Position numbers and translations under genes: made by a program. The notes under the pieces are model-generated. The model worked only from the letters and a program-made list of their open reading frames with translations. It was not told the origin of the DNA and ran no database searches. This document shows positions 1 through 64,000 of a stretch of DNA of 64,000 nt, one piece after another. This stretch comes from Bacteroidetes bacterium GWF2_43_63 (GTDB lineage: Bacteria > Bacteroidota > Bacteroidia > Bacteroidales > DTU049). How positions within the stretch are numbered: the stretch's first letter is position 1; each line of letters begins with the position of its first letter. The stretch covers positions 1-64,000 of the forward strand of contig MEOQ01000041.1 in NCBI GenBank assembly GCA_001769275.1, written 5' to 3'.

Positions 1-113
1 ATTAACATATTTTGTTGATAACTGTCTGAAATTAAAAATCCAAAAAATGATTTAATCGTTTTCAGTGTTTCGAACACTCATGATTGCAAATCCGCGCGAT
101 GCAAATGTTTAAA

Positions 114-152
114 AGGCCACTGGCGCGGATTTGTAATCCGTGCCAGTGGCCT
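114..152 (-). terminator. Long hairpin, possible terminator of the 178-489 gene
   Basis: An almost perfect 18-bp stem: AGGCCACTGGC (114-124) pairs with GCCAGTGGCCT (142-152) and CGGATT (126-131) with AATCCG (135-140), joined by one G-T pair, around a 3-nt loop. Read on the minus strand it lies just after the stop of the small repeat gene and is followed by four T, so it may terminate that transcript. The segment GCGCGGATTTG (123-133) can also pair with CAAATCCGCGC at 87-97, giving a competing fold. Confidence 0.5.
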
Positions 153-177
153 GATTTATAGTTCAATTTTCAAAATC

Positions 178-489
178 TCAATCCGTATATCCAGCCTCAC
201 TCTTCCACTCGGAGTAATAAATGATCAGATTGGCTTCGCTTTTCCATTCGGTGAAATACACTTTCCAATGAGCTTCGCTTTTCCATTCTGAAAAATACCA
301 GAGACCCGAATCCGACGTGGCATCGCTTTTCCATTCAGTCACATACACAATCATATCCGCCTCGGATTTCCACTCGGTTACATAAACTATCTTATCGGCT
401 TCGCTTTTCCATTCGGTCACATAAACAACCTGCGCTTCGGACCATACGAAGGCGGAAAAGATCATTGCGAAAAACAAAATTGCTTTCAT
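178..489 (-). CDS. Small secreted protein of six EWKSEA repeats (DUF6150-like)
   Basis: A 103-residue protein starting at the ATG at 489; a longer frame exists upstream but this start is followed at once by a signal peptide (MKAILFFAMIFSAFVWSEAQ), so export is likely. The mature part is six tandem units of about 13 residues, each with the core [VW]Y[VFY][TS]EWKS[ED]A (VYVTEWKSEAD, VYVTEWKSDAT, WYFSEWKSEAH, VYFTEWKSEAN, IYYSEWKSEAG). The pattern of alternating aromatic and polar residues suggests stacked beta strands. It resembles short Bacteroidota proteins grouped as DUF6150, whose function is unknown. It is alone on the minus strand, divergent from htpG. Confidence 0.75.
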   Translation of the reverse strand: MKAILFFAMIFSAFVWSEAQVVYVTEWKSEADKIVYVTEWKSEADMIVYVTEWKSDATSDSGLWYFSEWKSEAHWKVYFTEWKSEANLIIYYSEWKSEAGYTD

Positions 490-648
490 GATTGTGTGTT
501 TTGAGCGGCAAAATAAACAACAATTATGCCCATAAACTGTCGATTTGCGACATAAATCGCATTCCCGATCGCGATTACTGCCAAAATGACACGCTTTGTG
601 CAATGGCACACGCTTTGACAGTGCGGCAGCCGCTAAAATAAATATACC

Positions 649-2550
649 ATGCAGAAAGGTTCAATCAATGTACAAACCGGGAATATCTTTCCCATTATCA
701 AGAAATTCCTTTATTCGGAACACGAAATTTTTCTACGCGAACTGGTTTCAAATGCCGTTGATGCCACAACCAAGCTGAAAAAACTGGTCTCTTTAGGCAA
801 AACCGATGTCGATCTCGGCGATCTGACCATTCAGATTGATCTGGATACAAAAAAGAAAACACTGAAAATTACCGATCGCGGTATTGGCATGACCGAAGAA
901 GAAGTTCAGAAGTATATCAATGAAATTGCTTTCAGCGGAGCCGAAGATTTTGTAAAAAAATACGTTGGTAAAGACGACAAAGAAATCAGCGGCATCATAG
1001 GCCATTTCGGACTTGGCTTCTATTCATCATTTATGGTGTCCGAAAAAGTTGAGATCAATACGCTGAGTTATCAGGAAGGAGCCAAAGCTGTCAAATGGAC
1101 CTGCGACGGATCACCAGAATACACCATGACCGATTCAAAAAGAAAAGATCGTGGCACCGAAATTACACTTCATTTTTCCGAAGAATCGCTCGAATTCAAT
1201 GAGGAATATCGCATACTCGACATGTTGAAAAAATTCTGTCGCTTTCTGCCCTACCCGATTCAGTTTGGCGTGGAAAAAACGTCGGAACCCATTGAAGGCG
1301 AAAAAGACAAAGACGGAAACCAGCAATACAAGGACGTTGAAAAACCCCGCATCATCAATAATACTGACCCGCTCTGGAAAAAGGCTCCGGTAGATTTGAA
1401 AGATGAAGATTACAAAAGCTTTTACAAAGAATTGTATCCGTTTTCTTTTGACGAACCGCTCTTCAATATTCACATCAACGTCGATTATCCATTCAACCTG
1501 ACCGGCATACTTTACTTCCCGAAACTCAAGAAAAATCTGGAGGTTCAGCGCAACAAAATTCAGTTGTACAGCAATCAGGTTTTTGTGACCGACAATGTTG
1601 AGAATATTGTTCCGGACTTTCTCACATTGCTGCACGGTGTGATTGATTCACCCGATATTCCTCTAAATGTGAGCCGGAGCTATTTGCAGGGCGATCCAAA
1701 CGTAAAAAAAATCAGCAGTCATATTTCTAAAAAAGTTGCTGACAAACTCGAAGAACTTTATAAAAACAGCCGCGAAGATTTTGAAAAGAAATGGGACGAT
1801 ATCCGCGTATTCATCCGCTATGGCATGATTACTACCGATACGTTTGCCGAAAGAGCTGAGAAATTTGCCTTGCTGAAAGATACCGACGGAAAATTCTTTA
1901 CGCTCGAAGAATACAAAGAAAAGATCAAAGATGCTCAAACCGACAAGGACGAAAAACTTGTGATTCTTTACACTACTGACAAAGAAGAGCAGCATACCTA
2001 CATTTCAGCAGCACAGGCCAAAGGTTATTCGGTCATTGAAATGGACTCCGTGATTGATATACATTACATCGATTTTCTGGAGCGTAAAAACGAAAAAATC
2101 GCTTTCAAAAGGGTTGATGCAGAACTCGCCGACAAGCTTGTTGAAAAAAATGTCGAGAACATTATAAGTAAACTGAACGAAGAAGAATCAAAAAAAGTAG
2201 AAGACTTATTCAAAAGCAGCGTTCCTTCCGATGTGCAGGTTTTTGTAAAAGTGGAAGCTGCAACCGAAGATTCAGCGCCGGTAAGCATGATGCAGCCTGA
2301 ATTCATGCGTCGCATGAGCGATATGTCGCAGTTGGGCGGAATGGATTATATGTCGGGCATGGGCCGCAGCTACACGTTGCTTGTCAATTCAAATCATCCG
2401 GTTGTGACAGGCTTGGTAGATTCCTCTGATGAGGAGAAAAACAAAAATACCGTAAGTCAGCTCATCGACCTCGCTCTGCTCTCACAAGGACTGCTGAAAG
2501 GAGAAAAACTTTCAAGGTTTATCAACCGGAGTATTGACATTATCAAATAA
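649..2550 (+). CDS. htpG: Chaperone protein HtpG (Hsp90 family)
   Basis: Cytosolic ATP-dependent Hsp90 chaperone, a homodimer that remodels client proteins. The 633-residue protein is full length. The GHKL ATPase domain occupies about residues 1-230 with ELVSNAVDA (catalytic Glu31, Mg-binding Asn35), DRGIGM near 76 and the lid motif GHFGLGFYSSF near 118-128. The middle domain carries LNVSRSYLQ, equivalent to the LNVSRE loop whose Arg contacts the ATP gamma-phosphate. The C-terminal dimerisation domain follows, with a Met-rich stretch near 550-570. The ATG at 649 fits the family N-terminus (MQKGSINVQTGNIFPIIKKF). No clear Shine-Dalgarno sequence is present. It is followed 36 bp later by lemA, so they may be cotranscribed. 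Confidence 0.98.
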   Translation: MQKGSINVQTGNIFPIIKKFLYSEHEIFLRELVSNAVDATTKLKKLVSLGKTDVDLGDLTIQIDLDTKKKTLKITDRGIGMTEEEVQKYINEIAFSGAEDFVKKYVGKDDKEISGIIGHFGLGFYSSFMVSEKVEINTLSYQEGAKAVKWTCDGSPEYTMTDSKRKDRGTEITLHFSEESLEFNEEYRILDMLKKFCRFLPYPIQFGVEKTSEPIEGEKDKDGNQQYKDVEKPRIINNTDPLWKKAPVDLKDEDYKSFYKELYPFSFDEPLFNIHINVDYPFNLTGILYFPKLKKNLEVQRNKIQLYSNQVFVTDNVENIVPDFLTLLHGVIDSPDIPLNVSRSYLQGDPNVKKISSHISKKVADKLEELYKNSREDFEKKWDDIRVFIRYGMITTDTFAERAEKFALLKDTDGKFFTLEEYKEKIKDAQTDKDEKLVILYTTDKEEQHTYISAAQAKGYSVIEMDSVIDIHYIDFLERKNEKIAFKRVDAELADKLVEKNVENIISKLNEEESKKVEDLFKSSVPSDVQVFVKVEAATEDSAPVSMMQPEFMRRMSDMSQLGGMDYMSGMGRSYTLLVNSNHPVVTGLVDSSDEEKNKNTVSQLIDLALLSQGLLKGEKLSRFINRSIDIIK

Positions 2551-2586
2551 ATTTTTAATTTTACATTCAAACAACTCAAAAAACAC

Positions 2587-3252
2587 ATGGAAAACACAAC
2601 CCAGACCTTACCCGGCGGCTCACAGGCCAACCGCAGTAATCCCAAACCCAAAACGGGATGCTTAGGATCAACCATGATAATCATTCTATTGCTTATCATT
2701 CTGCTTCCCATCGGAATCTGGATGTGGCGCGCATACAACCGCATGGTTACCAAAGATGAGCTTGTCACAAAGCAATGGGCCATGGTCGAGAATGTTTACC
2801 AGAAACGAATGGATCTTGTACAGAATCTTGTAAACACGGTTAAGGGAATGGCTGATTTTGAAAAATCCACTCTGACCGCTGTCATTGAAGCCAGAAGTAA
2901 AGCTTCGTCCATAAACATCAATGCTGAAAACCTCGATGAAGAAACCTTTGCCAAATTCCAGCAGGCCCAGGATGAATTCAGCGGAGCTCTGAGCCGGTTA
3001 ATGGTCGTCATGGAACAATATCCTCAGCTTCAGGCAGTGGAAGGCTTCAAAAACCTGATGAACGACCTGAAAGGAATTGAAAACGAAATTCTGACCCAAA
3101 GAAACGTATACAATGAAGTGGCGATGGACTACAACAGATACATCCGCACATTTCCGCGAAACTTGTTTGCGCGTATGTTTGGATTCGAAAAGAAAGGTTA
3201 TTTCAAATCATCAGAGGGTGCCGAAAATGCGCCTACTGTGAGCTTTGAATAA
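2587..3252 (+). CDS. LemA family protein
   Basis: Membrane-anchored LemA family protein of 221 residues; the family forms an outward helical bundle but its role is not settled. After about 32 polar residues there is one transmembrane helix (MIIILLLIILLPIGIWMW), then the family-typical WAMVENVYQKRMDLVQNLV and a helical region ending near LFARMFGFEKKGYFK, which matches the family end motif (FP..L.A...GF....YF). The N-terminal extension before the helix is longer than in many members and rich in Pro, Gly and Asn. It lies 36 bp behind htpG and is closed by a strong terminator at 3269. No TPM-domain partner gene, often seen next to lemA, is present. Confidence 0.93.
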   Translation: MENTTQTLPGGSQANRSNPKPKTGCLGSTMIIILLLIILLPIGIWMWRAYNRMVTKDELVTKQWAMVENVYQKRMDLVQNLVNTVKGMADFEKSTLTAVIEARSKASSININAENLDEETFAKFQQAQDEFSGALSRLMVVMEQYPQLQAVEGFKNLMNDLKGIENEILTQRNVYNEVAMDYNRYIRTFPRNLFARMFGFEKKGYFKSSEGAENAPTVSFE

Positions 3253-3268
3253 AATAATTTTGCTACTG

Positions 3269-3300
3269 AATCCCGGCCCAAAAAGCCGGGATTTTTTTTG
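3269..3300 (+). terminator. Rho-independent terminator after lemA
   Basis: The stem TCCCGGC (3271-3277) pairs with GCCGGGA (3285-3291), extended by two A-T pairs, and is followed by a run of eight T. It sits 17 bp after the LemA stop codon. Confidence 0.88.
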
Positions 3301-3309
3301 CGCCGCATG

Positions 3310-3595
3310 CCGATCTCTCTGCGTCGATGCAATCGACCTGAGTGCATCGGTCTGGAAAGGGGCTTCCAACAACGCAGAGAAGTCCCTTCAACAGGCATCG
3401 CCGATCTCTCTGCGTCGATGCAATCGACCTGAGTGCATCGGCCTGGATAGGGGCTTCCAACAACGCAGAGAGGTCGCTCCAATTAGCATCGCCGATCTCT
3501 CTGCGTCGATGCAATCGACCTGAGTGCATCGGCCTGTATAGGGGCTTCCAACAACGCAGAGAGGTCGCTTCGCGACGCACTCAGGTTGTTGGAAG
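3310..3595. repeat. Three tandem 91-bp palindromic units
   Basis: Units begin with CCGATCTCTCTGCG at 3310, 3401 and 3492, so the period is exactly 91 bp with few substitutions between units. Each unit is a nested palindrome: CTCTCTGCGT near its start pairs with ACGCAGAGAG near its end, and CGATGCA pairs with TGCATCG inside. The third unit ends with a further pair, CTTCCAACAAC (3545-3555) with GTTGTTGGAAG (3585-3595). Overlapping open frames on both strands here come from the repetition and are not considered genes. There are no spacers, so it is not a CRISPR array. Confidence 0.92.
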
Positions 3596-3675
3596 GCAAT
3601 ATTAAAAAATGATAATAGTCACAAGGCTATTTTTAGTAATCAAACGATTTTTTATCTTTACCGAAATTTACTTTT

Positions 3676-3900
3676 GTGAAAATATTCCGACCATTTCAAA
3701 AAGTCTGGAAATTTTACGCGGATGGCTTTCGCAACATGCCTTCCTGGGGTCGTCAGGCATGGGCTGTAGTCATTTTTAAAGGAATTGTTGTGTTTATAAT
3801 CATGAAGTTTGTCTTTTTCCCAAATCAGCTGAAGAAAAATTTCGACACCGATGAACAGCGCAGCGAACACGTACTCGATCAACTAACAAAAACAAAATAA
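3676..3900 (+). CDS. DUF4492 membrane protein of the cytochrome bd operon
   Basis: A 74-residue protein with one hydrophobic segment (AVVIFKGIVVFIIMKFVFF). It matches DUF4492, a Bacteroidota family usually encoded directly before cydA; a role in assembling or stabilising cytochrome bd is inferred from that position only. The start is GTG at 3676; no ATG lies nearer that would keep the N-terminal motif RPFQKVWKFYADGFRNM. A near-consensus promoter -7 element (TATCTTTA, 3653-3660) lies just upstream, and the stop is 3 bp before the cydA ATG, so this is probably the first gene of the operon. Confidence 0.88.
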   Translation: MKIFRPFQKVWKFYADGFRNMPSWGRQAWAVVIFKGIVVFIIMKFVFFPNQLKKNFDTDEQRSEHVLDQLTKTK

Positions 3901-3903
3901 CAC

Positions 3904-5472
3904 ATGGATCAAATTTCTTCCCTGGTCGAATGGTCGCGGGCGCAATTCGCGCTGACCGCCATGTACCACTGGATTTTCGTTCCGCTCACACTGGGTATGA
4001 CTTTCATGATTGCCTTCATGGAAACCCTGTATGTGCGCACTGGAAACGAAGAATGGAAGCGCATTACAAAGTTCTGGGCCAAACTCTTCGGCATCAACTT
4101 CGCCATTGGCGTTGCAACCGGCATTATTCTCGAATTTGAATTCGGCACCAACTGGAGCAACTACAGCTGGTTTGTGGGCGATATTTTCGGGGCACCACTG
4201 GCCGTGGAAGGCATCATGGCTTTCTTCATGGAAAGCACTTTTATCGCAATCATGTTTTTCGGCTGGAATAAAGTGAGTAAAAAATTCCACCTGCTCTCAA
4301 CATGGCTGGTGGCCATCGGCGCCAATCTGTCTGCCTTGTGGATTCTGGTTGCCAACGGCTGGATGCAGTTTCCAATTGGCACCGTGTTTAATCCGGATAC
4401 CGCCCGAAATGAAATGGTTGATTTCTGGGCCATATTGTTCAGCCCGGTTGCCATCAACAAATTTCTGCATACCATTTCGAACGGCTTTGTGGTGTCAGCA
4501 CTTTTCATGACTGCTGTCAGTGCGTGGTTCATAATCAAAAAACGCGAAGTGGTTTTCGCGAAAAAGAGCATGCTTATCGCCGTCGCATTCGGACTTCTCT
4601 CTTCCATATTCCTTGCGCTCACCGGTGACGGATCGGCCTATCAGGTGGCTCAGAAGCAACCGATGAAACTGGCTGCCATGGAGGGTTTATACAAAGGACA
4701 GACAGAAGCCGGTTTGATTATGGTTGGCGTCCTCACTCCCGGAAAACAACCCGGTGACGACAAAGACGATTATGTGTTTAAACTTGAAATTCCAAAATTG
4801 TTGTCGCTCCTTGGCTATCGCGATGCCAAAGCATTCGTTCCAGGAGTTGAGGATCTTGTTTTCGGAAACGAAGAGCAGGGGCTGATTTCAGCGCAGGAGA
4901 AAATGGAGCGCGGAACCGTAGCTGTTGAAACTTTGCGCGAATTCAAGCAGGCAAAACAAAATGGAGACAGCATTAAAACAGCAGAACTCGCATTGCTGTT
5001 CGACCGCAGCAAACCGGCTGGTCAGGAATTCTACGATAATTATTTCCGCTATTTCGGTTATGGTCACATCGGAAAACCAGAAGACATTGTGCCCAATGTG
5101 CCGCTTGTTTTCTATAGTTTTCACATCATGGTGACACTCGGATTTTTCTTTATTTTATTCTTTGCAGTCTTGTTGCTTTTCCTGATGAAAAATAAAATTG
5201 AAAAACGAAAACTCTGGCTGCACCTTGCTATATGGACATTTCCACTTGGCTTTCTGGCTTCGCAGGCCGGCTGGATTGTGGCCGAAGTAGGTCGCCAGCC
5301 CTGGGTGATTCAGGATCTGATGCCGGTTAATACAGCTGTCTCGCAGATAAGCGCTTCAGCCGTACAACTCACGTTTATTTTATTCGCTATTATATTCACT
5401 TCGTTGCTGATTGCCGAAATTTCGATCATGACCCGCGCAATCAAAAACGGACCAACAGAAGGAGGAAAATAA
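3904..5472 (+). CDS. cydA: Cytochrome bd ubiquinol/menaquinol oxidase subunit I
   Basis: Subunit I of the bd-type terminal oxidase in the cytoplasmic membrane; it oxidises quinol and reduces O2 with high affinity. It has 522 residues. Visible features: the heme b595 His in FALTAMYHWIFVPLTLGM (about residue 22), the heme b558 His in NKFLHTISNGFVVSALF (near 190), the Q-loop motif GDGSAYQVAQKQPMKLAAME with the quinol-site Lys and Glu, and the heme-ligand Met in FYSFHIMVTLGFFF (near 400). Several membrane helices surround these. It sits 3 bp after the DUF4492 gene and one base before cydB; its 3' end carries the GAAGGAGG ribosome site for cydB. An oxidase of this kind suits life at low oxygen. 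Confidence 0.98.
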   Translation: MDQISSLVEWSRAQFALTAMYHWIFVPLTLGMTFMIAFMETLYVRTGNEEWKRITKFWAKLFGINFAIGVATGIILEFEFGTNWSNYSWFVGDIFGAPLAVEGIMAFFMESTFIAIMFFGWNKVSKKFHLLSTWLVAIGANLSALWILVANGWMQFPIGTVFNPDTARNEMVDFWAILFSPVAINKFLHTISNGFVVSALFMTAVSAWFIIKKREVVFAKKSMLIAVAFGLLSSIFLALTGDGSAYQVAQKQPMKLAAMEGLYKGQTEAGLIMVGVLTPGKQPGDDKDDYVFKLEIPKLLSLLGYRDAKAFVPGVEDLVFGNEEQGLISAQEKMERGTVAVETLREFKQAKQNGDSIKTAELALLFDRSKPAGQEFYDNYFRYFGYGHIGKPEDIVPNVPLVFYSFHIMVTLGFFFILFFAVLLLFLMKNKIEKRKLWLHLAIWTFPLGFLASQAGWIVAEVGRQPWVIQDLMPVNTAVSQISASAVQLTFILFAIIFTSLLIAEISIMTRAIKNGPTEGGK

Positions 5473-5473
5473 T

Positions 5474-6613
5474 ATGTTTGAAACACTCTCTTACCTCGCT
5501 TTACAGGAATACTGGTGGTTTCTGGTTTCGATACTCGGATCGGTACTGGTTTTCCTGCTTTTTGTTCAGGGCGGACAAAGTCTGCTTTACACCATCGGTA
5601 AAGAAGAACCACAGACATCGATGCTGGTGAATTCGCTCGGCCGCAAATGGGAATTTACTTTTACTACATTGGTTACTTTTGGCGGTGCTTTTTTCGCGTC
5701 GTTTCCGCTGTTTTATTCCACCAGCTTCGGTGGCGCATACTGGCTCTGGATGCTAATTCTATTTACATTTATTTTGCAAGCTGTCAGCTATGAATTCCGC
5801 TCAAAGCAGGGGAATGTTTTTGGTAAAAAAACCTTTGAATGGTTTCTTTTTCTGAATGGATTTATAGGAACTGTATCACTTGGAGTGGCCGTTGCGACTA
5901 TGTTCACCGGTGGAAATTTTATTCACAATGAAATGAATTTCACTTCGTGGAGCAACAACTGGCATGGACTCGAAGCTTTTGCTAATCCGATCAATGTCGC
6001 GCTTGGTCTTGCCGTTTTCTTTCTGTCGCGGGTAATTGCCATTCTATATTTCAACAGCACCATCAATGACAATTTAATCCGTGAACGAAATAAAAAACAT
6101 TTGCTCATTAATTCAGTTTTATTTCTTGTTTTCTTTCTGACTTTCATTATCGCGTCCTGGCTCATCGACGGCTATGCCTACGATTCTGTAACCGGAAAGA
6201 TTTTCACGGAACCGAATAAATATTTCTACAATAATATTGAGCATCCGCTCACCGGGATATTATTTTTGGTTGGTGTATTGTTGGTTTTGCTGGGCCTTTT
6301 CCGCGGAAATACCTGCTACAAAACATGTGGCGGAAAAGCCCTCTATCCGGTTGGAATAGGTACTTTCCTTACGGTACTTTCGCTTTTCTGTAATCTGGGT
6401 TACAACAACACCGTTTTCTATCCTTCGCTTATTTCCATGCAGAGTGGACTTACAATCGAAAAGGCTTCTTCAAGCCAGTTTACGTTGACCGTTATGAGCT
6501 ATGTGTCGCTGCTCGTACCATTTGTTGCAGCTTATATTTTCTTTGCGTGGCGGGCGCTCAACAAAAAGAAAATCGACATTGATGAAATGAACGACGACTC
6601 ACATAAATATTAA
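5474..6613 (+). CDS. cydB: Cytochrome bd oxidase subunit II
   Basis: Subunit II of cytochrome bd, the partner of CydA in the membrane. The protein has 379 residues and about eight hydrophobic helices, starting with YWWFLVSILGSVLVFLLFVQGGQ, where the family has its W-F-x-x-G pattern. The middle WFLFLNGFIGTVSLGVAVATMFTGGNF matches Bacteroidota CydB. The ATG at 5474 is preceded by a clear Shine-Dalgarno sequence (GAAGGAGG, about 8 bp upstream), unusual in this window and consistent with translational coupling to cydA. A short membrane peptide gene follows after 11 bp. Confidence 0.97.
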   Translation: MFETLSYLALQEYWWFLVSILGSVLVFLLFVQGGQSLLYTIGKEEPQTSMLVNSLGRKWEFTFTTLVTFGGAFFASFPLFYSTSFGGAYWLWMLILFTFILQAVSYEFRSKQGNVFGKKTFEWFLFLNGFIGTVSLGVAVATMFTGGNFIHNEMNFTSWSNNWHGLEAFANPINVALGLAVFFLSRVIAILYFNSTINDNLIRERNKKHLLINSVLFLVFFLTFIIASWLIDGYAYDSVTGKIFTEPNKYFYNNIEHPLTGILFLVGVLLVLLGLFRGNTCYKTCGGKALYPVGIGTFLTVLSLFCNLGYNNTVFYPSLISMQSGLTIEKASSSQFTLTVMSYVSLLVPFVAAYIFFAWRALNKKKIDIDEMNDDSHKY

Positions 6614-6624
6614 AACAAAAAGTC

Positions 6625-6741
6625 ATGTACCTCTCTTCTATATTATGGCTTCTTACCTGGCCCCTGCTGATTTTTGTTTCTTACCAGACAATACGCCTGC
6701 TGTTGAAAAAATACGGCGATAAGCTGGAGAAAACTGAGTAA
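6625..6741 (+). CDS. CydX-like 38-residue membrane peptide
   Basis: A short frame of 38 codons plus stop beginning 11 bp after cydB. It encodes one hydrophobic helix (about residues 5-26, LWLLTWPLLIFVSY...) after an N-terminal MYLSS and before a charged tail (KKYGDKLEKTE). Size, single N-out helix, charged C-terminus and position behind cydB are those of CydX/CbdX small subunits, which bind subunit I and stabilise the hemes. In proteobacterial CydX a Trp-Tyr-Phe-x-W start is typical; here LWLLTWPL holds two Trp instead, so this is an analogue or a distant relative. The call rests on position and architecture. Confidence 0.72.
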   Translation: MYLSSILWLLTWPLLIFVSYQTIRLLLKKYGDKLEKTE

Positions 6742-6783
6742 AAAAAACTTTGTGCAAAGCTTCTAATTTAGTTTGAAATACAA

Positions 6784-7230
6784 ATGAAGCAATCCAGCTC
6801 AAATAAAGGCTCCAACAAATTGTCGGTGGAGGTTGTATTACTGGCTGCACAGAGCGATCATCAAACACTAGCTCTCTGGGCTGCAGATTGTGCAGAGCGT
6901 GTTTTACCCCTGTTTGCTGATTTGAATCCCGACGACACTCGCCCATCTTTAGCTATAGCAGCCGTCCGCGTCTGGGCATCCGGGCAAATGAGCGTTGGTG
7001 AAGCCCGGAAATCGGCCTTTGCCGCTCATGCAGCTGCCCGTGAATCAGGTTCAACCGCTGCAGCCGCTGTTGCACGTTCCTGCGGACATGCAGCAGCCAC
7101 GGCACATGTGGCTGGACACGCCATCCATGCGGCAATATATGCAATTAAAGCAGTAACACTGGCCGGCAGCGATATTGAAGCTGAATACATTTGGCAACTA
7201 AAGCGGTTGAAAACTCAATCGTCTTATTGA
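6784..7230 (+). CDS. Imm-5-like putative immunity protein
   Basis: A 148-residue, Ala- and His-rich helical protein. The pattern LWAADCAERVLPLFAD, then PDDTRPSLAIAAVRVWASG, AFAAHAAARESG, AAAAVARSCGHAAATAHVAGHA and HAAIYAI matches the Imm-5-like family, annotated as putative immunity proteins of polymorphic toxins, although many members stand alone with no toxin beside them, as here. The conserved Asp, Cys, Glu, Arg and several His could bind a ligand or metal. It is probably cytosolic, with no signal peptide. It is 42 bp after the CydX-like gene, so it could be the last gene of the cyd transcript. The real role is unknown. Confidence 0.8.
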   Translation: MKQSSSNKGSNKLSVEVVLLAAQSDHQTLALWAADCAERVLPLFADLNPDDTRPSLAIAAVRVWASGQMSVGEARKSAFAAHAAARESGSTAAAAVARSCGHAAATAHVAGHAIHAAIYAIKAVTLAGSDIEAEYIWQLKRLKTQSSY

Positions 7231-7293
7231 TAAATGATTATGCTTTACTGCAGCGTGTAGCTGAATAGAATATTGTTATTACAGTGTTAATTG

Positions 7294-7326
7294 TTTGCAA
7301 ATCAATAATTCATATTTATATCTTTG
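7294..7326 (+). promoter_or_regulatory. Bacteroidota-type promoter of the SPFH module
   Basis: TTTG at 7294-7297 and TATCTTTG at 7319-7326 are 21 bp apart, matching the -33/-7 consensus (TTTG, 19-21 bp, TAnnTTTG) of Bacteroidota sigma-A. The ATG at 7347 lies 20 bp downstream. Confidence 0.75.
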
Positions 7327-7346
7327 TGATATCAATTTAATATCAT

Positions 7347-8204
7347 ATGGAAAAGAACATCAAACCATCGCAAGGGTATCTGTCATTAGCCATTAGTTTT
7401 CTGATGCTTTGCTCACCCTTTCTGATTTTTGCAAATGACAACAGTTTGCTCCTCATTACCGGCACCATCGTGCTTTCATTTCTTTCAATCTTTGGTTTTA
7501 TCGGTTTGTTTGTAGTAAACCCAAACGAAAGCATGGTGCTTATTCTCTTTGGAAAATACATGGGAACTGCACGCGACAACGGATTTTTCTGGGTGAATCC
7601 TTTTTATGTCAAGAAAAAGATTTCGCTGCGTGCCCGCAACATGGAAAGCGAATCGTTGAAAGTGAATGACAAAATGGGTAATCCAATTATCATCAGTGTT
7701 GTCATGGTTTGGCGCATACGCGACACCTACAAAGCCGCTTTCGAAGTCGATAACTACGAAGTATTCGTAAAAACACAAACCGAAGCAGCTGTGCGCAAGC
7801 TCGCTCATACTTACCCCTACGACACATTCGACGATGCGCAGGAAGAAATTTCACTGCGTGCCGGTGGCGACGAAATCAATGCGGAACTTGAAAGAGAAAT
7901 TTCGGAACGACTCTCCATTGCAGGCGTTGAAGTACTTGAGTCGCGACTCTCAAATCTGTCTTATGCGCCGGAAATTGCAGGAGCCATGTTGCAGCGCCAG
8001 CAGGCTACCGCCATCATTGCGGCTCGTACACGCATTGTTGAAGGTGCTGTAAGTATGGTTGAACTGGCTCTGAATCAGCTAAGCAAGAAAAATATCGTTG
8101 AGCTTGACGACGAGCGTAAAGCTGCCATGGTTGGCAATCTGATGGTTGTCCTCACTTCGGAACGCGCGGCCCAGCCCATTGTTAACGCAGGTACATTATA
8201 TTAA
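7347..8204 (+). CDS. SPFH-domain (stomatin/prohibitin-like) membrane protein
   Basis: A 285-residue SPFH protein, a family that oligomerises on membranes and organises microdomains or protease regulation. Two hydrophobic helices lie near residues 10-30 and 36-56, then an SPFH domain begins at [21 protein letters not shown] and continues through [27 protein letters not shown] and the heptad region [45 protein letters not shown]. The ATG at 7347 is set by a consensus promoter 20 bp upstream. It is first of a tight three-gene group with a PH-like membrane protein (5-bp gap) and an Arc-like protein (2-bp gap), so the three probably act together. It is not HflK or HflC: there is no hflC neighbour. 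Confidence 0.9.
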
Positions 8205-8209
8205 AATCA

Positions 8210-8740
8210 ATGGTCATGAACACTTTCAGTGAAACACAGGACACACGAAAACCCTGGTTTATAGCAATTCCCATCGTATTGTGGATCGCATATATGGTAT
8301 ATGCTGTAATAACGCTATACAACTATCAGACTGTTGGAACACCGCTTGGGAAAAATGGCGAAGAAATGCCAGTGGCACTCTTTATTGTAATCATGGTTTT
8401 TCTCAGTCTGACATTTGCGTTCCTGTTGTTTATAATGCTGCGGCTTGAACTTAAAGTGAGTATCACCTCAAGTGGAATATATTTCGAAATGCCGCCATTC
8501 AAAAAGCCAGTAACCTACAAGCCGGAAGAAATTGAATTTGCGTATGTGCGCAAATATCTCCCGATAAGACAATACGGCGGCTGGGGCTGGCGCGGGATTC
8601 ACGACAAGGCCTATAATGTCAGCGGCCGGTGGGGCATTCAGATCATTCTGAAAAATAAACGCAGAGTATTGCTGGGCGTAAAAAATCATGAACAGGCAGC
8701 AAAAGCACTGGAATCCATTGGATTCAATAAAAAACCGTAG
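8210..8740 (+). CDS. Two-helix membrane protein with PH-like C-terminal domain
   Basis: A 176-residue unknown protein. Two hydrophobic helices (near residues 17-36 and 58-80) form an N-terminal hairpin. The rest looks like a small beta-rich domain: VSITSSGIYFEMPPF, PEEIEFAYVRKY, then YGGWGWRG...AYNVSGRWGIQIILKN and VLLGVKNHEQAAKAL. The YGGWG-AYN-GVQ pattern followed by an L(I)G and an ALE helix is that of membrane-linked bacterial PH-like proteins (DUF6141-type); this assignment is by pattern memory. The start may be 8210 or the ATG two codons later at 8216. The tight spacing between the SPFH and Arc genes suggests one functional unit. Confidence 0.7.
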   Translation: MVMNTFSETQDTRKPWFIAIPIVLWIAYMVYAVITLYNYQTVGTPLGKNGEEMPVALFIVIMVFLSLTFAFLLFIMLRLELKVSITSSGIYFEMPPFKKPVTYKPEEIEFAYVRKYLPIRQYGGWGWRGIHDKAYNVSGRWGIQIILKNKRRVLLGVKNHEQAAKALESIGFNKKP

Positions 8741-8742
8741 CC

Positions 8743-8943
8743 ATGGGCAAAAAAGCATTTGCGCTCCGCATCGACGAAGAAGTGATGAAAGCTCTGGAAA
8801 AGTGGGCTGCCGACGAATTCCGCTCAGTCAATGGACAGATTGAATGGATCCTGCATCAATCGCTGGCCAAAGCCGGACGGGTTCCGAAAAAAGATAAAAA
8901 TAATTCTGATAATCATGGAAATCAAGACGGTATCGCGAGCTGA
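8743..8943 (+). CDS. Arc-like ribbon-helix-helix protein
   Basis: A 66-residue protein with an Arc/MetJ-type ribbon-helix-helix: strand KAFALRIDEEVMKALEKWA, then DEFRSVNGQIEWILHQSLAKAG, where S-V-N-G-Q-I-E-W-I-L fits the second helix of Arc-type DNA-binding proteins. The tail after residue 46 is Lys/Asn/Asp-rich and probably disordered. Two bases separate it from the PH-like gene. It may autoregulate the three-gene group, although the pattern is also met in short proteins kept beside SPFH genes. No toxin gene follows, so it is probably not the antitoxin of a classical pair. Confidence 0.75.
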   Translation: MGKKAFALRIDEEVMKALEKWAADEFRSVNGQIEWILHQSLAKAGRVPKKDKNNSDNHGNQDGIAS

Positions 8944-8970
8944 ATCCATTCCTGATCCTGCCAAGAGAAG

Positions 8971-9000
8971 GGTCACGCGTCCGGAGACGCGCGCCCAGTG
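8971..9000. repeat. GC-rich dispersed element, copy A
   Basis: The sequence GTCACGCGTCC followed by GGAGACGCGCGCCCA is an imperfect GC-rich palindrome in an otherwise AT-rich gap. A related sequence with the same ends but a longer middle lies at 34438-34486, and the GC-rich part of the Rhs leaders near 13641-13690 and 15331-15381 has similar ends (CACCCGCG, GCGCGCC). Confidence 0.6.
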
Positions 9001-9044
9001 GTAGGTTTAGAAAAAAGAAATCGTATTACAAATCTCGTATTTAC

Positions 9045-9076
9045 AAAAAAAGCTGCCTTTTCGGGCAGCTTTTTTA
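9045..9076. terminator. Bidirectional terminator between the Arc-like and Spo0M genes
   Basis: AGCTGCC (9051-9057) pairs with GGCAGCT (9064-9070); the stem has six or more A on its left and T on its right, so it can end transcription from both sides. It separates the convergent Arc-like gene and spo0M-like gene. Confidence 0.85.
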
Positions 9077-9093
9077 TTTCTTTCAATACCTGA

Positions 9094-9564
9094 TTAAACA
9101 AGCTTGATTGGTGTCTTTTCTGTTGGATCCAGCGCTGCGCTGGTAACATCAACATCAGCTTCGACGAAATAAGCCGATTTTTCGTTATCGGCAAATGCGC
9201 CCACTTTTCCCAAAGCGCCCAATGCACCACCTTTTTCTTTCATTTCGTCATTGGAAGATTTGATGATTGAAAATGGCAGTGTAAAAGGGATTTCCTTTGT
9301 TTCACCAGTTTTAATGGTGAATACTTCGCTCAATTTCACCTGACCGAGTGTGAGTTCTTTTGTTTCCTTTTCTTCACCTCTGCCGGTGGTGTACTCTTCG
9401 ATCATTTTCACTTCGATGCCTTTGACTTCCTGATCGCTTTTGGTAGTCAGCACAATGGTTCCGGTAACTGTGCCATCGGCTTTGCCAGCCTGAGCCGGAA
9501 TACGAAGTTCAACTTTCACTCCGCCGATTCCGAGTTTGTTCTTCATGTTTTGGAAAAATCCCAT
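9094..9564 (-). CDS. Spo0M-like arrestin-fold protein
   Basis: A 156-residue protein of the SpoOM family, an arrestin-like beta sandwich. The N-terminus MGFFQNMKNKLGIGGVKVELRIP, then TVTGTIVLTTKSDQEVKGIEVKMIEEYTTGRG and IPFTLPFSI, match the family pattern of a short amphipathic helix followed by a VxL...GTI.L.....V..I...L.E strand series. It is shorter than Bacillus Spo0M (about 258 residues), covering mainly the N-terminal arrestin lobe plus part of the next, as is common in non-sporulating bacteria. The role here is unknown; no sporulation gene is nearby. Transcribed alone, behind the aminotransferase gene 53 bp upstream. Confidence 0.85.
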   Translation of the reverse strand: MGFFQNMKNKLGIGGVKVELRIPAQAGKADGTVTGTIVLTTKSDQEVKGIEVKMIEEYTTGRGEEKETKELTLGQVKLSEVFTIKTGETKEIPFTLPFSIIKSSNDEMKEKGGALGALGKVGAFADNEKSAYFVEADVDVTSAALDPTEKTPIKLV

Positions 9565-9617
9565 AGTAAAAAAATTTAGTTAGTAAATAGAGACAGTTTG
9601 CCGGAGGGGGTGCCGGA

Positions 9618-10814
9618 TTATTTTTTCCCGGGATACGCTTTAACAGCGGCTTCCAGAATTTCCATGCTGCGTTTCATGTCAGTCACATTCAGTACATAGC
9701 TAATGCGGACTTCGTCTTTTCCCATGCCAGGTGTGGAATAAAATCCTGTTGCCGGCGCAAGCATAACGGTGTCACCGTTGAGGTTAAAATCTTCGAGCAG
9801 CCACTGACAGAATTTATCGCTATCATCAATCGGAAGGCGGGCAACCACGTAGAATGCACCTTTAGGATTTGGGCAGAAAGCGCCTTCCATTTTATTGATG
9901 GCTTCGACAACGATATTGCGACGGGCAACATACTCCGCTTTAACTTCAGTGAAATAAGATTCGGGGGTGTCGATGGCCGCTTCCGAAGCCACCTGGCCAA
10001 AAGTCGGCGGACTCAGACGGGCCTGCGCAAATTTCATGGCTGCTGCCATCACTTCTTTGTTCTTCGAAATCAATGCACCAATGCGGAATCCACAGGCGCT
10101 GTAGCGTTTCGAAACAGAGTCAACCAAAATGCTGTTCTGGTCGAGGCCTTCCAGTTCCATGACTGAAAAGTGCTTAGCATCGCCATAAATAAATTCGCGA
10201 TAAACTTCATCGGCCAAAAGATACAAATTATGCTTTTTTGCGAGCCGGCCGAGTGTCTCGATTTCTTCTTTCGAATATAAATATCCGGTCGGGTTATTTG
10301 GGTTGCAGACCAGAATGGCTTTGGTTTTCGGAGTAATTACTTTTTCGAATTCCTCAATGGCAGGAAGAGCAAAGCCGGTATCTATTTTTGAAGGAATCGG
10401 AACATTTTTCACACCGCAATTGACCGAAAAGCCATTGTAATTAGCGTAAAATGGTTCGGGTACAATCAGTTCATCGTCAGGATCCATTATTGTACTGAGG
10501 GCAATCAAAATGGCTTCAGACCCGCCTGCAGTAACTATAATATCGTCGGCTGTGACGTGAATATTGTTTTTTTCGTAGTAGCCAACAAGCTTCTGCCTGT
10601 ATGAAAGAATTCCTGCCGAATGGCTGTATTCAACTACTTTCTGACTGAAATTGCGAATGGCATTCATCGCCACATCGGGTGTAGGAATGTCGGGCTGTCC
10701 AATATTGAGGTGATAAACTTTCACTCCGCGTTTTTTTGCGGCATCGGAAAAAGGAACCAGCTTGCGTATGGGCGAAGCAGGCATGTTCTGAGCTTTTCTT
10801 GATATTCCGGGCAT
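9618..10814 (-). CDS. Class I/II pyridoxal-phosphate aminotransferase (aspartate aminotransferase family)
   Basis: A 398-residue fold-type I PLP enzyme transferring amino groups, probably between aspartate or aromatic amino acids and 2-oxo acids. Visible motifs: HLNIGQPDIPTP (substrate loop), AGGSEAILIAL (PLP phosphate), VCNPNNPTGYLYSKEEI (Asn at PLP), LLADEVYREFIYG (Asp at PLP nitrogen, Tyr), SVSKRYSACGFRIGAL (Schiff-base Lys about residue 243, phosphate Arg) and DEVRISYVLN near the end (Arg for the substrate carboxylate). The family includes AspC-type and methionine/aromatic transaminases; the exact substrate cannot be read. The ATG at 10814 gives the usual N-terminus. No operon partner is evident. 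Confidence 0.93.
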   Translation of the reverse strand: MPGISRKAQNMPASPIRKLVPFSDAAKKRGVKVYHLNIGQPDIPTPDVAMNAIRNFSQKVVEYSHSAGILSYRQKLVGYYEKNNIHVTADDIIVTAGGSEAILIALSTIMDPDDELIVPEPFYANYNGFSVNCGVKNVPIPSKIDTGFALPAIEEFEKVITPKTKAILVCNPNNPTGYLYSKEEIETLGRLAKKHNLYLLADEVYREFIYGDAKHFSVMELEGLDQNSILVDSVSKRYSACGFRIGALISKNKEVMAAAMKFAQARLSPPTFGQVASEAAIDTPESYFTEVKAEYVARRNIVVEAINKMEGAFCPNPKGAFYVVARLPIDDSDKFCQWLLEDFNLNGDTVMLAPATGFYSTPGMGKDEVRISYVLNVTDMKRSMEILEAAVKAYPGKK

Positions 10815-10831
10815 GACTATGTGTTTTAAGT

Positions 10832-10862
10832 AAAAAAAATCCCGTCAGCATTTGACGGGACA
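10832..10862 (-). terminator. Rho-independent terminator of the DUF1573 genes
   Basis: TCCCGTCA (10840-10847) pairs with TGACGGGA (10853-10860). On the minus strand the stem is followed by eight T at 10839-10832, so it terminates the DUF1573 pair before the aminotransferase start. The right side also has a T-poor, A-rich flank, so it is read as one-directional. Confidence 0.85.
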
Positions 10863-10902
10863 AAGTTTCAAAAAAAAAATGACAAATGACAAACAAATGA
10901 TA

Positions 10903-11283
10903 TTAAATCACCTTGCCTTTGATTACAATGACAACCGGTGAATTTTCGGCGTTGGAAAGGATATTTACCTGCTTACTGAAGTCGCCTTCTTTTTCGGCAT
11001 CAAAGGTTATTTTGATGCTTTTTTTCTGACCTGGCATAATGGGCTCTTTCGGATACGACGGAACTGTGCATCCGCAACTGGAACGGGGTTCTGAAAGCAG
11101 CAATGGTTGTTTGCCGGTGTTTGTAAACACAAAATCATAGGAAATTGGTGTGCCTTTGCTGATTGAACCAAAGTCGTGCGTTAGTTTTTCGAAGGAAATG
11201 ACGGGACCGGTGGCCACATTCTGGGCTGCAACAAAAGCAAATGGCAGAGCCATCATCAGCAGAGAGAAAATTATTCTTTTCAT
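10903..11283 (-). CDS. DUF1573 secreted protein (second of pair)
   Basis: A DUF1573 protein of 126 residues from the ATG at 11283; an upstream in-frame TTG would overlap the gene before it. The signal peptide is MKRIIFSLLMMALPFAFVAA. The mature part has the family signature: F.KL.HDFG.I.KG(T)P.SYDF.FTNTGKQPLLLS.....SCGCTVP..P..PI.PG....I...FD, with the paired Cys of SCGC. DUF1573 domains have an Ig/ASH-like fold and are common in Bacteroidota envelope proteins; function unknown. It lies 14 bp behind its paralogue, so the two form a tandem duplication and an operon, ending in the hairpin at 10832. Confidence 0.9.
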   Translation of the reverse strand: MKRIIFSLLMMALPFAFVAAQNVATGPVISFEKLTHDFGSISKGTPISYDFVFTNTGKQPLLLSEPRSSCGCTVPSYPKEPIMPGQKKSIKITFDAEKEGDFSKQVNILSNAENSPVVIVIKGKVI

Positions 11284-11296
11284 ATTGAGTGTTTTA

Positions 11297-11731
11297 TTAA
11301 TTAACAAAAGGAGTTCCGTTGTTGTCGTAGTTCTGGAAAGGCATGATTTCTTCCGGCTTTTTCTTAATGTTGCCGCTTATTTTCAGATAGACAGTTCCGT
11401 TGGTCGCATTTGACTCCACGGTGACCTGCTTATTGATCGGACCAATGCGGCCAGAGTCATATTTGACTTTTATGGCGCCGGTTTTCCCGGGAAGAATGGG
11501 TTCGTGAGGCCAGGTAGGCACCGTACATCCGCACGTAGAGCGTACATTAGACAGGAGTAAGGGCTCATTGCCAGTGTTAGTGAACGTGAAATCAACTTCT
11601 GCACGGTCACCGGCAGTGATTTCGCCAAAATCGTGAACAAGCTTGTCGAATTTGACTGTTGCACCACTCTGAGCATTGATCGCAATACCAGTGAGGAAGA
11701 ACAATGCAAGAAATAAAGACATCGTTTTCAT
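11297..11731 (-). CDS. DUF1573 secreted protein (first of pair)
   Basis: The upstream partner of the DUF1573 pair, 144 residues from the ATG at 11731; an in-frame TTG at 11752 would only lengthen the leader. The signal peptide is MKTMSLFLALFFLTGIAINA. The mature part repeats the family signature (VKFDKLVHDFGEI...VDFTFTNTGNEPLLLSNVRSTCGCTVPTWPHEPILPGKTGAI), including TCGC. It differs from the next gene by a longer C-terminus (KKKPEEIMPFQNYDNNGTPFVN). Both proteins probably reside in the periplasm or on the outer membrane. The two copies keep the same motifs, so neither looks decayed. Confidence 0.9.
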   Translation of the reverse strand: MKTMSLFLALFFLTGIAINAQSGATVKFDKLVHDFGEITAGDRAEVDFTFTNTGNEPLLLSNVRSTCGCTVPTWPHEPILPGKTGAIKVKYDSGRIGPINKQVTVESNATNGTVYLKISGNIKKKPEEIMPFQNYDNNGTPFVN

Positions 11732-11855
11732 AGTATCATGAAATTTTGACAAAAATACAAAAATCCGGTGCGCAATAACAAATCATGTGCCATCTAATTC
11801 ATTTCGATCAATTTGATTTATGCAAACGATAATAGTTTAAATCTCATAGAATTTT

Positions 11856-11863
11856 TACATTTG
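11856..11863 (+). promoter_or_regulatory. Promoter -7 element of the Crp/Fnr gene
   Basis: TACATTTG matches TAnnTTTG and lies 16 bp before the ATG at 11880. No good TTTG is found 19-21 bp upstream, so the site is only a half match. Confidence 0.5.
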
Positions 11864-11879
11864 TAGGAAATATTGCCAC

Positions 11880-12599
11880 ATGCCGGATATAAAAATTCAA
11901 ATGACCGATCACAATGCAGACCAGTGCCGATGCGAAAATTGCATTATGCGTGGGCTGATTTCGAGTTATGTTCCCGAAGAAGATAATGATGTTTTATGCC
12001 GCATAAAGAGGCAAAAAGCTTTTAAAAAAGGCGAAATCATTGTAAAGCAAGGCGAACCCATCGTAGATTTCTTTTATATCAAAAGTGGTATTGTCAAATT
12101 GTCAGCAACAACCGAATCACAGCGAACCCACATAATTTCGATTGCAAAACCACACGACTACATAAGTCTCCTAACAGTATTTCACGGCAAAAACTACGCT
12201 TACACAATGACTGCCATTGAATATACCGAGATTTGTATATTCCCGCTCAATCTGATTATAGATATGGCGATGCGTTATGGGAACCTTGCCATTGGTTTGC
12301 TGAAAAAATCGAGCAAAACCTCCGATGATATCATTGACCGTTTTGTGCAGAACAACAGTCGAAACCTGCGCGGACGCATAGCATTGACATTGCTTGATTT
12401 CTCGAAAGAAATCTATAAGTCCAGAATTTTTGAAATGCCTATTTCGCGTAAAGAAATTGCTGAATTAATCGGTATGACTACGGAAAATGTAATCCGCATC
12501 CTGAGCGAATTCCGCAAAGAAGAAATTATTCGCATCGAAGGCAAAGAAATTGAGATTCTTGATTTCGATCGACTGCAAATGATCAGTGACCGCGGCTGA
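11880..12599 (+). CDS. Crp/Fnr family transcriptional regulator with N-terminal Cys cluster
   Basis: A 239-residue regulator. The cyclic-nucleotide-type beta-barrel runs over about residues 35-140 (KKGEIIVKQGEPIVDFFYIKSGIVKL, then IIS...HDYISLLTVFHG), linked by a long helix to a winged helix-turn-helix (RGRIALTLLDF, MPISRKEIAELIGMTTENVIRILSEFRKEEII). The N-terminus has QCRCENCIMRG: three Cys in five residues plus the following region, as in Fnr-type sensors, but only a fourth distant Cys is seen (DVLCRIK), so an iron-sulphur cluster is possible, not shown. The protein lacks clear cAMP-binding residues. It is followed by an unknown gene after 5 bp. Targets are not visible. Confidence 0.9.
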   Translation: MPDIKIQMTDHNADQCRCENCIMRGLISSYVPEEDNDVLCRIKRQKAFKKGEIIVKQGEPIVDFFYIKSGIVKLSATTESQRTHIISIAKPHDYISLLTVFHGKNYAYTMTAIEYTEICIFPLNLIIDMAMRYGNLAIGLLKKSSKTSDDIIDRFVQNNSRNLRGRIALTLLDFSKEIYKSRIFEMPISRKEIAELIGMTTENVIRILSEFRKEEIIRIEGKEIEILDFDRLQMISDRG

Positions 12600-12604
12600 G
12601 AGCC

Positions 12605-13156
12605 ATGCATGATATTGAACCATTTTACAACTGGCGCCACCTCTACATAAGCGAGGAAGATAGCATGTCGCCCTTTTATGGAAGGGAATACAGCGATATT
12701 TATTTTACCCACGCTGTTTACAATTATTATATCCATCCTCAATGGGACGATTTCGGATCCAACACGTTGTATCTGAAAATCATTTTTGCAGATTATCGCA
12801 GCAGGACCGCCATTATTGAATTTATTGGCGAATGGAATGATCTGCTGTATAATGACATTATGTTTCTGAAGCGGAACGTTGTTGAAACTTTGATTGAAAG
12901 CGGAGTTTCGAACTTTATTCTCATTGGCGAAAACGTCCTCAACTTTCATTATTCCGACACCGACTACTACGAAGAATGGCTCGAAGAGCTCGATGAAGGC
13001 TATATTACCTGCATCGGTTTTTTACCCCATGTTGTTGAAGATATGCGCAAAGGCCGCATCAGCCGCTACATAACGATCAACGATGAAATTAACGAGTTAC
13101 CCTGGCGCACTTATCTGCCCGACAATCTGATTCTGAAAGTGGAGTCACTGCTTTAG
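12605..13156 (+). CDS. Conserved hypothetical protein co-transcribed with the Crp/Fnr regulator
   Basis: A 183-residue soluble protein, rich in Tyr, Asp, Glu and Ile, with no signal peptide or membrane helix. I do not recognise a family with certainty. Blocks that look structured: FYNWRHLYISEEDSMSPFYG, YYIHPQWDDFGSNTLYLKI, FADYRSRTAIIEFIGEWND, FLKRNVVETLIESGVSNFILIGENVLNFHYSD and WLEELDEGYITCIGF. It begins 5 bp after the Crp/Fnr stop, so it is co-expressed and may act in the same response. Its stop codon TAG (13154-13156) lies in the first unit of a heptamer microsatellite, so the C-terminus could vary with that repeat. Confidence 0.75.
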   Translation: MHDIEPFYNWRHLYISEEDSMSPFYGREYSDIYFTHAVYNYYIHPQWDDFGSNTLYLKIIFADYRSRTAIIEFIGEWNDLLYNDIMFLKRNVVETLIESGVSNFILIGENVLNFHYSDTDYYEEWLEELDEGYITCIGFLPHVVEDMRKGRISRYITINDEINELPWRTYLPDNLILKVESLL

Positions 13157-13230
13157 GCGTTAGGCGTTAGGCGCTAGGCGTAAGGCGTTAGGCGTAAGGC
13201 ATAAGGCGTTAGGCATAAGGCGTTAGGCAT
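13154..13230. repeat. TAGGCGT heptamer microsatellite
   Basis: Eleven consecutive 7-bp units: TAGGCGT, TAGGCGC, TAAGGCAT-type and AAGGCGT variants, all 7 bp long, starting at the stop codon of the preceding gene. Single substitutions distinguish the units and no indel breaks the register. Confidence 0.93.
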
Positions 13231-13583
13231 TCGGTTTAACGTCCCGACTACGTCGGAGGCGACATTCTGGCGTCGCATTGTCAATACTTTTCTTTTTCAT
13301 TGTCCTTCGACAAGCTCAGGATAAACTCCAAGAAAAGTATTACCGCTTTCAGCGGCATAAACTCCAGAAAAGCTAGTCGCCAGATATGGTTTTCGGAAAA
13401 ATAAACGGACATTTTCGTTTACTTTGTTAGGCGGTTTTTTCGAAAACCTATTTTGAATAAAATGCTAAACCGCCACTACGCCACACGTTTTCCCATCCCG
13501 GAATCGTCGCCGGAGGTGACATTCTGGCGTTGGGAATACGAAATGGAAATTATAAAGTTATCAAGTTAAAAGGTAACGTTTGA
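13231..13583. other. Intergenic gap of nested imperfect palindromes, no gene seen
   Basis: The gap holds stacked inverted repeats: AATACTTTTCTT (13283-13294) with AAGAAAAGTATT (13330-13341); CCGCTTTCAGCGG (13343-13355), a motif that returns at 51619; GGTTTTCG near 13389 with CGAAAACC near 13440; and GGCGGTTT near 13431 with AAACCGCC near 13466. A duplicate of the string GGAGGYGACATTCTGGCGT occurs near 13255 and 13514. No coding frame is supported. Confidence 0.65.
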
Positions 13584-13739
13584 TCAAGTGACAACTACGC
13601 ACTCACTCTGATTCTCCTGACCATTGAATCCGAAACGGTGACACCCGCGCCTCTGCAGACCGCTCTGGGAGGCATTCTCCGCGCGTGCCAACAAATATTG
13701 CTTGTCTGAATATGTTGTATGGAAAGATATTTCAGCCAT
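13584..13739 (-). pseudogene. Rhs tip leader remnant
   Basis: A 51-codon frame from an ATG at 13739 to a TGA at 13584. Its first 43 residues (MAEISFHTTYSD, then ARAENASQSGLQRRGCH and RFGFNGQEN) are nearly the same as the start of the Rhs tip at 15429 (MPETSFHTTYSD, RFGFNGKEN). After QEN the similarity stops and only QSECVVVT follows, so the GTGN...YGAR...LGRF.S.DPL core and any toxin domain are gone. It is read as the leader of a third, lost Rhs tip. It could also encode a short peptide if still expressed. Confidence 0.7.
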
Positions 13740-13848
13740 TAAAAATTAACGTTGAGTAAAGATAAAAAATTATTTCTACGTGCACTAAATGTTAAATTTG
13801 GGACGCCAGGGGGTTTGGCCTTTGTGGGAGCGGATCGTGGCGTCCCAT
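13611..13848. repeat. Rhs leader duplication, copy 1
   Basis: This 238-bp segment aligns without gaps to 15301-15538 (offset 1690), with roughly 85% identity judged by eye. It covers the RFGFNG motif, the GC-rich palindrome, the ATG region and about 110 bp of upstream DNA, and ends in an inverted repeat GGGACGCCA (13800-13808) / TGGCGTCCC (13838-13846). The strand with the leader reads to the left. Confidence 0.93.
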
Positions 13849-14024
13849 TTGGTGTCCCAAAATAGAAAACTCATGTTCAGCACACATCAAATTTTTTACA
13901 CTACTCTCCTCCAAATTCCCAACCCCCGAAAATTTAATAATTTCAATGCTTTTCTGAGAGTAAAAAGCCCCGCTGGAGGGCGGGGCGTTTACATATAAAA
14001 GGATGTAAATATTTATTGTGAATA

Positions 14025-14450
14025 TTACTGTGTGGATTCACATCCACCAGAAAATGGAGCAAATAAATATTTTTTTGAAAAACCTGAGTTGATTGATATA
14101 ACAGTAACGGAATCTGTTCCTTTGTTTTTTATTATTGTGTCATTAATACAGACATTTTTGAAGAAGGACATATTTGGTTTAACATCAATATCATAAAAAT
14201 AAATCGAATCAGCTGATTGAATGGAAATCATCGCGCCACTGCTATCAATACCAGAATAGTCTTTTTTTATCAACACTCCTCTAAATTCTTGATTTAAATA
14301 TACACGTGTGTAATACTCTTGCATGTGAATAATAGGTGCATTTTTTAAATGAGAACTTAAGCTTGATAAGAAAACAATTACTGCAACTATTGTTACTGCA
14401 GCAATTACTAATATAATCAACAATGGTGATTTTTTAGTTTCCTGTGCCAT
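14025..14450 (-). CDS. Candidate immunity protein of the Rhs lipase tip, one membrane helix
   Basis: A 141-residue protein starting at the ATG at 14450. It has one N-terminal helix (PLLIILVIAAVTIVAVIVFLSSLSS), then a region probably outside the cytoplasm (HMQEYYTRVYLNQEFRGVLIKKDYSGIDSSG..., SVTVISINSGFS). No known family recognised. Its start overlaps the end of the Rhs tip gene by 17 bp, which suggests translational coupling. A small gene in this position behind a toxin tip is the usual place of an immunity gene, and an envelope-anchored protein would suit a periplasmic lipase; that role is inferred. An alternative frame start at 14513 is less likely. Confidence 0.65.
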   Translation of the reverse strand: MAQETKKSPLLIILVIAAVTIVAVIVFLSSLSSHLKNAPIIHMQEYYTRVYLNQEFRGVLIKKDYSGIDSSGAMISIQSADSIYFYDIDVKPNMSFFKNVCINDTIIKNKGTDSVTVISINSGFSKKYLFAPFSGGCESTQ

Positions 14451-15429
14451 TTGGTTGTGATGAGTTATATTCTTTCGCTTTCTCGTCAAAAACTTTTGTA
14501 TTCGATGGGTCACTTTTCATTTGAGGGACATTCTTGAGAAATTTTGCAAAATCCTCACTCCATGGTAAATCAGTATGAGGCTTCCATTGCACTAAACTGC
14601 CTGTTGAATTCATTTCTTTATCTTCTAAGACGAAATTTTCGGTTTTGTTGTTGAAATAATATATTTCTCCTCCTGCAAAAGTCTGAACTGGGTCATCAAT
14701 ATGAACAAAGCTATAATGATTCTTAATACCTGGATGATTTGCAGGGTTTTCACTGTCATTTTTTCCGTTATAGGCAGGTGTTGCAACAGTAATTAAATTC
14801 ACATTTATACCAATCGAACTTAAAAAGCCAGCAGCTTGAATTGCCACATTTCCTCCGTGACTATAACCAATAAGAGTTACTGGTTCATTTTCTGAAATTT
14901 GCCCTGAAGCCAACATTGTCGCTCTCGTTTTCATGACATGAACAGTAAGAACAAGTGCACTAATAAATCTATCGGTTTCTTTATTTAATAACGGTGCATC
15001 CCAAGTAAATGAATCATCACAGCTTGAATTTCCACCTATTCTCATTAGTTGATTTTTAACAGATGATGAAAAAACGTATCGGCTTGAGTTCTGATTAGAC
15101 CCATGAATAATAAAAGCCTCCAACCCATCAAAGTCAATTGCCTGAATAGGCGTATTGGAAGCAAACTGATATGGTGACAATTCTGGGTATTTTTGTTGCT
15201 GAACTATTAATGGGTCAGCCGACAAAAATCGTCCAATTCTATTATCATAAATTCTTGCACCATAATCCTGCTGATTTCCAGTCCCTTTCACCTCGTTGTC
15301 ATTCTCTTTGCCATTGAATCCGAAACGGTGACACCCGCGCCTCTGCAGCCCGCTCTGGGAGCCATTCTCAGCGCGCGCCAATAAATAACGATCGTCTGAA
15401 TATGTTGTATGGAAAGATGTTTCGGGCAT
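14434..15429 (-). CDS. Orphan Rhs tip with C-terminal lipase-like (alpha/beta-hydrolase) toxin domain
   Basis: A 331-residue truncated Rhs protein. Residues 1-46 are the repeated leader with an in-frame GC-rich insert (ENGSQSGLQRRGCH). Then comes the Rhs core end: RFGFNGKENDNEVKGTGN, YGARIYDNRIGRFLSADPL and YQFASNTPIQAIDFDGLEAF. After this, a variable domain has IHGSNQNSS, VTLIGYSHGGNVAIQAAG (nucleophile elbow GYSHG), LITVATPAYNG, VHIDDPVQTF and PHTDLPWS, consistent with a Ser-Asp-His lipase/esterase fold like those used as Rhs toxins that attack phospholipids. The long Rhs shell is absent and no signal peptide is present, so delivery alone is doubtful; it could recombine into a full Rhs gene. 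Followed by an overlapping candidate immunity gene. Confidence 0.78.
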   Translation of the reverse strand: MPETSFHTTYSDDRYLLARAENGSQSGLQRRGCHRFGFNGKENDNEVKGTGNQQDYGARIYDNRIGRFLSADPLIVQQQKYPELSPYQFASNTPIQAIDFDGLEAFIIHGSNQNSSRYVFSSSVKNQLMRIGGNSSCDDSFTWDAPLLNKETDRFISALVLTVHVMKTRATMLASGQISENEPVTLIGYSHGGNVAIQAAGFLSSIGINVNLITVATPAYNGKNDSENPANHPGIKNHYSFVHIDDPVQTFAGGEIYYFNNKTENFVLEDKEMNSTGSLVQWKPHTDLPWSEDFAKFLKNVPQMKSDPSNTKVFDEKAKEYNSSQPNGTGN

Positions 15430-15538
15430 GGAAAATTAACGCTGAGTAAAGATAGAAAATTATTTCTGAGTGTGCATAATGTTAAATTTGGGACGCCAGG
15501 GGGTTTGAGTTGTGTGGGTGCGGGATGTGGCGTCCCAT
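15301..15538. repeat. Rhs leader duplication, copy 2
   Basis: The functional-looking copy of the 238-bp segment at 13611-13848. It carries the start codon of the Rhs lipase tip (15429) and 110 bp upstream, where the minus strand shows a -7-like TATCTTTA near 15454. GGGACGCCA (15490-15498) and TGGCGTCCC (15528-15536) form the same closing inverted repeat as in copy 1. Confidence 0.93.
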
Positions 15539-15638
15539 GAATGATGCTTTTTATTGAAATTGACCTGGAGCACACGCTTGTATTATACATAATAAAAATG
15601 TGCGCAATCGCAAATTAGCAACATATATTGACCAATCT

Positions 15639-16460
15639 TTACTCATCAAATATTCTAACATCAATAAAACTCCATCCGTACCAATTCTCCTCAATATGCC
15701 TAAAAGTATTATTGCTAACTGAATAGTCATTAAAATTACAATATCTGAATTTTGTTAGCATTGATGATTGCAAATATTCATATACAACATAAAGTCCATT
15801 ATCATTCTTGATTATTATTACTGAATTTAAAAAATTAAAATAAAAAAACTTATTGCGATCAATACGAATAAGAGTTGAATACAACATACCTCCAGGTATA
15901 ATGAAAGAAAACGAATTGATTCTTAGTTTCTCAATATATGACTTTAGCATTGAATCAACTTCAAATAATTCGGTAGATTTAAGCATCCCATACTCATAAA
16001 GCAATGTTAATGACTGGTTGTTCAAATCACTTTTTGTAATTTCTAAACCTAATGAATCCTTAATGTACGACTGTTTATAAATAGATCTGATTGGAATAAG
16101 GTCATTAATAGAATCAATTTTTGTGAAAACAGTTGAATCTGCCTTTGATAAAGATGTGCATTCTTTATTAATTTCATACCAACAATTCCATCTATCAATA
16201 TCCTGAAACATTTCATCTTGACTCACCCAAAGATCTTCTCCGACAACCCATCCCTCCCCAATATTCGGTACTGTGTCAGTGAGATATGTTAGATATGCTA
16301 TGATGCTAACACATCTTTTAGTTTTACAGCCATTTTTAAGACCATTAACACAAGAGTCAAATTTGCACTTAAATGCTGGATCAACTCCTTTATTACAACC
16401 GCAATGTATTGTCATTATTGTTGTTATAATTATAAAAAGAATTTTCTTTTTCATAATCAT
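15639..16460 (-). CDS. Hypothetical lipoprotein, candidate immunity protein of the upstream Rhs tip
   Basis: A 273-residue protein directly behind the Rhs tip at 16461: the tip's TAA and this ATG (16460) are adjacent, with a second ATG at 16454. The leader KKKILFIIITTIMTIHCGCNKG ends in Cys residues but is a weak lipobox; export is likely, lipidation possible. The rest is polar with many Tyr, Asp and Ser, and several hydrophobic strands. No family recognised. Position after a toxin-bearing Rhs tip suggests immunity, by context only. The low GC content, compared with flanking housekeeping genes, fits transfer. Confidence 0.65.
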   Translation of the reverse strand: MIMKKKILFIIITTIMTIHCGCNKGVDPAFKCKFDSCVNGLKNGCKTKRCVSIIAYLTYLTDTVPNIGEGWVVGEDLWVSQDEMFQDIDRWNCWYEINKECTSLSKADSTVFTKIDSINDLIPIRSIYKQSYIKDSLGLEITKSDLNNQSLTLLYEYGMLKSTELFEVDSMLKSYIEKLRINSFSFIIPGGMLYSTLIRIDRNKFFYFNFLNSVIIIKNDNGLYVVYEYLQSSMLTKFRYCNFNDYSVSNNTFRHIEENWYGWSFIDVRIFDE

Positions 16461-17510
16461 TTATTCTTCTTTTGTAATCACTGGAATTGAAAGTGGTTGT
16501 TTTACTTCAAATGGTTCGTCTGCATCATAATTCATTTTTGTCACACTATTATCGCTTTCTGTTGCGCCCTGCGTCACTGTGCCATTAGAATAATCTTCAT
16601 ATTCATCCTCACGAGTATTATTATTAACAGGGTTTTCGGCATTCTTAATTGCATCTGAATGAGCAGGATCATAATCTTTACGGAAGACTTGAATCATATA
16701 TTGCTCATATAATTCATGTGAAAGTTTTCCAATTTGAGTAAATCCCCTGGATTTAAGGTATCCTGAATAAGATTTACTTCCAACCATTACCTTATTAAAC
16801 TTTCCCGTTAGATTAAACTGTTTTATGTCCTTCATATCTATTTCGCCAGTCGCGGCTTTTCCAACATTAACATCAGACGAACCATATACAGCTTTAATAT
16901 TAACAACTGATTTATCCGTTACAATTTTACTCATAACATTATAAAAAGCCTTACCATTAGGTGTCATATCATCTACATTACCTGGAAAATTTTTGTTGGT
17001 TCCAATTACCACCTCATATTGCCCATTCCCAACAGCTTTTAACCCAACATCAAATTGACCTTCCAAGCCCATTTTCATAACACTCAAAAAAGCATCAATA
17101 GACTCTTGACTACTAAAAGACATATATATTTTTTTCCCATCTCTATCCATCAACATTATTGGAGAATTTGCCGCGAAGCAATATGGAGATAAATCAGGAT
17201 AATCTTTAAACAATGGGTCCACACTCATCCACCTTCCCAATCTCGAATCATAAATCCTCGCACCAAAATCAACACTATTTCCAGTCCCTTTCACCTCATT
17301 GTCATTCTCTTTACCATTGAATCCGAAACGGTAGTTGTCCGAAGAATAGGTTCTGTCTGTTTCAAGTGAACCGAAAGGATAATAATCCTGGGCGCTGGTG
17401 ATCACAGCAGCATACGAATCAACCACACCATCGGCATCGCCATCGGCAGTCAGTTTTATATCTGACACCGTGGTGAGCACATTGCCCAGATGGTTGGAAA
17501 ATTCGTACAT
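16461..17510 (-). CDS. N-terminally truncated Rhs tip with putative HELYEQ...H toxin domain
   Basis: A 349-residue Rhs C-terminus starting at ATG 17510. Just upstream the frame reads GKKMYEFSNHLGNV, as in complete Rhs proteins, but a TAG lies 8 codons before the ATG (17532-17534), so the shell has been lost. Core motifs: YEFSNHLGNVLTTVSD, DYYPFGSLETDRTYSSDNYRFGFNG, FGARIYDSRLGRWMSVDPL, YCFAANSPIMLMDRDGKKI. The variable part of about 230 residues has LSHELYEQYMIQVFRKDYDPAHSDAIKNAEN, where HE and a later H could bind zinc as in metallopeptidase-type Rhs toxins, but the HExxH form is not kept. The activity is unknown. An adjacent lipoprotein gene follows. Confidence 0.75.
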   Translation of the reverse strand: MYEFSNHLGNVLTTVSDIKLTADGDADGVVDSYAAVITSAQDYYPFGSLETDRTYSSDNYRFGFNGKENDNEVKGTGNSVDFGARIYDSRLGRWMSVDPLFKDYPDLSPYCFAANSPIMLMDRDGKKIYMSFSSQESIDAFLSVMKMGLEGQFDVGLKAVGNGQYEVVIGTNKNFPGNVDDMTPNGKAFYNVMSKIVTDKSVVNIKAVYGSSDVNVGKAATGEIDMKDIKQFNLTGKFNKVMVGSKSYSGYLKSRGFTQIGKLSHELYEQYMIQVFRKDYDPAHSDAIKNAENPVNNNTREDEYEDYSNGTVTQGATESDNSVTKMNYDADEPFEVKQPLSIPVITKEE

Positions 17511-17625
17511 TTTTTTGCCTAAATCAGGTGACTAAAGTATAAAAATAAATTAAGTTGTTTGGATTTTATTCCGAATCGGTCCAACACCAGCAGGTTTCTC
17601 CGCAGCTTTCTTGACGACATCGCCA

Positions 17626-17707
17626 CTTGACCTCGACCTTGTTCTCGACCTTGACCTCAATCTCAACCTTGACCGTGTTCTCGACCTTGTTCTTGACCTC
17701 GTTCTCG
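17626..17707. repeat. Hexamer-based microsatellite (GACCTT-like)
   Basis: About 14 degenerate 6-bp units such as TTGACC, TCGACC, TTGTTC and TCAATC run without frame breaks between the Rhs array and the mutase promoter. On the opposite strand the units read like CAAGGT, the same type as the repeat at 34245-34301. Confidence 0.85.
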
Positions 17708-17741
17708 TACCAGCGTGCAGGAATTCGGATAAACAGCGCTA

Positions 17742-17771
17742 TTGCTCTTTATCAATTATTGCTTATCTTTG
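17742..17771 (+). promoter_or_regulatory. Promoter of the phosphohexomutase gene
   Basis: TTG at 17742-17744 and TATCTTTG at 17764-17771 are 19 bp apart, a match to the Bacteroidota consensus; the ATG at 17787 is 15 bp downstream. Confidence 0.7.
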
Positions 17772-17786
17772 AAATAAAAAAATACT

Positions 17787-19130
17787 ATGGGAGCATTTCA
17801 TGCCTACGATATCCGTGGAGTATACGGAAAAGATTTCAATGCCGAAGACGTGTACAGGATGGGTTTTTTTCTGCCCTCAATAATGAATGCAAAACGATGG
17901 TTGGTAGGCCGCGATGTGCGCGAATCATCGCCTGAAATTCACCGGCAGCTGCTGAAAGGTCTGACTGATGCGGGCTGTGAGGTATCCGATGCCGGGCTTT
18001 GCACAACACCCATGGTGTATTGGGGTACTGCAAAATTTGGATTCGACGCATCTGTAATGATTACGGCCAGCCACAATCCCAGTGAATACAACGGGTTGAA
18101 AATTTCGGCAGCCAATGCAGTCCCGGTTGGATACGATAACGGATTGAACAAGCTGGAACAAAAAATAAAAGAAATTCCGGAAGTGACAGTGACGCCCGGA
18201 AAGGTGATTGAACTGGATTTTCTGAAAGATTATGTAGCGTTCATGATGCCTTATAAAAAAGACATCAGCAATCTGAAAATAGTGATGGACTGCAGCAATG
18301 GCATGGCCTCGCTGATGGTAAAAGATATTTTTGGTTCGCATCCGGTTTACCTGTTCGATGAGCTCGACGGCCGCTTCCCGAACCACGAGCCGAATCCGCT
18401 CGATATGAAAAACATCATTCAGTTGCAGCAGAAAGTGAAGGAAACCGGAGCCGATTTAGGGGTAATATTCGATGGCGATGCCGACCGTGTGATGTTTACC
18501 GATGAGAATGGAACCTTCATTCCGCCTGATCTTCTGATAGGTCTGCTCGGACATTATTTTCTGGAAGAAAAAGGATTGAAGGGCAAAGTGATTCAGGATA
18601 TACGCACTTCTAAATCTGTTGCAGAATACCTCGCTCCTCTGGGTGCTGAAATGAAAATCTGGCGCGTTGGTCGGGCCTATGCAGCCAATATGTTGCGCGA
18701 GATTGACGGAATCTATGGCGGAGAGCTGGCCGGACATTATTACTTTAAGGATTTTTACTACAGTGATTCCGGCATACTTGCATCAATTCTGATCATCAAT
18801 CTCTTTGCTCAGTTCAAACGTGAGGGTATATCAGCTTCGGCAGTGGTAGGTAGAATCTGCAAATACCAAAACTCAGGAGAAATCAATTTTCGCATCGCGG
18901 AAAAACAAAAAGCAATGGATGCTGTGAAAGATCATTTTTTCGCACAGGCCTCTCCCACTCTGTTTCTCGATTTCGATGGCTACCGTGTTGAGTATCCCGA
19001 CTGGTGGTTCAATATCAGGCCTTCGAACACAGAACCCTATTTGCGCCTGCTGGTTGAAGCAAAAACAGCTGAATTGCTTCAAGAAAAAACGGAGACCATT
19101 AATAAAATTCTTGCAAATTTTCAGTCATGA
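17787..19130 (+). CDS. Phosphomannomutase/phosphoglucomutase
   Basis: A 447-residue alpha-D-phosphohexomutase interconverting hexose 6- and 1-phosphates for sugar-nucleotide synthesis, in the cytosol. All four domains are visible: the active-site loop TASHNPSEYNG with the phosphoserine (about residue 94), the metal loop FDGDADRVMF, the sugar-binding GELAGHYYF (GEMSGH equivalent), and the phosphate loop RPSNTEPYLRLLVEAKT at the C-terminus. The motifs favour the PMM/PGM branch, as in AlgC, over phosphoglucosamine mutase GlmM. The last four bases overlap the start of the following lipoprotein gene (ATGA), showing coupling. Confidence 0.95.
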   Translation: MGAFHAYDIRGVYGKDFNAEDVYRMGFFLPSIMNAKRWLVGRDVRESSPEIHRQLLKGLTDAGCEVSDAGLCTTPMVYWGTAKFGFDASVMITASHNPSEYNGLKISAANAVPVGYDNGLNKLEQKIKEIPEVTVTPGKVIELDFLKDYVAFMMPYKKDISNLKIVMDCSNGMASLMVKDIFGSHPVYLFDELDGRFPNHEPNPLDMKNIIQLQQKVKETGADLGVIFDGDADRVMFTDENGTFIPPDLLIGLLGHYFLEEKGLKGKVIQDIRTSKSVAEYLAPLGAEMKIWRVGRAYAANMLREIDGIYGGELAGHYYFKDFYYSDSGILASILIINLFAQFKREGISASAVVGRICKYQNSGEINFRIAEKQKAMDAVKDHFFAQASPTLFLDFDGYRVEYPDWWFNIRPSNTEPYLRLLVEAKTAELLQEKTETINKILANFQS

Positions 19131-20230
19131 AAAAAATAATATTCCTTTCATTTCTGGCTCTGGCATTATTGTCTGTGACATCATGCAAAGACAATGATGA
19201 TTTGCCCGACAATGAATTTGAACTAAACGAAGCGCAGACAAACTGGAGCAAACGATTGCTGATCCAGCGTCCATACAGCAATTTACCTCAGGCTCTAAAT
19301 GGAGAATATTGCGAAGTCAAGACTGGTTTTCTGTATGTGAAAGGAGACACCATTTCGGGGTATGCCAGCCTGAAACTCAGCACTGAATACACATATATTT
19401 TCACATCGAAAAATGCCGGACTAACCTGGACCATGCAAAGCTCGCAAAATGGATACTTTCTTTCAACCACCCAATTGGGCGAAAAATCCTATGCGCTGCG
19501 AAACTACCTTTCCAATGTGGAATTCGGATCGGGCCAGCAATACGGTGGCTCCTGGTCATGGAGCAGCATGGCCGGGAATGCCAGTAAAATAAGAGTTCTC
19601 AACGAGGACACCCTGTATGCTTTCGGTTCCGATGGAATCAGAGTAAGTCAGAATGGCGGATTAAACTGGACCATCAACAGCACATTTAATGCAACAGATA
19701 TTCAGAATTACGATGAAAACTCGCTGATCGGAATTTTTGGAAACGAAATCCGTGTTTCTGATGATCTGGGTTCTAACTGGACTCTTCTCAGCACCGTGTC
19801 TCAAACATTGTATTGCCTTTACAAAAATCCTGACGGCAACTGGTTTGCAGGGGGTAAAAACGGGTGTTTGCTTAAGAGCACCGATAATGGCAACAGCTGG
19901 ACTCAGAAGTTTATTCTGACCAACATTTATCCATATTCGGGACCGGCACAGACGCAGGCGGTTCATTTTCTCGATGCCAACAACGGATTTGCAGCCATTG
20001 CCTGTCCTACAGTAGTGAATTGCGGCGACAGTTTCGATGCTATGACCGGCTGCATCCTGCGCACACTCGACGGAGGAGAGACCTGGACGGTGAATTACAG
20101 AACAGAGTTTATCCGATACACAAACCTGCTTTCAGCCGAAGGACCCAATGTGATGGCATTGGGTGCACAGTACCGTGATAACTACGTTTCGGGAATTTAT
20201 GTAACTTTGACAACAACATTAGGAAACTGA
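19127..20230 (+). CDS. Lipoprotein with Ycf48/sialidase-type beta-propeller repeats
   Basis: A 367-residue predicted lipoprotein: the signal MKKIIFLSFLALALLSVTSC ends in a lipobox Cys, followed by DNDD, an acidic stretch. The body shows repeated Asp-box-like motifs (KNAGLTWTM, QNGGLNWTI, DDLGSNWTLL, DNGNSWTQKF, DGGETWTVN), indicating a beta-propeller of photosystem-assembly Ycf48 or sialidase type. No catalytic residues of a sialidase are seen, so a binding or scaffold role is likelier. Its ATG overlaps the mutase stop. Next is a TPR lipoprotein one base later, so three genes form one transcript. Confidence 0.82.
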   Translation: MKKIIFLSFLALALLSVTSCKDNDDLPDNEFELNEAQTNWSKRLLIQRPYSNLPQALNGEYCEVKTGFLYVKGDTISGYASLKLSTEYTYIFTSKNAGLTWTMQSSQNGYFLSTTQLGEKSYALRNYLSNVEFGSGQQYGGSWSWSSMAGNASKIRVLNEDTLYAFGSDGIRVSQNGGLNWTINSTFNATDIQNYDENSLIGIFGNEIRVSDDLGSNWTLLSTVSQTLYCLYKNPDGNWFAGGKNGCLLKSTDNGNSWTQKFILTNIYPYSGPAQTQAVHFLDANNGFAAIACPTVVNCGDSFDAMTGCILRTLDGGETWTVNYRTEFIRYTNLLSAEGPNVMALGAQYRDNYVSGIYVTLTTTLGN

Positions 20231-20231
20231 T

Positions 20232-20657
20232 ATGAATTTCTCCATTTCTTTTCTTCGCTCGCTGGCAGCTGTATTTATATTTTCATTTATTCTGACCGGT
20301 TGTCAGGATCCCAAGCGCAAAGCCATCGATCTGAAACTTGAAGGCATTGATCTCACTTACAAAAGGCAATTTGACAAAGCGATCGAAACGCTCAATAAAT
20401 CACTCCGATACAACGATCAGGATGCGGAAACATATTTTGTAATTGGAACCGCCTATTATGGGTTGAATAAAAAGGATTCGGCATTTAACTATTACAGCAG
20501 GGCTATTGAGGTTGATTCAACTTACGATCAGCCTTACATCAATCGTGGACGACTTTACAAAGAACGAAATGATCGGGACAATGCCTGCCGCGATTGGCTG
20601 AAAGCAGAAGAATGCGGCAATAAATCCATCCGGGAAGAAACGAAGTTCTGCAAATAG
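20232..20657 (+). CDS. TPR-repeat lipoprotein
   Basis: A 141-residue predicted lipoprotein: leader MNFSISFLRSLAAVFIFSFI then LTGCQDPKR, a good lipobox. From about residue 37 there are two to three tetratricopeptide repeats (GIDLTYKRQFDKAIETLNKSLRY, AETYFVIGTAYYGLNKKDSAFNYYSRAIEVD, DQPYINRGRLYKERNDRDNACRDWLKAEECG), which bind proteins. It begins one base after the propeller lipoprotein, and a strong hairpin terminator follows. It probably works with that protein at the cell envelope. Confidence 0.87.
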   Translation: MNFSISFLRSLAAVFIFSFILTGCQDPKRKAIDLKLEGIDLTYKRQFDKAIETLNKSLRYNDQDAETYFVIGTAYYGLNKKDSAFNYYSRAIEVDSTYDQPYINRGRLYKERNDRDNACRDWLKAEECGNKSIREETKFCK

Positions 20658-20664
20658 GACTATA

Positions 20665-20700
20665 AAACCCTCGAAGGGTTTTGAAACCCTTCGAGGGTTT
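20665..20700. terminator. Hairpin terminator of the AACCCTCGAAGGGTT type
   Basis: A perfect 17-bp stem: AAACCCTCGAAGGGTTT (20665-20681) pairs with its complement at 20684-20700. The half sequence CCCTCGAAGGGTTTTGAA returns in the composite element near 60315. It lies just after the TPR gene, but has no long T run, so the terminator role is likely but not certain. Confidence 0.65.
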
Positions 20701-20771
20701 ATAAGCCAGACGGGCACAATCTTATAGTGTTTTTTAGATTTTTGGCGGAAAAATTTGTTCTTCCGTTCTCA

Positions 20772-20800
20772 TTGTCGTGTGCATAACATTCTTATCTTTG
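20772..20800 (+). promoter_or_regulatory. Promoter of rocD
   Basis: TTG at 20772-20774 and TATCTTTG at 20793-20800 are 18 bp apart. The rocD ATG at 20834 has a Shine-Dalgarno sequence AAAAGGAG about 9 bp upstream. Confidence 0.65.
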
Positions 20801-20833
20801 CCGCATTAACATTAAAAAAAAGGAGAATTTATT

Positions 20834-22057
20834 ATGGCAGAACGTCTTTCTTCAGCGCAGCTCATGGAATTGGAACACCATTATGGTGCGCACAATTATC
20901 ATCCGCTTCCCGTAGTTCTTGAACGCGGAGAAGGTGTATTTGTCTGGGACGTGGAAGGCAAAAAGTATTTTGATTTTCTTTCAGCTTATTCAGCCGTGAA
21001 TCAAGGTCATTGCCATCCAAAAATCGTGGGCGCCATGATTGATCAGGCTAAAAAACTTACCCTGACATCACGTGCGTTTTTCAACGATTCTCTGGGCGTT
21101 TACGAAAAATATGTCACCGAATTTTTCGGTTATGACAAGGTATTACCCATGAACACAGGTGCCGAAGCTGTTGAAACAGCTATCAAACTCACCCGTAAAT
21201 GGGCTTATCTGACAAAAGGTATCAAACGTTACGAAGCAAAAATCATTGTGGCTAAAGGCAATTTCCATGGCCGCACAACCACCATCGTCAGCTTCTCGGA
21301 TGATCCTTCAGCTTATGATGATTACGGTCCGTTCACCCCTGGTTTCATTCAGATTCCGTACAACGACCTGGCCGCTCTTGAAAAAGAACTGCAACAGGAT
21401 CCGAATATTGCCGGATTCATTGTTGAGCCCATCCAGGGCGAAGCAGGTGTGTTTGTTCCGGACGAAGGATATCTGAAAAAAGCATACGACCTCTGCAAAA
21501 AACACAATGTGCTTTTCGTTGCAGATGAAGTACAGACTGGTATTGCACGTACCGGAAAAATGCTGGCCGTTGATCATGAAGGCATCAAGCCCGACATGAT
21601 TATTCTTGGCAAAGCCCTCGGTGGCGGTGTATTCCCTGTGTCTGCCGTTCTTTGCAACGACAACATCATGCTCAACATTAAACCCGGTGAACATGGATCA
21701 ACCTTCGGCGGAAACCCAATTGCAGCCCGCGTTGCTGTTGCCGCTCTCGAAGTAATCAAAGAAGAAAAACTGGTCGAAAATGCTGAAAGACTCGGAAAAC
21801 TTTTCCGCGACGAAATCCGCAAAATCGACAGCCCGATGATCGAACTCGTTCGTGGTAAAGGTTTGCTCAATGCTGTTATTATTAAACCCAAAGATGGAAA
21901 AGAAGCATGGGACGTTTGTCTGAAGATGGCCGAAAACGGTCTGATCGCCAAACCAACCCACGGTCATATCATCCGCTTTGCTCCGCCTTTGACCATTACC
22001 GAAGAACAGGTGATGGAAGCTGTAGCTATCATCAAAAAATCGATTCTCGAAATGTAA
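20834..22057 (+). CDS. rocD: Ornithine aminotransferase
   Basis: A 407-residue class III PLP aminotransferase converting ornithine and 2-oxoglutarate to glutamate-5-semialdehyde and glutamate, in arginine/ornithine catabolism or proline synthesis. Family motifs: [94 protein letters not shown] and the Schiff-base Lys in [16 protein letters not shown] (about residue 259), with HGSTFGGNP after it. A good Shine-Dalgarno sequence fixes the ATG. The gene's last eight codons and the following terminator are duplicated 3.3 kb downstream (25318). Confidence 0.97.
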
Positions 22058-22119
22058 TTTCGATTGCATTCAAAAATAAAAAGGCTGTCCGCTGTGCGTG
22101 GATGGCCTTTTTTTGTTTA
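22032..22119. repeat. 88-bp direct repeat, copy A (rocD 3' end plus terminator)
   Basis: Bases 22032-22119 match 25318-25405 without gaps, with about four mismatches. The copy covers the codons for KKSILEM and stop, a short spacer and the rocD terminator (AAAGGC with GCCTTT around GTCC/GGAT, then seven T at 22108-22114). Confidence 0.95.
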
Positions 22120-22262
22120 CAAAATTTGCACTATATCAATGCGTTTTCATGAAAAATTTTAACATTCAAAATGTAAGCAGCAATTTATAAAAGTGTAACT
22201 TTGCCAATGTTTAGCAAGTATAACGTGATTGCGTTCACATTTTTCATATTAATTGCGTGATT

Positions 22263-23591
22263 ATGGAAATTTTTCGTCGAAGTATTAATCAATTAATTGA
22301 ATGGCAGAATAAGCCAAAGCGTAAGCCATTAATCCTACAGGGAGCAAGGCAGGTAGGCAAAACATGGCTTTTAAATGAATTCGGAAAAAAACAATTCAAG
22401 CAGGTTGCCTATTTTAATTTTGAGGAGCAGCCGGAATTAAAGCAGTTTTTTACAGGCACGAGAGATGCGAGAAGAATAATCGGGAATCTGTCGCTGGTTT
22501 TCGGAAAGCCGATTGAAGAAGCAACCACACTGGTTGTTTTCGACGAAATTCAGGAATGCAATGAAGCACTGAACGCGCTCAAGTATTTTTACGAAAAAGT
22601 GCCGGAATATTGTATTGTTTCTGCAGGCTCACTTCTTGGTGTTGCCCTGACCAGCGGCAGCTCATTTCCGGTAGGGAAAGTAGATTTTATGACACTCTAT
22701 CCCATCAGCTTCATGGAGTTTTTATCAGCGGCCTCACCCGATTTGCTTCCAGTAGTAAATAACATTAGTAAACCAGAACCAATACCTGAGATTTTTTTCA
22801 ATCGTCTGCTGGAGCAATTTAAACGCTATTTTATTTCTGGTGGAATGCCGGAGGCTGTTGTTTCGTTGCTTCAAAACCAGAATATCGACGAAACGCAGAC
22901 GTCATTGCAAAATATTCTGAATGCATATGCACTTGATTTTACGAAACATGCCTCTGTGAATGATTTTCATAAAATAAATTATATCTGGACATCGCTTCCA
23001 TCGCAATTATCAAGAGAAAATAAAAAATTCCTTTATCAAAGTGTGAAACCTGGCGCCCGTGCAAGGGAATATGAAAATGCACTGGAGTGGCTTAAAAATG
23101 CAGGATTGATTTTCAAAATAAACAAAGTGGCTGCTCCCCGTTTGCCGCTGTCAGCCTACGATGACCTGAGCTCCTTCAAAGTGTACATGAACGATGTTGG
23201 GCTGCTGCGCCGTATGTCTTTGCTCAATCCGATTGCAATAGCTGAAGGCAACAGGTTGTTTACAGAGTTCAAAGGAGCGTTGACTGAAAACTATATACTT
23301 CAAAGCCTGATTCAACAGTTTGAAGGTGTGCCTCGTTACTGGACCTCGGGGAATCAGGCGGAAATAGATTTTCTGATTCAATATGAAAATGAAATAATCC
23401 CGGTTGAAGTAAAATCAGATGAAAACATCCGCTCGAAGAGTCTGGCTGTTTATCGGAAAACCTATTCCCCGGAAATTTCCATCCGCTACTCATTGCGAAA
23501 CCTGAAGCTGGACGATGGTGTGTTGAATATTCCTTTGTTTCTCGCCGATAACACATTTGATCTTATCAAGACTTTCTATTCCCCGAAATAA
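22263..23591 (+). CDS. ATP-binding protein of the AAA_14/DUF4143 family
   Basis: A 442-residue P-loop ATPase. The start is the ATG at 22263 (an in-frame GTG lies two codons before). A promoter -7 element TAACTTTG lies at 22196-22203. Visible: Walker A QGARQVGKT (about residue 29), Walker B TLVVFDEIQEC, sensor-like VSAGSLLGVAL, PVGKVDFMTLYPISFMEFL, which is the family's typical linker, and a C-terminal DUF4143 region with YMNDVGLLRRMS, LTENYILQSL and QAEIDFLIQYENEIIPVEVKS, a nuclease-like (D/E-x-K) signature. These proteins occur in many scattered copies in Bacteroidota with unknown roles. It ends before its own terminator (23613). Confidence 0.92.
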   Translation: MEIFRRSINQLIEWQNKPKRKPLILQGARQVGKTWLLNEFGKKQFKQVAYFNFEEQPELKQFFTGTRDARRIIGNLSLVFGKPIEEATTLVVFDEIQECNEALNALKYFYEKVPEYCIVSAGSLLGVALTSGSSFPVGKVDFMTLYPISFMEFLSAASPDLLPVVNNISKPEPIPEIFFNRLLEQFKRYFISGGMPEAVVSLLQNQNIDETQTSLQNILNAYALDFTKHASVNDFHKINYIWTSLPSQLSRENKKFLYQSVKPGARAREYENALEWLKNAGLIFKINKVAAPRLPLSAYDDLSSFKVYMNDVGLLRRMSLLNPIAIAEGNRLFTEFKGALTENYILQSLIQQFEGVPRYWTSGNQAEIDFLIQYENEIIPVEVKSDENIRSKSLAVYRKTYSPEISIRYSLRNLKLDDGVLNIPLFLADNTFDLIKTFYSPK

Positions 23592-23612
23592 AATTATTCA
23601 ACTCACAATTAT

Positions 23613-23648
23613 TAAGGCTGTCCGCTTTGTGTGGATGGCTTTTTTTGT
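23613..23648 (+). terminator. Terminator after the DUF4143 gene, same type as the rocD terminator
   Basis: AAGGCTGTCC pairs with GGATGGCTTT around a GCTTTGTGT loop, followed by seven T. The sequence is the third copy of the rocD terminator pattern (AAGGCTGTCCGCT...TGGATGGC), differing in the loop. Confidence 0.85.
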
Positions 23649-23769
23649 TGTCTGAATAATTGCTGTATCGCAGGCAAATCATGCAGTAATGGAAATTCTG
23701 ATATCATTATAATGAAAATTCATATTTTAGCTGATATTATTGCTTTTGTTTCACCAAAATAAGTAATGC

Positions 23770-24345
23770 ATGAGGTGTTTTCAGTTTTGTGTGCTTATAT
23801 TTTTTTGGCTGCTTTGCGGACCAATGTTATCGCAGGAAATAGTACCGGCTGATTCATTAAACCAGTTTGACAGCAAAGGGAAAAAAGACGGGGTTTGGAT
23901 TGAGTACATTTCTGAGTATTTTTGTCCTGTAAAAAAAGAAAAAAAAGCGACTTATTTCAGATATGTCAAATACCAGCATGGAGTAATATTTCACACCAGT
24001 ATTCTTAAGTTTAATTTTATTTCCAAAAAACAAAACAGGATTGTAACTCCTGTCAAAATTGACTCAATGAATAAGCCTGTTATGCTCGATGGGAAATTCG
24101 ATTTTTATGATGCGAAAAAAAATACAATATTTATGACATGTTTTTTTAAAAATGGGTGGCTTGAGAAAATGATTGGATATGACGTGACTGGCAAATATAT
24201 GGCAATGGAAATGGACTATTTGGAAAAATATAACGGCATTGAATCCTCGTATTTGTTCACTTATTATAATGAAAAAGGTGAAATAACAAACCAAACATAT
24301 GGAATTCTCGAAAACTCAAAGTGGCGAACAGTGAGAATTAAATGA
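23770..24345 (+). CDS. Secreted hypothetical protein with a MORN/YwqK-like start
   Basis: A 191-residue protein starting at ATG 23770, with a signal peptide (FQFCVLIFFWLLCGPMLSQ). The mature N-terminus, LNQFDSKGKKDGVWIEYISE, resembles the N.xDxxGkkdGxW motif of YwqK/MORN-type proteins; later GEI-T-QT-GI-ENSKWRT has a similar turn-rich look, and FDFYDAKKNTIFMTCFF lies between. No enzyme motif is seen. It is in the 3.2-kb insert, convergent with a lipoprotein gene. Function unknown; such proteins are often annotated as antitoxin-like, without support here. Confidence 0.7.
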   Translation: MRCFQFCVLIFFWLLCGPMLSQEIVPADSLNQFDSKGKKDGVWIEYISEYFCPVKKEKKATYFRYVKYQHGVIFHTSILKFNFISKKQNRIVTPVKIDSMNKPVMLDGKFDFYDAKKNTIFMTCFFKNGWLEKMIGYDVTGKYMAMEMDYLEKYNGIESSYLFTYYNEKGEITNQTYGILENSKWRTVRIK

Positions 24346-24380
24346 GTGAATTGTCGCAGACTGACAACACACTGTCCCAA

Positions 24381-25028
24381 CTAATAAGTTCGCTTATACT
24401 GTTTCCATGCGTCTGTATTTTTCCAGAACCACCTTCTATTCTTTATCCAGCAATCGGATGGGGGTAGTTTTGATAGCGGAATGAATGTTAATTTGGCAGG
24501 ATAACTAATATTATTCTTACTGACAGAAACAAATCTGTCCTGTTTTCTATTTTTTGATTTTTCTGCTATTAAGATTAAATTCTGTTCATTGTCTATCACG
24601 AAAACATCCATTGCAATCCCATCATAATACTGATTTAATGATATAACATGATTTATACTTATTGCTTCAATAGTATCTTTGTGAATAAAATAGCACCCCC
24701 AATAATAATGCTTCAAAAAAGACTTAATGTTTCTTTCATCATCATACAGGAGATGCTCAAAAAAATCATTCTCAAGATTATTTTTTGAACTGAATAAGCC
24801 GAGGAAAGTCCCATCCGGGAAAAACATAATGAAAGTATAATACGGTATCCGATCATCAGATATATATCTGTAGTATCCTTGTGTATTAATTATTGTATCG
24901 TATCCATTGTTAAATGCACCATGATATTCATTAAATTCCCTTTTTACATAGGCAGGAACTCTGATAATATCACACGACCATATTACAGTAGCAACAATGA
25001 TAAAACAAATAATGTTGATTTTTTTCAT
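24381..25028 (-). CDS. Hypothetical lipoprotein
   Basis: A 215-residue predicted lipoprotein starting at ATG 25028. The leader KKINIICFIIVATVIWSC is followed by DIIRVP, a good lipobox. The rest is rich in Tyr, Phe, Asn and Ile: YYRYISDD, PYYTFIMFFPDGTFLGLFSS, YYWGCYFIHKDTIEAI and a basic end (KNRRWFWKNTDAWKQYKRTY). No family recognised. It lies in the insert, convergent with the MORN-like gene 36 bp away, and its codon use is AT-rich, so it was probably acquired with that gene. Confidence 0.75.
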   Translation of the reverse strand: MKKINIICFIIVATVIWSCDIIRVPAYVKREFNEYHGAFNNGYDTIINTQGYYRYISDDRIPYYTFIMFFPDGTFLGLFSSKNNLENDFFEHLLYDDERNIKSFLKHYYWGCYFIHKDTIEAISINHVISLNQYYDGIAMDVFVIDNEQNLILIAEKSKNRKQDRFVSVSKNNISYPAKLTFIPLSKLPPSDCWIKNRRWFWKNTDAWKQYKRTY

Positions 25029-25317
25029 AATCAATACAATGTAAATGGATTATTGTATCGTTTGAAAATGTCTGTAATTAAAGCATGATTGAAAAAAACC
25101 ATGGCATTAAGTAAAAAATAAATTGTGATTTTGATCTTCATTTTTCTTTGTTTATCATTTTGTCTGATAAAAATACGAAATATTTTATTGTATTTCAAAG
25201 AACTGTAATTCAGTAGTTTTATTTTGCAATACACTAATTTTCGAAGGTAAGCTCCCTTAAAACCAGGCCAGCTGTTCTGATTTGTACTGCGCTTTAGGCC
25301 AGCCGTTTCCGGGGTTT

Positions 25318-25405
25318 TCAAAAAATCGATTCTCGAAATGTAATTCCAATTGCATTCAAAATTTAAAAGGCTGTCCGCTGTGCGTGGATGGCCTTTTTTT
25401 GTTTA
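25318..25405. repeat. 88-bp direct repeat, copy B (rocD end plus terminator)
   Basis: Second copy of 22032-22119, offset 3286, about 95% identical with no gaps. It includes the KKSILEM-stop codons, now without a gene in front, and an intact terminator (AAAAGGC...GCCTTTTTTT). The 280 bp before it (25029-25317) hold no convincing gene. Confidence 0.95.
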
Positions 25406-25517
25406 ATTGCTGTCGCGTGAAACAATCGCGATGGAGCTGGGGAAAATTTAGAAAATTAAGTTGTTGGATTTTTATTAAATTCGTGCCAGTTTTAGTATTA
25501 ACAAAGAATCAATTTTG

Positions 25518-25910
25518 ATGTACAAGTGCTGGATTACATATTATCTCTTTGTTAGGAAAGTTTATAAAAAAAGATGGATAGGAATGGAGTCTAGTGCGAT
25601 TGCGCTCGCAATAACATGTCTATTCACACACTTTTTTCTTTTCTTCATAATATTTGACATCTTGGCAAAATCGAATATGATGAATAGTGTGTTATCAAAA
25701 GAGTTACCACTAGGCCCAATTGTCTTTGTTCTGTCGTTTTTTATATTGCTGGCGTTGGTTTCTTTAATCAGGATTCGACATTCTATGAATATCAAACGAC
25801 AAGTTATCAATCGTTTCAGGAATTACAATAAGACTTATACTATTCTGTATTTGATTTCAACGAGTACAGCTTTTGTTTCAATCATAGTTTTGCTATTGAT
25901 GAATCGTTGA
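25518..25910 (+). CDS. Small integral membrane protein, unknown
   Basis: A 130-residue protein with three hydrophobic segments: AIALAITCLFTHFFLFFIIFD, GPIVFVLSFFILLALVSLI and ILYLISTSTAFVSIIVLLLM. The start is taken as the ATG at 25518 (an in-frame TTG precedes it). Between helices are short basic loops (RKVYKKRW, RIRHSMNIKRQVINRFRNY). I do not recognise a family. It begins 112 bp after the second 88-bp repeat, so it belongs just outside the insert, and it is convergent with the LOG gene that follows. Confidence 0.6.
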   Translation: MYKCWITYYLFVRKVYKKRWIGMESSAIALAITCLFTHFFLFFIIFDILAKSNMMNSVLSKELPLGPIVFVLSFFILLALVSLIRIRHSMNIKRQVINRFRNYNKTYTILYLISTSTAFVSIIVLLLMNR

Positions 25911-25947
25911 TAACGATAGTTGATAAACAAATCAATATTTCTCAATA

Positions 25948-26481
25948 CTATTTCACCACCAGCAATTTATTCAGCTGCGCAATAATTTCATCCACGGTCT
26001 TTGCCTGAATGATGGTGTCGCGGCGGCGGTGATCGAGTTTCTTACCGCTCAGATTGCGTGACCAGCCCTCGAAAACGGAGGCTGCAATTATTTTTTTACC
26101 ATACTGCCAGGCAAAGGCAATTTCGGACAAAGTGCCAGAGCCCCCGCCCAGAGCAATAATCACATCGCCGCTCTGCGCCACAATGCTGTTGCGTGCATAG
26201 CCAATGCCTGTCGCAACGGCAATATCGGTATAACGGTTGGCCGATTGCCGGTTGCTGTCAGGCAGAATGCCGACGGTAGCGCCGAAAGAATAATTTTCTG
26301 ATTCATGCGCACCACGAAAAACCGCTTCCATAATGCCCCGGCGGCCTCCCGAGAAAATCGTGAAACCATTATCAACCAGCTTAGTACCCAGTTCGCGCGC
26401 AAATGCATAAATCGGATCCGATACTTTACAGTAGCTTGGGCCAATAACACTTACGAATCTGCGTGCGGGTTCCTGCGACAT
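25948..26481 (-). CDS. LOG/TIGR00725-like nucleotide-binding protein
   Basis: A 177-residue Rossmann-like protein of the SLOG superfamily. It has VSVIGPSYCKVSDPIYAFARELGTKL, GFTIFSGGRRGIMEAVFRGA and VIIALGGGSGTLSEIAFAW, which match the family's SGG..G.M and GGxGTxxE motifs; the second Gly-rich motif is GGGSGTLSE. LOG proteins cleave cytokinin ribosides, but many bacterial members of this length only bind nucleotides, and the PGGxGTxxE form typical of LOG is changed here (ALGGGSGTLSE). Its ATG overlaps by one base the stop of the dehydrogenase-like gene upstream (TGATG), so it is translated with it. Confidence 0.85.
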   Translation of the reverse strand: MSQEPARRFVSVIGPSYCKVSDPIYAFARELGTKLVDNGFTIFSGGRRGIMEAVFRGAHESENYSFGATVGILPDSNRQSANRYTDIAVATGIGYARNSIVAQSGDVIIALGGGSGTLSEIAFAWQYGKKIIAASVFEGWSRNLSGKKLDHRRRDTIIQAKTVDEIIAQLNKLLVVK

Positions 26482-27782
26482 CAGAGATATTTTGAAATGT
26501 ATTCGAACGGTTTGGTCAGTTCTCCGTTATGCAGGATCAGTGCGCGTTTGATGGCCGGCGCGATTTTCAGATCGTCATATTCATTATTGAAATTGCATTC
26601 AACAATAGATTCAACAAAAGGCCGCAGTGCATCGGAAAATCCACGTGAAGCATCGCGTGGCAGCTCGCTCGGAAGAATATCGACCGACATCACACAAACG
26701 CCGTCGCCGTCAAAGCCCATGGCGGGAGCGCCTGTGGCAGGATTGTAAACAAATACCGGATCGCTGATCTCAGTTCCTTTATGCGTGAATTCAACGCCAC
26801 CATCGGGGTCGCATGAAATGTCACCAACCACAACCAGCTTGGGATTGGGTTTTGAATACAACCGTGCAATCTCACTTTTCGACACAATGCGTGGATAGCG
26901 GGCATCCCAGTATGAGCCATGAACAAGAACCGTCATGTTTTCGAGATAATCGAAGAATCGTGATTTGTATTCTTCCGGATGCTGGTAATAGTGTTGCAAA
27001 TCGAACGGACGTTCTTCGCCCACATGTTTCACCATGTCTTGCTCTTTAAAAACAACCTTGTACACCACTTTACCATCGGAAATATCGTCTTTAAGCAACG
27101 GCAGATCTTCGGGGAAAATTTCCTTCACAGGCAGCAGATGCAGGATTTCCTGCGCGCCCATACTTACATTGCCGTAACCGGTCACGCCAACAGTAAAAGG
27201 AAGTATTTCTTTCGGCAGACCATGTTTCATAATTTCATATCCTACCTTGCTGATGGCTTTCTTTGCCTCAGTCAGTGACGAATAAGTATAGGCCTGGCGC
27301 AGCTTTACAAATGGAGTTTCGATACCCAGTTTCTGATAACGCTGTCCAACCGACCACAGGGTGTTGATCATACCTGCGAGTCCCGCATATTTTCCAAAAA
27401 ATATTACACGCTTATTGAATTCATCGGTGACTTTTTCGTAATCAATCAGATTGCATTTCAACTCCATGAGCCGTTTCAGCATAGGCATGTTGTAAGCTTG
27501 CCCTTTGATGACATGAGAGAAAAACATGTAGGTCTTACCGGCCATCAGGTCCTGCATAGGCACTTCTTTCACTCCGAAAATAATGTCGGCATCCGAAATG
27601 TCGTTGTTGACAATGGCGCCTGCTTTTCTGTATTCGTCATCCGAAAAAACCCGTTTTGAAGAAGATTGGACATGAATTTCATATCCCTTATTGATAAGAG
27701 TGCCAACATGGTCCGGAATAATAGGAACGCGGCGCTCCATTTCATATTTATTTTCATGACGGATGGCGATAATTTTTTTCAT
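26481..27782 (-). CDS. Lysine-ketoglutarate reductase / saccharopine dehydrogenase-like protein
   Basis: A 433-residue protein of the alanine dehydrogenase/PNT-like fold. It has the N-terminal EMERRVPIIPDHVGTLINKGYEIHVQSS (the K/R-E-x-x-E-x-R-x-P-x-T/I-P motif), AGAIVNNDISDADIIFGVKEVP, MAGKTYMFFSHVIKGQ and a nucleotide-binding VGVTGYGNVSMGAQEILH. Similarity to the lysine-2-oxoglutarate reductase half of alpha-aminoadipic semialdehyde synthase is the best fit; the saccharopine dehydrogenase half is missing. Substrate is inferred only. The next gene (LOG-like) overlaps it by one base. Confidence 0.8.
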   Translation of the reverse strand: MKKIIAIRHENKYEMERRVPIIPDHVGTLINKGYEIHVQSSSKRVFSDDEYRKAGAIVNNDISDADIIFGVKEVPMQDLMAGKTYMFFSHVIKGQAYNMPMLKRLMELKCNLIDYEKVTDEFNKRVIFFGKYAGLAGMINTLWSVGQRYQKLGIETPFVKLRQAYTYSSLTEAKKAISKVGYEIMKHGLPKEILPFTVGVTGYGNVSMGAQEILHLLPVKEIFPEDLPLLKDDISDGKVVYKVVFKEQDMVKHVGEERPFDLQHYYQHPEEYKSRFFDYLENMTVLVHGSYWDARYPRIVSKSEIARLYSKPNPKLVVVGDISCDPDGGVEFTHKGTEISDPVFVYNPATGAPAMGFDGDGVCVMSVDILPSELPRDASRGFSDALRPFVESIVECNFNNEYDDLKIAPAIKRALILHNGELTKPFEYISKYL

Positions 27783-27979
27783 ACCCTTGTAGATTCATTA
27801 AATCGGAGTGCAAACCTACATTTTTTTTGTGAAGCTTCAAAATATTGTGGCAAAAGATTTGTAAGGGCAGCCGGCCACAGGATAGAGATGCTGAATATGA
27901 ATTCATTGAAAATGTCTATATTTGCATTACAATAAATTCCCGCATTCTTTGTCTGAAAACAAAAAAAAATCATAACTGC

Positions 27980-28357
27980 ATGAAAAACATCTTCAAACTT
28001 TCCGCATTGCTTCTTTTCGTTTTTGTCACTATTGGGGCAAATGCGCAAAACACAACCGCACCTGTAAATGCAAATGCTGTTCAAACCGACCTGGCTGTTT
28101 TTAACGTCAAAGTAATGTTTCATTGCGCCAACGGTAAAGCTTTGCTCGAAACCGAGCTGGTAAAAAAGCGTGGCGTAGTATCAGCTGTAGCGCATCTGGA
28201 TACAAAAATAGTTGATGTGACCTACAATACCAAAGAGACCACTCCTGATGCAATAAAGGAATACATTCATCAGATCGGTTATCTGGTTGAAGGCGATCCG
28301 GCCGACACCAAACTGAACAACAAAGCCTGTTCGCACGGCGACGGACATCAGGAATAA
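27980..28357 (+). CDS. Secreted HMA-like (heavy-metal-associated) domain protein
   Basis: A 125-residue protein from the ATG at 27980, which opens a clear signal peptide (MKNIFKLSALLLFVFVTIGANAQ). A promoter -7 element TATATTTG lies at 27917-27924. The mature domain has the ferredoxin-like HMA pattern VFNVKVMFHCANGKALLETELVKKRGVVSAV, DTKIVDVTYN, DAIKEYIHQIGYLVEG. The metal site is HCANGK, with one Cys instead of CxxC, so copper binding would need other ligands; the C-terminal ACSHGDGHQE could supply them. It is probably periplasmic. No copper ATPase gene is beside it. Confidence 0.78.
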   Translation: MKNIFKLSALLLFVFVTIGANAQNTTAPVNANAVQTDLAVFNVKVMFHCANGKALLETELVKKRGVVSAVAHLDTKIVDVTYNTKETTPDAIKEYIHQIGYLVEGDPADTKLNNKACSHGDGHQE

Positions 28358-28378
28358 TCACAAAAATCGTTACTTGTT

Positions 28379-31300
28379 ATGAAAAAACTTTTCCTTGCCG
28401 GAATTGCAGCGATGCTTTTGCATTTTTCATCATTTGCATTGCTGGTTACCCCCTCGATGGTGTCGCCTGTTCATGGTTCAACGGGGATTGCTGTGAATAT
28501 CATGCTCGACTGGTCTACATCAAGCGGAGCAACATATTACGAATACAAACTGAGTACGAGTCCGACTTTGGCGGGGGCCACAGCGACATCGACCGGTTCG
28601 AACACGTATTTTTATACCTCGGAACTCAAATTCAACACAACCTATTATTGGACGGCCCGTGCGCGCAGTGCCACTGATAGCAGTGACTGGTCCACTATTT
28701 ATATGTTCACAACCATGGACGGACTAACGCTGATTAGTCCCATAAGCGGCTTTGTGGGAGCTGAAGTAAATCATACACTTGACTGGAACTCAGTTGCGGG
28801 CATTACATATTACGATGTGGAATTGGATACAACAGCCTCATTTAACAGTTCTTTGCATCAGATGATTCCTGTCAGTGCAGCATCTTCGCAGTATACAACT
28901 TCTAATCTGTTGTTCGGACAGAAGTACTACTGGCGCGTCAGATCGCGGCATAATACTGATACAAGCTCCTGGAGTGCCCCATGGAATTTTACAACATTGA
29001 ATACTGTTGCACTGACAAGTCCTGCAAGCGGCAATTCAGGACTCGATGTAAATGCAACGCTCGACTGGTATATTACTTATGGTGCCACCTATTATGATAT
29101 TGAATACGACACCACCGCATCATTCAACAGCACGCTGCATCAGCTGATTCCTGTAAGCAGCGCTTCATCGCAGTACACTACTTCTAATTTGTTTTTTGGT
29201 CAGAAATATTATTGGAGAGTCAGAGCCAGACACAGTGTTGATACCAGTGCCTGGAGCGCAACCTGGAATTTTACAACAATGAATACTGTTGCGCTGACAT
29301 CGCCGGCCAGTGGCAACTCAGGACTCGATGTAAATGTAACGCTTGACTGGTATATCACCTATGGTGTAACCTACTATGATCTTGAATACGACACTACAGC
29401 ATCATTCAACAGCACGCAGCATCAGCTGATTCCGGTTAGCAGCGCATCATCACAGTACACTACTTCTAATTTGTTTTTTGGTCAGAAATATTATTGGCGA
29501 GTCAGAGCCAGACACAGTGCTGATACCAGTGCCTGGAGCGCAACCTGGAACTTCACCACTATAAATACTGTTGCTTTGTATTCGCCTTCAAGCAGCAGCA
29601 CCGGACAGGATCTCAATACAACGGTGGATTGGTATTCTACCTACGGAGCGACTTATTATGATCTTGAGTACGACACCACAGGTTCATTCAACAGCACACA
29701 GCATCAGCTGATTCCAGTAAGTAGTGCATCGTCGCAGTACACGACTTCAAATCTGTTTTTCGGTCAAAAATACTATTGGCGAGTGAGAGCAAGACACAGT
29801 GCCGATACCAGTGCCTGGAGCGCAACCTGGAACTTTACTACTCAATCTGTCATTGTATTGGTTACTCCAGTAAACGGAGCCACCAATCAGGATGTCAATG
29901 TAAACCTGGACTGGGATTATTTAAACGGAATCACACATTATGATGTTGAATTTGATACAACTGCATCATTCAATAGTCCTCTGCATCAGGTTCAGACCAC
30001 AATAACTGGGTATTCCAATTATTCTCCTTCCAGCTTATTATTTGGTACAAAATATTACTGGCGCGCCCGTTCAAGGCATTCAGCTGACACCACCTCGTGG
30101 TCAGCCACCTGGAATTTTACAACAATGAACGGTATGGCGCTTTCGTTGCCGTCAAACGGAGCAACAAATCAAGCTGTCAATGTAAATCTTGATTGGGCTG
30201 CCATTAACGGAATCACCCATTACGACGTTGAATACGACACTACAGCCTCATTCAACAGCCCACTGCATCAGGTTCAGACAACACTTTCCGGATATTCGAA
30301 CTACACACCCGGCAATATGTTGTTTTCCACAACCTATTACTGGCGCGCCCGTTCGAGGCATTCACTGGATACATCTACATGGTCTTCAGTTTGGTCATTT
30401 ACCACCACCGATGGAAAACCTGCGCATGTAAGTCCGGCAAATACAGCCACAGGTGTGTCGCTAAATCCGACCATCGACTGGGGCTTTGTTGGCGGTATCA
30501 ATATCTATCAATATGAATATTCAGCCGATCCAACTTTCAGCAGCGCTATACCAACCAGTACTGGAACAACTTCCCAGGCTGGATTGAGCAACCTGAGTTA
30601 TGGACAGACTTATTACTGGCGGGTTCGTACCTGTCATATTGCAGACACATCGGACTGGAGCAATCCATGGAGTTTTACTACCTTGTTTCAGCTAACCACT
30701 CCTGTTGTATTGAGCAGCCCAGCTGACGGTACAACCGGTATTGGCTCATCAACAGTGAATATGACTTGGCAAACCTATGCAACTGCAGTGTTCTACGAAT
30801 ACATGTATGCCGATAATGCTGCATTTACAAATGCCGTTTCCGGATCAGCTGTATCAGCAGCACAGATCACAGCTACACTTTTGCCTGGCACCACCTATTA
30901 CTGGAAAGTGCGCGCCAACAACGGTAGCGGCTACAGCCCATGGTCATCTGCATGGACATTTGCAACAAGCGGTTTGGCGGTTCCTGTACACATCAGTCCT
31001 ATAAATGGAGCTTCAGCCCAGGCTCTCAGTCTTATTATAGACTGGCAGGATGCAGCTGCAGCCACGTTCTATGAATACGAATGTGATGATGATATTATGT
31101 TTGGAAGCCCGTTTGCCAACGGATCGGTTACGATTTCGCAGGCCTCACTGAGCGGACTCGCATACAACACAAGCTATTACTGGCGCGTTAGAAGCAGCGA
31201 CGGGACTAATTTTTCAGCATGGAGTTCACCATGGAGTTTCACTACCGGAACGCTCACTGCTCCAACATTGATCTCTCCTGCCAATGGTGCCAGCAATCAG

Positions 31301-31786
31301 CCATTGAGTAATCTGACACTTGACTGGAGCGATGTTTCTGGGGCCTCTATGTATGAATATTTCTACGATACCGACATTAATTTCACCAATCCGACTCACG
31401 CTATTGTTACAGTGTCGCAGGTCACCATCAGCGGCTTGAACAACAACACCAGCTATTTCTGGAAAGTGCGCAGCAGCGATGGCACAGTGTATTCTCCTTA
31501 TGCAAGCACCTGGAGTTTTACTACTGAAACCGGAGTTGGCTTTGAAGATGGAGACATTCATGTTTCGCTATATCCAAACCCCACTTCAGAGTCAGCAACG
31601 CTGAATTTTGAAACTGTGGCAGACCGAATGATTCGCATTTTCAGTCCGGCAGGCTCATTTGTAAACGAAATATTGACATCAGAGTCGAAGATCGATTTAC
31701 AGCTGAATGGCTTGAATCCTGGTCTTTACATGATTGTTGTTACTGAAGGTGAGGAAACAAAGACGCTTCGACTGATACTGCAGTAA
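28379..31786 (+). CDS. Secreted protein of 11 fibronectin-III-like repeats with T9SS type A sorting domain
   Basis: A 1135-residue cell-surface or secreted protein. A signal peptide (MKKLFLAGIAAMLLHFSSF) is followed by eleven modules of about 94 residues with the pattern (V/T)SPxxGxxG, DWxxxxGxTYYxxExDT, YTTSNLxFGxKYYWRVRxRH and WSxxWxFTT, the usual look of FN3-type repeats. Modules three to five are nearly identical in DNA (282-bp period, starts near 29000, 29282 and 29564). The C-terminus, VSLYPNPTSESATLNFE ... GLYMIVV, is a T9SS type A sorting domain. Likely an adhesin or structural surface protein. A terminator follows. Confidence 0.9.
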   Translation: MKKLFLAGIAAMLLHFSSFALLVTPSMVSPVHGSTGIAVNIMLDWSTSSGATYYEYKLSTSPTLAGATATSTGSNTYFYTSELKFNTTYYWTARARSATDSSDWSTIYMFTTMDGLTLISPISGFVGAEVNHTLDWNSVAGITYYDVELDTTASFNSSLHQMIPVSAASSQYTTSNLLFGQKYYWRVRSRHNTDTSSWSAPWNFTTLNTVALTSPASGNSGLDVNATLDWYITYGATYYDIEYDTTASFNSTLHQLIPVSSASSQYTTSNLFFGQKYYWRVRARHSVDTSAWSATWNFTTMNTVALTSPASGNSGLDVNVTLDWYITYGVTYYDLEYDTTASFNSTQHQLIPVSSASSQYTTSNLFFGQKYYWRVRARHSADTSAWSATWNFTTINTVALYSPSSSSTGQDLNTTVDWYSTYGATYYDLEYDTTGSFNSTQHQLIPVSSASSQYTTSNLFFGQKYYWRVRARHSADTSAWSATWNFTTQSVIVLVTPVNGATNQDVNVNLDWDYLNGITHYDVEFDTTASFNSPLHQVQTTITGYSNYSPSSLLFGTKYYWRARSRHSADTTSWSATWNFTTMNGMALSLPSNGATNQAVNVNLDWAAINGITHYDVEYDTTASFNSPLHQVQTTLSGYSNYTPGNMLFSTTYYWRARSRHSLDTSTWSSVWSFTTTDGKPAHVSPANTATGVSLNPTIDWGFVGGINIYQYEYSADPTFSSAIPTSTGTTSQAGLSNLSYGQTYYWRVRTCHIADTSDWSNPWSFTTLFQLTTPVVLSSPADGTTGIGSSTVNMTWQTYATAVFYEYMYADNAAFTNAVSGSAVSAAQITATLLPGTTYYWKVRANNGSGYSPWSSAWTFATSGLAVPVHISPINGASAQALSLIIDWQDAAAATFYEYECDDDIMFGSPFANGSVTISQASLSGLAYNTSYYWRVRSSDGTNFSAWSSPWSFTTGTLTAPTLISPANGASNQPLSNLTLDWSDVSGASMYEYFYDTDINFTNPTHAIVTVSQVTISGLNNNTSYFWKVRSSDGTVYSPYASTWSFTTETGVGFEDGDIHVSLYPNPTSESATLNFETVADRMIRIFSPAGSFVNEILTSESKIDLQLNGLNPGLYMIVVTEGEETKTLRLILQ

Positions 31787-31807
31787 TTACTATTAATTTT
31801 TAAACAC

Positions 31808-31845
31808 AGCCGGTACATCTGAAAAGACGTACCGGCTTTTCTTTT
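31808..31845 (+). terminator. Terminator after the FN3-repeat gene
   Basis: AGCCGGTAC (31808-31816) pairs with GTACCGGCT (31829-31837), followed by TTTCTTTT. It lies 22 bp after the stop codon. Confidence 0.85.
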
Positions 31846-31870
31846 ACACTAAAAAAATATTTGTAAATAA

Positions 31871-34240
31871 ATGCAATCGCCCTGGATTTCAAATACCTTT
31901 GCCGAAAATTCCATACAAGTGTTTTCACGATTAAAAAATTGGTGGCATCGAAGAAAAGAACTTCGCAAAAAACGGAAATGGTATGTCCGGGTTTTGCGAT
32001 TCATTTTGTTTTCATTTCTTGCGTTCATTCTTTTTCTTTTTCTGATCAATATTAATTTCCTGTGGCTGTTTGGTTCATCACCGCGCATTTCAGATATCAA
32101 GAATCCGCAGCAAAGCATCGCTTCAGAGGTTTACAGTTCGGATGGAAAAATGATCGGACGTTTTTACCGCGAAAACAGAACGCCGGTTGAGTACAATGAA
32201 CTCTCGCCACTGCTTGTGAAAACACTGGTAGCAACAGAAGATGAGCGTTACTATTCTCACATGGGAATTGATTTTGTCGGATTGGTTTCTGCCTTCAAAG
32301 ACTGGTTCTCGGGTGATTATCGCGGCGCCAGCACTATTTCGCAGCAGCTGGTGAAGAATATGTATAAATCAAGATCGGCCTATTCCAAAGGGCTGTGTGG
32401 AAGAATACCGTTTGTGCGCGTTGTAATCATGAAACTGAAAGAATGGATTGGTGCTTTTAAAATTGAAGTGTATTATTCCAAAGAAGAAGTCATTGCAATG
32501 TATCTGAATACTGTTGATTTCGGGAACAATACCTTCGGCATCAAAACGGCATCCAGAGTGTATTTCCAGACAACACCCGCAAAGCTGAAACCAGAGCAGA
32601 TTGCTATGCTGGTGGGAATGCTGAAAGCACCAACAACCTACGGCCCGCTGAAGAACCCGAAAAACTGCGCAAAACGCCGGAATGTTATTCTCGGCATTAT
32701 GCAGAAGCGTCAGCTGATTTCGAAATCAGAAGCCGACTCGTTATCCGCTCTGCCACTGGGTTTGAAATATAAAATTGAAGACGTGTCAGATGGAGCTGCT
32801 CCGTATTTCCGCAATGCAGTGGCCGCCTCAATCGACACATGGTGCCGCGCCAACGGATACGATATTTACAGTTCCGGACTAAAAATTTATACCACCATCG
32901 ATTCACGCATGCAGCAATACGCCGAAGAAGCAGTGAATAAACAAATGACTTTTCTGCAGCGCGAATTTGATAAACACTGGGGCAATGAAAATCCGTGGCG
33001 TGATATCAATTACAACGAAATTCCTGATTTCATTTACACCAATGCACTCGAATGTCCGCGCTACAAGCAGTTTCGAAAAGAAACCGGCAGTGAAGATTCC
33101 GCCATGGTGCTGATGAATCAGCCAATTGCCATGAAGATCTTTGATCCTAAACTCGGCGCAGTTGACACCGTGCTAAGTCCGATAGATTCAATAGAATACA
33201 CAAAACGACTGCTCCACATCGGCTTTGTAGCCATCGAACCACAAAACCGTTATGTACGAGCATGGGTTGGCGACATCGATTACCAGTTTTTTAAATACGA
33301 TCATGTAAGTCAGGCTGAGCGTCAGCCCGGATCAACTTTCAAGCTGTTTGTTTACACCGCTGCCATCGCTGCAGGCATGGCCCCATGCGATACCCGGCGC
33401 GACCAATTTATCGAATGGAAATACAAGGAAAACGGAAAAGATATGGTCTGGCGCCCGCACAATGTGACTGGAAAACACTATGGAATTCCTGTTTCATTGC
33501 GCTTTGCTTTTGCACATTCCATCAACAGTATTGCGGTTGCGGTAGCGCGCGAAGTTGGGCTCGACAAAGTGATGGAATACGCATACCGCCTGGGAATCCG
33601 GAGTCAGCTCGAAAATGTTCCGTCCATGTGTCTGGGCTCCTCCGATGTGCGTTTGCTGGATCTGGTAAATTCATATGCAAGTATTATCGCCGACGGAATT
33701 TATGAACCACCCGTACTTGTTACCCGCATCGAAGACAGGGAAGGGAACACAGTTTGGGAATACAAACCAAACCGCAAACGCGCAGTTGATTATGAAACGG
33801 CTGTAATGATGCAGGAAATGCTGAAAGCCGGTATGAGAGAGCGCGGCAGTACAACACAAGCATTGCGCAAATATGACCTTTTCCGCTACGGCACCGAATA
33901 CGGAGGCAAAACCGGAACATCGTCGAATTTCAGTGATGGCTGGTTCGTTGGCGTATCGCATAAACTCGTAGGCGGGGCCTGGGTTGGAGGCGAACAGCGC
34001 TGCATACATTTCCGCAATGGATTTGAGCTGGGCGAAGGCGGCTACTCTGCCCTGCCCGTGTTTGGAATCTTCATGCAAAAAGTAATGAAAGACGAATCGC
34101 TCAAAAAATACCGTGCAAAATTTCCTGAGCCAAAAAAGAAACTCACAAAACAATTCGACTGCTGGACCTCGATTCCCGATTCGCTCATGGGCGATTCGGC
34201 CGATATGCGGGGTGTAGATTCATTGCTGAATGGCGGATGA
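31871..34240 (+). CDS. Class A penicillin-binding protein (PBP1A type)
   Basis: A 789-residue bifunctional peptidoglycan glycosyltransferase and DD-transpeptidase, anchored in the cytoplasmic membrane by one helix (about residues 37-58, FILFSFLAFILFLFLININFLWLFG). GT51 domain: EDERYYSHMGIDFVGL (catalytic Glu), GASTISQQLVKN, KEEVIAMYLNTVDFGNNTFGI and LVGMLKAPTTYGP. Transpeptidase: STFK in QPGSTFKLFVYTAA (SxxK Ser), SIN in AHSINSIAVA (SxN) and KTGT in GGKTGTSSNFSDGWFVG. All three transpeptidase motifs are intact, so it should be active and beta-lactam sensitive. The N-terminus is Lys/Arg-rich, as expected for the cytosolic side. It has its own transcript; a hexamer microsatellite begins 5 bp after its stop. 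Confidence 0.97.
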   Translation: MQSPWISNTFAENSIQVFSRLKNWWHRRKELRKKRKWYVRVLRFILFSFLAFILFLFLININFLWLFGSSPRISDIKNPQQSIASEVYSSDGKMIGRFYRENRTPVEYNELSPLLVKTLVATEDERYYSHMGIDFVGLVSAFKDWFSGDYRGASTISQQLVKNMYKSRSAYSKGLCGRIPFVRVVIMKLKEWIGAFKIEVYYSKEEVIAMYLNTVDFGNNTFGIKTASRVYFQTTPAKLKPEQIAMLVGMLKAPTTYGPLKNPKNCAKRRNVILGIMQKRQLISKSEADSLSALPLGLKYKIEDVSDGAAPYFRNAVAASIDTWCRANGYDIYSSGLKIYTTIDSRMQQYAEEAVNKQMTFLQREFDKHWGNENPWRDINYNEIPDFIYTNALECPRYKQFRKETGSEDSAMVLMNQPIAMKIFDPKLGAVDTVLSPIDSIEYTKRLLHIGFVAIEPQNRYVRAWVGDIDYQFFKYDHVSQAERQPGSTFKLFVYTAAIAAGMAPCDTRRDQFIEWKYKENGKDMVWRPHNVTGKHYGIPVSLRFAFAHSINSIAVAVAREVGLDKVMEYAYRLGIRSQLENVPSMCLGSSDVRLLDLVNSYASIIADGIYEPPVLVTRIEDREGNTVWEYKPNRKRAVDYETAVMMQEMLKAGMRERGSTTQALRKYDLFRYGTEYGGKTGTSSNFSDGWFVGVSHKLVGGAWVGGEQRCIHFRNGFELGEGGYSALPVFGIFMQKVMKDESLKKYRAKFPEPKKKLTKQFDCWTSIPDSLMGDSADMRGVDSLLNGG

Positions 34241-34244
34241 GAAT

Positions 34245-34301
34245 TAGGTCAAGATTAAGGTCAAGGTCAAGATCAAGGTTAAGATCAAGGTTAAGGTCAA
34301 G
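34245..34301. repeat. Hexamer microsatellite (AAGGTC/AAGATC)
   Basis: Nine 6-bp units such as TAGGTC, AAGATT, AAGGTC, AAGATC and AAGGTT run in register from 34245 to 34298, five bases after the PBP stop codon. It is the same motif type as the repeat at 17626-17707 read on the other strand. Confidence 0.9.
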
Positions 34302-34673
34302 TGGGCGAAGCCTCAAATAAAGCTACAAAATACAAAACGCTCTGAAGGAGCTGCAGAATTTTGCCCGGGATGAAGTCCCGGGAATAATAAAAGATGCAAA
34401 GCTCAATCAGATAGCCCATAGGGCAAAATATAGAGGACACGCGTCAACGTAAAACGTTGCAAGCAGGAGACGCGCGCCCAATGAGAGTCCTAAAGTTTTA
34501 AAGGTGAATATTTATCATCGCTAAAAAGTTTAGCGGTTTAATAAAAATTAAAATTTATTTCATGTGGAGAATAATCGTATTCTTCAACGCATTTTTTTCA
34601 ATAGTAACTTATCAGCAATCTAAAACGCACCCGAAAAATAATTCTTAACTTGCATTGAATAAAGAAATAAATA
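34302..34673. other. Gap with a CCCGGGA hairpin and GC-rich element copy B; no gene seen
   Basis: Between the PBP and pirin genes are a hairpin CCCGGGA (34364-34370) / TCCCGGG (34376-34382) and, at 34438-34486, an element with ends GACACGCGTC and GGAGACGCGCGCCCA, longer in the middle than its relative at 8971 and with its own small stem AACGT...ACGTT. The motif CTCTGAAGGAGCT (34340) also recalls the repeated CTCTGAGAAGGAGCT near 42095. No coding frame is supported. Confidence 0.65.
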
Positions 34674-35549
34674 ATGGCAAAAAGAATAAATACACAAACA
34701 GTGCGCGGACAGCAGGCTGTTGACGGCGCAGGAGTTCATCTTCGCAGGGTTTTGGGATTACGCACGGTTACTGATTTTGATCCGTTTCTGATGCTCGATG
34801 GTTTTGATTCAACGAATCCGCAGGATTATATAAAAGGGTTTCCATGGCATCCGCACAGAGGCATTGAGACAGTGACCTACCTCATTAAAGGTGAAATTGA
34901 ACATGGTGACAGTCTTGGAAACAAAGGTGTAATCCGCGATCTGGAATGCCAATGGATGACCGCGGGTTCCGGCATTATTCATCAGGAAATGCCCATGGCT
35001 TCGGAGCGGATGCTCGGATGTCAGCTCTGGGTAAACCTTCCGGCGAAGGATAAAATGTGTGATCCTGCATACAACGACATTCAGCAAAATGATGTTCCGA
35101 ATGTTGCGGAAAAAAACGCCATTGTGCGCGTACTTTCCGGCTTGTACAAAGGAACAGCGGGCGCACTGAAAAGTCATTATGTGAAAGTACAGTATCTCGA
35201 TATCGCGCTGGAAGGAGGCTCCATATGGACTTATGCCGAAACACCAGACAATCATACTTTGTTTTTGTATCTGATCGACGGCACACTGGCTGCCGATGAA
35301 TCGCTTCAGAAATTTGAAGAAAAAGCATGTGCCATGCTGATGAAAGCTTCTACAAATTCAGCTGAACAGTTTTCCGAAGTTATAGTAAAAGCTGGTCCGG
35401 AAGGTGCGCGTTTTCTACTGATAGCAGCAGAACCGCTGCACGAGCCGATTGCATGGGGTGGCCCCATCGTAATGAACACGCAGGAAGAACTAAACCAGGC
35501 TTTTGAAGAGCTGGACGAAGGGACGTTTATCAGGCATGCGCGAAGCTGA
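34674..35549 (+). CDS. Pirin family protein
   Basis: A 291-residue cupin-type pirin. The N-terminal cupin holds the metal set: GFPWHPHRGIETVTYLIKGEIEHGDSLGN (His59-type, His61, His) and later WMTAGSGIIHQEMP with His and Glu, so a four-ligand metal site (3 His, 1 Glu) is present. The second cupin is visible in the C-terminal part (IALEGGSIWTYAETPDNHTLFLYLIDG, then FLLIAAEPLHEPIAWGGPIVMNT). Some pirins have quercetinase activity, others bind regulators; which applies here is unknown. It lies alone between a repeat gap and a promoter-led membrane gene. Confidence 0.92.
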   Translation: MAKRINTQTVRGQQAVDGAGVHLRRVLGLRTVTDFDPFLMLDGFDSTNPQDYIKGFPWHPHRGIETVTYLIKGEIEHGDSLGNKGVIRDLECQWMTAGSGIIHQEMPMASERMLGCQLWVNLPAKDKMCDPAYNDIQQNDVPNVAEKNAIVRVLSGLYKGTAGALKSHYVKVQYLDIALEGGSIWTYAETPDNHTLFLYLIDGTLAADESLQKFEEKACAMLMKASTNSAEQFSEVIVKAGPEGARFLLIAAEPLHEPIAWGGPIVMNTQEELNQAFEELDEGTFIRHARS

Positions 35550-35575
35550 AACTTCGCACAGCTGCCAGTATAGAA

Positions 35576-35607
35576 TTGTGTCAGTCTGTAAAACTGTTTT
35601 ATCTTTG
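35576..35607 (+). promoter_or_regulatory. Promoter of the 35647 membrane protein
   Basis: TTG at 35576-35578 and TATCTTTG at 35600-35607 are 21 bp apart, a good match to the phylum consensus, 39 bp before the ATG. A small CGGGA/TCGGG-type hairpin lies between. Confidence 0.6.
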
Positions 35608-35646
35608 AATAAATATCCCGAAAACGAATCGGGAAAATAAACTGAA

Positions 35647-36036
35647 ATGGATACTATTCAGATAGCGTTTCTGATTTTCGTGGTTGTCATCATTGGGGCC
35701 AGGTTGATTAATGACAGAGCAAACAGACAACTGGATTCCGATAAGCGGGCTGCATTGTTCGATCTTTTTGCAAAAGGCAGAATTTTCATGTACATAGCGC
35801 TGGCAGGCATTGTTGTGATATTTGTTGTTAGCCTCAAATATGAATTACTGGACCCGATGGCCACATTTCTTATCTATGCAGCACTGCTATTCGTGTATGT
35901 GATTGTCACGAATTATATTGCATGGAAACGCCTGAAGAGCAATGATTATCCGGCTTCGTACATCCGGTCATATATTATTTCATCGGTAATTCGCATCGTT
36001 GGAATTGTGGTGTTTCTGGCGCTGATGATGATTTAA
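35647..36036 (+). CDS. Small integral membrane protein, unknown
   Basis: A 129-residue protein with about four hydrophobic segments: IAFLIFVVVIIGARL, FMYIALAGIVVIFVVSL, FLIYAALLFVYVIVTNYIAW and ISSVIRIVGIVVFLALMMI. The loops are short and charged (NDRANRQLDSDKRAALFDLF, WKRLKSNDYPAS). No family recognised. It has its own promoter and is followed by a gap with inverted repeats, so it is monocistronic. Confidence 0.65.
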   Translation: MDTIQIAFLIFVVVIIGARLINDRANRQLDSDKRAALFDLFAKGRIFMYIALAGIVVIFVVSLKYELLDPMATFLIYAALLFVYVIVTNYIAWKRLKSNDYPASYIRSYIISSVIRIVGIVVFLALMMI

Positions 36037-36217
36037 GCTGCATTTGCAGTGTTGGTTTATTATTGAGACCTTCTCGAAAAATCAAATCAAACGAGTAAAT
36101 TCATGCACGACCTTCAACATTCCGGAATGCAATGGACTTAACCGAGGCGAAATGGAAGAGTCGGATTGCTGAGTACATCCTTAGCAACGACGATCCCATA
36201 TCCTCTCTGCGATCGGA

Positions 36218-36389
36218 CGATGGAATATCGTTGCAGCCTGTCACAATATTCCATCGTTCGGAGCTTTTGAGACGTCAAATAGAAATGTCTCTGCGCAGAA
36301 TATGGAATCGTTGTGGCATCAGCAAAAACAACGGTTCCATGTCCTTTCGCTCCTACGTCGCTTTCGGACGGTGGAATGTCGTTTTTGCT
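36218..36389. repeat. Inverted-repeat elements of the CGGTTCCAT/GGTGGAATGTCG family
   Basis: Two palindromes lie in the 389-bp gap before the alpha-galactosidase gene. CGATGGAATAT (36218-36228) pairs with ATATTCCATCG (36246-36256). From 36321 to 36389 there is an element whose ends AGCAAAAAC and GTTTTTGCT are inverted; inside are CGGTTCCATGTCC and CGGACGGTGGAATGTCG. The same element, about 90% identical and reversed, lies at 60211-60280. No gene is supported in 36037-36425. Confidence 0.85.
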
Positions 36390-36425
36390 CAGACGTTTTG
36401 AAGATTTTCTGATTGAGGAAAAAAT

Positions 36426-37634
36426 TTATTTCATCTCAAACCGAAACACCGCACAGTCATGCGATTCAAGCTTGCCTTGCAATAATTTGATTGTACTCAG
36501 ATTTTTTCTGTTGAAAATATCGCGGCAATTGTGCGGAAACCAGATGTTGAGATCGCGCTGCACATCAAGTTTGTAGCTTGCTGTGGTGTTTTTTCTGTTC
36601 AGGATGCATATTGCTACATCGCCTTGCTGAAGCGGCTTTGAGATAACCAGTAAACTGTCTTTTTCGAAAACAATTTCACCCTGCACGCCCAATGAATCCT
36701 GATCTATTGCGATGATTTCGTTGTTGAGAATAATATTTTTTGTTTGCTGATCTAAATTCCGGACATCGCAATTTAAAATAAGTGGTGCTGCAAGCATAGC
36801 CCAAAGCGCAAAGTGAGTGCGGTATTCCGTAAATGTGCATCCCTGAAAACGCGCATCGGGTGATGACGATTTTCCTTTTCCCCACAATCCTACCATCAGC
36901 ATATCCGGATCATTCCAGCCACCTGGGCCGGCATACTGTTCCAGCCCATGCTGCAACTCAAAAATATCCATGATGCCAGCAAGACCTGTATCGTGAGAAT
37001 ACCATGTGTCGCGCGAATCGTAGGTGGTGCGCCACAAGTGTCCTCCTGCAGCCCTTGCCCAGAGCCATGGTTGACGTTGGCCCCATTCGCAGATGGCATA
37101 AACGATCGGACGTCCTGTGGCTTTCAGCGCATCGCCCATGGTTTTGTACCGTTGAAAAGCTGTTACAACATCAGTGGGTGCATGGCAATAATCGTATTTC
37201 AAATAATCAATTCCCCACTCCGCGAAGGTCTGTGCGTCGATGGTTTCAAAATGCAGACTACCTGTAACACCGCCGCAGGTGCGGTCTGCAGCATCGGAAT
37301 AGATGCCGAGTTTCAATCCCTTCGAATGTACATAATCAGATAAAGGCTTGATTCCATGCGGAAATCGGATGGGATCCGGAAAAAGCTTGTTGTGTGCGTC
37401 GCGCCCACCGACCCAGAAATCGTCGATGATGATGTACTGAAATCCCGCATCACGCATGCCGTTGGCAACCATCGAGTCAGCGATTTCGCGAATGATTTCA
37501 TCGCTCACATTGGCTTCAACCAGATTCCAGCTGTTCCAACCCATTGGTGGTGTGAGGGCAATATCGCTGTTTTTCTGCGCTGAGACTGATAAAACGATGA
37601 CAGCAATTAAAATGGAAAAAAATAATTGTCTCAT
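36426..37634 (-). CDS. Alpha-galactosidase, glycoside hydrolase family 27
   Basis: A 402-residue GH27 enzyme hydrolysing alpha-1,6-linked galactose, exported (signal MRQLFFSILIAVIVLSVSAQ). Motifs: PPMGWNSWN at the N-terminus, YIIIDDFWV, GLKLGIYSDAADRTCGG, WGIDYLKYDYC with the nucleophile Asp (about residue 160), and GGWNDPDMLMVG with the acid/base Asp (near 240). The (beta/alpha)8 barrel is complete and a short beta domain follows. Likely periplasmic, used for plant galactosides. No SusCD pair lies nearby, so it is not in a classical polysaccharide locus. It is transcribed toward the repeat gap. Confidence 0.95.
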   Translation of the reverse strand: MRQLFFSILIAVIVLSVSAQKNSDIALTPPMGWNSWNLVEANVSDEIIREIADSMVANGMRDAGFQYIIIDDFWVGGRDAHNKLFPDPIRFPHGIKPLSDYVHSKGLKLGIYSDAADRTCGGVTGSLHFETIDAQTFAEWGIDYLKYDYCHAPTDVVTAFQRYKTMGDALKATGRPIVYAICEWGQRQPWLWARAAGGHLWRTTYDSRDTWYSHDTGLAGIMDIFELQHGLEQYAGPGGWNDPDMLMVGLWGKGKSSSPDARFQGCTFTEYRTHFALWAMLAAPLILNCDVRNLDQQTKNIILNNEIIAIDQDSLGVQGEIVFEKDSLLVISKPLQQGDVAICILNRKNTTASYKLDVQRDLNIWFPHNCRDIFNRKNLSTIKLLQGKLESHDCAVFRFEMK

Positions 37635-37656
37635 ATAAAAAGGTTTTGTCAGAGAT

Positions 37657-38961
37657 TTAAATTCTTCGAATCTCCGCCCCCAAAGCCCTTAAGCGGCCAT
37701 CGAAATTCTGATAGCCACGATCAATCTGTTCAATATTATGGATAACGCTTTTCCCTTTCGCCGACAACGCAGCAATCAGCAACGAAGCCCCTGCGCGGAT
37801 ATCCGGTGATGTCATCTCGATTCCGCGCAACTGTGTCTTACGCTCAAGGCCAATAATGGTGGCTCTGTGCGGGTCACAAAGAATGATCTGAGCTCCCATG
37901 TCAATCAGTTTGTCAACGAAAAACAAGCGGCTTTCAAACATTTTCTGATGAATCAGTACACTGCCTTTGGCTTGTGTTGCAAGAACCAACACAACCGACA
38001 ACAAGTCAGGCGTGAAGCCAGGCCAGGGTGCATCGGCAATGGTCATGATTGAACCATCGCGGAAAGTCTCAACTTCATACACATCAATTGAAGGAACATG
38101 AAGGTCATCGCCCAATTGTTCAACGGGAATGCCGAGTCTTCTGAACACATCGGGGATTATTCCGAGATCTTTTACTGAAGCATTTTTAATTATAATATCG
38201 CTCTGTGTCATAGCTGCAAGGCCAATGAAAGAGCCAACTTCGATCATATCGGGTAATAAAACATGATCAGCTCCGCCAAGCTTTTCAACGCCATGAATAA
38301 TAAGCAGGTTAGAGCCGATTCCTTCGATACTGGCTCCCATTCTCACAAGCATTTTGCATAGCTGTTGCAGGTAAGGCTCGCAGGCAGCATTGTAAATGGT
38401 TGTAGTGCCTTCTGCAAGAACGGCAGCCATCACAATATTGGCCGTTCCGGTTACCGACGCTTCATCGAGCAGCATGAAAGTCCCTTTCAGACGGCCTTTC
38501 CGACGAGCGATATAAAACGTAGAATCATTATCTTCGAACGTGGCACCAAGTTTTTCAAGTCCAATAAAGTGCGTATCCATACGACGCCGGCCAATTTTAT
38601 CACCACCCGGACGAGGGATTGCGCCAACACCGAATCGTGAAAGCATAGGGCCAAGAATCATAGCGGAACCCCGAAGAACACCGGCATTCTGACGAAATTC
38701 TTCAGTTTTCAGGTAATCAGTATGAACATCAGCAGCGGTAAATTCCCATGTTCCGGGAGCAGGATTATTCACATCAACGCCCAGAAAGCGCATCACATCA
38801 ATAAGCTTATTCACATCTCTGATGTCAGGAACATTAGAAATGGTGACTTTTTCATTTGTCAACAAAACAGCACAGATAACCTGCAATGCTTCGTTTTTGG
38901 CTCCCTGCGGAGTGATGGTCCCTGAAAGCCTGTTCCCGCCAATGATTTCAAAGCTGCTCAT
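37657..38961 (-). CDS. murA: UDP-N-acetylglucosamine 1-carboxyvinyltransferase
   Basis: A 434-residue MurA transferring enolpyruvate from PEP to UDP-GlcNAc, the first committed step of peptidoglycan synthesis. The family N-terminus GGNRLSGTITPQGAKNEALQ gives the catalytic Lys region (KNEAL) and ends with GADIRAG-type SSPDIRAGASLLIAALSA. The active-site loop reads PGGDKIGRRRMDTHF, with Asp where E. coli MurA has Cys115; Asp enzymes are active and resist fosfomycin, and this is common in Bacteroidota. It lies four bases after the DUF4290 gene, so they form an operon. Confidence 0.97.
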   Translation of the reverse strand: MSSFEIIGGNRLSGTITPQGAKNEALQVICAVLLTNEKVTISNVPDIRDVNKLIDVMRFLGVDVNNPAPGTWEFTAADVHTDYLKTEEFRQNAGVLRGSAMILGPMLSRFGVGAIPRPGGDKIGRRRMDTHFIGLEKLGATFEDNDSTFYIARRKGRLKGTFMLLDEASVTGTANIVMAAVLAEGTTTIYNAACEPYLQQLCKMLVRMGASIEGIGSNLLIIHGVEKLGGADHVLLPDMIEVGSFIGLAAMTQSDIIIKNASVKDLGIIPDVFRRLGIPVEQLGDDLHVPSIDVYEVETFRDGSIMTIADAPWPGFTPDLLSVVLVLATQAKGSVLIHQKMFESRLFFVDKLIDMGAQIILCDPHRATIIGLERKTQLRGIEMTSPDIRAGASLLIAALSAKGKSVIHNIEQIDRGYQNFDGRLRALGAEIRRI

Positions 38962-38965
38962 GTGA

Positions 38966-39595
38966 CTATTTTAATTTCCGATACTTGTTTTTATTCTTTT
39001 TATTTTTTTGCTGACTCCAGGTTTTTGGTTGTGGCTTGTTGTTGAGGACAAATTCAGTAGTGTCCTGCAGTACATATCCGGGATCCAGCGCCAATTTTCC
39101 TCCTGAAAGAATATTCAGTTGCTCAATAATTATTTCATCTTTCACACTGTCTTTGTTCCAGGTCAGGTAGAGTTTTTTCATGGTATTGGCAATCAACCGC
39201 ACCAGTTCTGTCTTCTCTTCTCCATCTTCCATTTCTACGGCTTTCTTCACCATTTTCTCAACGTATCGACCGTAAAATCGGAACCTGACTTCATAAGCAA
39301 CTGTATAGTTCAGAATCTGGGGGACAACCTCTTTATTCGGCTCAGGAAGCGGGTATGGAGAATCTACATCTAGCTGAAAATCGCTCATCACCATCAGGTG
39401 ATCCCATAATTTGCGTTTGTAATCAGCCATGTCGCGGGGGCCCGTCTGAACAGTCATCATAGCCTGCACAATGGCATGGGCAGCCTTTGTCCGGGTTTGT
39501 TTGTCAGGCATGGTTTTAATGAATTCAATCATTTGTTTGACATACCTGCCATATTCAGTAATTTCCAAATGTTCACGCTGAGTGTTGTACTCCAT
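38966..39595 (-). CDS. DUF4290 family protein
   Basis: A 209-residue protein of a Bacteroidota-specific family with unknown function. It begins YNTQREHLEITEYGRYVKQMIEFI and has DMADYKRKLWDHLMVMSDFQLDVDSPYP, NKEVVPQILNY and YVEKMVKKAVEMEDGEEKTELVRLIANTMKKLYL, typical of the family, with mostly helical content. The C-terminus is Lys/Asn-rich (KKNKNKYRKLK), which suggests contact with nucleic acid or membrane. It is upstream of murA with a 4-bp gap. Confidence 0.9.
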   Translation of the reverse strand: MEYNTQREHLEITEYGRYVKQMIEFIKTMPDKQTRTKAAHAIVQAMMTVQTGPRDMADYKRKLWDHLMVMSDFQLDVDSPYPLPEPNKEVVPQILNYTVAYEVRFRFYGRYVEKMVKKAVEMEDGEEKTELVRLIANTMKKLYLTWNKDSVKDEIIIEQLNILSGGKLALDPGYVLQDTTEFVLNNKPQPKTWSQQKNKKNKNKYRKLK

Positions 39596-39662
39596 AAAGT
39601 GGATGTATTTGTTTACAAATATCTGATTTTATTTCGACAATTCAATGAAGAGTCGATTAGTT

Positions 39663-42023
39663 TTAGTTCTTGACGGCCTTCAATCTCGCAAACCGCAGTA
39701 CAAGCTGTTTTTGACCGGCTGCATCAAATTCAACCATGGCTTTTTTATTCTGACCGATTCCTTCAATAAGAATCACTGTGCCGGCTCCAAACCGTGCGTG
39801 CTCGACCCGCATACCTTCCATAATATCTTCAACATCTGCAATCTCACTGTCGCTAAAAGCAGGAGCAGATTTCGGTTGTGGAACTTCTTTCTTTTTGAAT
39901 TCAGGGCTTGATGAATCCTGTGCTTTTTTGTTATAAGAATGTCCGGATGCTTTTTGAGTTTTCTCCCTGAATGTATATCCGGGAGTAGTATTCTGCGATT
40001 TCACGCTGAATTCAGTATTCTCTTTCAGCTTGTTTCCCGGCGAAAACTTTTGTGGAATATCCAGCAGCGATGAATCAAGTTCCTCCAGAAAACGGCTCGG
40101 AGTGCAGAAATTCAGCTCACCCCATTTCAGTCTGGTATCGGCATAACTCAGCGTCAGTTTTTGCATGGCGCGTGTAACAGCCACATAAAACAATCGGCGC
40201 TCTTCTTCTATTTCAGCTCTGGATCCCATCGACATGGAACTTGGAAATAAATTTTCCTCAAGGCCGGCAATAAAAACATATGGAAACTCAAGTCCTTTGG
40301 CGGAATGCACGGTCATAAGCGAAACCCGGTCGGGGTTGTCCTTGTCCTCACCTTCATCAACGGTAGAGAGAAGCGAAACCATTTGCAGAAAGTCGCTCAG
40401 CGATGGTTTTTCGCCGTCATTGGCCTGTTCAAACTCATCTTCGAAACTACGGATTCCGTTAAGAACCGATTCGATATTCTGATATCTCGTGACGCCTTCC
40501 GGAGAGCGATCTTCGAATAATTCTTTGATCAATCCGCTGCCGGTTGCAATTTTAGTTGCGAGTTCCCAGGCTGTGGATGAGTCGAGCTGAAGCTGATAGT
40601 GACGAACCAGCTCCATAAAATCTTTCAAACGCTTGATGGTTGAAGCGTTGAAATCGTGATGATAAATATCGATGTTCTGAAGAATATTCCAAACCGGAAC
40701 TTCCTGCTCGCTTGCATGCACCGAAAGCTTATGCAGCGTAGTATTTCCAATTCCTCTCGCCGGATAATTCACAATGCGGTAAAATGCCTCGTTATCGTTT
40801 GGGTTGATCACAATGCGAAAATATGCGATCAGATCTCTGACTTCTTTGCGTTTGTAAAATGACATTCCGCCATAAACGCGGTAAGGAATATTAAGTTTAC
40901 GCAAGGCATCTTCCATAGCCCGCGATTGCGCATTGGTGCGATATAGAACGGCAAAATCGCTGTTTTTAAGATGATAAGTCATCCGGGTGTGGAAAATGGA
41001 ATTGGCTATCAGCAAAGCTTCATCAACATCGTTGGATGCTTTTAAAAGCGAAATCATTTCTCCTTCATCATTTCCGGTCCATACCATTTTGTGCAGCTGT
41101 GATTGATTGTTCTGAATCACAGAATTGGCGGCAGCAACGATGGTTTTGGTTGAGCGATAATTTTGCTCAAGCTTAAAGGTGTGAACAGATGGATAATCTT
41201 TATTGAAGTTGAGAATATTCTGAATATTGGCACCACGAAAGCCGTAGATGCTCTGTGCATCATCGCCCACCACGCAGATATTTTCGCGAAGTGCAGCCAG
41301 ACGCTTCAATATAAGATACTGAGCGTAGTTTGTATCCTGATACTCGTCAACAAGAATATATTCAAACCGGTCCTGATATTTTTTAAGCACTTCAGGATAA
41401 TGATGCATCAACAGATTTGTGTTGAAAAGCAAATCGTCGAAATCCATGGCTGCAGAACGTTTGCAGCGGTTCCAATATTCTTTGTAAATTTCAGTAATCT
41501 GAGGTTTTTTCGCCGTTTTATCCTGATATTGAATTTCCGGATCGTTTTTATACTGCTCCGGATTTATCAGATTCATTTTGGCTGCAGAAATTCTGTTGAG
41601 AACATAGCCGGGATTGTAGGCTTTATCATCAAGTTGAAATTCGCGCACAATGGCTTTCACAACACTTTTCGAATCATCGGTGTCGTAAATAGTGAAATCT
41701 TTTGGATAACCAATTTTTTCGCTTTCAATTTTCAGAATGCGTGCGAAAATAGAGTGGAAAGTTCCCATCCACAATGAATGAGCTTTTGCACCGCCTACCA
41801 GCTGAAAAATACGTTCTTTCATCTCGCGGGCTGCTTTATTTGTAAAAGTCAGCGCAAGAATATTGTGGGGCTGTACGCCGCTCTGGATGAGATAAGCCAC
41901 GCGATAAGTGAGGACACGCGTTTTCCCTGATCCGGCACCGGCAAGCACCATTACTGGGCCTTCGGTACAGGTCACTGCGTCGCGCTGTACGTCATTCAGA
42001 TTATTTATAAATGATGGGGGCAT
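39663..42023 (-). CDS. UvrD/PcrA-type superfamily 1 DNA helicase
   Basis: A 786-residue SF1A helicase, 3'-5' ATP-dependent, for nucleotide excision repair and replication restart. The start is the ATG at 42023; an in-frame TTG lies five codons earlier. Motifs: Q motif LNDVQRDAV, Walker A AGAGSGKTRVLTYR, TFTNKAAREMKER (Ia), LVDEYQDTNYAQY (II), VVGDDAQSIYGFRGA (III), LEQNYRS (IV), MTVHSAKGLEFPYVFIAGLEE (V) and FYVAVTRAMQKLTLSY (VI). The C-terminal 120 residues contain the Lys-rich linker and a Tudor-like end (VEHARFGAGTVILIEG) as in PcrA. It is monocistronic. Confidence 0.96.
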   Translation of the reverse strand: MPPSFINNLNDVQRDAVTCTEGPVMVLAGAGSGKTRVLTYRVAYLIQSGVQPHNILALTFTNKAAREMKERIFQLVGGAKAHSLWMGTFHSIFARILKIESEKIGYPKDFTIYDTDDSKSVVKAIVREFQLDDKAYNPGYVLNRISAAKMNLINPEQYKNDPEIQYQDKTAKKPQITEIYKEYWNRCKRSAAMDFDDLLFNTNLLMHHYPEVLKKYQDRFEYILVDEYQDTNYAQYLILKRLAALRENICVVGDDAQSIYGFRGANIQNILNFNKDYPSVHTFKLEQNYRSTKTIVAAANSVIQNNQSQLHKMVWTGNDEGEMISLLKASNDVDEALLIANSIFHTRMTYHLKNSDFAVLYRTNAQSRAMEDALRKLNIPYRVYGGMSFYKRKEVRDLIAYFRIVINPNDNEAFYRIVNYPARGIGNTTLHKLSVHASEQEVPVWNILQNIDIYHHDFNASTIKRLKDFMELVRHYQLQLDSSTAWELATKIATGSGLIKELFEDRSPEGVTRYQNIESVLNGIRSFEDEFEQANDGEKPSLSDFLQMVSLLSTVDEGEDKDNPDRVSLMTVHSAKGLEFPYVFIAGLEENLFPSSMSMGSRAEIEEERRLFYVAVTRAMQKLTLSYADTRLKWGELNFCTPSRFLEELDSSLLDIPQKFSPGNKLKENTEFSVKSQNTTPGYTFREKTQKASGHSYNKKAQDSSSPEFKKKEVPQPKSAPAFSDSEIADVEDIMEGMRVEHARFGAGTVILIEGIGQNKKAMVEFDAAGQKQLVLRFARLKAVKN

Positions 42024-42082
42024 ATTGAATAAATGCAAAATTACGCTGAATTACTGAAATAATCAAATACTTTTATCAGCTA

Positions 42083-42213
42083 CCAGCTTTCAGCTCTGAG
42101 AAGGAGCTTAGTCGTTACATTCGTTACGCGTTACAGACGTTACAAACGTTACAAAGTTACATCATAGCTGACAGCCATCTGAAGTCGGCTTTCCGCTCTG
42201 AGAAGGAGCTTTG
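42083..42213. repeat. Short repeats: CTCTGAGAAGGAGCTT pair and CGTTACA tandem
   Basis: GCTCTGAGAAGGAGCTT occurs near 42093 and again near 42194. Between them 42113-42161 is a degenerate tandem of CGTTAC-type units of about 7-9 bp (CGTTACATT, CGTTACG, CGTTACAGA, CGTTACAAA). They lie in the 486-bp gap between the helicase and lepB genes. Confidence 0.8.
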
Positions 42214-42265
42214 AAGGTCAACCTCTCTGCGTCGCGACTTTGTCATCACATGAAACGTGACAAGC

Positions 42266-42281
42266 TGTTTCACGTGAAGCG
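42266..42281. promoter_or_regulatory. Candidate parS centromere-like site
   Basis: TGTTTCACGTGAAGCG matches the parS consensus TGTTTCACGTGAAACA at 14 of 16 bases and keeps the central CACGTG palindrome. It is 3.1 kb from the parB gene in the same region, as expected for a ParB-binding site. A weaker half site (CATGAAACGTGAC) stands 13 bp to its left and could pair with it as a hairpin, so a structural repeat is an alternative explanation. Confidence 0.5.
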
Positions 42282-42352
42282 ACCTCTGTGCGTTGAGCCT
42301 TGTGCGTTGTGCCGCATGCTCCAACGTCGTCTTTAAAAACTTTATAAACTAA

Positions 42353-42505
42353 TGACCATCCATCTCAAAGGAGCTTCGCACACATTGTCCCTGGGGCCTT
42401 TGGCCCAAGGCTAACATAATTTGCGCCTTCAGCGCATCCTATGGTACTTCGGAGCTTTCTTTTATGCCTTCCACTTTATTAACTTTCCACTACTAATGTG
42501 CGAAG
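42353..42505. repeat. TGACCATCC/TTGTCCCTGGGGC element, copy 1
   Basis: Blocks TGACCATCCATCTCAAAGG, GCTTCGCACACATTGTCCC, TGGGGCC...GGCCCAA and GCGCCTTCAGCGC correspond in order to blocks at 51494-51720. The middle of each copy holds different hairpins. It ends at AATGTGCGAAGCACAT, itself a palindrome, next to the lepB stop. Confidence 0.8.
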
Positions 42506-42509
42506 CACA

Positions 42510-44108
42510 TCAGTGCACCAGTCTCAGCATTTTTCTCCAGCGAATTTTTCCGGTTGTCAGAGAGTGATCTTTATCAAGACTAAGCCAGACAAATGCAGCT
42601 TTACCAACAATGTGATCTTCCGGAACAAAGCCCCAGTAGCGGCCGTCGGCAGAGTTATGCCGGTTGTCGCCCATCATGAAATAATAATCCATTTTGAAAG
42701 TATAGCTGTTGGAAACTTTTCCATTAATAAAGATTTTTCCACCTTTAACTTCGAGCGTATTGCCTTCATAAATACTGATGATACGAGAATACAATACATA
42801 ATTGGTTGTATCGATTTTCACAGTCTGGCCTTTTGCAGGAACCTGCAATGGTCCGAAATAATCTCTGTTCCAGGGGAATGCAGGGCTGTGTGGAAAGATG
42901 GTCGGATCCCACGCTGTATCGTTCAGAACTTCAGGAACAGTGTCAAGCATGGTTCCGAATTTTGCGTTGAATTCACGCAGCATTTCAAAAGTCATTGGCA
43001 GAACCATCACATTACTCGGCATGTTTGAATATCTCACGTAATCGGACGATGCTTTGATGTCATCGAGACTAATTCCCATTTCATTGAGTTTTTTACGTGG
43101 AGCGAGTGTGCCTGGCTTGAAAGTGAATTTGTAATTATACTGCATATCTCCAGGGTTTTCAGCGGCTTGTCCATTAATGTACAACTGCCTTCCCTTTATT
43201 TCAATAACATCGCCTGGTATTGCGATGCAGCGCTTGATGTAGTTTTCGCGTTTATCAACCGGGCGTACCGTTATTTCAGACCATTGTAGAACCGCACGGC
43301 GAGCCATGTCCATATATTGCGGATAATCTTGCATCTGTTTTCCACTTTCCAAAGCCATTCCAACTGCCTGTTCGATCACCATTCCATAATAAGTCTTGGC
43401 CTGGTTTTTCAGCATCACCGTGTCACCGGCAGGGAAATTGAAAACAACCACGTCGTTGTTTTTTATTTTATTGAATGCAGGGTAACGATAGTATGGGAGT
43501 TGAATCCAGCTTATGTAGCTTTTAGATTCCTTGGTCAGGGGCATTGTATGATGGACAAATGGAAACGAAAAAGGAGTCATAGGCGGCCTCGATCCGTAAG
43601 TCATTTTGTCAACAAAGAGGAAATCGCCCACCAACAGCGACTTTTCCATCGATGATGTCGGGATTGTATATGCTTCGATAAAAAACATTCGGATAACGGT
43701 GGCTGCAATAACTGCGAAAACAATGGCTTCGACCCATTCGCGCGAAAATGATTTCTTTCTTTTTTCCTGCTGATCCGGATGAATATAAACAAGCTTTTTG
43801 TTGAAAGCCAGATATGGCAAATAGAAAAATGGAAACATGATTGATAGAATCTGTGCCCCGATGCTGTGTTTGTTGAATGCTTTGAGCGTTTCGACAATCA
43901 GCAGCATCACCATAAATACATTGATGTAGGGCATGAGCGTGAAAATGAGCCACCACATTGGTTTCTTCACAATCCGCAGCCAGATAACCACATTATACAC
44001 CGGCACGAAAGCCAGATACGGCGACTGTCCTGCCTTGCGAAAAATAAATGCAAGACTCACAACTGTGAGCAGAAAAAATACCAGTGTGAAAAGAATGACC
44101 AAGTCCAT
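42510..44108 (-). CDS. lepB: Signal peptidase I
   Basis: A 532-residue type I signal peptidase that removes signal peptides at the outer face of the membrane. The N-terminal 120 residues form several membrane helices ([55 protein letters not shown]) of a DUF5684-like kind, longer than in E. coli LepB. Catalytic Ser is in [24 protein letters not shown], Lys in [24 protein letters not shown]; the box-[21 protein letters not shown] closes the fold. A large insertion before the Lys box is usual in Bacteroidota. It is the last gene of the parA-parB-DUF5683-dapB-lepB group. Confidence 0.95.
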
Positions 44109-44141
44109 ATGATTCAGTTTTTACAAATAACGATTAAAACT

Positions 44142-44870
44142 CTATTTATTGCCGGATGCAAATATTTCTTCGAACACCTGCGAAAAGTCGAAAAATCCTT
44201 TTTTGTCGCAAAGCCACTCTGCAGCTTTCAATGCGCCTTTCGCGAAGCCTTCACGGCTGCTGGCTCTGTGCACCAATTCAATTTCATCCATGTCGGAAGA
44301 AAAAAGTACGGAATGAATTCCTGTCACATCCTGCCTCCGATGCGCGTCGATGTGAATTTTTCCTTCTTCCTTTTTCAGGCTCCAGCCATCATATTGAGGC
44401 ATTCGCTCATGTATAATGTTTGCAGCAGTAATGGCGGTGCCACTGGGTTTGTCCTTTTTATTCACATGATGTGTTTCATCAATCATAACCGTATATCCGG
44501 ATGACATTGCCAAACCCGCAGCAGCAACTTTCAGCGCATTGAACCACACGTTCACACCAATACTATAATTGCTGCCAAACATTACAGCAGCATTTTTCTG
44601 CAGACAGAGTTTTTTAACTTCATCGCGGTATTTATCCCATCCGGTTGTTCCGCACACAACTGGAATTCCCCACTCAATACAATGTTTCAGATTGTCGGCT
44701 GCGTTATCAGGCTGCGTGAATTCAATGGCAACATCGGGGCGATCAGCATCTGTGAAACGAGGCCAGAACTGCCCTGCATCGACAACGGCCACCACTTCAT
44801 GTCTTTCTGCTTTTGCAAGCGTCTCAATCATTTTACCCATTTTCCCATAACCAATAATGAAAATTTTCAT
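44142..44870 (-). CDS. dapB: 4-hydroxy-tetrahydrodipicolinate reductase
   Basis: A 242-residue DapB reducing 4-hydroxy-tetrahydrodipicolinate to tetrahydrodipicolinate with NAD(P)H, in lysine and diaminopimelate synthesis. Motifs: nucleotide-binding GYGKMGKMIE at the N-terminus, DVAIEFTQPDNAADNL, VCGTTGWDK, SNYSIGVNVWFNAL and the catalytic His-His-Lys-Lys region ETHHVNKKDKPSGTAI. The protein is at the short end for DapB, as in other Bacteroidota. It overlaps the start of the DUF5683 gene by four bases. Confidence 0.97.
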   Translation of the reverse strand: MKIFIIGYGKMGKMIETLAKAERHEVVAVVDAGQFWPRFTDADRPDVAIEFTQPDNAADNLKHCIEWGIPVVCGTTGWDKYRDEVKKLCLQKNAAVMFGSNYSIGVNVWFNALKVAAAGLAMSSGYTVMIDETHHVNKKDKPSGTAITAANIIHERMPQYDGWSLKKEEGKIHIDAHRRQDVTGIHSVLFSSDMDEIELVHRASSREGFAKGALKAAEWLCDKKGFFDFSQVFEEIFASGNK

Positions 44871-45412
44871 GGTTTCAATTTAAAGGTTAATGAAAGTCCG
44901 CCGCCGAAAGAGGAAGTCCCTGGCCCAACACTCCAGACCGAAGGCTGTATGCGCAGACTCAGGTCGTCGCTGATATCGAAATCGTATAAATGCGCATCAA
45001 CAGATGCATCCACAATGTTCAGTACATATACAGCCGCAATGATAATGACTGATAATTCCAGATTATGCCGGTAGTAATTTCTCAGATCAAGCAGATTGGA
45101 TGCTGAGTAGCGCGGAAATGCATCGATGGTTGCATCAAGGGTGTCGGTGCGGGCAATGTACGCATCGCGAAATGTCTGATATTTATTATTGTTCCACACA
45201 ATGGCATATCCAACACCACCAAGGCCCGCATAAAGGATGGGAATTTTCCAGTATTTTTTGTTGTAGGCCTGTCCCAGTCCGGGCAGGCAGGCAGACATAA
45301 TTGTAGCTTTTTTAGGAGAATGCACCACAACTGTGGTATCATCAATATTTTGAGCTTTGACAATATTGAGGAATGCGAAAATCAGAAGTATTGTCGCAGC
45401 AATCCTTTTCAT
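44867..45412 (-). CDS. DUF5683 membrane protein
   Basis: A 181-residue protein. The start is taken as ATG 45412; an in-frame TTG two codons up is weaker. A signal peptide or helix MKRIAATILLIFAFLNIVKAQ is followed by SPKKATIMSACLPGLGQAYNKKYWKIPILYAGLGGVGYAIVWNN, the DUF5683 core with a membrane hairpin. A last helix is LSVIIIAAVYVLNIVDASVDAHLYD. Conserved in Bacteroidota between parB and dapB; function unknown. It is 2 bp after the parB stop and overlaps dapB. Confidence 0.9.
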   Translation of the reverse strand: MKRIAATILLIFAFLNIVKAQNIDDTTVVVHSPKKATIMSACLPGLGQAYNKKYWKIPILYAGLGGVGYAIVWNNNKYQTFRDAYIARTDTLDATIDAFPRYSASNLLDLRNYYRHNLELSVIIIAAVYVLNIVDASVDAHLYDFDISDDLSLRIQPSVWSVGPGTSSFGGGLSLTFKLKP

Positions 45413-45414
45413 TG

Positions 45415-46284
45415 TCAATGAAAAATTGTTTCGATTTTTTTCAACTCATCTTCATTCTTGAAATGAATGGTGAGAGTGCCGCCTTTAGCTCCACCTTTCA
45501 CCAAGACTTTCAATCCTATTTTTTCTGCAATGGTTTTCTGCAAAGCTTCGTGCGCATTTTCCTTCTCTTTTTTTCTTGCCGTTTTCTTTTCAGGCATTGA
45601 AGCCATTCCGCGAACGATATCCTCGACCTGACGAACTGACAAATCTTCACTGACTATGCGTTCGAAAACAGTTCTCATTTTATCCTGATCATCAAGTCCA
45701 ACGAGTGAACGTGCGTGGCCCATGGTGATTTTATTATCGCGGATGCCAGCCTGAATTTCAATGGGTAATTTCAGCAAACGAAGGTAATTGGCAACCGTAG
45801 TGCGCTTTTTACCGACTTTCTCGCTCAGCATTTCCTGAGTCATTTTATACTCTTCCATGAGCTTGTCGAAAGTGAGTGCGATTTCAATGGCATTGAGGTT
45901 TTCGCGCTGAATATTTTCGACCAGTGCCATCTGCAGTACAGCTTCATCATCTGCTTCGCGGATAAATGCAGGAATCTGGTTCAGTCCGGCCATTTTCGAA
46001 GCGCGCAATCTGCGTTCACCTGAAATGAGCTGATATTTTCCGTTTTTAAGTTTGCGTACAGTGATTGGTTGAATAAGCCCCTGATGCTTGATAGATTCAG
46101 ACAATCCCTTCAGCGCTTCCTGCTCGAAACGATCGCGGGGTTGATAAGGATTTGCCTCAATCTCATCGATATCGATCAGTGGGAAAGCTATTACCGGAGT
46201 GGATACGCCATGAGACGATTCTTCGTTTGCACCTTCAAGAAGAGCACCCAGTCCACGTCCCAATGCATTTTTTTTTGTATTCAT
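45415..46284 (-). CDS. parB: Chromosome partitioning protein ParB/Spo0J
   Basis: A 289-residue ParB that binds parS and uses CTP to load a sliding clamp. It begins KKNALGRGLGALLEG (the ParA-activating end). Next come NPYQPRDRF, the CTP-binding GERRLRASKMAGLNQIPAFI with the GERRxRA box, and ALVENIQRENLNAIE; the helix-turn-helix lies near SEKVGKKRTTVANYLRLLKLP and the dimerisation domain is at the C-terminus (KIGLKVLVKGGAKGGTLTIHF). The ATG at 46284 follows an in-frame TTG at 46287. parA lies 31 bp upstream and a parS-like site is 3.1 kb away. Confidence 0.97.
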   Translation of the reverse strand: MNTKKNALGRGLGALLEGANEESSHGVSTPVIAFPLIDIDEIEANPYQPRDRFEQEALKGLSESIKHQGLIQPITVRKLKNGKYQLISGERRLRASKMAGLNQIPAFIREADDEAVLQMALVENIQRENLNAIEIALTFDKLMEEYKMTQEMLSEKVGKKRTTVANYLRLLKLPIEIQAGIRDNKITMGHARSLVGLDDQDKMRTVFERIVSEDLSVRQVEDIVRGMASMPEKKTARKKEKENAHEALQKTIAEKIGLKVLVKGGAKGGTLTIHFKNEDELKKIETIFH

Positions 46285-46318
46285 CAAATTGAAATTCAGT
46301 CGTTGATTTTGAAAATTA

Positions 46319-47098
46319 CTATTGTGGTTTCAGCATGTTGTTTCGTTGCAGAATTTCGCGCGCAAGATTGAGATAACTGATTGAACCTTTGCTTTCCGCA
46401 TCAAACATGATTATGCTTTCGCCAAACGATGGAGCCTCTCCAAGACGGGTATTCCGGGGAATGATTGTTTCAAAAACCATTTCTTTAAAATGATTTCGGA
46501 CTTCATCGACCACCTGATTCGACAAGCGAAGGCGAACGTCATACATCGTGAGCAAAATTCCTTCTATGGCGAGTTCCTGATTCAGTCTGGTCTGTACGAT
46601 TTTTATTGTATTCAAAAGTTTACCAAGGCCTTCGAGCGCAAAATATTCGCATTGCACCGGAATCAATACAGAATCGGATGCGGTGAGCGAGTTTACAGTG
46701 ATAAGTCCAAGCGATGGAGAGCAATCGATAATGATAAAATCGTACTGGTCCTTCAACTGGCGCACCACTTTACGCATCATGCGTTCGCGGTTTTCCATGT
46801 TGATCATTTCTATTTCAGCACCGACAAGATCGATATGAGCTGGAAGAATATCAAGATTCGGGGTTTTTGTATGCAAAATGGCATCGGCCGGATTTACATT
46901 GTCAACAATGCATTCGTAAATACTGGTTCTGATATTCTTTGGATCGAAGCCCAGTCCCGAAGTGGCATTTGCCTGCGGGTCAGCATCGATGAGCAAAACT
47001 TTATTCTCCAGCACAGCCAGCCCGGCGCTTACATTGATAGCACTGGTGGTTTTCCCTACACCGCCCTTCTGATTGGCGATTGAAATAACTTTTCCCAT
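46319..47098 (-). CDS. parA: Chromosome partitioning ATPase ParA/Soj
   Basis: A 259-residue Walker-type ATPase that with ParB drives chromosome origin separation. The deviant Walker A reads KGGVGKTTSAINVSAGLA at the N-terminus, then VLLIDADPQANATSGLG (switch), and the Walker B DFIIIDCSPSLGLITVNSL. There is no N-terminal extension, as in chromosomal ParA (Soj). It is the first gene of a five-gene group followed by parB, DUF5683, dapB and lepB, an order conserved in the phylum. Confidence 0.98.
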   Translation of the reverse strand: MGKVISIANQKGGVGKTTSAINVSAGLAVLENKVLLIDADPQANATSGLGFDPKNIRTSIYECIVDNVNPADAILHTKTPNLDILPAHIDLVGAEIEMINMENRERMMRKVVRQLKDQYDFIIIDCSPSLGLITVNSLTASDSVLIPVQCEYFALEGLGKLLNTIKIVQTRLNQELAIEGILLTMYDVRLRLSNQVVDEVRNHFKEMVFETIIPRNTRLGEAPSFGESIIMFDAESKGSISYLNLAREILQRNNMLKPQ

Positions 47099-47189
47099 AA
47101 AACAACTACGAGGTTAAAAATTGAACGGTCAAAAATACAAATTATTCCGCACTTTTCAATGAGCGGAATAACTAAATGTGTGAATACAA

Positions 47190-47531
47190 CTACAAATCAG
47201 ATTGTTCCTGATTCAGATCGCTGCTATACTCCTGCTGGTCGGCAAACTCATGAAAAACTTCTTCCGGAGCCTTTTCGCCCGTGCGGATGAAGTTCACCAC
47301 CACATCCAACCCTTTGGCGAATTTGTCGAAATCTTCTTTGTACAGAAAAATCTTGTGCTTCTCGTAAAAGAACTTTCCACTTTCCTCATTGAAGCGTTTT
47401 TTGCTTTCTGTGATGGTGATGTACATTTCACCACTCTTCATTTCCTTTACATCGAAAAAATAGGTGCGCTTTCCGGCACGTACAGGTCTCGAGTAAATTT
47501 CATCCCTTTCTTTTCTGTCAAATTCTTCCAT
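47190..47531 (-). CDS. DUF3276 (PUR-alpha-like) nucleic-acid binding protein
   Basis: A 113-residue protein from the ATG at 47531; a TTG start six codons up is less likely. It matches DUF3276, a PUR-type fold that binds single-stranded DNA or RNA: EIYSRPVRAGKRTYFFDVKEMKSGEMYITITESKK, then FYEKHKIFLYKEDFDKFAKGLDVVVNFI. The C-terminus is acidic (DQQEYSSDLNQEQSDL). It is 92 bp after the parA start on the same strand upstream. It is probably a general RNA or ssDNA binder. No partner gene is apparent. Confidence 0.9.
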   Translation of the reverse strand: MEEFDRKERDEIYSRPVRAGKRTYFFDVKEMKSGEMYITITESKKRFNEESGKFFYEKHKIFLYKEDFDKFAKGLDVVVNFIRTGEKAPEEVFHEFADQQEYSSDLNQEQSDL

Positions 47532-47670
47532 ATAAAAAATATTACCCAATGTAAACGCAAAACTAAATATTAATTCTGTTATTTCAAAAATATTTTACGG
47601 CATACCGGCAAAAAATACACATGGAATGCTACAATATTGATTTATGACGTTTTAATGCCTTTTATTGGTT

Positions 47671-48573
47671 TTAATTCATCGGACCAAATAAGCCGGTACT
47701 CAGGTACTTCTCCCCACGGTCAGGAAAAATAACCACGATCTTTCCGCATTTGATTTTTCTGGCGGTTTCAATAGCAGCTATCATAGCTGCACCACTGCTC
47801 ATCCCGACAAAAATACCTTCTTCGGCTACAATCCGGCGAGCCATTTCATAGGCCTCATCTGTTTCAATCATTATGGTTTCATCGATCAGCTCCGGCTTGT
47901 AAATTGACGGAACAATGGCTTCTTCCATGTTTTTCAATCCCTGGATGTAATGACCTTTTACCGGATGTGCACACACAATGCGGATGGATGGATTGTTTTC
48001 CTTCAGTCCTTTTCCAACGCCCATAATGGTGCCCGATGTTCCGATGGCCGACACGAGATAATCGACCTTTCCATTGGTCTGTTTCCAGATTTCCTCGCTG
48101 GTGGTCTTGTAATGCGCCATTTTATTGTAACGGTTCGAGAACTGATCAGGCATGAAATATTTGTCGGGTTCAGCAGACACCATTTCACGAGCTTTGCGGA
48201 TTGCGCCATCGGTACCCTCATTGGCATCCGTAAGAATGACTTCTCCTCCGAAAGCAGCAATCATGCTCCTGCGCTCAGGTGATACAGCGGCACTCATAAC
48301 AATCTGGATCCGATAACCCTTCACTGAAGCAATCATGGCCAGACCGATTCCCGTGTTGCCCGATGTTGGCTCAATAATGATTCTCCCGTTTTTCAAATGA
48401 CCTTCTGCTTCGGCCTGCTCAATCATCTTCAGAGCAATGCGATCTTTGATGCTTCCTGTTGGATTATTTCCTTCTACTTTGGCAAAAATCTGCACTGCCG
48501 GATTCGGATTCAGCTTGTTTATCAGTACCAGCGGCGTGTTTCCAATCGATTGTAAAATATTTTCGCAAATCAT
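47671..48573 (-). CDS. Cysteine synthase (CysK/CysM type)
   Basis: A 300-residue PLP enzyme making cysteine from O-acetylserine and sulphide. Starting at ATG 48573 it reads ENILQSIGNTPLVLINKL. The Schiff-base Lys is in NPTGSIKDRIAL (about residue 41), the substrate loop PTSGNTGIGLAMIA, the PLP phosphate loop AIGTSGTIMGVGKGL and the pyridine contact FVGMSSGAAMIAA. The stretch YFMPDQFSNRYNKMAHYKTT fits both CysK and CysM, so the isozyme is not assigned. An in-frame TTG extension exists but lacks homology. Followed by the guanine deaminase gene in the same direction upstream. Confidence 0.92.
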   Translation of the reverse strand: MICENILQSIGNTPLVLINKLNPNPAVQIFAKVEGNNPTGSIKDRIALKMIEQAEAEGHLKNGRIIIEPTSGNTGIGLAMIASVKGYRIQIVMSAAVSPERRSMIAAFGGEVILTDANEGTDGAIRKAREMVSAEPDKYFMPDQFSNRYNKMAHYKTTSEEIWKQTNGKVDYLVSAIGTSGTIMGVGKGLKENNPSIRIVCAHPVKGHYIQGLKNMEEAIVPSIYKPELIDETIMIETDEAYEMARRIVAEEGIFVGMSSGAAMIAAIETARKIKCGKIVVIFPDRGEKYLSTGLFGPMN

Positions 48574-48653
48574 TTTGTTTGTTTTCAGGCAATAAGATAA
48601 CCGTTTCCCATCCTGGGGAAATATCGGAAACATCATTGCGATTGGTTTTTAAA

Positions 48654-49133
48654 TCAGTATTCCGTCTTTCCTTCAGATTCTTTCCAGAGTTGGAAAGGTA
48701 GTTTGAATGCTTCTTCGGGACAATACTCTGTTTTAAGATGCCTGGCTTCAATGCTCAATTCCAGTTCCTCGTAAATAAATGCATCATCAAATCCAACGCT
48801 GGCTGCGTCATGCTTTGATGTAGCAAATACCAGCCGTTCGGGGCGCGCCCAGTAAATGGCTCCCAGGCACATGGGGCAAGGTTCGCAACTGCTGTACAAA
48901 ATGCAGTCTTTCAATTGAAAGTCTTTCAATTTCGAAGTGGCATTCCGGATGGCTGTTACTTCGGCATGGGCCGTTGGGTCATTACTGCTTGTGACCAGGT
49001 TTACCCCGGTTGCCAGGACTTCACCATCTTTCACAATGACAGCTCCGAAGGGCCCCCCTCTTCCGCTGCGTACATTCTCTGCGGCAAGATCAACTGCCAT
49101 CTGCAGAAAATATCTGTCATTTTTATTTTCCAT
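48654..49133 (-). CDS. guaD: Guanine deaminase (cytidine deaminase-like fold)
   Basis: A 159-residue CDA-fold zinc enzyme very similar in motifs to Bacillus GuaD, which deaminates guanine to xanthine. Zinc ligands: His in NDPTAHAEVTAIRNA and two Cys in SSCEPCPMCLGAIYWARPERLVF; the catalytic Glu is in HAE. The regions GGPFGAVIVKDGEV and GFDDAFIYEELEL, typical of GuaD and not of TadA or ComE, support the call. The C-terminal half is also GuaD-like (FQLWKE). The gene lies between cysteine synthase and the class III aminotransferase, with a 2-bp gap to the latter. Confidence 0.88.
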   Translation of the reverse strand: MENKNDRYFLQMAVDLAAENVRSGRGGPFGAVIVKDGEVLATGVNLVTSSNDPTAHAEVTAIRNATSKLKDFQLKDCILYSSCEPCPMCLGAIYWARPERLVFATSKHDAASVGFDDAFIYEELELSIEARHLKTEYCPEEAFKLPFQLWKESEGKTEY

Positions 49134-49135
49134 GA

Positions 49136-50329
49136 TTATTGATGAATTGATTTTACAATCTGAATTATTTTTGCACAGCCCACTTCGATCTGCTCATTGC
49201 TGATAATAAGTGGTGGAGCCAGTCGCATGCTTTGTGGTGAAAACAGAAACCAGTCGGTCAGCACACCATTTTCGAGCAGTGCTTTTATGATTTTCTGATT
49301 CATTTCAAACGATTCAAACTCAGCTGCCATGAGCAATCCGGCCGATCTGAATTCCACAAGTCCGGGTAAATCTGAGAGCAAGTTTCGAAATAATTTTTCC
49401 TTTTCCGGAACCTGTTCATAATATTTCCCGCGCACCATCACTTTCAGCGAAGCCAAAGCTGCCGCGCACGAAACCGGATGGCCACCGAAGGTAGTAATGT
49501 GTCCCAGCACCGGATGATGGGTCAGGTTTTTCATCAGCGATTCGTTTGCAATGAAGGCGCCAAGCGGAAATCCCCCACCCAACGCTTTTGCAAGAACCAG
49601 AATGTCGGGAACAAACCCGAAATGCTCCATGGCAAACATTTTTCCGGTGCGTCCAAAGCCAGTCTGAACTTCGTCGAGAATAAGCAACGTTCCGGTTTCA
49701 TTGCATCGTTTGCGCAATTCTGTGAAATAGTTTTTGTCGGGAACCCGCACCCCTGCTTCGGCCTGGAAGGGTTCGATGACTACTGCCGCCGTTTTGTCTG
49801 TGATGTGTTTAATATCTTCAACACAATTAAATTTGATCAACCCGGTTCCAGGCAACAATGGACGAAAAGCGTTTTTGTATTCTTCGCTTCCCATAATGCT
49901 AAGCGGACCGGTCGAACTGCCATGATAGGCATTGCGACACGATAAAATTTCGAATCGTCCGGTGCTGCGCTTAGCGAGTTTCATGGCGCCATCAATGGCT
50001 TCAGCTCCGCTGTTCACAAAATAGACATTGTTCAGCGAATCCGGCAATAAACTGCAAAGCATTTCTGCCAGCCCGGTTTGAGCACTCTGAATAAATTCGC
50101 CATACACCAGCAGATGCGAATGCTTATTGACTTGCTCAATCACCGCCGCATTTATTTCCGGATGGTTGTGACCAAGATTGCTCACTGAAATTCCGGAAAT
50201 AAAATCGAGATATTCTCGGCCGTCGGCTGCAAACAATGAACAATCTTTCGCCGACACAATTTCGAGTGCCAGCGGTTCAGGCGATGTTTGCGCCACATGT
50301 CGGAAAAACAAATCGCGAGACGAGTTCAT
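49136..50329 (-). CDS. Class III aminotransferase (acetylornithine/4-aminobutyrate family)
   Basis: A 397-residue PLP aminotransferase; ATG 50329 chosen, as the in-frame TTG extension lacks homology. Motifs: [76 protein letters not shown] and the Schiff-base Lys in [16 protein letters not shown], then [14 protein letters not shown]. It shares these with ornithine and acetylornithine aminotransferases. The substrate cannot be read from sequence; it could transfer from a cadaverine- or ornithine-like diamine or an omega-amino acid. It sits right after guaD in the same direction. Confidence 0.85.
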
Positions 50330-50474
50330 ATTACAAAGATAATTGAAAAAATTCAACGCGTATTGTGCAGCAAATAGCTCAAGGTCGACATCAGACAGGT
50401 AGTACTGCGTTGATTTTTCTCGTTTAATGATTCCTTCATCAATAATATGCTTTGTTTACATAATGTAAACCTGC

Positions 50475-51317
50475 TTATTTCTTTTTGGGAGGCAATTTCT
50501 TTTTCTCTTTCGCAGGGGGCAAAAAGTTTTCACCGGTGATGACCGATTTGCCGGTTTTTGATTCTAATTCTTTTCGCGCATTTTTTGCCACTGCTCCGCC
50601 TTTTCTACTGACTTTTGCATTTTCGATTAATCCTTTGGCTTTTTCGCTGTCAGCAATTTGTCGAGTCGATAATTCAGCCAGAGCAGTAAAAATCAATTCA
50701 GCTTCGCTCATGTGATCCCGCAAGTTTTGAGACTTCAAGCCTTTCAGTTGCTTATGCTGCTTAACGGTTAAGTCTGTCCATTCTTTATGAATGATGTTGG
50801 TAAGCAGGGCAAATTCATCCTGTACTTTTACACCTGCGTTTTTCCAATAATCAGTGAGTTTATTTAGGGTTTCCTGCCCTGTCATGCGCTGTTGAATCCA
50901 CTTTTCACTTCGACCCATCTTCTGCCAGTTTTCCCTGGCTCTGTCCATGCTCAACGAAGGATCATTTATTTCCTGAACTCTTTCGTAGCCAACCTTAGCC
51001 AGCCATTGCTTAAAGGGTTCCGCTTTGGGAGAAGGGATAGATTGGATAATTCTAAAAATGTCCTTTACATTGCCAGCTAGAGTTTTACGCTTTTTGCCAT
51101 TTGTGAGCATTTCTATCTGGGGACAATTTGTCCCCAGGTAGGATCCGAGTTCTGGATCACGTTTTCTTAACTTCTTTAGATAATCGGTTGGATTGACAGA
51201 ATCAGTCAAAGCTTCAATAATGTCAACAACCGAAAAAAACCAAACTTCGGTTTCTTCATCATAATAACGCCTGACTTTCTTGTTTTCAAAAACAACCAAT
51301 GACTTATCATTTTTCAT
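50475..51317 (-). CDS. BRO-N domain protein (phage antirepressor-like)
   Basis: A 280-residue protein from the ATG at 51317. The first 110 residues form a BRO-N domain: VVFENKKVRRYYDEETEVWFFSVVDIIEALTDS, NPTDYLKKLRKRDPELGSYLGTNC, IFRIIQSIPSPKAEPFKQWLAKVGYERVQEI. The rest is a helical C-terminal region (GQETLNKLTDYWKNAGV, LTVKQHKQLKGLKSQNLRDHMSEAELIFTALAEL) ending in a Lys/Pro-rich tail. BRO proteins are common in phages and integrative elements, where some act as antirepressors. Here no phage genes are near, so it may be a domesticated or stranded copy. Its target is unknown. Confidence 0.88.
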   Translation of the reverse strand: MKNDKSLVVFENKKVRRYYDEETEVWFFSVVDIIEALTDSVNPTDYLKKLRKRDPELGSYLGTNCPQIEMLTNGKKRKTLAGNVKDIFRIIQSIPSPKAEPFKQWLAKVGYERVQEINDPSLSMDRARENWQKMGRSEKWIQQRMTGQETLNKLTDYWKNAGVKVQDEFALLTNIIHKEWTDLTVKQHKQLKGLKSQNLRDHMSEAELIFTALAELSTRQIADSEKAKGLIENAKVSRKGGAVAKNARKELESKTGKSVITGENFLPPAKEKKKLPPKKK

Positions 51318-51493
51318 AACTACTTGTTTTGCATATTTGTTTTGCGTAAGCCAGAAAAAATTCAATTTACAAATGCAACATGTTTGTTATCCAAAACTAT
51401 GAAAATAAATTTGATGCCGGAATAAAAAATGCTGATCATTTATAATTTCCTGTTGCAAAAAAGCTGCGAACATGGCTGCGCGACTATAACGCG

Positions 51494-51720
51494 TGACCAT
51501 CCGACTCAAAGGTGCTTAACGTAAAACGTGACACGTCGCACACCTTGTCCCTGGGGCGGAGTTTATCCCGCCCGGCGGGGCCCAAAGCTATTATTATATA
51601 ACTCCGGAGTTTACTCCTCCGCTTCCAGCGGAGTAAACTCCGGAGGCGGAGGAGTATCGGATGGAGCTGCGCAGCTTTCTTTGATACCTTCGGCTCTATA
51701 AGCACTAGGCATTGTGCGCC
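51494..51720. repeat. TGACCATCC/TTGTCCCTGGGGC element, copy 2
   Basis: Shares TGACCATCC, CTCAAAGG, CGCACAC, TTGTCCCTGGGGC and GGCCCAAAGCTA with 42353-42505, with a longer middle. It has a perfect hairpin CCGGAGTTTACTC (51604-51616) / GAGTAAACTCCGG (51631-51643) and CCGCTTCCAGCGG (51619-51631). The second half carries further GGAGG-rich palindromes. The 406-bp gap (51318-51723) has no gene seen. Confidence 0.85.
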
Positions 51721-51723
51721 GTA

Positions 51724-52602
51724 CTAATACTGCTCCGGTGTTCTGCCCTGATGCTGCATCAGAATGAGTGCATCGGCCAGGCCGGCTTTGGGAACCATGA
51801 GTTTTTGCGCATTGGCGAATTTCATGATTTTCAGAAATACTTCTGCTGCAGGGACAATCACATCGGCGCGGTCGGGATGAATGAGAAAGCGCTCTACGCG
51901 CTCGCTTACAGATAGCGGATGTAATTGGTCGTACGCTTTCTGCAACTCTTGAAAAGTCAGATACAAAGGCTCCGCCAGACCGAAATGCGATTTCAAGGCA
52001 TTGATACTACCACCCGAAGCAATGATGAGGTGTCCAAACGGATCGATGGAATCTTCTATAAAATCAAGCATTTTTCTCAGCTCCACTCTGCTTACTTCAT
52101 GCAGCAATGAGCGAACGGCTCCAATCTGAAAACTCTTTGATTTCCGCTTCCCGTCAGGATTTGCAAAAGTCACTTCCGTGCTGCCGCCCCCAAGATCGAT
52201 CATGATTTTCTGTACTTCATTTTTACCAAGTCCGGCAAACAGATCAGTTATAAGTGCAGCTTCGACCTTACCTTTAATGATCCAGGTTTTCAGATTTGTT
52301 TTTCTTTCAATGCTTCTTAAAATGTCCTGACCATTCGATGCATCGCGCATAGCAGATGTTGCGGCAATAACAGCACCGTCAACATTCCACGATTTCATCA
52401 GCAGAATAAAAGCTTCGAGCGAATTAAGCAGTTTGATTTCGGACTCCGCAGAGATTGATCCCGACTGAAACACATCGGTGCCAAGCCGCACAGGCACACG
52501 CGCATACATTTCTTTTATAACAACAGGATATCCATTATCGATCACAGTACCGACCATGCATTTTACCGCATTTGAGCCAATATCAATCGCAGCATATCTC
52601 AT
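51724..52602 (-). CDS. ppx: Exopolyphosphatase (Ppx/GppA family)
   Basis: A 292-residue ASKHA-fold enzyme that removes phosphate from polyphosphate ends or converts pppGpp to ppGpp. The N-terminal phosphate loop is AAIDIGSNAVKCMVG, the second phosphate region has ATSAMRDASNG, and IMIDLGGGSTEVTF is the adenosine/phosphate loop. It is short, close to the Ppx2-type length without the C-terminal HD domain found in full-length Ppx. It overlaps the ppk stop by four bases, so the two genes are co-translated; a phosphohistidine phosphatase follows the pair upstream. Confidence 0.92.
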   Translation of the reverse strand: MRYAAIDIGSNAVKCMVGTVIDNGYPVVIKEMYARVPVRLGTDVFQSGSISAESEIKLLNSLEAFILLMKSWNVDGAVIAATSAMRDASNGQDILRSIERKTNLKTWIIKGKVEAALITDLFAGLGKNEVQKIMIDLGGGSTEVTFANPDGKRKSKSFQIGAVRSLLHEVSRVELRKMLDFIEDSIDPFGHLIIASGGSINALKSHFGLAEPLYLTFQELQKAYDQLHPLSVSERVERFLIHPDRADVIVPAAEVFLKIMKFANAQKLMVPKAGLADALILMQHQGRTPEQY

Positions 52603-54671
52603 ATTTCAAAATCACCAGATTTAATCAGTTTATAAACTTCATCCTGTGAATCAAAAGGTGTATCATTATTTCTAACGTAGGTGTTGTTTTTTTTACCATT
52701 CACAAAACGTGCTTTTTCATTGTCTTTGATATGAATGGACAATATGTTTTTGAGCAGATCAGCAGCATCGTTATCGAGAACAGGACATAGAACTTCAATC
52801 CTACGGTCCATGTTGCGTTTCATCCAGTCGGCCGAAGTGATGTAAACCCGCTCCCATTGTCCGCAACGAAAATAAATGATGCGGCTGTGTTCAAGATTGC
52901 GACCTACAATACTGATGATTCTCAGGTTTTCGTTAATGGGTTGCAACACGCATGCACTGCGGCAAATAATATCAAATTTCACTCCGGCACGCGCTGCAGC
53001 ATAGATTCTGTCAGCAATATCCTTATCAACAATATTGTTCAGTTTTATAGCAGCATATGCTTCTTCGCCACGCAGTGCGGATTCTGTAAGCTTATCAATC
53101 ATGCCTTCGACAAAAGGTCGCATTTCCATTGGCGAAACAACCAGATGCTTAAAAGAAAAAGATCGATAACTGGCTTCAAACATTTCGAATACTTGCGCTG
53201 TTTCAATGCCTATTGTTTGATCTGCTGTCATAATGCTGACATCGCAATAAAGAGATGCGGTGTACTCATTAAAATTACCGGTGCCAACATTTGTGTAATA
53301 CACCGACTTTTTCCCTTCGGTGCGTTTCACCGAAATGAGCTTGGTGTGTACCTTTAGACCAGGTATACTGTGAATAACACGAACACCTTCTTCCTGCAGT
53401 TTGGTGCTCCAGTAAATATTGGTTTCTTCATCAAAACGCGCCTGCAGCTCCATGAAAACAGTTACATTTTTTCCGTTGCGTGCAGCATTGATGAGTGCAT
53501 TGATCACGTTTGAGTTTTTTCCGATGCGGTAAATCGTCATCTTGATACTGCGAACAGCAGGATCAATCGAGGCCTCCCGAAGGAAATCAATAATGTATTT
53601 AAACGGATGTTGAGGAAATGAAAGAAGAATATCCTTCTTTTTCACTTCGTCAAATATACTCCTGGCTAACTCCAGACGCGCATGTAATACCGGTTCGCGC
53701 TCTTTGAAAATCAATTGCTCTTTCCCGAGAAAAGGGAAATTCATGAGATCCTTGAAATTGTGATAACGTCCGCTCGAAACCAGCGTATCATCGCGTGTGA
53801 GACCAATTTTGGCGAAAAAGAAATCCAACATGACTTCGGGCATATCTCTGTCTACCACGAACCTTACCGGATTACCGGTTTTGCGTTGCTTCAGACTGTC
53901 TGAAATAATTTCAAGAAAGCTTTTGGAAATATCGCTGTCCATCTCAAGTTCCGCATCCCGGGTGAATTTGATGGTGTAAGCATTGAATTCATCGTAATCG
54001 AAACTTTTGAAAATATCAGCCATGCAATAGCGGATAATATCATCAATGAACATCACGAACTGCTCACCATTTTTTTCCGGAAGAACAACAAACCGCGAAA
54101 GCTGTTCGGATGGGACTTCCAGCAATGCATACTCGGGGGCTGCATTGCGGGCGGAATTGCGCATTGAAACGGCCAGATAAATGGACTTATCACGAAGCAT
54201 GCTTTCGGCTTTGAAGCTCTTCATGATTATGGGAAAAACATAGGTGCGCAAAACATTGTTGAAGTAATACTTTACAAAACTTTTATGTTCTGCATGCTTT
54301 ACTTCTTTTTCGTTGATGAGATGCACTCCTTCGTGGGCAAGCTCTTTCACAAGATGATTATAAACCTGTGCAAGTCGTTTCTGCTGACCAAGAATCCGCT
54401 GATTGATTTCTGCAAGAATGCTTTGCGGACTAAAGTAATGACTGTACTCATATTCCGATTTTCGTCTGAACTTGACAATGCGTTTCAGCGTTGCCACCCT
54501 AACCCGAAAGAATTCATCCTGATTGTTGGAAAAGATCCCCAAAAATTTTATACGTTCAAGAATTGGGGTCTCAACGCATTCAGCTTCCTGCAGCACCCGA
54601 TCATTGAAATCAAGCCAGCTCAGTTCGCGGTTTACATAAACAGCAGGAACACTATGGTTTTGTTTTTTCAT
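52599..54671 (-). CDS. ppk: Polyphosphate kinase 1
   Basis: A 690-residue PPK1 that builds inorganic polyphosphate from ATP. From the ATG at 54671 it starts KKQNHSVPAVYVNRELSWLDFNDRVLQEA, the N domain. The autophosphorylated His is in GLKVHTKLISVKR (equivalent to E. coli His435), with TGNFNEYTASLYCD after it. The second conserved His is in NLEHSRIIYFRC. ATP site residues lie in the PLD-like C1 and C2 domains (SIKMTIYRIGKNSNVINALINAARNGK; SADWMKRNMDRRIEVLCPV). Overlaps ppx by four bases and the sixA-like gene by about 20. Confidence 0.96.
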   Translation of the reverse strand: MKKQNHSVPAVYVNRELSWLDFNDRVLQEAECVETPILERIKFLGIFSNNQDEFFRVRVATLKRIVKFRRKSEYEYSHYFSPQSILAEINQRILGQQKRLAQVYNHLVKELAHEGVHLINEKEVKHAEHKSFVKYYFNNVLRTYVFPIIMKSFKAESMLRDKSIYLAVSMRNSARNAAPEYALLEVPSEQLSRFVVLPEKNGEQFVMFIDDIIRYCMADIFKSFDYDEFNAYTIKFTRDAELEMDSDISKSFLEIISDSLKQRKTGNPVRFVVDRDMPEVMLDFFFAKIGLTRDDTLVSSGRYHNFKDLMNFPFLGKEQLIFKEREPVLHARLELARSIFDEVKKKDILLSFPQHPFKYIIDFLREASIDPAVRSIKMTIYRIGKNSNVINALINAARNGKNVTVFMELQARFDEETNIYWSTKLQEEGVRVIHSIPGLKVHTKLISVKRTEGKKSVYYTNVGTGNFNEYTASLYCDVSIMTADQTIGIETAQVFEMFEASYRSFSFKHLVVSPMEMRPFVEGMIDKLTESALRGEEAYAAIKLNNIVDKDIADRIYAAARAGVKFDIICRSACVLQPINENLRIISIVGRNLEHSRIIYFRCGQWERVYITSADWMKRNMDRRIEVLCPVLDNDAADLLKNILSIHIKDNEKARFVNGKKNNTYVRNNDTPFDSQDEVYKLIKSGDFEI

Positions 54672-55170
54672 TCTCAAGGTTTTTGGGAATGAGATAGAAT
54701 AACGCTTTTTTAAAAGCAATCACAAACTCAGGCCAGGTGCGCGCTTCGCTCTGTAAGGCAATCAATCCGCTGGTTGGCATATCGACGATTTTCTGTGAAA
54801 GAAAAAAATTCGCAAACTGCGTTATCAGCGGATTGTGCCCAACAATCATTATATTGTTATACTCATCAGGTAAAGCATAGAGTGCATCGAAATAATCGTT
54901 TACCGTTTTGAAATAAAGATCATCATTAATACCCATGCTTTTGCTATCGAGTTCCAGCAGTGCAGCCATATGCTGCGCTGTCTCCAACGCACGCGCAGCC
55001 GGACTCGAAATTATAAACTGCGGCAGAACCTTCTTTTTCTTCAGTTCATTTGCAATTATTCCGGTGCGTCTGCGACCCAGATCGGTTAATGGCCTTTCAA
55101 TGTCCTTTCGGCCACCAATCAGTCCATCAGCTTTCCCATGACGCATTATTAATAATGTCTTACTGTTCAT
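54652..55170 (-). CDS. SixA-like phosphohistidine phosphatase
   Basis: A 172-residue histidine phosphatase superfamily protein from ATG 55170. The catalytic RHG is in KTLLIMRHGKAD; further conserved residues are the Arg in SSPAARALETAQ, and the second His in IMIVGHNPLIT. Length and motif set fit SixA-type enzymes, which remove phosphate from phosphohistidine. The gene overlaps the ppk start by about 20 bp and is upstream of it on the same strand. A role in reversing polyphosphate-kinase-related phosphohistidine is possible, but is an inference. Confidence 0.88.
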   Translation of the reverse strand: MNSKTLLIMRHGKADGLIGGRKDIERPLTDLGRRRTGIIANELKKKKVLPQFIISSPAARALETAQHMAALLELDSKSMGINDDLYFKTVNDYFDALYALPDEYNNIMIVGHNPLITQFANFFLSQKIVDMPTSGLIALQSEARTWPEFVIAFKKALFYLIPKNLENEKTKP

Positions 55171-55198
55171 ATTCTGCAAAAAAAATCAATGAAAATAA

Positions 55199-56479
55199 TT
55201 ACCAGGCAAACAGCGGAAAATCCTTCATCATGGCATTCACCTGCTTTCTCACATCCGCAATAACTGTTTCATCGTCGGGGTTAGAGAGTACTTTGTCAAT
55301 TAAATCAACAATCAGTGTCATGTGATTTTCTTTCAGTCCACGGGTAGTAATGGCCGGTGTTCCCACGCGGATTCCTGATGTCAGGAACGGGCTGCGTGAG
55401 TCGAAGGGCACCATGTTTTTATTGATGGTGATATCGGCCAGTACAAGCGTATTTTCAGCTTTTTTGCCGGTGAGTTCCGGAAATTTCTGACGAAGGTCAA
55501 TCAGCATCAAATGATTGTCAGTTCCATCGCTGATGATGTGATATCCTTTTTTGATAAAAGCATCGGCCAGGGCAGCTGCATTTTTTCTGACCTGTTGCAT
55601 GTACACCTTGAATTCCGGCTCCAGTGCTTCGCCAAAGGCAACTGCTTTGGCAGCAATCACATGCTCGAGTGGTCCGCCTTGTTGTCCGGGGAAAACAGCA
55701 CTGTTGATCATTTCCGACATTTTTTTCACAACACCCTTTGGCGTTGTAATTCCCCATGGATTGTCAAAATCTCTACCGACCAGAATCATTCCACCGCGCG
55801 GTCCACGCAGGGTTTTGTGAGTGGTGGTGGTGATAATGTGACAATATTCAACAGGATTGTTGAGCAATCCGGCTGCAATTAATCCCGCAGGATGTGCGAT
55901 GTCTGCCATGAGCAATGCGCCCACCGAATCAGCGATTTCGCGCATACGTTTGTAATCCCAGTCGCGGCTGTAGGCCGAAGCTCCGGCAACAATAAGTTTT
56001 GGCTTGCACTCCTTGGCTAATACAGCCATTTCGTCATAATCCACTTGTCCGGTTTCTTCTTTTACATGATAGGCAACCGGCTTGTAATTAATTCCTGAAA
56101 GGTTCACCGGAGAGCCGTGCGAAAGGTGGCCGCCATGCGAAAGATCAAGTCCCATAAAAGTGTCGCCAGGTTTAAGACATGCGAAAAATACGGCGGCATT
56201 GGCCTGCGCACCGCTGTGAGGCTGCACGTTGGCAAATTCAGCTCCGAAAAGTTTGCATGCGCGGTCGATGGCCAGTTGTTCAGTTTGATCAACAATCTGA
56301 CAACCTCCGTAATAACGTTTGCCAGGATATCCTTCGGCATACTTGTTTGTCAGTACCGAGCCCATGGCCTGCAGGACCTGTTCGCTGACAAAATTTTCTG
56401 ATGCAATAAGTTCAATCCCGTGCATCTGGCGGTCTTTTTCCTGCTCTATCAGGTCGAAAATCTGTTTATCGTGTTTCAT
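55199..56479 (-). CDS. glyA: Serine hydroxymethyltransferase
   Basis: A 426-residue PLP enzyme interconverting serine and glycine with tetrahydrofolate, the main source of one-carbon units. Motifs: [68 protein letters not shown]-type [16 protein letters not shown], the Schiff-base Lys in [20 protein letters not shown] (about residue 233), and a C-terminal [14 protein letters not shown]. It is in single-gene orientation, close to sixA (29 bp), and the two could share a transcript. Confidence 0.98.
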
Positions 56480-56674
56480 TTCCTAAATTAATTTGTTTCA
56501 GGATTCAAAGGTATAAATTATTTCTTTCGGGCATTTTATTCACTTTATACGTATTCATGTTTTCTTTCAATAAAATGCAATATAGCAACAACAAATGAAA
56601 AGCAAATTCAGATTTCGATGGATATTTTATGATTAATGTTGAAATTTTACAGGTCTAAAGCCAAATTTAATTCT

Positions 56675-56682
56675 TATATTTG
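56675..56682 (+). promoter_or_regulatory. Promoter -7 element before the lamin-tail gene
   Basis: TATATTTG matches TAnnTTTG, 21 bp before the ATG at 56704. The -33 TTTG is not clear, so it is a half match. Confidence 0.5.
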
Positions 56683-56703
56683 CTAGCTTAAAGAAATTTG
56701 AAT

Positions 56704-59700
56704 ATGAAAAAACTACAATTGATTTTTTTAATCCTGTTTACTTCGTTCGCTGCGCGATCACAGGATTTGTTGTGTTCGTGGCATTTCGACACACTTTTAG
56801 TAGCGCCAAACACTGATGTGGTCATTCCTGCTGATTCAGGATCTCAGGATGGTTCAGCCACAATTTACCTGGATGGAACCAACGGTTCGTCTCTTTTCAA
56901 CACCGCAACAGGGGGTGAATTGTCTGCTTTTGGTGGATCCACCGTTAACGATGGACGTACAACGCCACTCGCAACCCTTTCTTTGTGTCCAATCAACACA
57001 ACTGCAAACGGCAAAGGGGCTGTGATACGCTTCAGTACCACCGGGTATGAAAATCCAATAATTACGTATGCAGCCCGCAACACATCAACGGGTTTCCAGA
57101 ATCAGTTCATCGAATACAGCACTGATGGAGTGACTTTCACGCGTTGCGATACCATTAGCGGACTTACAACAACGTTTGTGCTGAAGACTATAGATCTTTC
57201 TGCATTTGACGTACTTGACGAAGCCGCCAATGTGTATATACGCATAATTTTTGACGGTGCAACTTCTTCAACAGGTAATAATCGTGTTGATAATATCACG
57301 ATTAATGCTACTTCAACTTCTGCTACAGATATTGTTCCTCCGACAGTACTTGGAGCAAATGCAACATCATTAACAGACATCTGGGTGCGCTTTTCCGAAC
57401 CTGTTGGAGCTTCAGCTGAAGTGACTACAAATTACACCGGTGTTGGCACAATAACAAGTGCAACCCGTACTACAGGGCTCGACAGCGTGCATATTGTACT
57501 TGCCACGCCGCTTACGTTTGGTGTCGCAGATACCATTTGCATTGCCAATGTGGCAGACGTTACCGGAAATGTTATGATCAGCAATCCTTGTTTTCAGGTT
57601 GTGTTCGGAACACTCGATGTAACACCTCCAACCGCTATCAGTGCCTGGCCTGCAAACCTTGCAACTGTAAAAGTAAAATTCAGCGAAGCCATGGACAATG
57701 TGACAGCTGAAACAGTTGCCAACTACACCGGTCTTGCCGGAATTGGCTCTGCAACACTGAATGCAACGCTCGATACAGTTACACTTGCACTGTCAATAAA
57801 TTTGGTTAGCGGTATTGCAGATACCCTCTACGTCCAAAATGTAGAAGATACTGCAGGAAATGCAATGGCTGCAATGCAACAGTTTGTGCTTTTCATGGAT
57901 ACATCGACAACTGTCGCCAATCTGGTAATTACAGAAATCATGTACAATCCTGCTGAAAGCGGTACTGATAGCACTGAATTCATTGAAATTCTCAACAACG
58001 GTTCAACCGCCGTTAACCTGATGAATTATACAATCACTTACGGTACTTCAACGCACACTATCACGACATCAAACGTTGTGAATCCAGGGGATCGGTTTCT
58101 TATTGCTCCCAAAGCTGTAGTAGCGTCGAACTTTTACGGAGTGTCCTTTTATCAGGGTAGCACTTTCGGCATCGGGAACAATGGAGCTACCGTTAAGATA
58201 CTCAATGGTTCCGGAATTGTGGTTGACAGCGTGATGTATGATGATGTGGCACCATGGCCAACAGCAGCTGACGAAGGTGGATACAGTCTTTCACTTTGTG
58301 ATCCTTCACTTGATAACAATGCTGGAAGCAGCTGGAGCTTAGGTACAGTATTTTTCTCGACAATAAACACACACGATGTATACGCTGATCCAGGCCAGGG
58401 TTGCGTTGTCCCTGTTGACAATACTCCGCCGGTGGTGGATACTGCATTTGCAACTAATCTGAATACGGTGAAAGTAGTTTTCAATGAAGTTGTTGATAAT
58501 ATTACCGCTGAAACAATTGCAAATTACACGGGACTTGCCGGAATCGGTGCAGCTTCACTTAATGCAACAATGGATACGGTAACTCTGACACTTTCAACTC
58601 CGCTGCTCGACAATGTGGCAGATACAATTCACATCGCAGGCATTGAAGATACAGCCGGAAATGTAATGGCTACTACTCAGTCCTTCCGATTGATATTCTC
58701 AATTGCTGACATTATTCCTCCAACAGTTATCAATGCATGGCCTGAAACACATGCCGTTGTGAAAGTGAAATTCAGCGAAGTTATGGATAATGTTACCGCT
58801 GAAACTGTAGCCAACTACACCGGACTTGCTGGCATTGGCTCTGCAACACTGAATGCTACAATGGACACTGTAACACTTGCTCTGTCAACCAACCTGATAA
58901 ATGGTGTTTCCGACACACTCTATATTCAAAATGTAGAAGACACTGCAGGTAACGCTATGGCTGCCCAGCAGATGTTTGTTCTGTTCATTGATACAGTAAC
59001 AATTCCAAAAGCACTGGTTATTACTGAAATTATGTACAACCCCGCTGAAAGCGGAACTGACAGCACCGAATTTATTGAAATCTATAACAACGATGTAGTT
59101 TCAGTTGATCTGCTGAATTATGTCCTGAATTATGGCGCAAGTACTTTTACCTTCCCTTCATCGCTGGTAATTGCTCCGGGTGAATATGCTCTTGTGTCGT
59201 CAAACGCAACTGCAGCCAGTAACTTCTACGGAGTTACATTCTTACAAGGCAGCACAGGTGGAATTGGCAACGGTGGCGCGACCATTGTTCTCTTAAGTCC
59301 AACAGGATTACTTGTTGATACTGTTACTTATGATGATGTGGCTCCATGGCCAACTCTTGCTGACGAAGGCGGATACAGCCTTTCACTTTGCGATCCCACA
59401 CTTGACAACAATGTTGGCAGTAACTGGGGCTTAGGAACAATCTTTTTTGGCACTGTAAACACACACGATGTATATGCCGATCCAGGTGAAGGATGTTCAG
59501 CAACCGCTGACACTGTTCCTCCGGTTGCACTCAGTGCAAGTTTGACCAACCTGACAACAGCTGTTGTTACTTTCAATGAAGCATTGGATCTTGCTTCTGC
59601 ACAGACAACTGGTAATTACACAGGACTTGGAACTGTTTCTACAGCTGTTTTGACAAGCAGTACAGTAGTTACACTGACTCTTTCAACTCCTCTTGTTAAC

Positions 59701-60057
59701 GCACAGAACTATGTTCTTGAAGTTACTGGAATCAGTGATTTGGCAAGCAATGTAATGGCTCTGACTTATCAGTTCCCATTGATGCTTGACACCACAACAT
59801 CAATTTCTGAAATCGAAAATTCGAATATTCAGATTTTCCCGAACCCGGCCAGCGATGTAATCAACCTTACCGGTGTTTCATCGGCCGATCGCATCGAAGT
59901 GTACAGCAACATGGGCATGCTTGTCATGAGCCGTGAAGCTGACGGAAACGACTCTGTCATTATCGAGACTTCGGTTCTTTCAAATGGTTTGTACTACATC
60001 AACATCCGCATGAAAGACGGCGCTGTTGAAACAAAACCTGTTGTGATTATCCGATAA
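56704..60057 (+). CDS. Secreted lamin-tail/Ig-like repeat protein with T9SS type A sorting domain
   Basis: A 1117-residue exported protein (ATG 56704, signal MKKLQLIFLILFTSFAARSQ). After a beta-rich N-terminal part it has Ig-like units of the SbsA type (VKVKFSEAMDNVTAETVANYTGLAGIGSATLNATLDTVTLAL) and two lamin-tail domains (VITEIMYNPAESGTDSTEFIEI ... STFGIGNNGATVKIL ... GGYSLSLCDPSLDNN). A 1.09-kb block (364 residues) is repeated: NYTGLAGIGSATLNATLDTVTLAL near 57721 returns near 58813. The C-terminus (NIQIFPNPASDVINLTG ... GLYYINIRMKDG) is a T9SS type A signal. Likely a cell-surface protein, with unknown ligand. No ABC or SusD partner is near. Confidence 0.9.
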   Translation: MKKLQLIFLILFTSFAARSQDLLCSWHFDTLLVAPNTDVVIPADSGSQDGSATIYLDGTNGSSLFNTATGGELSAFGGSTVNDGRTTPLATLSLCPINTTANGKGAVIRFSTTGYENPIITYAARNTSTGFQNQFIEYSTDGVTFTRCDTISGLTTTFVLKTIDLSAFDVLDEAANVYIRIIFDGATSSTGNNRVDNITINATSTSATDIVPPTVLGANATSLTDIWVRFSEPVGASAEVTTNYTGVGTITSATRTTGLDSVHIVLATPLTFGVADTICIANVADVTGNVMISNPCFQVVFGTLDVTPPTAISAWPANLATVKVKFSEAMDNVTAETVANYTGLAGIGSATLNATLDTVTLALSINLVSGIADTLYVQNVEDTAGNAMAAMQQFVLFMDTSTTVANLVITEIMYNPAESGTDSTEFIEILNNGSTAVNLMNYTITYGTSTHTITTSNVVNPGDRFLIAPKAVVASNFYGVSFYQGSTFGIGNNGATVKILNGSGIVVDSVMYDDVAPWPTAADEGGYSLSLCDPSLDNNAGSSWSLGTVFFSTINTHDVYADPGQGCVVPVDNTPPVVDTAFATNLNTVKVVFNEVVDNITAETIANYTGLAGIGAASLNATMDTVTLTLSTPLLDNVADTIHIAGIEDTAGNVMATTQSFRLIFSIADIIPPTVINAWPETHAVVKVKFSEVMDNVTAETVANYTGLAGIGSATLNATMDTVTLALSTNLINGVSDTLYIQNVEDTAGNAMAAQQMFVLFIDTVTIPKALVITEIMYNPAESGTDSTEFIEIYNNDVVSVDLLNYVLNYGASTFTFPSSLVIAPGEYALVSSNATAASNFYGVTFLQGSTGGIGNGGATIVLLSPTGLLVDTVTYDDVAPWPTLADEGGYSLSLCDPTLDNNVGSNWGLGTIFFGTVNTHDVYADPGEGCSATADTVPPVALSASLTNLTTAVVTFNEALDLASAQTTGNYTGLGTVSTAVLTSSTVVTLTLSTPLVNAQNYVLEVTGISDLASNVMALTYQFPLMLDTTTSISEIENSNIQIFPNPASDVINLTGVSSADRIEVYSNMGMLVMSREADGNDSVIIETSVLSNGLYYINIRMKDGAVETKPVVIIR

Positions 60058-60074
60058 TCTGACTTTTTCATTTT

Positions 60075-60110
60075 AAAAAAGCTTCCCGGCCTTCCGGGAA
60101 GCTTTTTTTT
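60075..60110 (+). terminator. Terminator after the lamin-tail gene
   Basis: AAAAAAGCTTCCCGG pairs with CCGGGAAGCTTTTTT around CCTTC, ending in eight T; about 20 bp after the stop codon. Confidence 0.9.
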
Positions 60111-60154
60111 ATTGTTGTTTTCGAAATTCAAAAACTAAAAATGTTGGGTGCTTT

Positions 60155-60439
60155 CCGTTCGGCATAGTCCCTTATAGATATTTGTTTGAGGCTGTTTCAA
60201 ATAGTCTTCAGCAACAAAAACAACATTCCACCGTCCGAAAGCGACGCAGGAGCTGAAGGACATGGAACCGTTGTTTTTGCCATTGTTACGACGGTTCCAT
60301 GTTCCGGCTGAACAGCATCCCTCGAAGGGTTTTGAACCCTTCGAGGGATTTTTAACCAGCCAGAACGGTGGAATGTCGTAACAATACAGTTGTTTTGAGA
60401 AATACTCAGTAGAATAATCTAATCAGACTACGCCGAACG
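60155..60439. repeat. Nested palindromic complex with AGCAAAAAC-family and CCCTCGAAGGG hairpins
   Basis: The outer arms CGTTCGGCATAGTC (60155-60168) and GACTACGCCGAACG (60426-60439) are inverted with one mismatch. Inside lies a reversed copy of the 36321-36389 element (60211-60280, about 90% identity), then a second element bounded by ATTGTTACGAC (60283-60293) and GTCGTAACAAT (60375-60385), whose centre is CCCTCGAAGGGTTTTGAA with its complement. It fills the 414-bp gap between two genes; no coding frame is seen. Confidence 0.85.
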
Positions 60440-60471
60440 AAGGGAGCTTATCTCAATTCTAATCTCGTAAA

Positions 60472-61293
60472 TCATTCCGCCCGCATAAACACAAACCGCT
60501 CCTGCCCTGCCCTGCGAAGGAAGTTGCCATTCCAGGAATAATAGGATTCTGGTATACGCCGCATATGATTGTAGAGATACAGATTGAGGAAATAATCGTA
60601 GATATAATCCGCGATTTTCTTTCCGGAACGCTCGAACAGCGCGTAAATATCCGCTTCGCCGAACTCGGTAAAATTGTAATTGTAGTTATACGTATCCGAA
60701 GTCAAATCATAGTCCCAGGCACCGTCGAGATAATCAATCAGCGGAAACGATGCATACAGCAACGGCGACGCAAGAATCGTATCATCAACCGGATTTATCC
60801 GGAGCCAAAAACAAAGATCGATTCGCGAAATAACTGTATCGAATTTTATAAAACTGTTGTTGGCAAAGTATAATGTATCGCCCACCGGCGTTGTCTTTTC
60901 CTCAATGTACATCTGCACAAATTCAATAATAAACTTGTCGCTTTTCTCAATCAGAAAATCATTAATAGTGCTGTCTGAATACAAATCAAAACTGTTCGAT
61001 GAAAGATTCTGAGTCATCGAGCTCCTGAAAACACTATCCACTTCAGTGGTTCCGTTGTTTTTCAGAAAATAGCTTCTATATGGAAAATAGCGCCTGGCGT
61101 AGGTTTCAGCCGATGATGTACCTTGTGGTTTTATAAAAAACATTTGCCAGTCGCTCGAAAATGTGATATAGAGCGATGGCCGATTAGTGTCGGCAATAAA
61201 ACCACGGGCCAGTTTCTTTTCCGACTGGCACGATAGCAACAATGCAGAAATTAAAAAGCAAACAGAAAAAATAAGTTTAGTTGGAAGCTGCAT
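60472..61293 (-). CDS. Hypothetical lipoprotein
   Basis: A 273-residue predicted lipoprotein from the ATG at 61293: leader MQLPTKLIFSVCFLISALLLSC ends at a lipobox Cys. The mature part starts QSEKKLARGFIADTNRPSLYITFSSDWQMFFIKP and contains VDSVFRSSMTQNLSSNSFDLYSDS and FWLRINPVDDTILASPLLYASFPLIDYLDGAWDYDL; it ends with a cluster of Tyr. No family is recognised. The ATG overlaps by 17 bp the stop region of the flavodiiron gene, so it is its downstream partner; the outer frame would start at 61341, less likely. Confidence 0.8.
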   Translation of the reverse strand: MQLPTKLIFSVCFLISALLLSCQSEKKLARGFIADTNRPSLYITFSSDWQMFFIKPQGTSSAETYARRYFPYRSYFLKNNGTTEVDSVFRSSMTQNLSSNSFDLYSDSTINDFLIEKSDKFIIEFVQMYIEEKTTPVGDTLYFANNSFIKFDTVISRIDLCFWLRINPVDDTILASPLLYASFPLIDYLDGAWDYDLTSDTYNYNYNFTEFGEADIYALFERSGKKIADYIYDYFLNLYLYNHMRRIPESYYSWNGNFLRRAGQERFVFMRAE

Positions 61294-62494
61294 CGCGCTC
61301 CAGAACTTTTTCAGCCAATACTTTTCCGTACTGAAATGCAAGCGTAAGCTCTTCCTGGCTGGGTGTAAACTTTACAAACACTCCGTCGCCACAGAAATCG
61401 AGTTTTAGATTTTCCATCATCGATTTCAACAGAACAGCAGATTCGCCACTCCAGCCATAGGAGCCAAAAGCACCTGCAGGTTTACCTTTGTCGCGTATCG
61501 GACAAATGGCCGCCAGAAATTTATACGCGGGCATCAGGATGTTTTGATTAATAGTCGGACTGCCAAGTACAAGCCCGTTTGAAGCTGTAATAGCTGCATC
61601 CAGATCGCCCAAAGATGCTGTTTCGATATCCATCAGCTGAGCTTTTATATTGCTTTCGGACTCGATGCCACGCGCAATTTCCTGTGCAATCATTGTCGTT
61701 TTCTGATAAGCAGAAACATATGCAACAAGAATTGATTTTGCATTCGGATTTTTCAAATATTCTTCGCACATGGATTTCGAACGGTCGACATAACGCTTCC
61801 AGTCGTTCAGTAGTAAAGGCCCATGACCGTTGAGAATTGCCTTTATTGGAAGGGGTTCAATTTTTTCAACGGCCTTGAGGAAAAATTTGCTGTATGGTTT
61901 TAGAATCACATTGAAATAATAATCGAACGCATCGTCATAGTTGCCGACCTTGTTGTCGATCATTTCATCGTGCGCAAAATGAGCGCCGAACGAATCGCAG
62001 GTGAACAGCAATTGTTCTTCCTCAAACCAGGTGTACATACTATCCGGCCAGTGCAGGTTCGGAGCACTGATGAACTTCAATGTGGCATCGCCAAGATCGA
62101 GCACGTCGCCATCTTTCACAATGCGGTGTGGAAAATCGCGGTTCATCAGATCTTTCATGTAGCGGATGGCGTTGCCTGTGCCAATCACGGTTGCATTGGG
62201 CGCTTCGTTCAAAAGCAAAGCAACAGAACCACTGTGATCCGGCTCGGTATGATTGAGAATGATGTATTCAATTTCATTTAGGGCCGTCAGTTTGCTGAGT
62301 TTTTCTTTATAAACCGGCCAGAATTTTTCTTTCACTGTTTCAACAACAGCTTTTTTCTGAGCGTTGATGAAATATGCATTGTAGGTTGTGCCATACTTGG
62401 TTTCCATCACAACATCGAAAGTAACGATGTCTTTATCGAGTACTCCCACCCATGTTGTTTTCGGTGAGACCTGAATCGTTTTATTGTCTGCCAT
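61277..62494 (-). CDS. Flavodiiron protein (FprA family A-type flavoprotein)
   Basis: A 405-residue flavodiiron protein that reduces O2 (and in some members NO) to water, protecting anaerobes. The metallo-beta-lactamase-like diiron domain holds NHTEPDHSGSVALLL (HxExD ligands), CDSFGAHFAHDE and ILNGHGPLLL. The flavodoxin-like domain follows with ILVAYVSAYQKTTMIAQEIARGIE (FMN phosphate loop) and GLVLGSPTIN. No rubredoxin domain is fused, as in A-type. It is the gene downstream of topo IV by 11 bp and overlaps the lipoprotein gene that follows. Its presence fits a microaerophilic or anaerobic life, as does cytochrome bd. Confidence 0.95.
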   Translation of the reverse strand: MADNKTIQVSPKTTWVGVLDKDIVTFDVVMETKYGTTYNAYFINAQKKAVVETVKEKFWPVYKEKLSKLTALNEIEYIILNHTEPDHSGSVALLLNEAPNATVIGTGNAIRYMKDLMNRDFPHRIVKDGDVLDLGDATLKFISAPNLHWPDSMYTWFEEEQLLFTCDSFGAHFAHDEMIDNKVGNYDDAFDYYFNVILKPYSKFFLKAVEKIEPLPIKAILNGHGPLLLNDWKRYVDRSKSMCEEYLKNPNAKSILVAYVSAYQKTTMIAQEIARGIESESNIKAQLMDIETASLGDLDAAITASNGLVLGSPTINQNILMPAYKFLAAICPIRDKGKPAGAFGSYGWSGESAVLLKSMMENLKLDFCGDGVFVKFTPSQEELTLAFQYGKVLAEKVLERDAASN

Positions 62495-62505
62495 TTTATT
62501 CTATT

Positions 62506-64000
62506 TTAAAGTGATAAAGTAATCTGTCCGTCGAGGCCCTCTTCTGTTTCTGCGCCATCGCTTGAGTTCGTCGGTTGATCCTCAGCTAAGCCAAGCAATT
62601 CACGAATCATTTTATCCGTAGTTGGTTTGGGATCATTGACCGAAAACTTTTTCAACGGCACGGTACTAATTTTTTTACCTTTTGCCTTAATCCCTCTGAT
62701 GACGGCAAATTCAGCTACATCAATTTCTTCAGGATCTTTTGGTTTCTTGAGCTTTTTCGAATCGTAGAAGACCGTAATTACCGGGAAATATTCCGTCGAT
62801 ATCCACTCAATCTGATCGCCCTCATCCATGAATTCCACAGTTTTTTCGCCAGGACCCTGTTCAACCTGAAAGCGTTTTAGATACCACTCTTTGTCCGTGT
62901 TTTTGTACAAAACAGTGAAAACGCGCAAAGGATTAAATTTCTCAATGTGCATTATATCTTCGTCGAAATGCATCTGCATATCGGGCTTGGCAATGCGGTA
63001 GTAGCCGGATTTCATGAGGAACAGCAATGTGTCGTTGTGATGAAAAGCGCCAAGATATTGCCCGCGTTCCTCAGTAGTCAACCGCAGTATTTCCTTATCG
63101 TACCAGTATTTTATTCCACCCAGCGTCGATTTTCCTTCGTCCTTGAGTTTGATTTTTCGAATCATAAAACGTGTCAACTGGTTGCCAATCGATGCACGTC
63201 CTTTGATGGATAACTCGCTGAAATCAAAATCGAAAACCAGTTTTTTCAATTTCGGTCTGGGCACCAGATATACAGAAATCACTTCGGCTTCGCCATTGGG
63301 ATTGGCGGTAAAATACAGGACTTTTGAATGCGGCGTGCCCTGCGTAAGATTGTATTCTTTGTCTCTGGTAATGCCTTTTACATAAAACCGCTTCACATAC
63401 GTTGTTCCGGTGGCGCCATCGCGATAAATGGCGTTGTAAATGGTACGCTCATCATTTTTCTTAAAGACATCGATGTGAATGATGTTTTTACCCAGAAAAA
63501 CCTTATCGGCAACTTTGGTTACAATACAGGTTCCATCCTGCGTGAAAGCAATGATGTCGTCGAGTTCAGAACACTCGGTCACATACTCCATTTTCTTTAA
63601 ACCGAAGCCGGCAAAACCTTCTTCACGGTCGACATACAGCTTCTGATTTGCAATGGCAACCGCAGCCGCCTGAATGTTATCGAATGCGCGAATCTCTGTT
63701 TTTCGCTCACGTCCCTTTGAATATTTCTTTTTAATATCGCGGAAATACGCAATGCAATATTCAATCAGATTGTCAAGACGATCCTGCACTTTTTTGATTT
63801 GATCTTCAAGCCCTTTAATGATTTCATCGGCCTTGAATGCATCGAATTTCGATATGCGCTTGATTTTGATTTCTGTCAGACGCGCAACATCGTCCATGGT
63901 GATTTCGCGATAGAATTTTTTCTTGTAGGGCTTGAGTCCTTTGTCGATCGTTTCGAGAACGCTTTCCCATGTGGTACACTCTTCAATGTCGCGGTATATC
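62506..64000 (-). CDS. parC: DNA topoisomerase IV subunit A (C-terminal part, cut by the window end)
   Basis: The reading frame continues without a stop to base 64000, so the gene is partial; the 5' part lies beyond the window. The visible 498 residues have YRDIEECTTWESVLETIDKG and KKKFYREITMDDVARLTEIKIKRISKFDAFKADEII, the core ending, then coiled coil (LEDQIKKVQDRLDNLIEYCIAYF), then the C-terminal propeller-like domain (FAGFGLKKMEYVTECSELDDIIAFTQDGTCIVTKVADKVF). This order is that of type IIA subunit A of the Bacteroidota ParC branch; GyrA cannot be fully excluded. An ATG at 63897 is internal. Confidence 0.9.
   Translation of the reverse strand, partial: IYRDIEECTTWESVLETIDKGLKPYKKKFYREITMDDVARLTEIKIKRISKFDAFKADEIIKGLEDQIKKVQDRLDNLIEYCIAYFRDIKKKYSKGRERKTEIRAFDNIQAAAVAIANQKLYVDREEGFAGFGLKKMEYVTECSELDDIIAFTQDGTCIVTKVADKVFLGKNIIHIDVFKKNDERTIYNAIYRDGATGTTYVKRFYVKGITRDKEYNLTQGTPHSKVLYFTANPNGEAEVISVYLVPRPKLKKLVFDFDFSELSIKGRASIGNQLTRFMIRKIKLKDEGKSTLGGIKYWYDKEILRLTTEERGQYLGAFHHNDTLLFLMKSGYYRIAKPDMQMHFDEDIMHIEKFNPLRVFTVLYKNTDKEWYLKRFQVEQGPGEKTVEFMDEGDQIEWISTEYFPVITVFYDSKKLKKPKDPEEIDVAEFAVIRGIKAKGKKISTVPLKKFSVNDPKPTTDKMIRELLGLAEDQPTNSSDGAETEEGLDGQITLSL

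Follow-up and report, generated by a model that had tools for sequence, protein, structure and literature searches.

The short open reading frame that follows cydB in the window, by which we mean the whole stretch of 64,000 nucleotides analysed here (Bacteroidetes bacterium GWF2_43_63, order Bacteroidales, contig MEOQ01000041.1), is a real gene. Judged by its sequence, its product is of the CydY/CioY type and orthologous to CioY of Campylobacter, and by analogy it most likely clamps CydA in the fashion of CydX. The kind of peptide itself is known; what is new here is the Bacteroidales branch of CydY, its losses and its signature in CydA. CydY was described by Allen et al. (2014; PMC4325964, available part) from 15 species, as a frame with one helix that follows cydB, and the description covers epsilon- and deltaproteobacteria, in which the operons encode a CydA with a long Q loop, have no cydX, and the tryptophan of the peptide is absolutely conserved. 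In the available part of a more recent paper, CioY of C. jejuni is a peptide of 34 aa with conserved W, P and Y that co-precipitates with CioA (coIP) and is modelled on CioA like CydX on CydA (PMC11955535, 2025). The name CydY has also been applied to E. coli YnhF (CydH), which is a different protein (PMC6853902, available part). No report of the peptide in Bacteroidota was found by title or by the start of the abstract in a literature sample without most subscription journals and all preprints, and in the available part of PMC11364881 CydX appears only within a reference.

The frame opens with ATG and closes with TAA at 6739-6741, and according to the sequence and the ORF list its 38-aa product is MYLSSILWLLTWPLLIFVSYQTIRLLLKKYGDKLEKTE. 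The first-pass annotation had described 38 codons, one membrane helix and a charged tail, 11 bp after cydB, and had held the frame to be an overlooked real gene of the cyd operon; both statements stand. The C-terminal tail reads KKYGDKLEKTE, and AlphaFold2, run on the peptide alone, predicts a single helix over residues 3-37 with a mean pLDDT of 84.4. The bases preceding the start are AAAACAAAAAGTC-ATG and a clear Shine-Dalgarno site is not seen among them; such sites are rare in Bacteroidota. Profile searches gave no Pfam or NCBIfam family for the peptide of the window, and no solved structure matched the CydY family profile up to E 10.

The genes are arranged in the order DUF4492(cydW)-cydA-cydB-cydY (Table 1), and this cydB is the sole CydB match in its genome. 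The operon is without cydX, a Pfam search having found no PF08173 match. The nearest solved chains to the CydA of the window are those of E. coli bd-II (7ose_A) and bd-I (6rko_A), and its Q loop measures 158 aa vs 78-88 in the other CydA type, lengths that were taken between fixed landmarks chosen here and thus differ from those of PMC4325964. The small membrane protein encoded upstream, DUF4492 or CydW, went unmentioned in the first-pass annotation. Where the sequence reaches far enough upstream, a CydW homologue lies 5' of cydA in 73 of 75 loci of the order and in 39 of 40 from Campylobacterota, and also in all four named gut and oral records (4/4), that is, it is kept where CydY is gone. 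Together, cydW and cydY make two small membrane proteins per operon, and cydW is near-universal in the oxidase clade in both phyla. Terminator-like hairpins occur within 150 nt 3' of cydY in 28 of 103 loci vs 12 of 2060 shuffles, and because they come next the operon seems to end after cydY. Elsewhere in the window, a tandem array with a 91-bp unit (3305-3571; 2.9 copies, 93% matches) lies between a LemA-like gene and cydW, and the gene for a DUF6150 protein at 178-609 on the minus strand contains a 39-bp DNA repeat, its product repeating units of the WKSEA type.

Table 1. Genes of the cyd operon and its downstream neighbour in the window, with one displaced copy of cydY from another genome of the order
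Feature	Position	Strand	Remarks
cydW, DUF4492 small membrane protein, 74 aa	3676..3900	+	PF14899, E 2.9e-24; first gene of the operon; listed start GTG
cydA, cytochrome bd subunit I, long Q loop	3904..5472	+	PF01654, E 2.8e-167
cydB, cytochrome bd subunit II	5474..6613	+	PF02322, E 2.7e-64
cydY (cioY-type), small subunit gene	6625..6741	+	38 aa, core W12-P13-xx-I16-xxx-Y20, one helix
Imm5_like, putative immunity protein gene	6784-7230	+	PF21805, E 1.2e-43; starts 42 bp 3' of cydY
displaced intact cydY	L361 2838-2969	-	order genome

The same frame recurs behind cydB in related genomes, where the first-pass annotation had suggested that it be sought. CydB is present in 11 of the 12 genomes of the window's family, and 10 of these 11 carry the same kind of frame behind cydB, with 35-42 codons and a start 9-23 nt after that gene. 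In G002, the one exception, a copy of 43 codons lies at another place in the genome (E 5e-12), next to an ORF whose translation resembles dihydropteroate synthase. At the level of the order, 119 genomes were searched with the CydB of the window as query and 82 gave a match, 76 of the same long type and six weak (21-31% identity). Profile A2, made of 39 peptide rows (11 of them Campylobacterota) and applied with a cut-off of 1e-5, matched in 48 of the 119, namely in 48/76 genomes with the same CydB type vs 0/43 others (Fisher 1e-13). Forty-six of these 48 matches share contig and strand with cydB and lie 9-624 nt 3' of it, and the remaining two are those of G002 and of G364, whose cydB is cut at a contig end. 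Early counts, made with a limit of 250 nt behind cydB, gave a homologous frame at 50 of the 82 order loci whose CydB is of the long type and at 0 of 27 loci of the other type; later searches added the cydY of L200, L211 and L219 (406-624 nt away), L326 (elsewhere in the genome) and L288 (467 nt). The order also has two genomes, G002 and G778 (contig C225), in which cydY lies away from cydB and is nevertheless intact, and thus it seems to be retained for the sake of its product. Both G716 (L414 on contig C2; contig C75) and G773 have two cydB genes, and every copy comes with a peptide of its own; one of the G716 peptides is without the WP pair. Among 296 genomes of the phylum, the narrow profile A1 (9 rows) matched nothing but the copy in the window, a result that says little on the spread because the other two order members of that sample (G241, G249) are without the gene.

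Outside the phylum, 65 of 150 Campylobacterota genomes have a CydB that is 43-58% identical to that of the window, and A2 matches in 62 of these 65 vs 0 of the 85 others (4e-39), with all 62 matches 10-467 nt behind cydB and on its strand. Since A2 itself includes 11 Campylobacterota rows, a profile from Campylobacterota only was used as an independent test. Built from eight peptides (C. concisus, H. pullorum, the 34-aa CioY of C. coli, two Sulfurospirillum, C. showae, Poseidonibacter and C. gastrosuis), it gives the peptide of the window 35.5 bits (E 8.8e-11, 337 candidate frames) and finds 46 order loci in all, and a profile from 43 Campylobacterota sequences gives the same peptide 39.5 bits. 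It is because a Campylobacterota-only profile finds it that we assign the peptide to CydY/CioY. The key residues are shared by both groups: W12 is kept in 43/49 order and 43/43 Campylobacterota peptides, P13 in 49/49 and 34/43, and Y20 in 42/49 and 42/43.

The gene shows purifying selection: over 17 pairs (617 codons), changes at codon positions 1, 2 and 3 number 118, 63 and 222, so that the third position takes 222 of 403. The pN/pS ratio is 0.27; in the distant pairs, pS comes close to saturation. Any AT-rich stretch of 117 nt may be open, and helix profiles do give scores to hydrophobic frames; still, that the frame is a chance one with a hydrophobic composition is a prospect we regard as negligible. 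This selection goes against it, and so do the co-occurrence with CydB, in two phyla, and the shuffled, antisense and reversed controls. Shuffled versions of the window peptide reach at most 12.2 bits vs the real 39.5 (5000 made, 4792 scored), 46 of 50 order peptides outscore the best shuffle of order peptides (10000 made, 9472 scored), and the antisense of the same regions yields 0 of 355 frames at E<=1e-3. A role for the frame as translated leader or regulator of the Imm5_like gene, rather than as a subunit gene, would agree with the position of that gene close behind on the same strand, and we hold it very improbable. The frame tracks cydB across two phyla, is retained even where displaced from cydB, and conserves its amino acids and not merely its length; moreover, the terminator-like hairpins lie behind cydY, at a median of 6.5 nt past its stop.

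The first-pass annotation called the peptide CydX-like, and this holds in so far as it is probably a CydX-like third subunit; its family, by profile match, is CydY/CioY and not CydX. The same annotation was right that the CydX aromatic motif is absent, for YxxWxxGx15[E/D] (in the form given in the available part of PMC4325964) occurs in 0 of 92 distinct family peptides, that of the window included. Neither the window peptide nor 38 relatives match PF08173, to which E. coli CydX, as positive control, matches with 1.8e-14. With no such motif and no such match, identity with CydX is ruled out. When placed on the CydY profile, E. coli CydX scores 4.6 bits only, and 8 of 1812 shuffles score as high. 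An acidic residue stands exactly 19 positions after the Trp in 55 of the 75 peptides with a WP pair, which equals the W6-E25 spacing of CydX; the CydY of the window has Gly where the family usually has Glu. Identity with CydZ is likewise ruled out, as no family member matches PF10617 and the CydA loop is long.

Losses of cydY were followed on a CydB tree of 134 rows, with 13 near-identical Campylobacter rows left out. Absence is concentrated in one 28-row clade, in which 22 order rows and four named gut and oral records lack the gene and two exceptions keep it, and a few further losses are scattered outside. Within the order, L312 clusters with a named Bacteroides finegoldii record. A plasmid collection provided six named Bacteroidales CydB records, and the four examined have a DUF4492 homologue and no peptide. 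For P. gingivalis, the available part of PMC4668044 gives no cydX, cydY or cydZ and names the upstream gene cydW; a possible reason is that named gut and oral relatives belong to the clade of cydY loss, P. gingivalis itself being outside the tree.

CydA residues change together with the peptide. The discovery set held 51 order and 43 Campylobacterota rows with CydY and 32 rows without, six fast-evolving rows of the latter kind having been left out. Ala137 of CydA is found in 51/51 order and 43/43 Campylobacterota rows with CydY and in 12/32 without, and Leu188 in 47/51 and 43/43 with CydY, while 18/32 rows without have Phe; where the peptide is lost, the residues at these two positions are thus frequently larger. 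Leu188 adjoins His189, which we take to be a heme ligand by comparison with E. coli His186. Changes of Ala to Phe and of Leu to Phe are seen at these positions in L192 and L205 as well, two of the scattered losses. A prediction for CydA positions 34, 137, 188 and 220 was fixed beforehand and then tested on 60 fresh loci, taken among the best matches listed, with all new genera first and with peptide status not yet known; three of them are without CydA at most tested positions and stand outside the counts (39 with CydY, 18 without). With kinship ignored in all p-values, Leu188 occurs in 37/39 vs 5/18 (p 2.9e-7), Ala137 in 39/39 vs 12/18 (p 5e-4) and Phe34 in 33/39 vs 6/18 (p 2e-4), and Lys220 failed validation on these held-out loci (p 0.09). 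Positions 37, 141 and 221, examined besides, gave p 0.002, 0.0097 and 3.8e-5 on the same loci, again ignoring kinship. One of the five held-out loci with Leu188 and no CydY, that of G845, has a CydY candidate missed by the genome-wide search. Similarly, L288 was at first counted as lacking CydY and had the residues of loci with it, and its gene was then found 467 nt downstream. In the tree, the discovery columns and the tree-aware scan, L200, L211, L219 and L326 count as having CydY, and L288, wherever included, still as lacking it. Four loci without CydY (L284, L291, L298, L318) keep the residues of those with it.

Of the CydA and CydB columns, 363 were near-invariant; the tree-aware scan tested the 72 of these in which 12% or more of the rows without CydY deviate, and it left out every second Campylobacterota row. 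Ala137 ranks second (2.9 to 0.0 pairs) and Leu188 fourth (2.8 to 0.1), and CydB columns 5 and 243 rank beside them, with only seven supported independent pairs. Relaxed columns make up 5/34 in TM1/5/6 of CydA vs 7/80 in its other helices and are not significantly enriched there (p 0.26). Mutual information between CydY and CydA over 87 pairs yields no contact map fit for use and favours no set of CydX contacts (TM1 0.36-fold, TM5 0.63, TM6 1.67), and its top column, A228, may merely separate the two phyla. On the simplest reading, a groove on CydA would hold the CydY helix and be refilled upon loss. A bolder version, which we offer tentatively and with considerable doubt, is that a helix at the CydX site is old but dispensable in long-Q-loop bd oxidases, and that the cydY-less Bacteroidales, among them cydY-less Bacteroides, Parabacteroides, Prevotella and Phocaeicola, have refilled the groove through changes in CydA (Leu188 to Phe; Ala137 to Ile, Phe or Gly) and now run without a third helix there. 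If this is true, CydA residue 188 alone predicts the presence of the peptide, as agreed for L288.

As to its working, we consider it quite probable that cydY, the orthologue of cioY, encodes a subunit of 38 residues and one helix in a bd oxidase with a long Q loop, a gene which is cotranscribed with cydWAB and whose helix would sit on CydA and steady the heme site. Cotranscription is suggested by the 11-bp gap and by the hairpins after cydY in relatives. Once the peptide is translated, its short N-terminus would, from the charges, face outward and its Lys-rich C-terminus inward. Like E. coli CydX, its helix would lie close to the bundles that bear the hemes, against CydA helices 1, 5 and 6, and could steady the assembly or the stability of the heme site. 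We propose this docking and heme role because of the co-precipitation and model of CioY with CioA (PMC11955535, available part) and because CydA residues relax upon cydY loss. In the available parts of the structural papers, CydX contacts CydA helices 1, 5 and 6 and is termed a clamp for the heme-coordinating bundles (PMC6853902), and AppX makes the same contacts on AppC with the same clamp role (PMC8585947). The peptide might instead be a bd subunit at another site, for example the place of CydH (YnhF), which closes the oxygen channel of E. coli bd-I, with CydW occupying the CydX place. The operon has two small membrane proteins, as has E. coli bd-I, and a near-universal CydW (73/75, 39/40) next to a repeatedly lost CydY is what would be expected if the latter were an accessory plug. 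We think this unlikely, as the C. jejuni model sets CioY on CioA in the way of CydX on CydA (PMC11955535, available part), the CydA columns that relax on loss include positions in TM1, TM5 and TM6, and the W-to-E spacing is CydX-like.

The CydY/CioY family is hereby extended into Bacteroidota, as a probable third subunit kept by 48 of the 76 sampled order genomes with such an oxidase, and no Pfam or NCBIfam model covers it. The natural losses of cydY and the co-changing CydA residues bear on what a CydX-like helix does, and cydW and cydY should both be included when such a bd oxidase is expressed.

Among known systems, CydX and AppX (PF08173) of E. coli bd-I and bd-II are alike in being short one-helix genes that close a cydAB operon whose CydA has a long Q loop, and in the Trp-to-acidic spacing of 19 shared by most CydY, a likeness that we state without claiming common descent; CydY differs in having a WP pair in the helix and no YxxWxxGx15[E/D]. 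CydW/DUF4492 (PF14899), known from P. gingivalis (PMC4668044, available part), is also a small membrane protein of the same operon, but it is encoded upstream of cydA, has about 74 aa and another sequence, and persists where CydY is lost. CydZ (PF10617) and CydH/YnhF are single-helix proteins of other bd oxidases, of which CydZ pairs with a short-Q-loop CydA and CydH is encoded by an unlinked gene in E. coli. CydY/CioY of Campylobacter shares with the peptide of the window its position after cydB, similar length, one helix with Trp at its start, the conserved W, P and Y, a long-Q-loop CydA without cydX, and a CydB 43-58% identical. The window's group, however, belongs to an order of Bacteroidota and not to the epsilon- or deltaproteobacteria, and its Bacteroidales members have Lys-Lys before the acidic residue, have lost the gene repeatedly within the order and sometimes carry it displaced from cydB, and the copy of the window in addition has Gly at the usual Glu position.

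Follow-up and report, generated by a model that had tools for sequence, protein, structure and literature searches.

Organization of the island

The window analysed here, the first 64,000 nucleotides of contig MEOQ01000041.1 (C41) of Bacteroidetes bacterium GWF2_43_63, contains a 4.6-kb island whose minus strand carries, in order, tip B, protein B, an inverted repeat, tip A and protein A, followed by a hairpin resembling a terminator, another inverted repeat and the remnant of a leader. The island and its neighbours are the following:

12605-13156, plus strand: 183-aa gene (left flank), adjoining a CRP-type regulator
13157-17786, no strand assigned: inserted island between the 183-aa gene and a phosphomannomutase-like gene, exact ends undefined
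17787-19130, plus strand: phosphomannomutase-like gene (right flank), followed by a 367-aa gene

The island is missing from G003, a genome of the same genus, where the CRP-type regulator, the 183-aa gene, the phosphomannomutase-like gene and the 367-aa gene follow one another as in the window, and where the spacing between the 183-aa and phosphomannomutase-like genes is 55 bp versus 4.6 kb here. This comparison indicates that the block is an insertion, its position being unoccupied in the relative, although loss in G003 is formally possible because this is the one relative in which both flanks were found together. Descent of the island from a degraded full rhs locus is less parsimonious since the site is empty in G003, gain and later loss of a shell being the residual alternative. 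Degenerate short tandem repeats occur at both ends of the island (GGCGTTA at 13150-13240 and GACCTTG at 17604-17712), the GACCTTG type being found at other sites of the genome too, and the 127 bp at 13285-13411 are 93% identical to C40:181941-182069, the end of a cassette cluster on contig C40. A PADLOC run on the window proteins gave no match to known defence systems.

Two cassettes of Rhs tips and envelope-like partners

Each cassette consists of a displaced Rhs C-terminus, made up of the core and a toxin-like tip, with one envelope-protein gene in contact downstream:

16461-17510, minus strand: tip B, shell-derived N-terminus, Rhs core and HExxEQ...H C-terminal domain, 349 aa
15639-16460, minus strand: candidate immunity gene B, 273 aa, signal/lipoprotein-like, starting directly after the tip B stop
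14434-15429, minus strand: tip A, leader peptide, Rhs core and predicted lipase-fold C-terminal domain, 331 aa
14025-14450, minus strand: candidate immunity gene A, with a membrane anchor at the N terminus; MAQ at 14450 is the probable start
13967-13986, minus strand: intrinsic-terminator-like hairpin 3' of immunity gene A, 7 G-C pairs followed by TTTTTACT

The original prediction of two displaced Rhs tips, one lipase-like with GYSHG and the other with HELYEQ...H, was borne out, as both motifs are present and profile searches placed the Rhs_assc_core domain (TIGR03696) in both reading frames above the curated cut-off (E 3.1e-13 in tip A and 5.7e-15 in tip B). It had also described the following genes as overlapping or touching the tips and as envelope-anchored; the contact stood, with a 17-nt overlap in cassette A and abutting genes in cassette B, while the anchor is a single N-terminal hydrophobic stretch in protein A and a weak lipobox in protein B, whose paralogue on C40 has a clearer one.

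In tip A the GYSHG motif is accompanied by an intact Ser-Asp-His triad, and S84, D140 and H179 are invariant in an alignment of 22 sequences (tip A and 21 homologues). The AF2 model (pLDDT 86) has lipases as its top Foldseek matches, and the predicted fold is lipase-like; GxSxG motif, triad and fold are those of alpha/beta-hydrolase (lipase) toxins. Among Bacteroidota and their near relatives, 26 tips are homologous to tip A, some on full shells and others on short reading frames, and a small membrane or secreted protein is encoded behind nearly all of them; behind the closest homologue (L076), this gene is homologous to that of protein A.

Tip B gave no PDB or Pfam match and no viral relatives were found for it, its AF2 model, built without relatives, reaches a pLDDT of just 41, and its HExxEQ...H motif is only suggestive of a metal site. 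Its start differs from the leader of tip A and is copied at C47:52231-52547 with 87.5% identity. A second, diverged tip B/protein B pair lies on C40 (tip paralogue at C40:254240-255166, the tips being 57% identical), the pair being duplicated as a unit, and homologues of tip B in G731 and G705 are each followed by a lipoprotein-like gene. Omega between the two copies of the pair is 0.12 for the core, 0.20 for the tip and 0.33 for the immunity gene, a purifying signal that could date from a time on shells.

Rhs shells elsewhere in the genome

No full Rhs shell had been seen in the window, and our search confirmed this for the whole of C41 (94,866 bp), which has no full shell, no Rhs core besides the two window tips and no recombinase. 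A genome devoid of full rhs genes would have spoken against the original prediction, but this is not what was found, since five are present on other contigs: the 3.98-Mb genome contains 23 Rhs cores, five of them in long frames of 1999-3260 aa. The tip of the shell on C27 is paralogous to two orphan tips of its own (56% and 45%), and so are the corresponding immunity genes (35% and 27%). Also on C27, an orphan HNH-nuclease tip (C27:3870-5020, L034) is interrupted by IS3-type transposase genes.

The longest exact match to any shell is 35 bp for tip A and 60 bp for tip B, and homology this short limits ready fusion to a present shell. The proposal that the island resembles the silent cassette store of an rhs locus is not supported in the strict sense, as the G003 site has no rhs locus and exact shell homology does not exceed 60 bp.

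Repeated leaders and flanks of the cassettes

Upstream of tip A and beyond the hairpin, four further features were recognized:

15478-15538, minus strand: inverted repeat of the leader preceding cassette A, 49 bp (TGGGACGCCA-N29-TGGCGTCCCA) at 15489-15537, with perfect arms
15430-15474, minus strand: promoter-like block upstream of tip A, AATAATTTTCTATCTTTACTC, containing TATCTTTA
13788-13848, minus strand: second copy of the leader's inverted repeat, spanning 49 bp at 13799-13847
13584-13739, minus strand: leader remnant of a third, lost cassette, a 51-codon reading frame ending soon after RFGFNGQEN

The leader before tip A, about 250 bp long, has nine copies in the genome that are 84-91% identical: six on C27 and one on C40, all in front of orphan tips, and two on C41 (tip A and the remnant). 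Its unit consists of the 49-bp inverted repeat, the TATCTTTA box, which is kept in all nine copies, an ATG and a leader peptide of 34 residues that runs in frame into the Rhs core. Chance is excluded as the source of these resemblances because the genome contains 25 matches to the leader sequence and 23 to the core domain. The remnant, read from the outset as the trace of a third, lost tip, proved to be a shortened copy of the leader of tip A, with 85-86% DNA identity over about 240 bp; bare remnants also occur on C43, C44 and C47. The two 49-bp inverted repeats bracket cassette A in direct orientation, and their geometry, two 10-bp arms placed 29 bp apart, is constant and recurs on C27, C40 and C21, although two of the C27 leader copies lack the repeat. 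The 3' flank with the terminator (13840-13990) is likewise repeated behind cassettes on C40, C21, C27 and C44. The leader as a widespread element was rejected, with no match in 59 relatives at E<=1e-6, and coding selection on the leader peptide is marginal only (pN/pS 0.47, permutation 17/300).

The -7 element of Bacteroidota is TAnnTTTG, which is enriched upstream of the genes of this genome (28 observed versus 4.8 expected). The box of the leader, TATCTTTA, departs from this consensus by one base, the TAnnTTTA class is not enriched (15 observed versus 10.4 expected), and a sigma-70 promoter scan gave no more matches than in shuffled sequences. Expression of the lipase tip on its own, as originally suggested, is plausible, the ATG and the promoter-like block in front of it being one of the nine conserved copies.

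A second, unrelated leader family (MKTMRNTKCFGW...) precedes the orphan loci at C10:60300, C15:27736 and C45:37298, again with a TAnnTTTA box right before the ATG. Within the Rhs tip array of C27 lies an AbiEi/AbiEii-like pair (C27:18386-20019, L034/L035), in front of which a leader fragment has the inverted repeat and no ATG; at C40:180351-181746 (L039) a RhuM/Fic gene is joined to a truncated leader, and another RhuM gene adjoins the orphan tip on C15.

These leaders bear on whether the cassettes could be intracellular type II toxin-antitoxin modules, in which the tip would be made from the leader promoter and neutralized by the paired protein, the DNA being selfishly retained, a role that has been reported for an orphan rhs of Salmonella (PMC7043789). 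The conserved promoter-like leader with its ATG, the overlapping gene order and the attachment of this leader to AbiE-like and RhuM/Fic genes on C27 and C40 would fit such modules. However, a lipase tip would normally be harmful from the periplasmic side, and envelope-like partners, one with a membrane anchor and the other signal/lipoprotein-like, would not meet a cytosolic toxin. A strictly intracellular role is made less likely by the envelope location that inspection of the sequences suggests for both partners, and we regard it as distinctly unlikely.

It is also unlikely, though less so, that the island is inert debris, that is, rhs fragments scattered by recombination and transposition of which none is functional now. 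The third cassette being a leader only, the bare remnants on C43, C44 and C47 and the lack of a shell on the contig are what debris would look like, but the two tips and their paired genes all have full-length open frames, the triad of tip A is intact, omega between the pair copies is 0.12-0.33, and the start and promoter-like blocks are conserved.

Twin tyrosine-recombinase elements beside Rhs tips

On C27 the shell is followed by an orphan-tip array that ends at a convergent operon composed of an ATPase-like gene, the 49-bp inverted repeat, the recombinase genes rec1 and rec2, and an orphan tip. Rec1 is Xer-like with the canonical residues and Rec2 is degenerate; against the integron-integrase model TIGR02249, Rec1 scored 97 bits, with a cut-off of 265. 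C21 has an operon like that of C27 (90% identity over 3.6 kb), and the inverted repeat stands upstream of both recombinase operons (C27:1514 and C21:24203), each beside a shell-plus-tip locus.

A search with Rec2 among about 510 sampled genomes found true pairs, or a Rec2 cut by the contig end, in 15 further genomes. All 21 loci of the recombinase pair, found in 16 Bacteroidota genomes, lay less than 5 kb from an Rhs core, a count that describes an association and is not a p-value, given that the relatives share descent and that our own genome is not independent, the query having been chosen beside a tip. For comparison, the fraction of the genome within 5 kb of an Rhs core is 0.4-5.8% per genome, and none of seven control loci with a single Xer-type recombinase had an Rhs core in 17 kb. 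In four genomes (G205, G459, G182 and G194), modules consisting of XRE, ATPase, Rec1, Rec2, tip and partner are repeated behind the shell; in two of these four, the tandem modules (L145, L147, L149 and L150 across the set) are 99% identical copies. Arrays ending at the recombinase pair occur in G166, with eight orphan tips and most leaders 88-95% identical, and in G038, with at least 10 orphan tips.

The gap before rec1 shows inverted repeats in excess of those in shuffled sequences in G216, G263, G182, G194 and G166 but not in the other genomes, and the right arm CTGGCGTTC is common to this gap in our genome, G038 and G216. A possible mechanism for the movement of the cassettes is that the twin recombinases act on the 49-bp repeats bracketing cassette A to excise or insert tip/immunity cassettes, as in integrons. 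The constant arrangement of the repeat wherever it occurs, also upstream of rec1, the conservation of CTGGCGTTC in the same gap of G038 and G216 and the 21/21 association of the pair with Rhs cores point this way. However, the arms of a classic tyrosine-recombinase core site are 6-8 bp apart and not 29 bp, two C27 leaders have no repeat, the rec1-upstream repeat was not seen in front of cassettes in other genomes, and neither excised nor empty cassette junctions were seen. We consider this mechanism doubtful; it concerns how cassettes move and is compatible with, not exclusive of, their storage.

The repeated presence of tip arrays beside the same recombinase pair across the phylum suggests shuffling by a dedicated mobile element. 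We propose tentatively, with the odds against it, a mobile-element family made up of an XRE regulator, an ATPase/primase-like gene, a catalytic Rec1 and a degenerate Rec2, dedicated to Rhs tip/immunity cassettes across Bacteroidota and mobilizing or shuffling them, the inverted repeats of cassette A being its sites. Our search of the freely accessible literature found no paper that joins Rhs arrays to a tyrosine-recombinase pair.

A probable reserve and immunity store of tip cassettes

The explanation that we favour, at a probability of roughly 60%, is that the island serves as a small store, for reserve and immunity, of Rhs-tip/immunity cassettes that are self-contained and spread through recombination in leader and core, probably aided by recombinase elements. 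The leader would transcribe tip and immunity gene together, and the envelope immunity protein would shield the cell from that tip when kin or rivals deliver it on a full Rhs protein. The tip itself would be stored ammunition that could be joined to a shell via the common core. Cassettes would be copied and moved through recombination in the repeated leader and core, probably helped by the twin tyrosine-recombinase elements located elsewhere in the genome, which share this inverted repeat.

The store is suggested by the empty G003 site, the nine leaders with box and ATG, the conserved 3' flank and the duplicated tip B/protein B pair, as well as by the intact triad and predicted lipase-like fold of tip A and the partner genes behind nearly all of its 26 homologues. 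The five shells, the paralogy between shell and orphan tips on C27, the inverted repeat before the recombinase operons and the 21/21 association point in the same direction. Against it stand a contig without recombinase or shell, exact shell homology (35 and 60 bp) that is short for efficient homologous exchange, a leader box one base off consensus in a class that is not enriched, weak coding selection on the leader peptide, the different leader of tip B and an arm spacing unlike the classic core site. Overall, the original prediction was partly supported; the genome-wide leader family and the recombinase association lie beyond the window on which it was based.

The acquisition and exchange of tips by polymorphic toxins are usually explained by homologous recombination inside rhs. 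A recombinase pair beside Rhs tips in all the genomes that yielded it, together with leaders on individual cassettes, offers a testable candidate for dedicated tip shuffling. If the mobile-element proposal were true, it would amount to an integron-like or rAID-like system for weapons instead of resistance genes, and the rAID idea would widen from immunity genes alone to toxin-immunity pairs.

Comparison with known systems

Polymorphic stand-alone toxin cassettes followed by immunity genes, and toxin domains of the lipase type (ABhydrolase), were described by Zhang 2012 (PMC3482391) without a recombinase pair or portable leaders, the term 'integrase' being absent from that text. Like integron cassettes, cassette A is bracketed by directly oriented repeated sites, with a tyrosine recombinase elsewhere in the genome; unlike them, the cassettes have their own promoter-like leader, Rec1 is not of the IntI type and the site geometry differs.

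Another parallel is offered by orphan rhs-CT/rhsI modules in Enterobacteriaceae (Poole 2011, PMC3150448; Koskiniemi 2014, PMC3967940), of which a genome has several. In them, too, a displaced Rhs C-terminus retains a fragment of the core and is followed by its paired gene, and an internal promoter upstream of the tips has precedent in orphan rhs of Salmonella (PMC7043789). Both our reading frames are truncated rhs fragments with the TIGR03696 core and a variable C-terminal domain, and the downstream genes show linkage and co-duplication, with immunity as their candidate function. However, the island does not lie downstream of a main rhs gene on C41, as the orphan tips on C27 and C21 do, and has no long near-identical homology to a main gene (at most 60 bp exact); moreover, tip A is preceded by a repeated leader of its own, with an ATG, and the paired proteins look envelope-located.

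Recombinase-associated acquired interbacterial defence (rAID) arrays consist of immunity genes only and have one tyrosine recombinase (PMC12247911 and work cited there). The likeness lies in Bacteroidota hosts, a tyrosine recombinase tied to arrays of short cassettes and a defensive role of the immunity genes, putative here, and the leader and 3' flank repeats correspond in kind to the conserved intergenic motifs of rAID. In contrast to rAID, the cassettes described here combine toxin tip and candidate immunity gene, the recombinase is a catalytic and degenerate pair accompanied by an ATPase/primase-like gene, and the island has no recombinase at the head of its array, the twin pair being located on C27 and C21. 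The island would work like orphan rhs modules and rAID arrays yet is distinct from both, lacking defining features of each.
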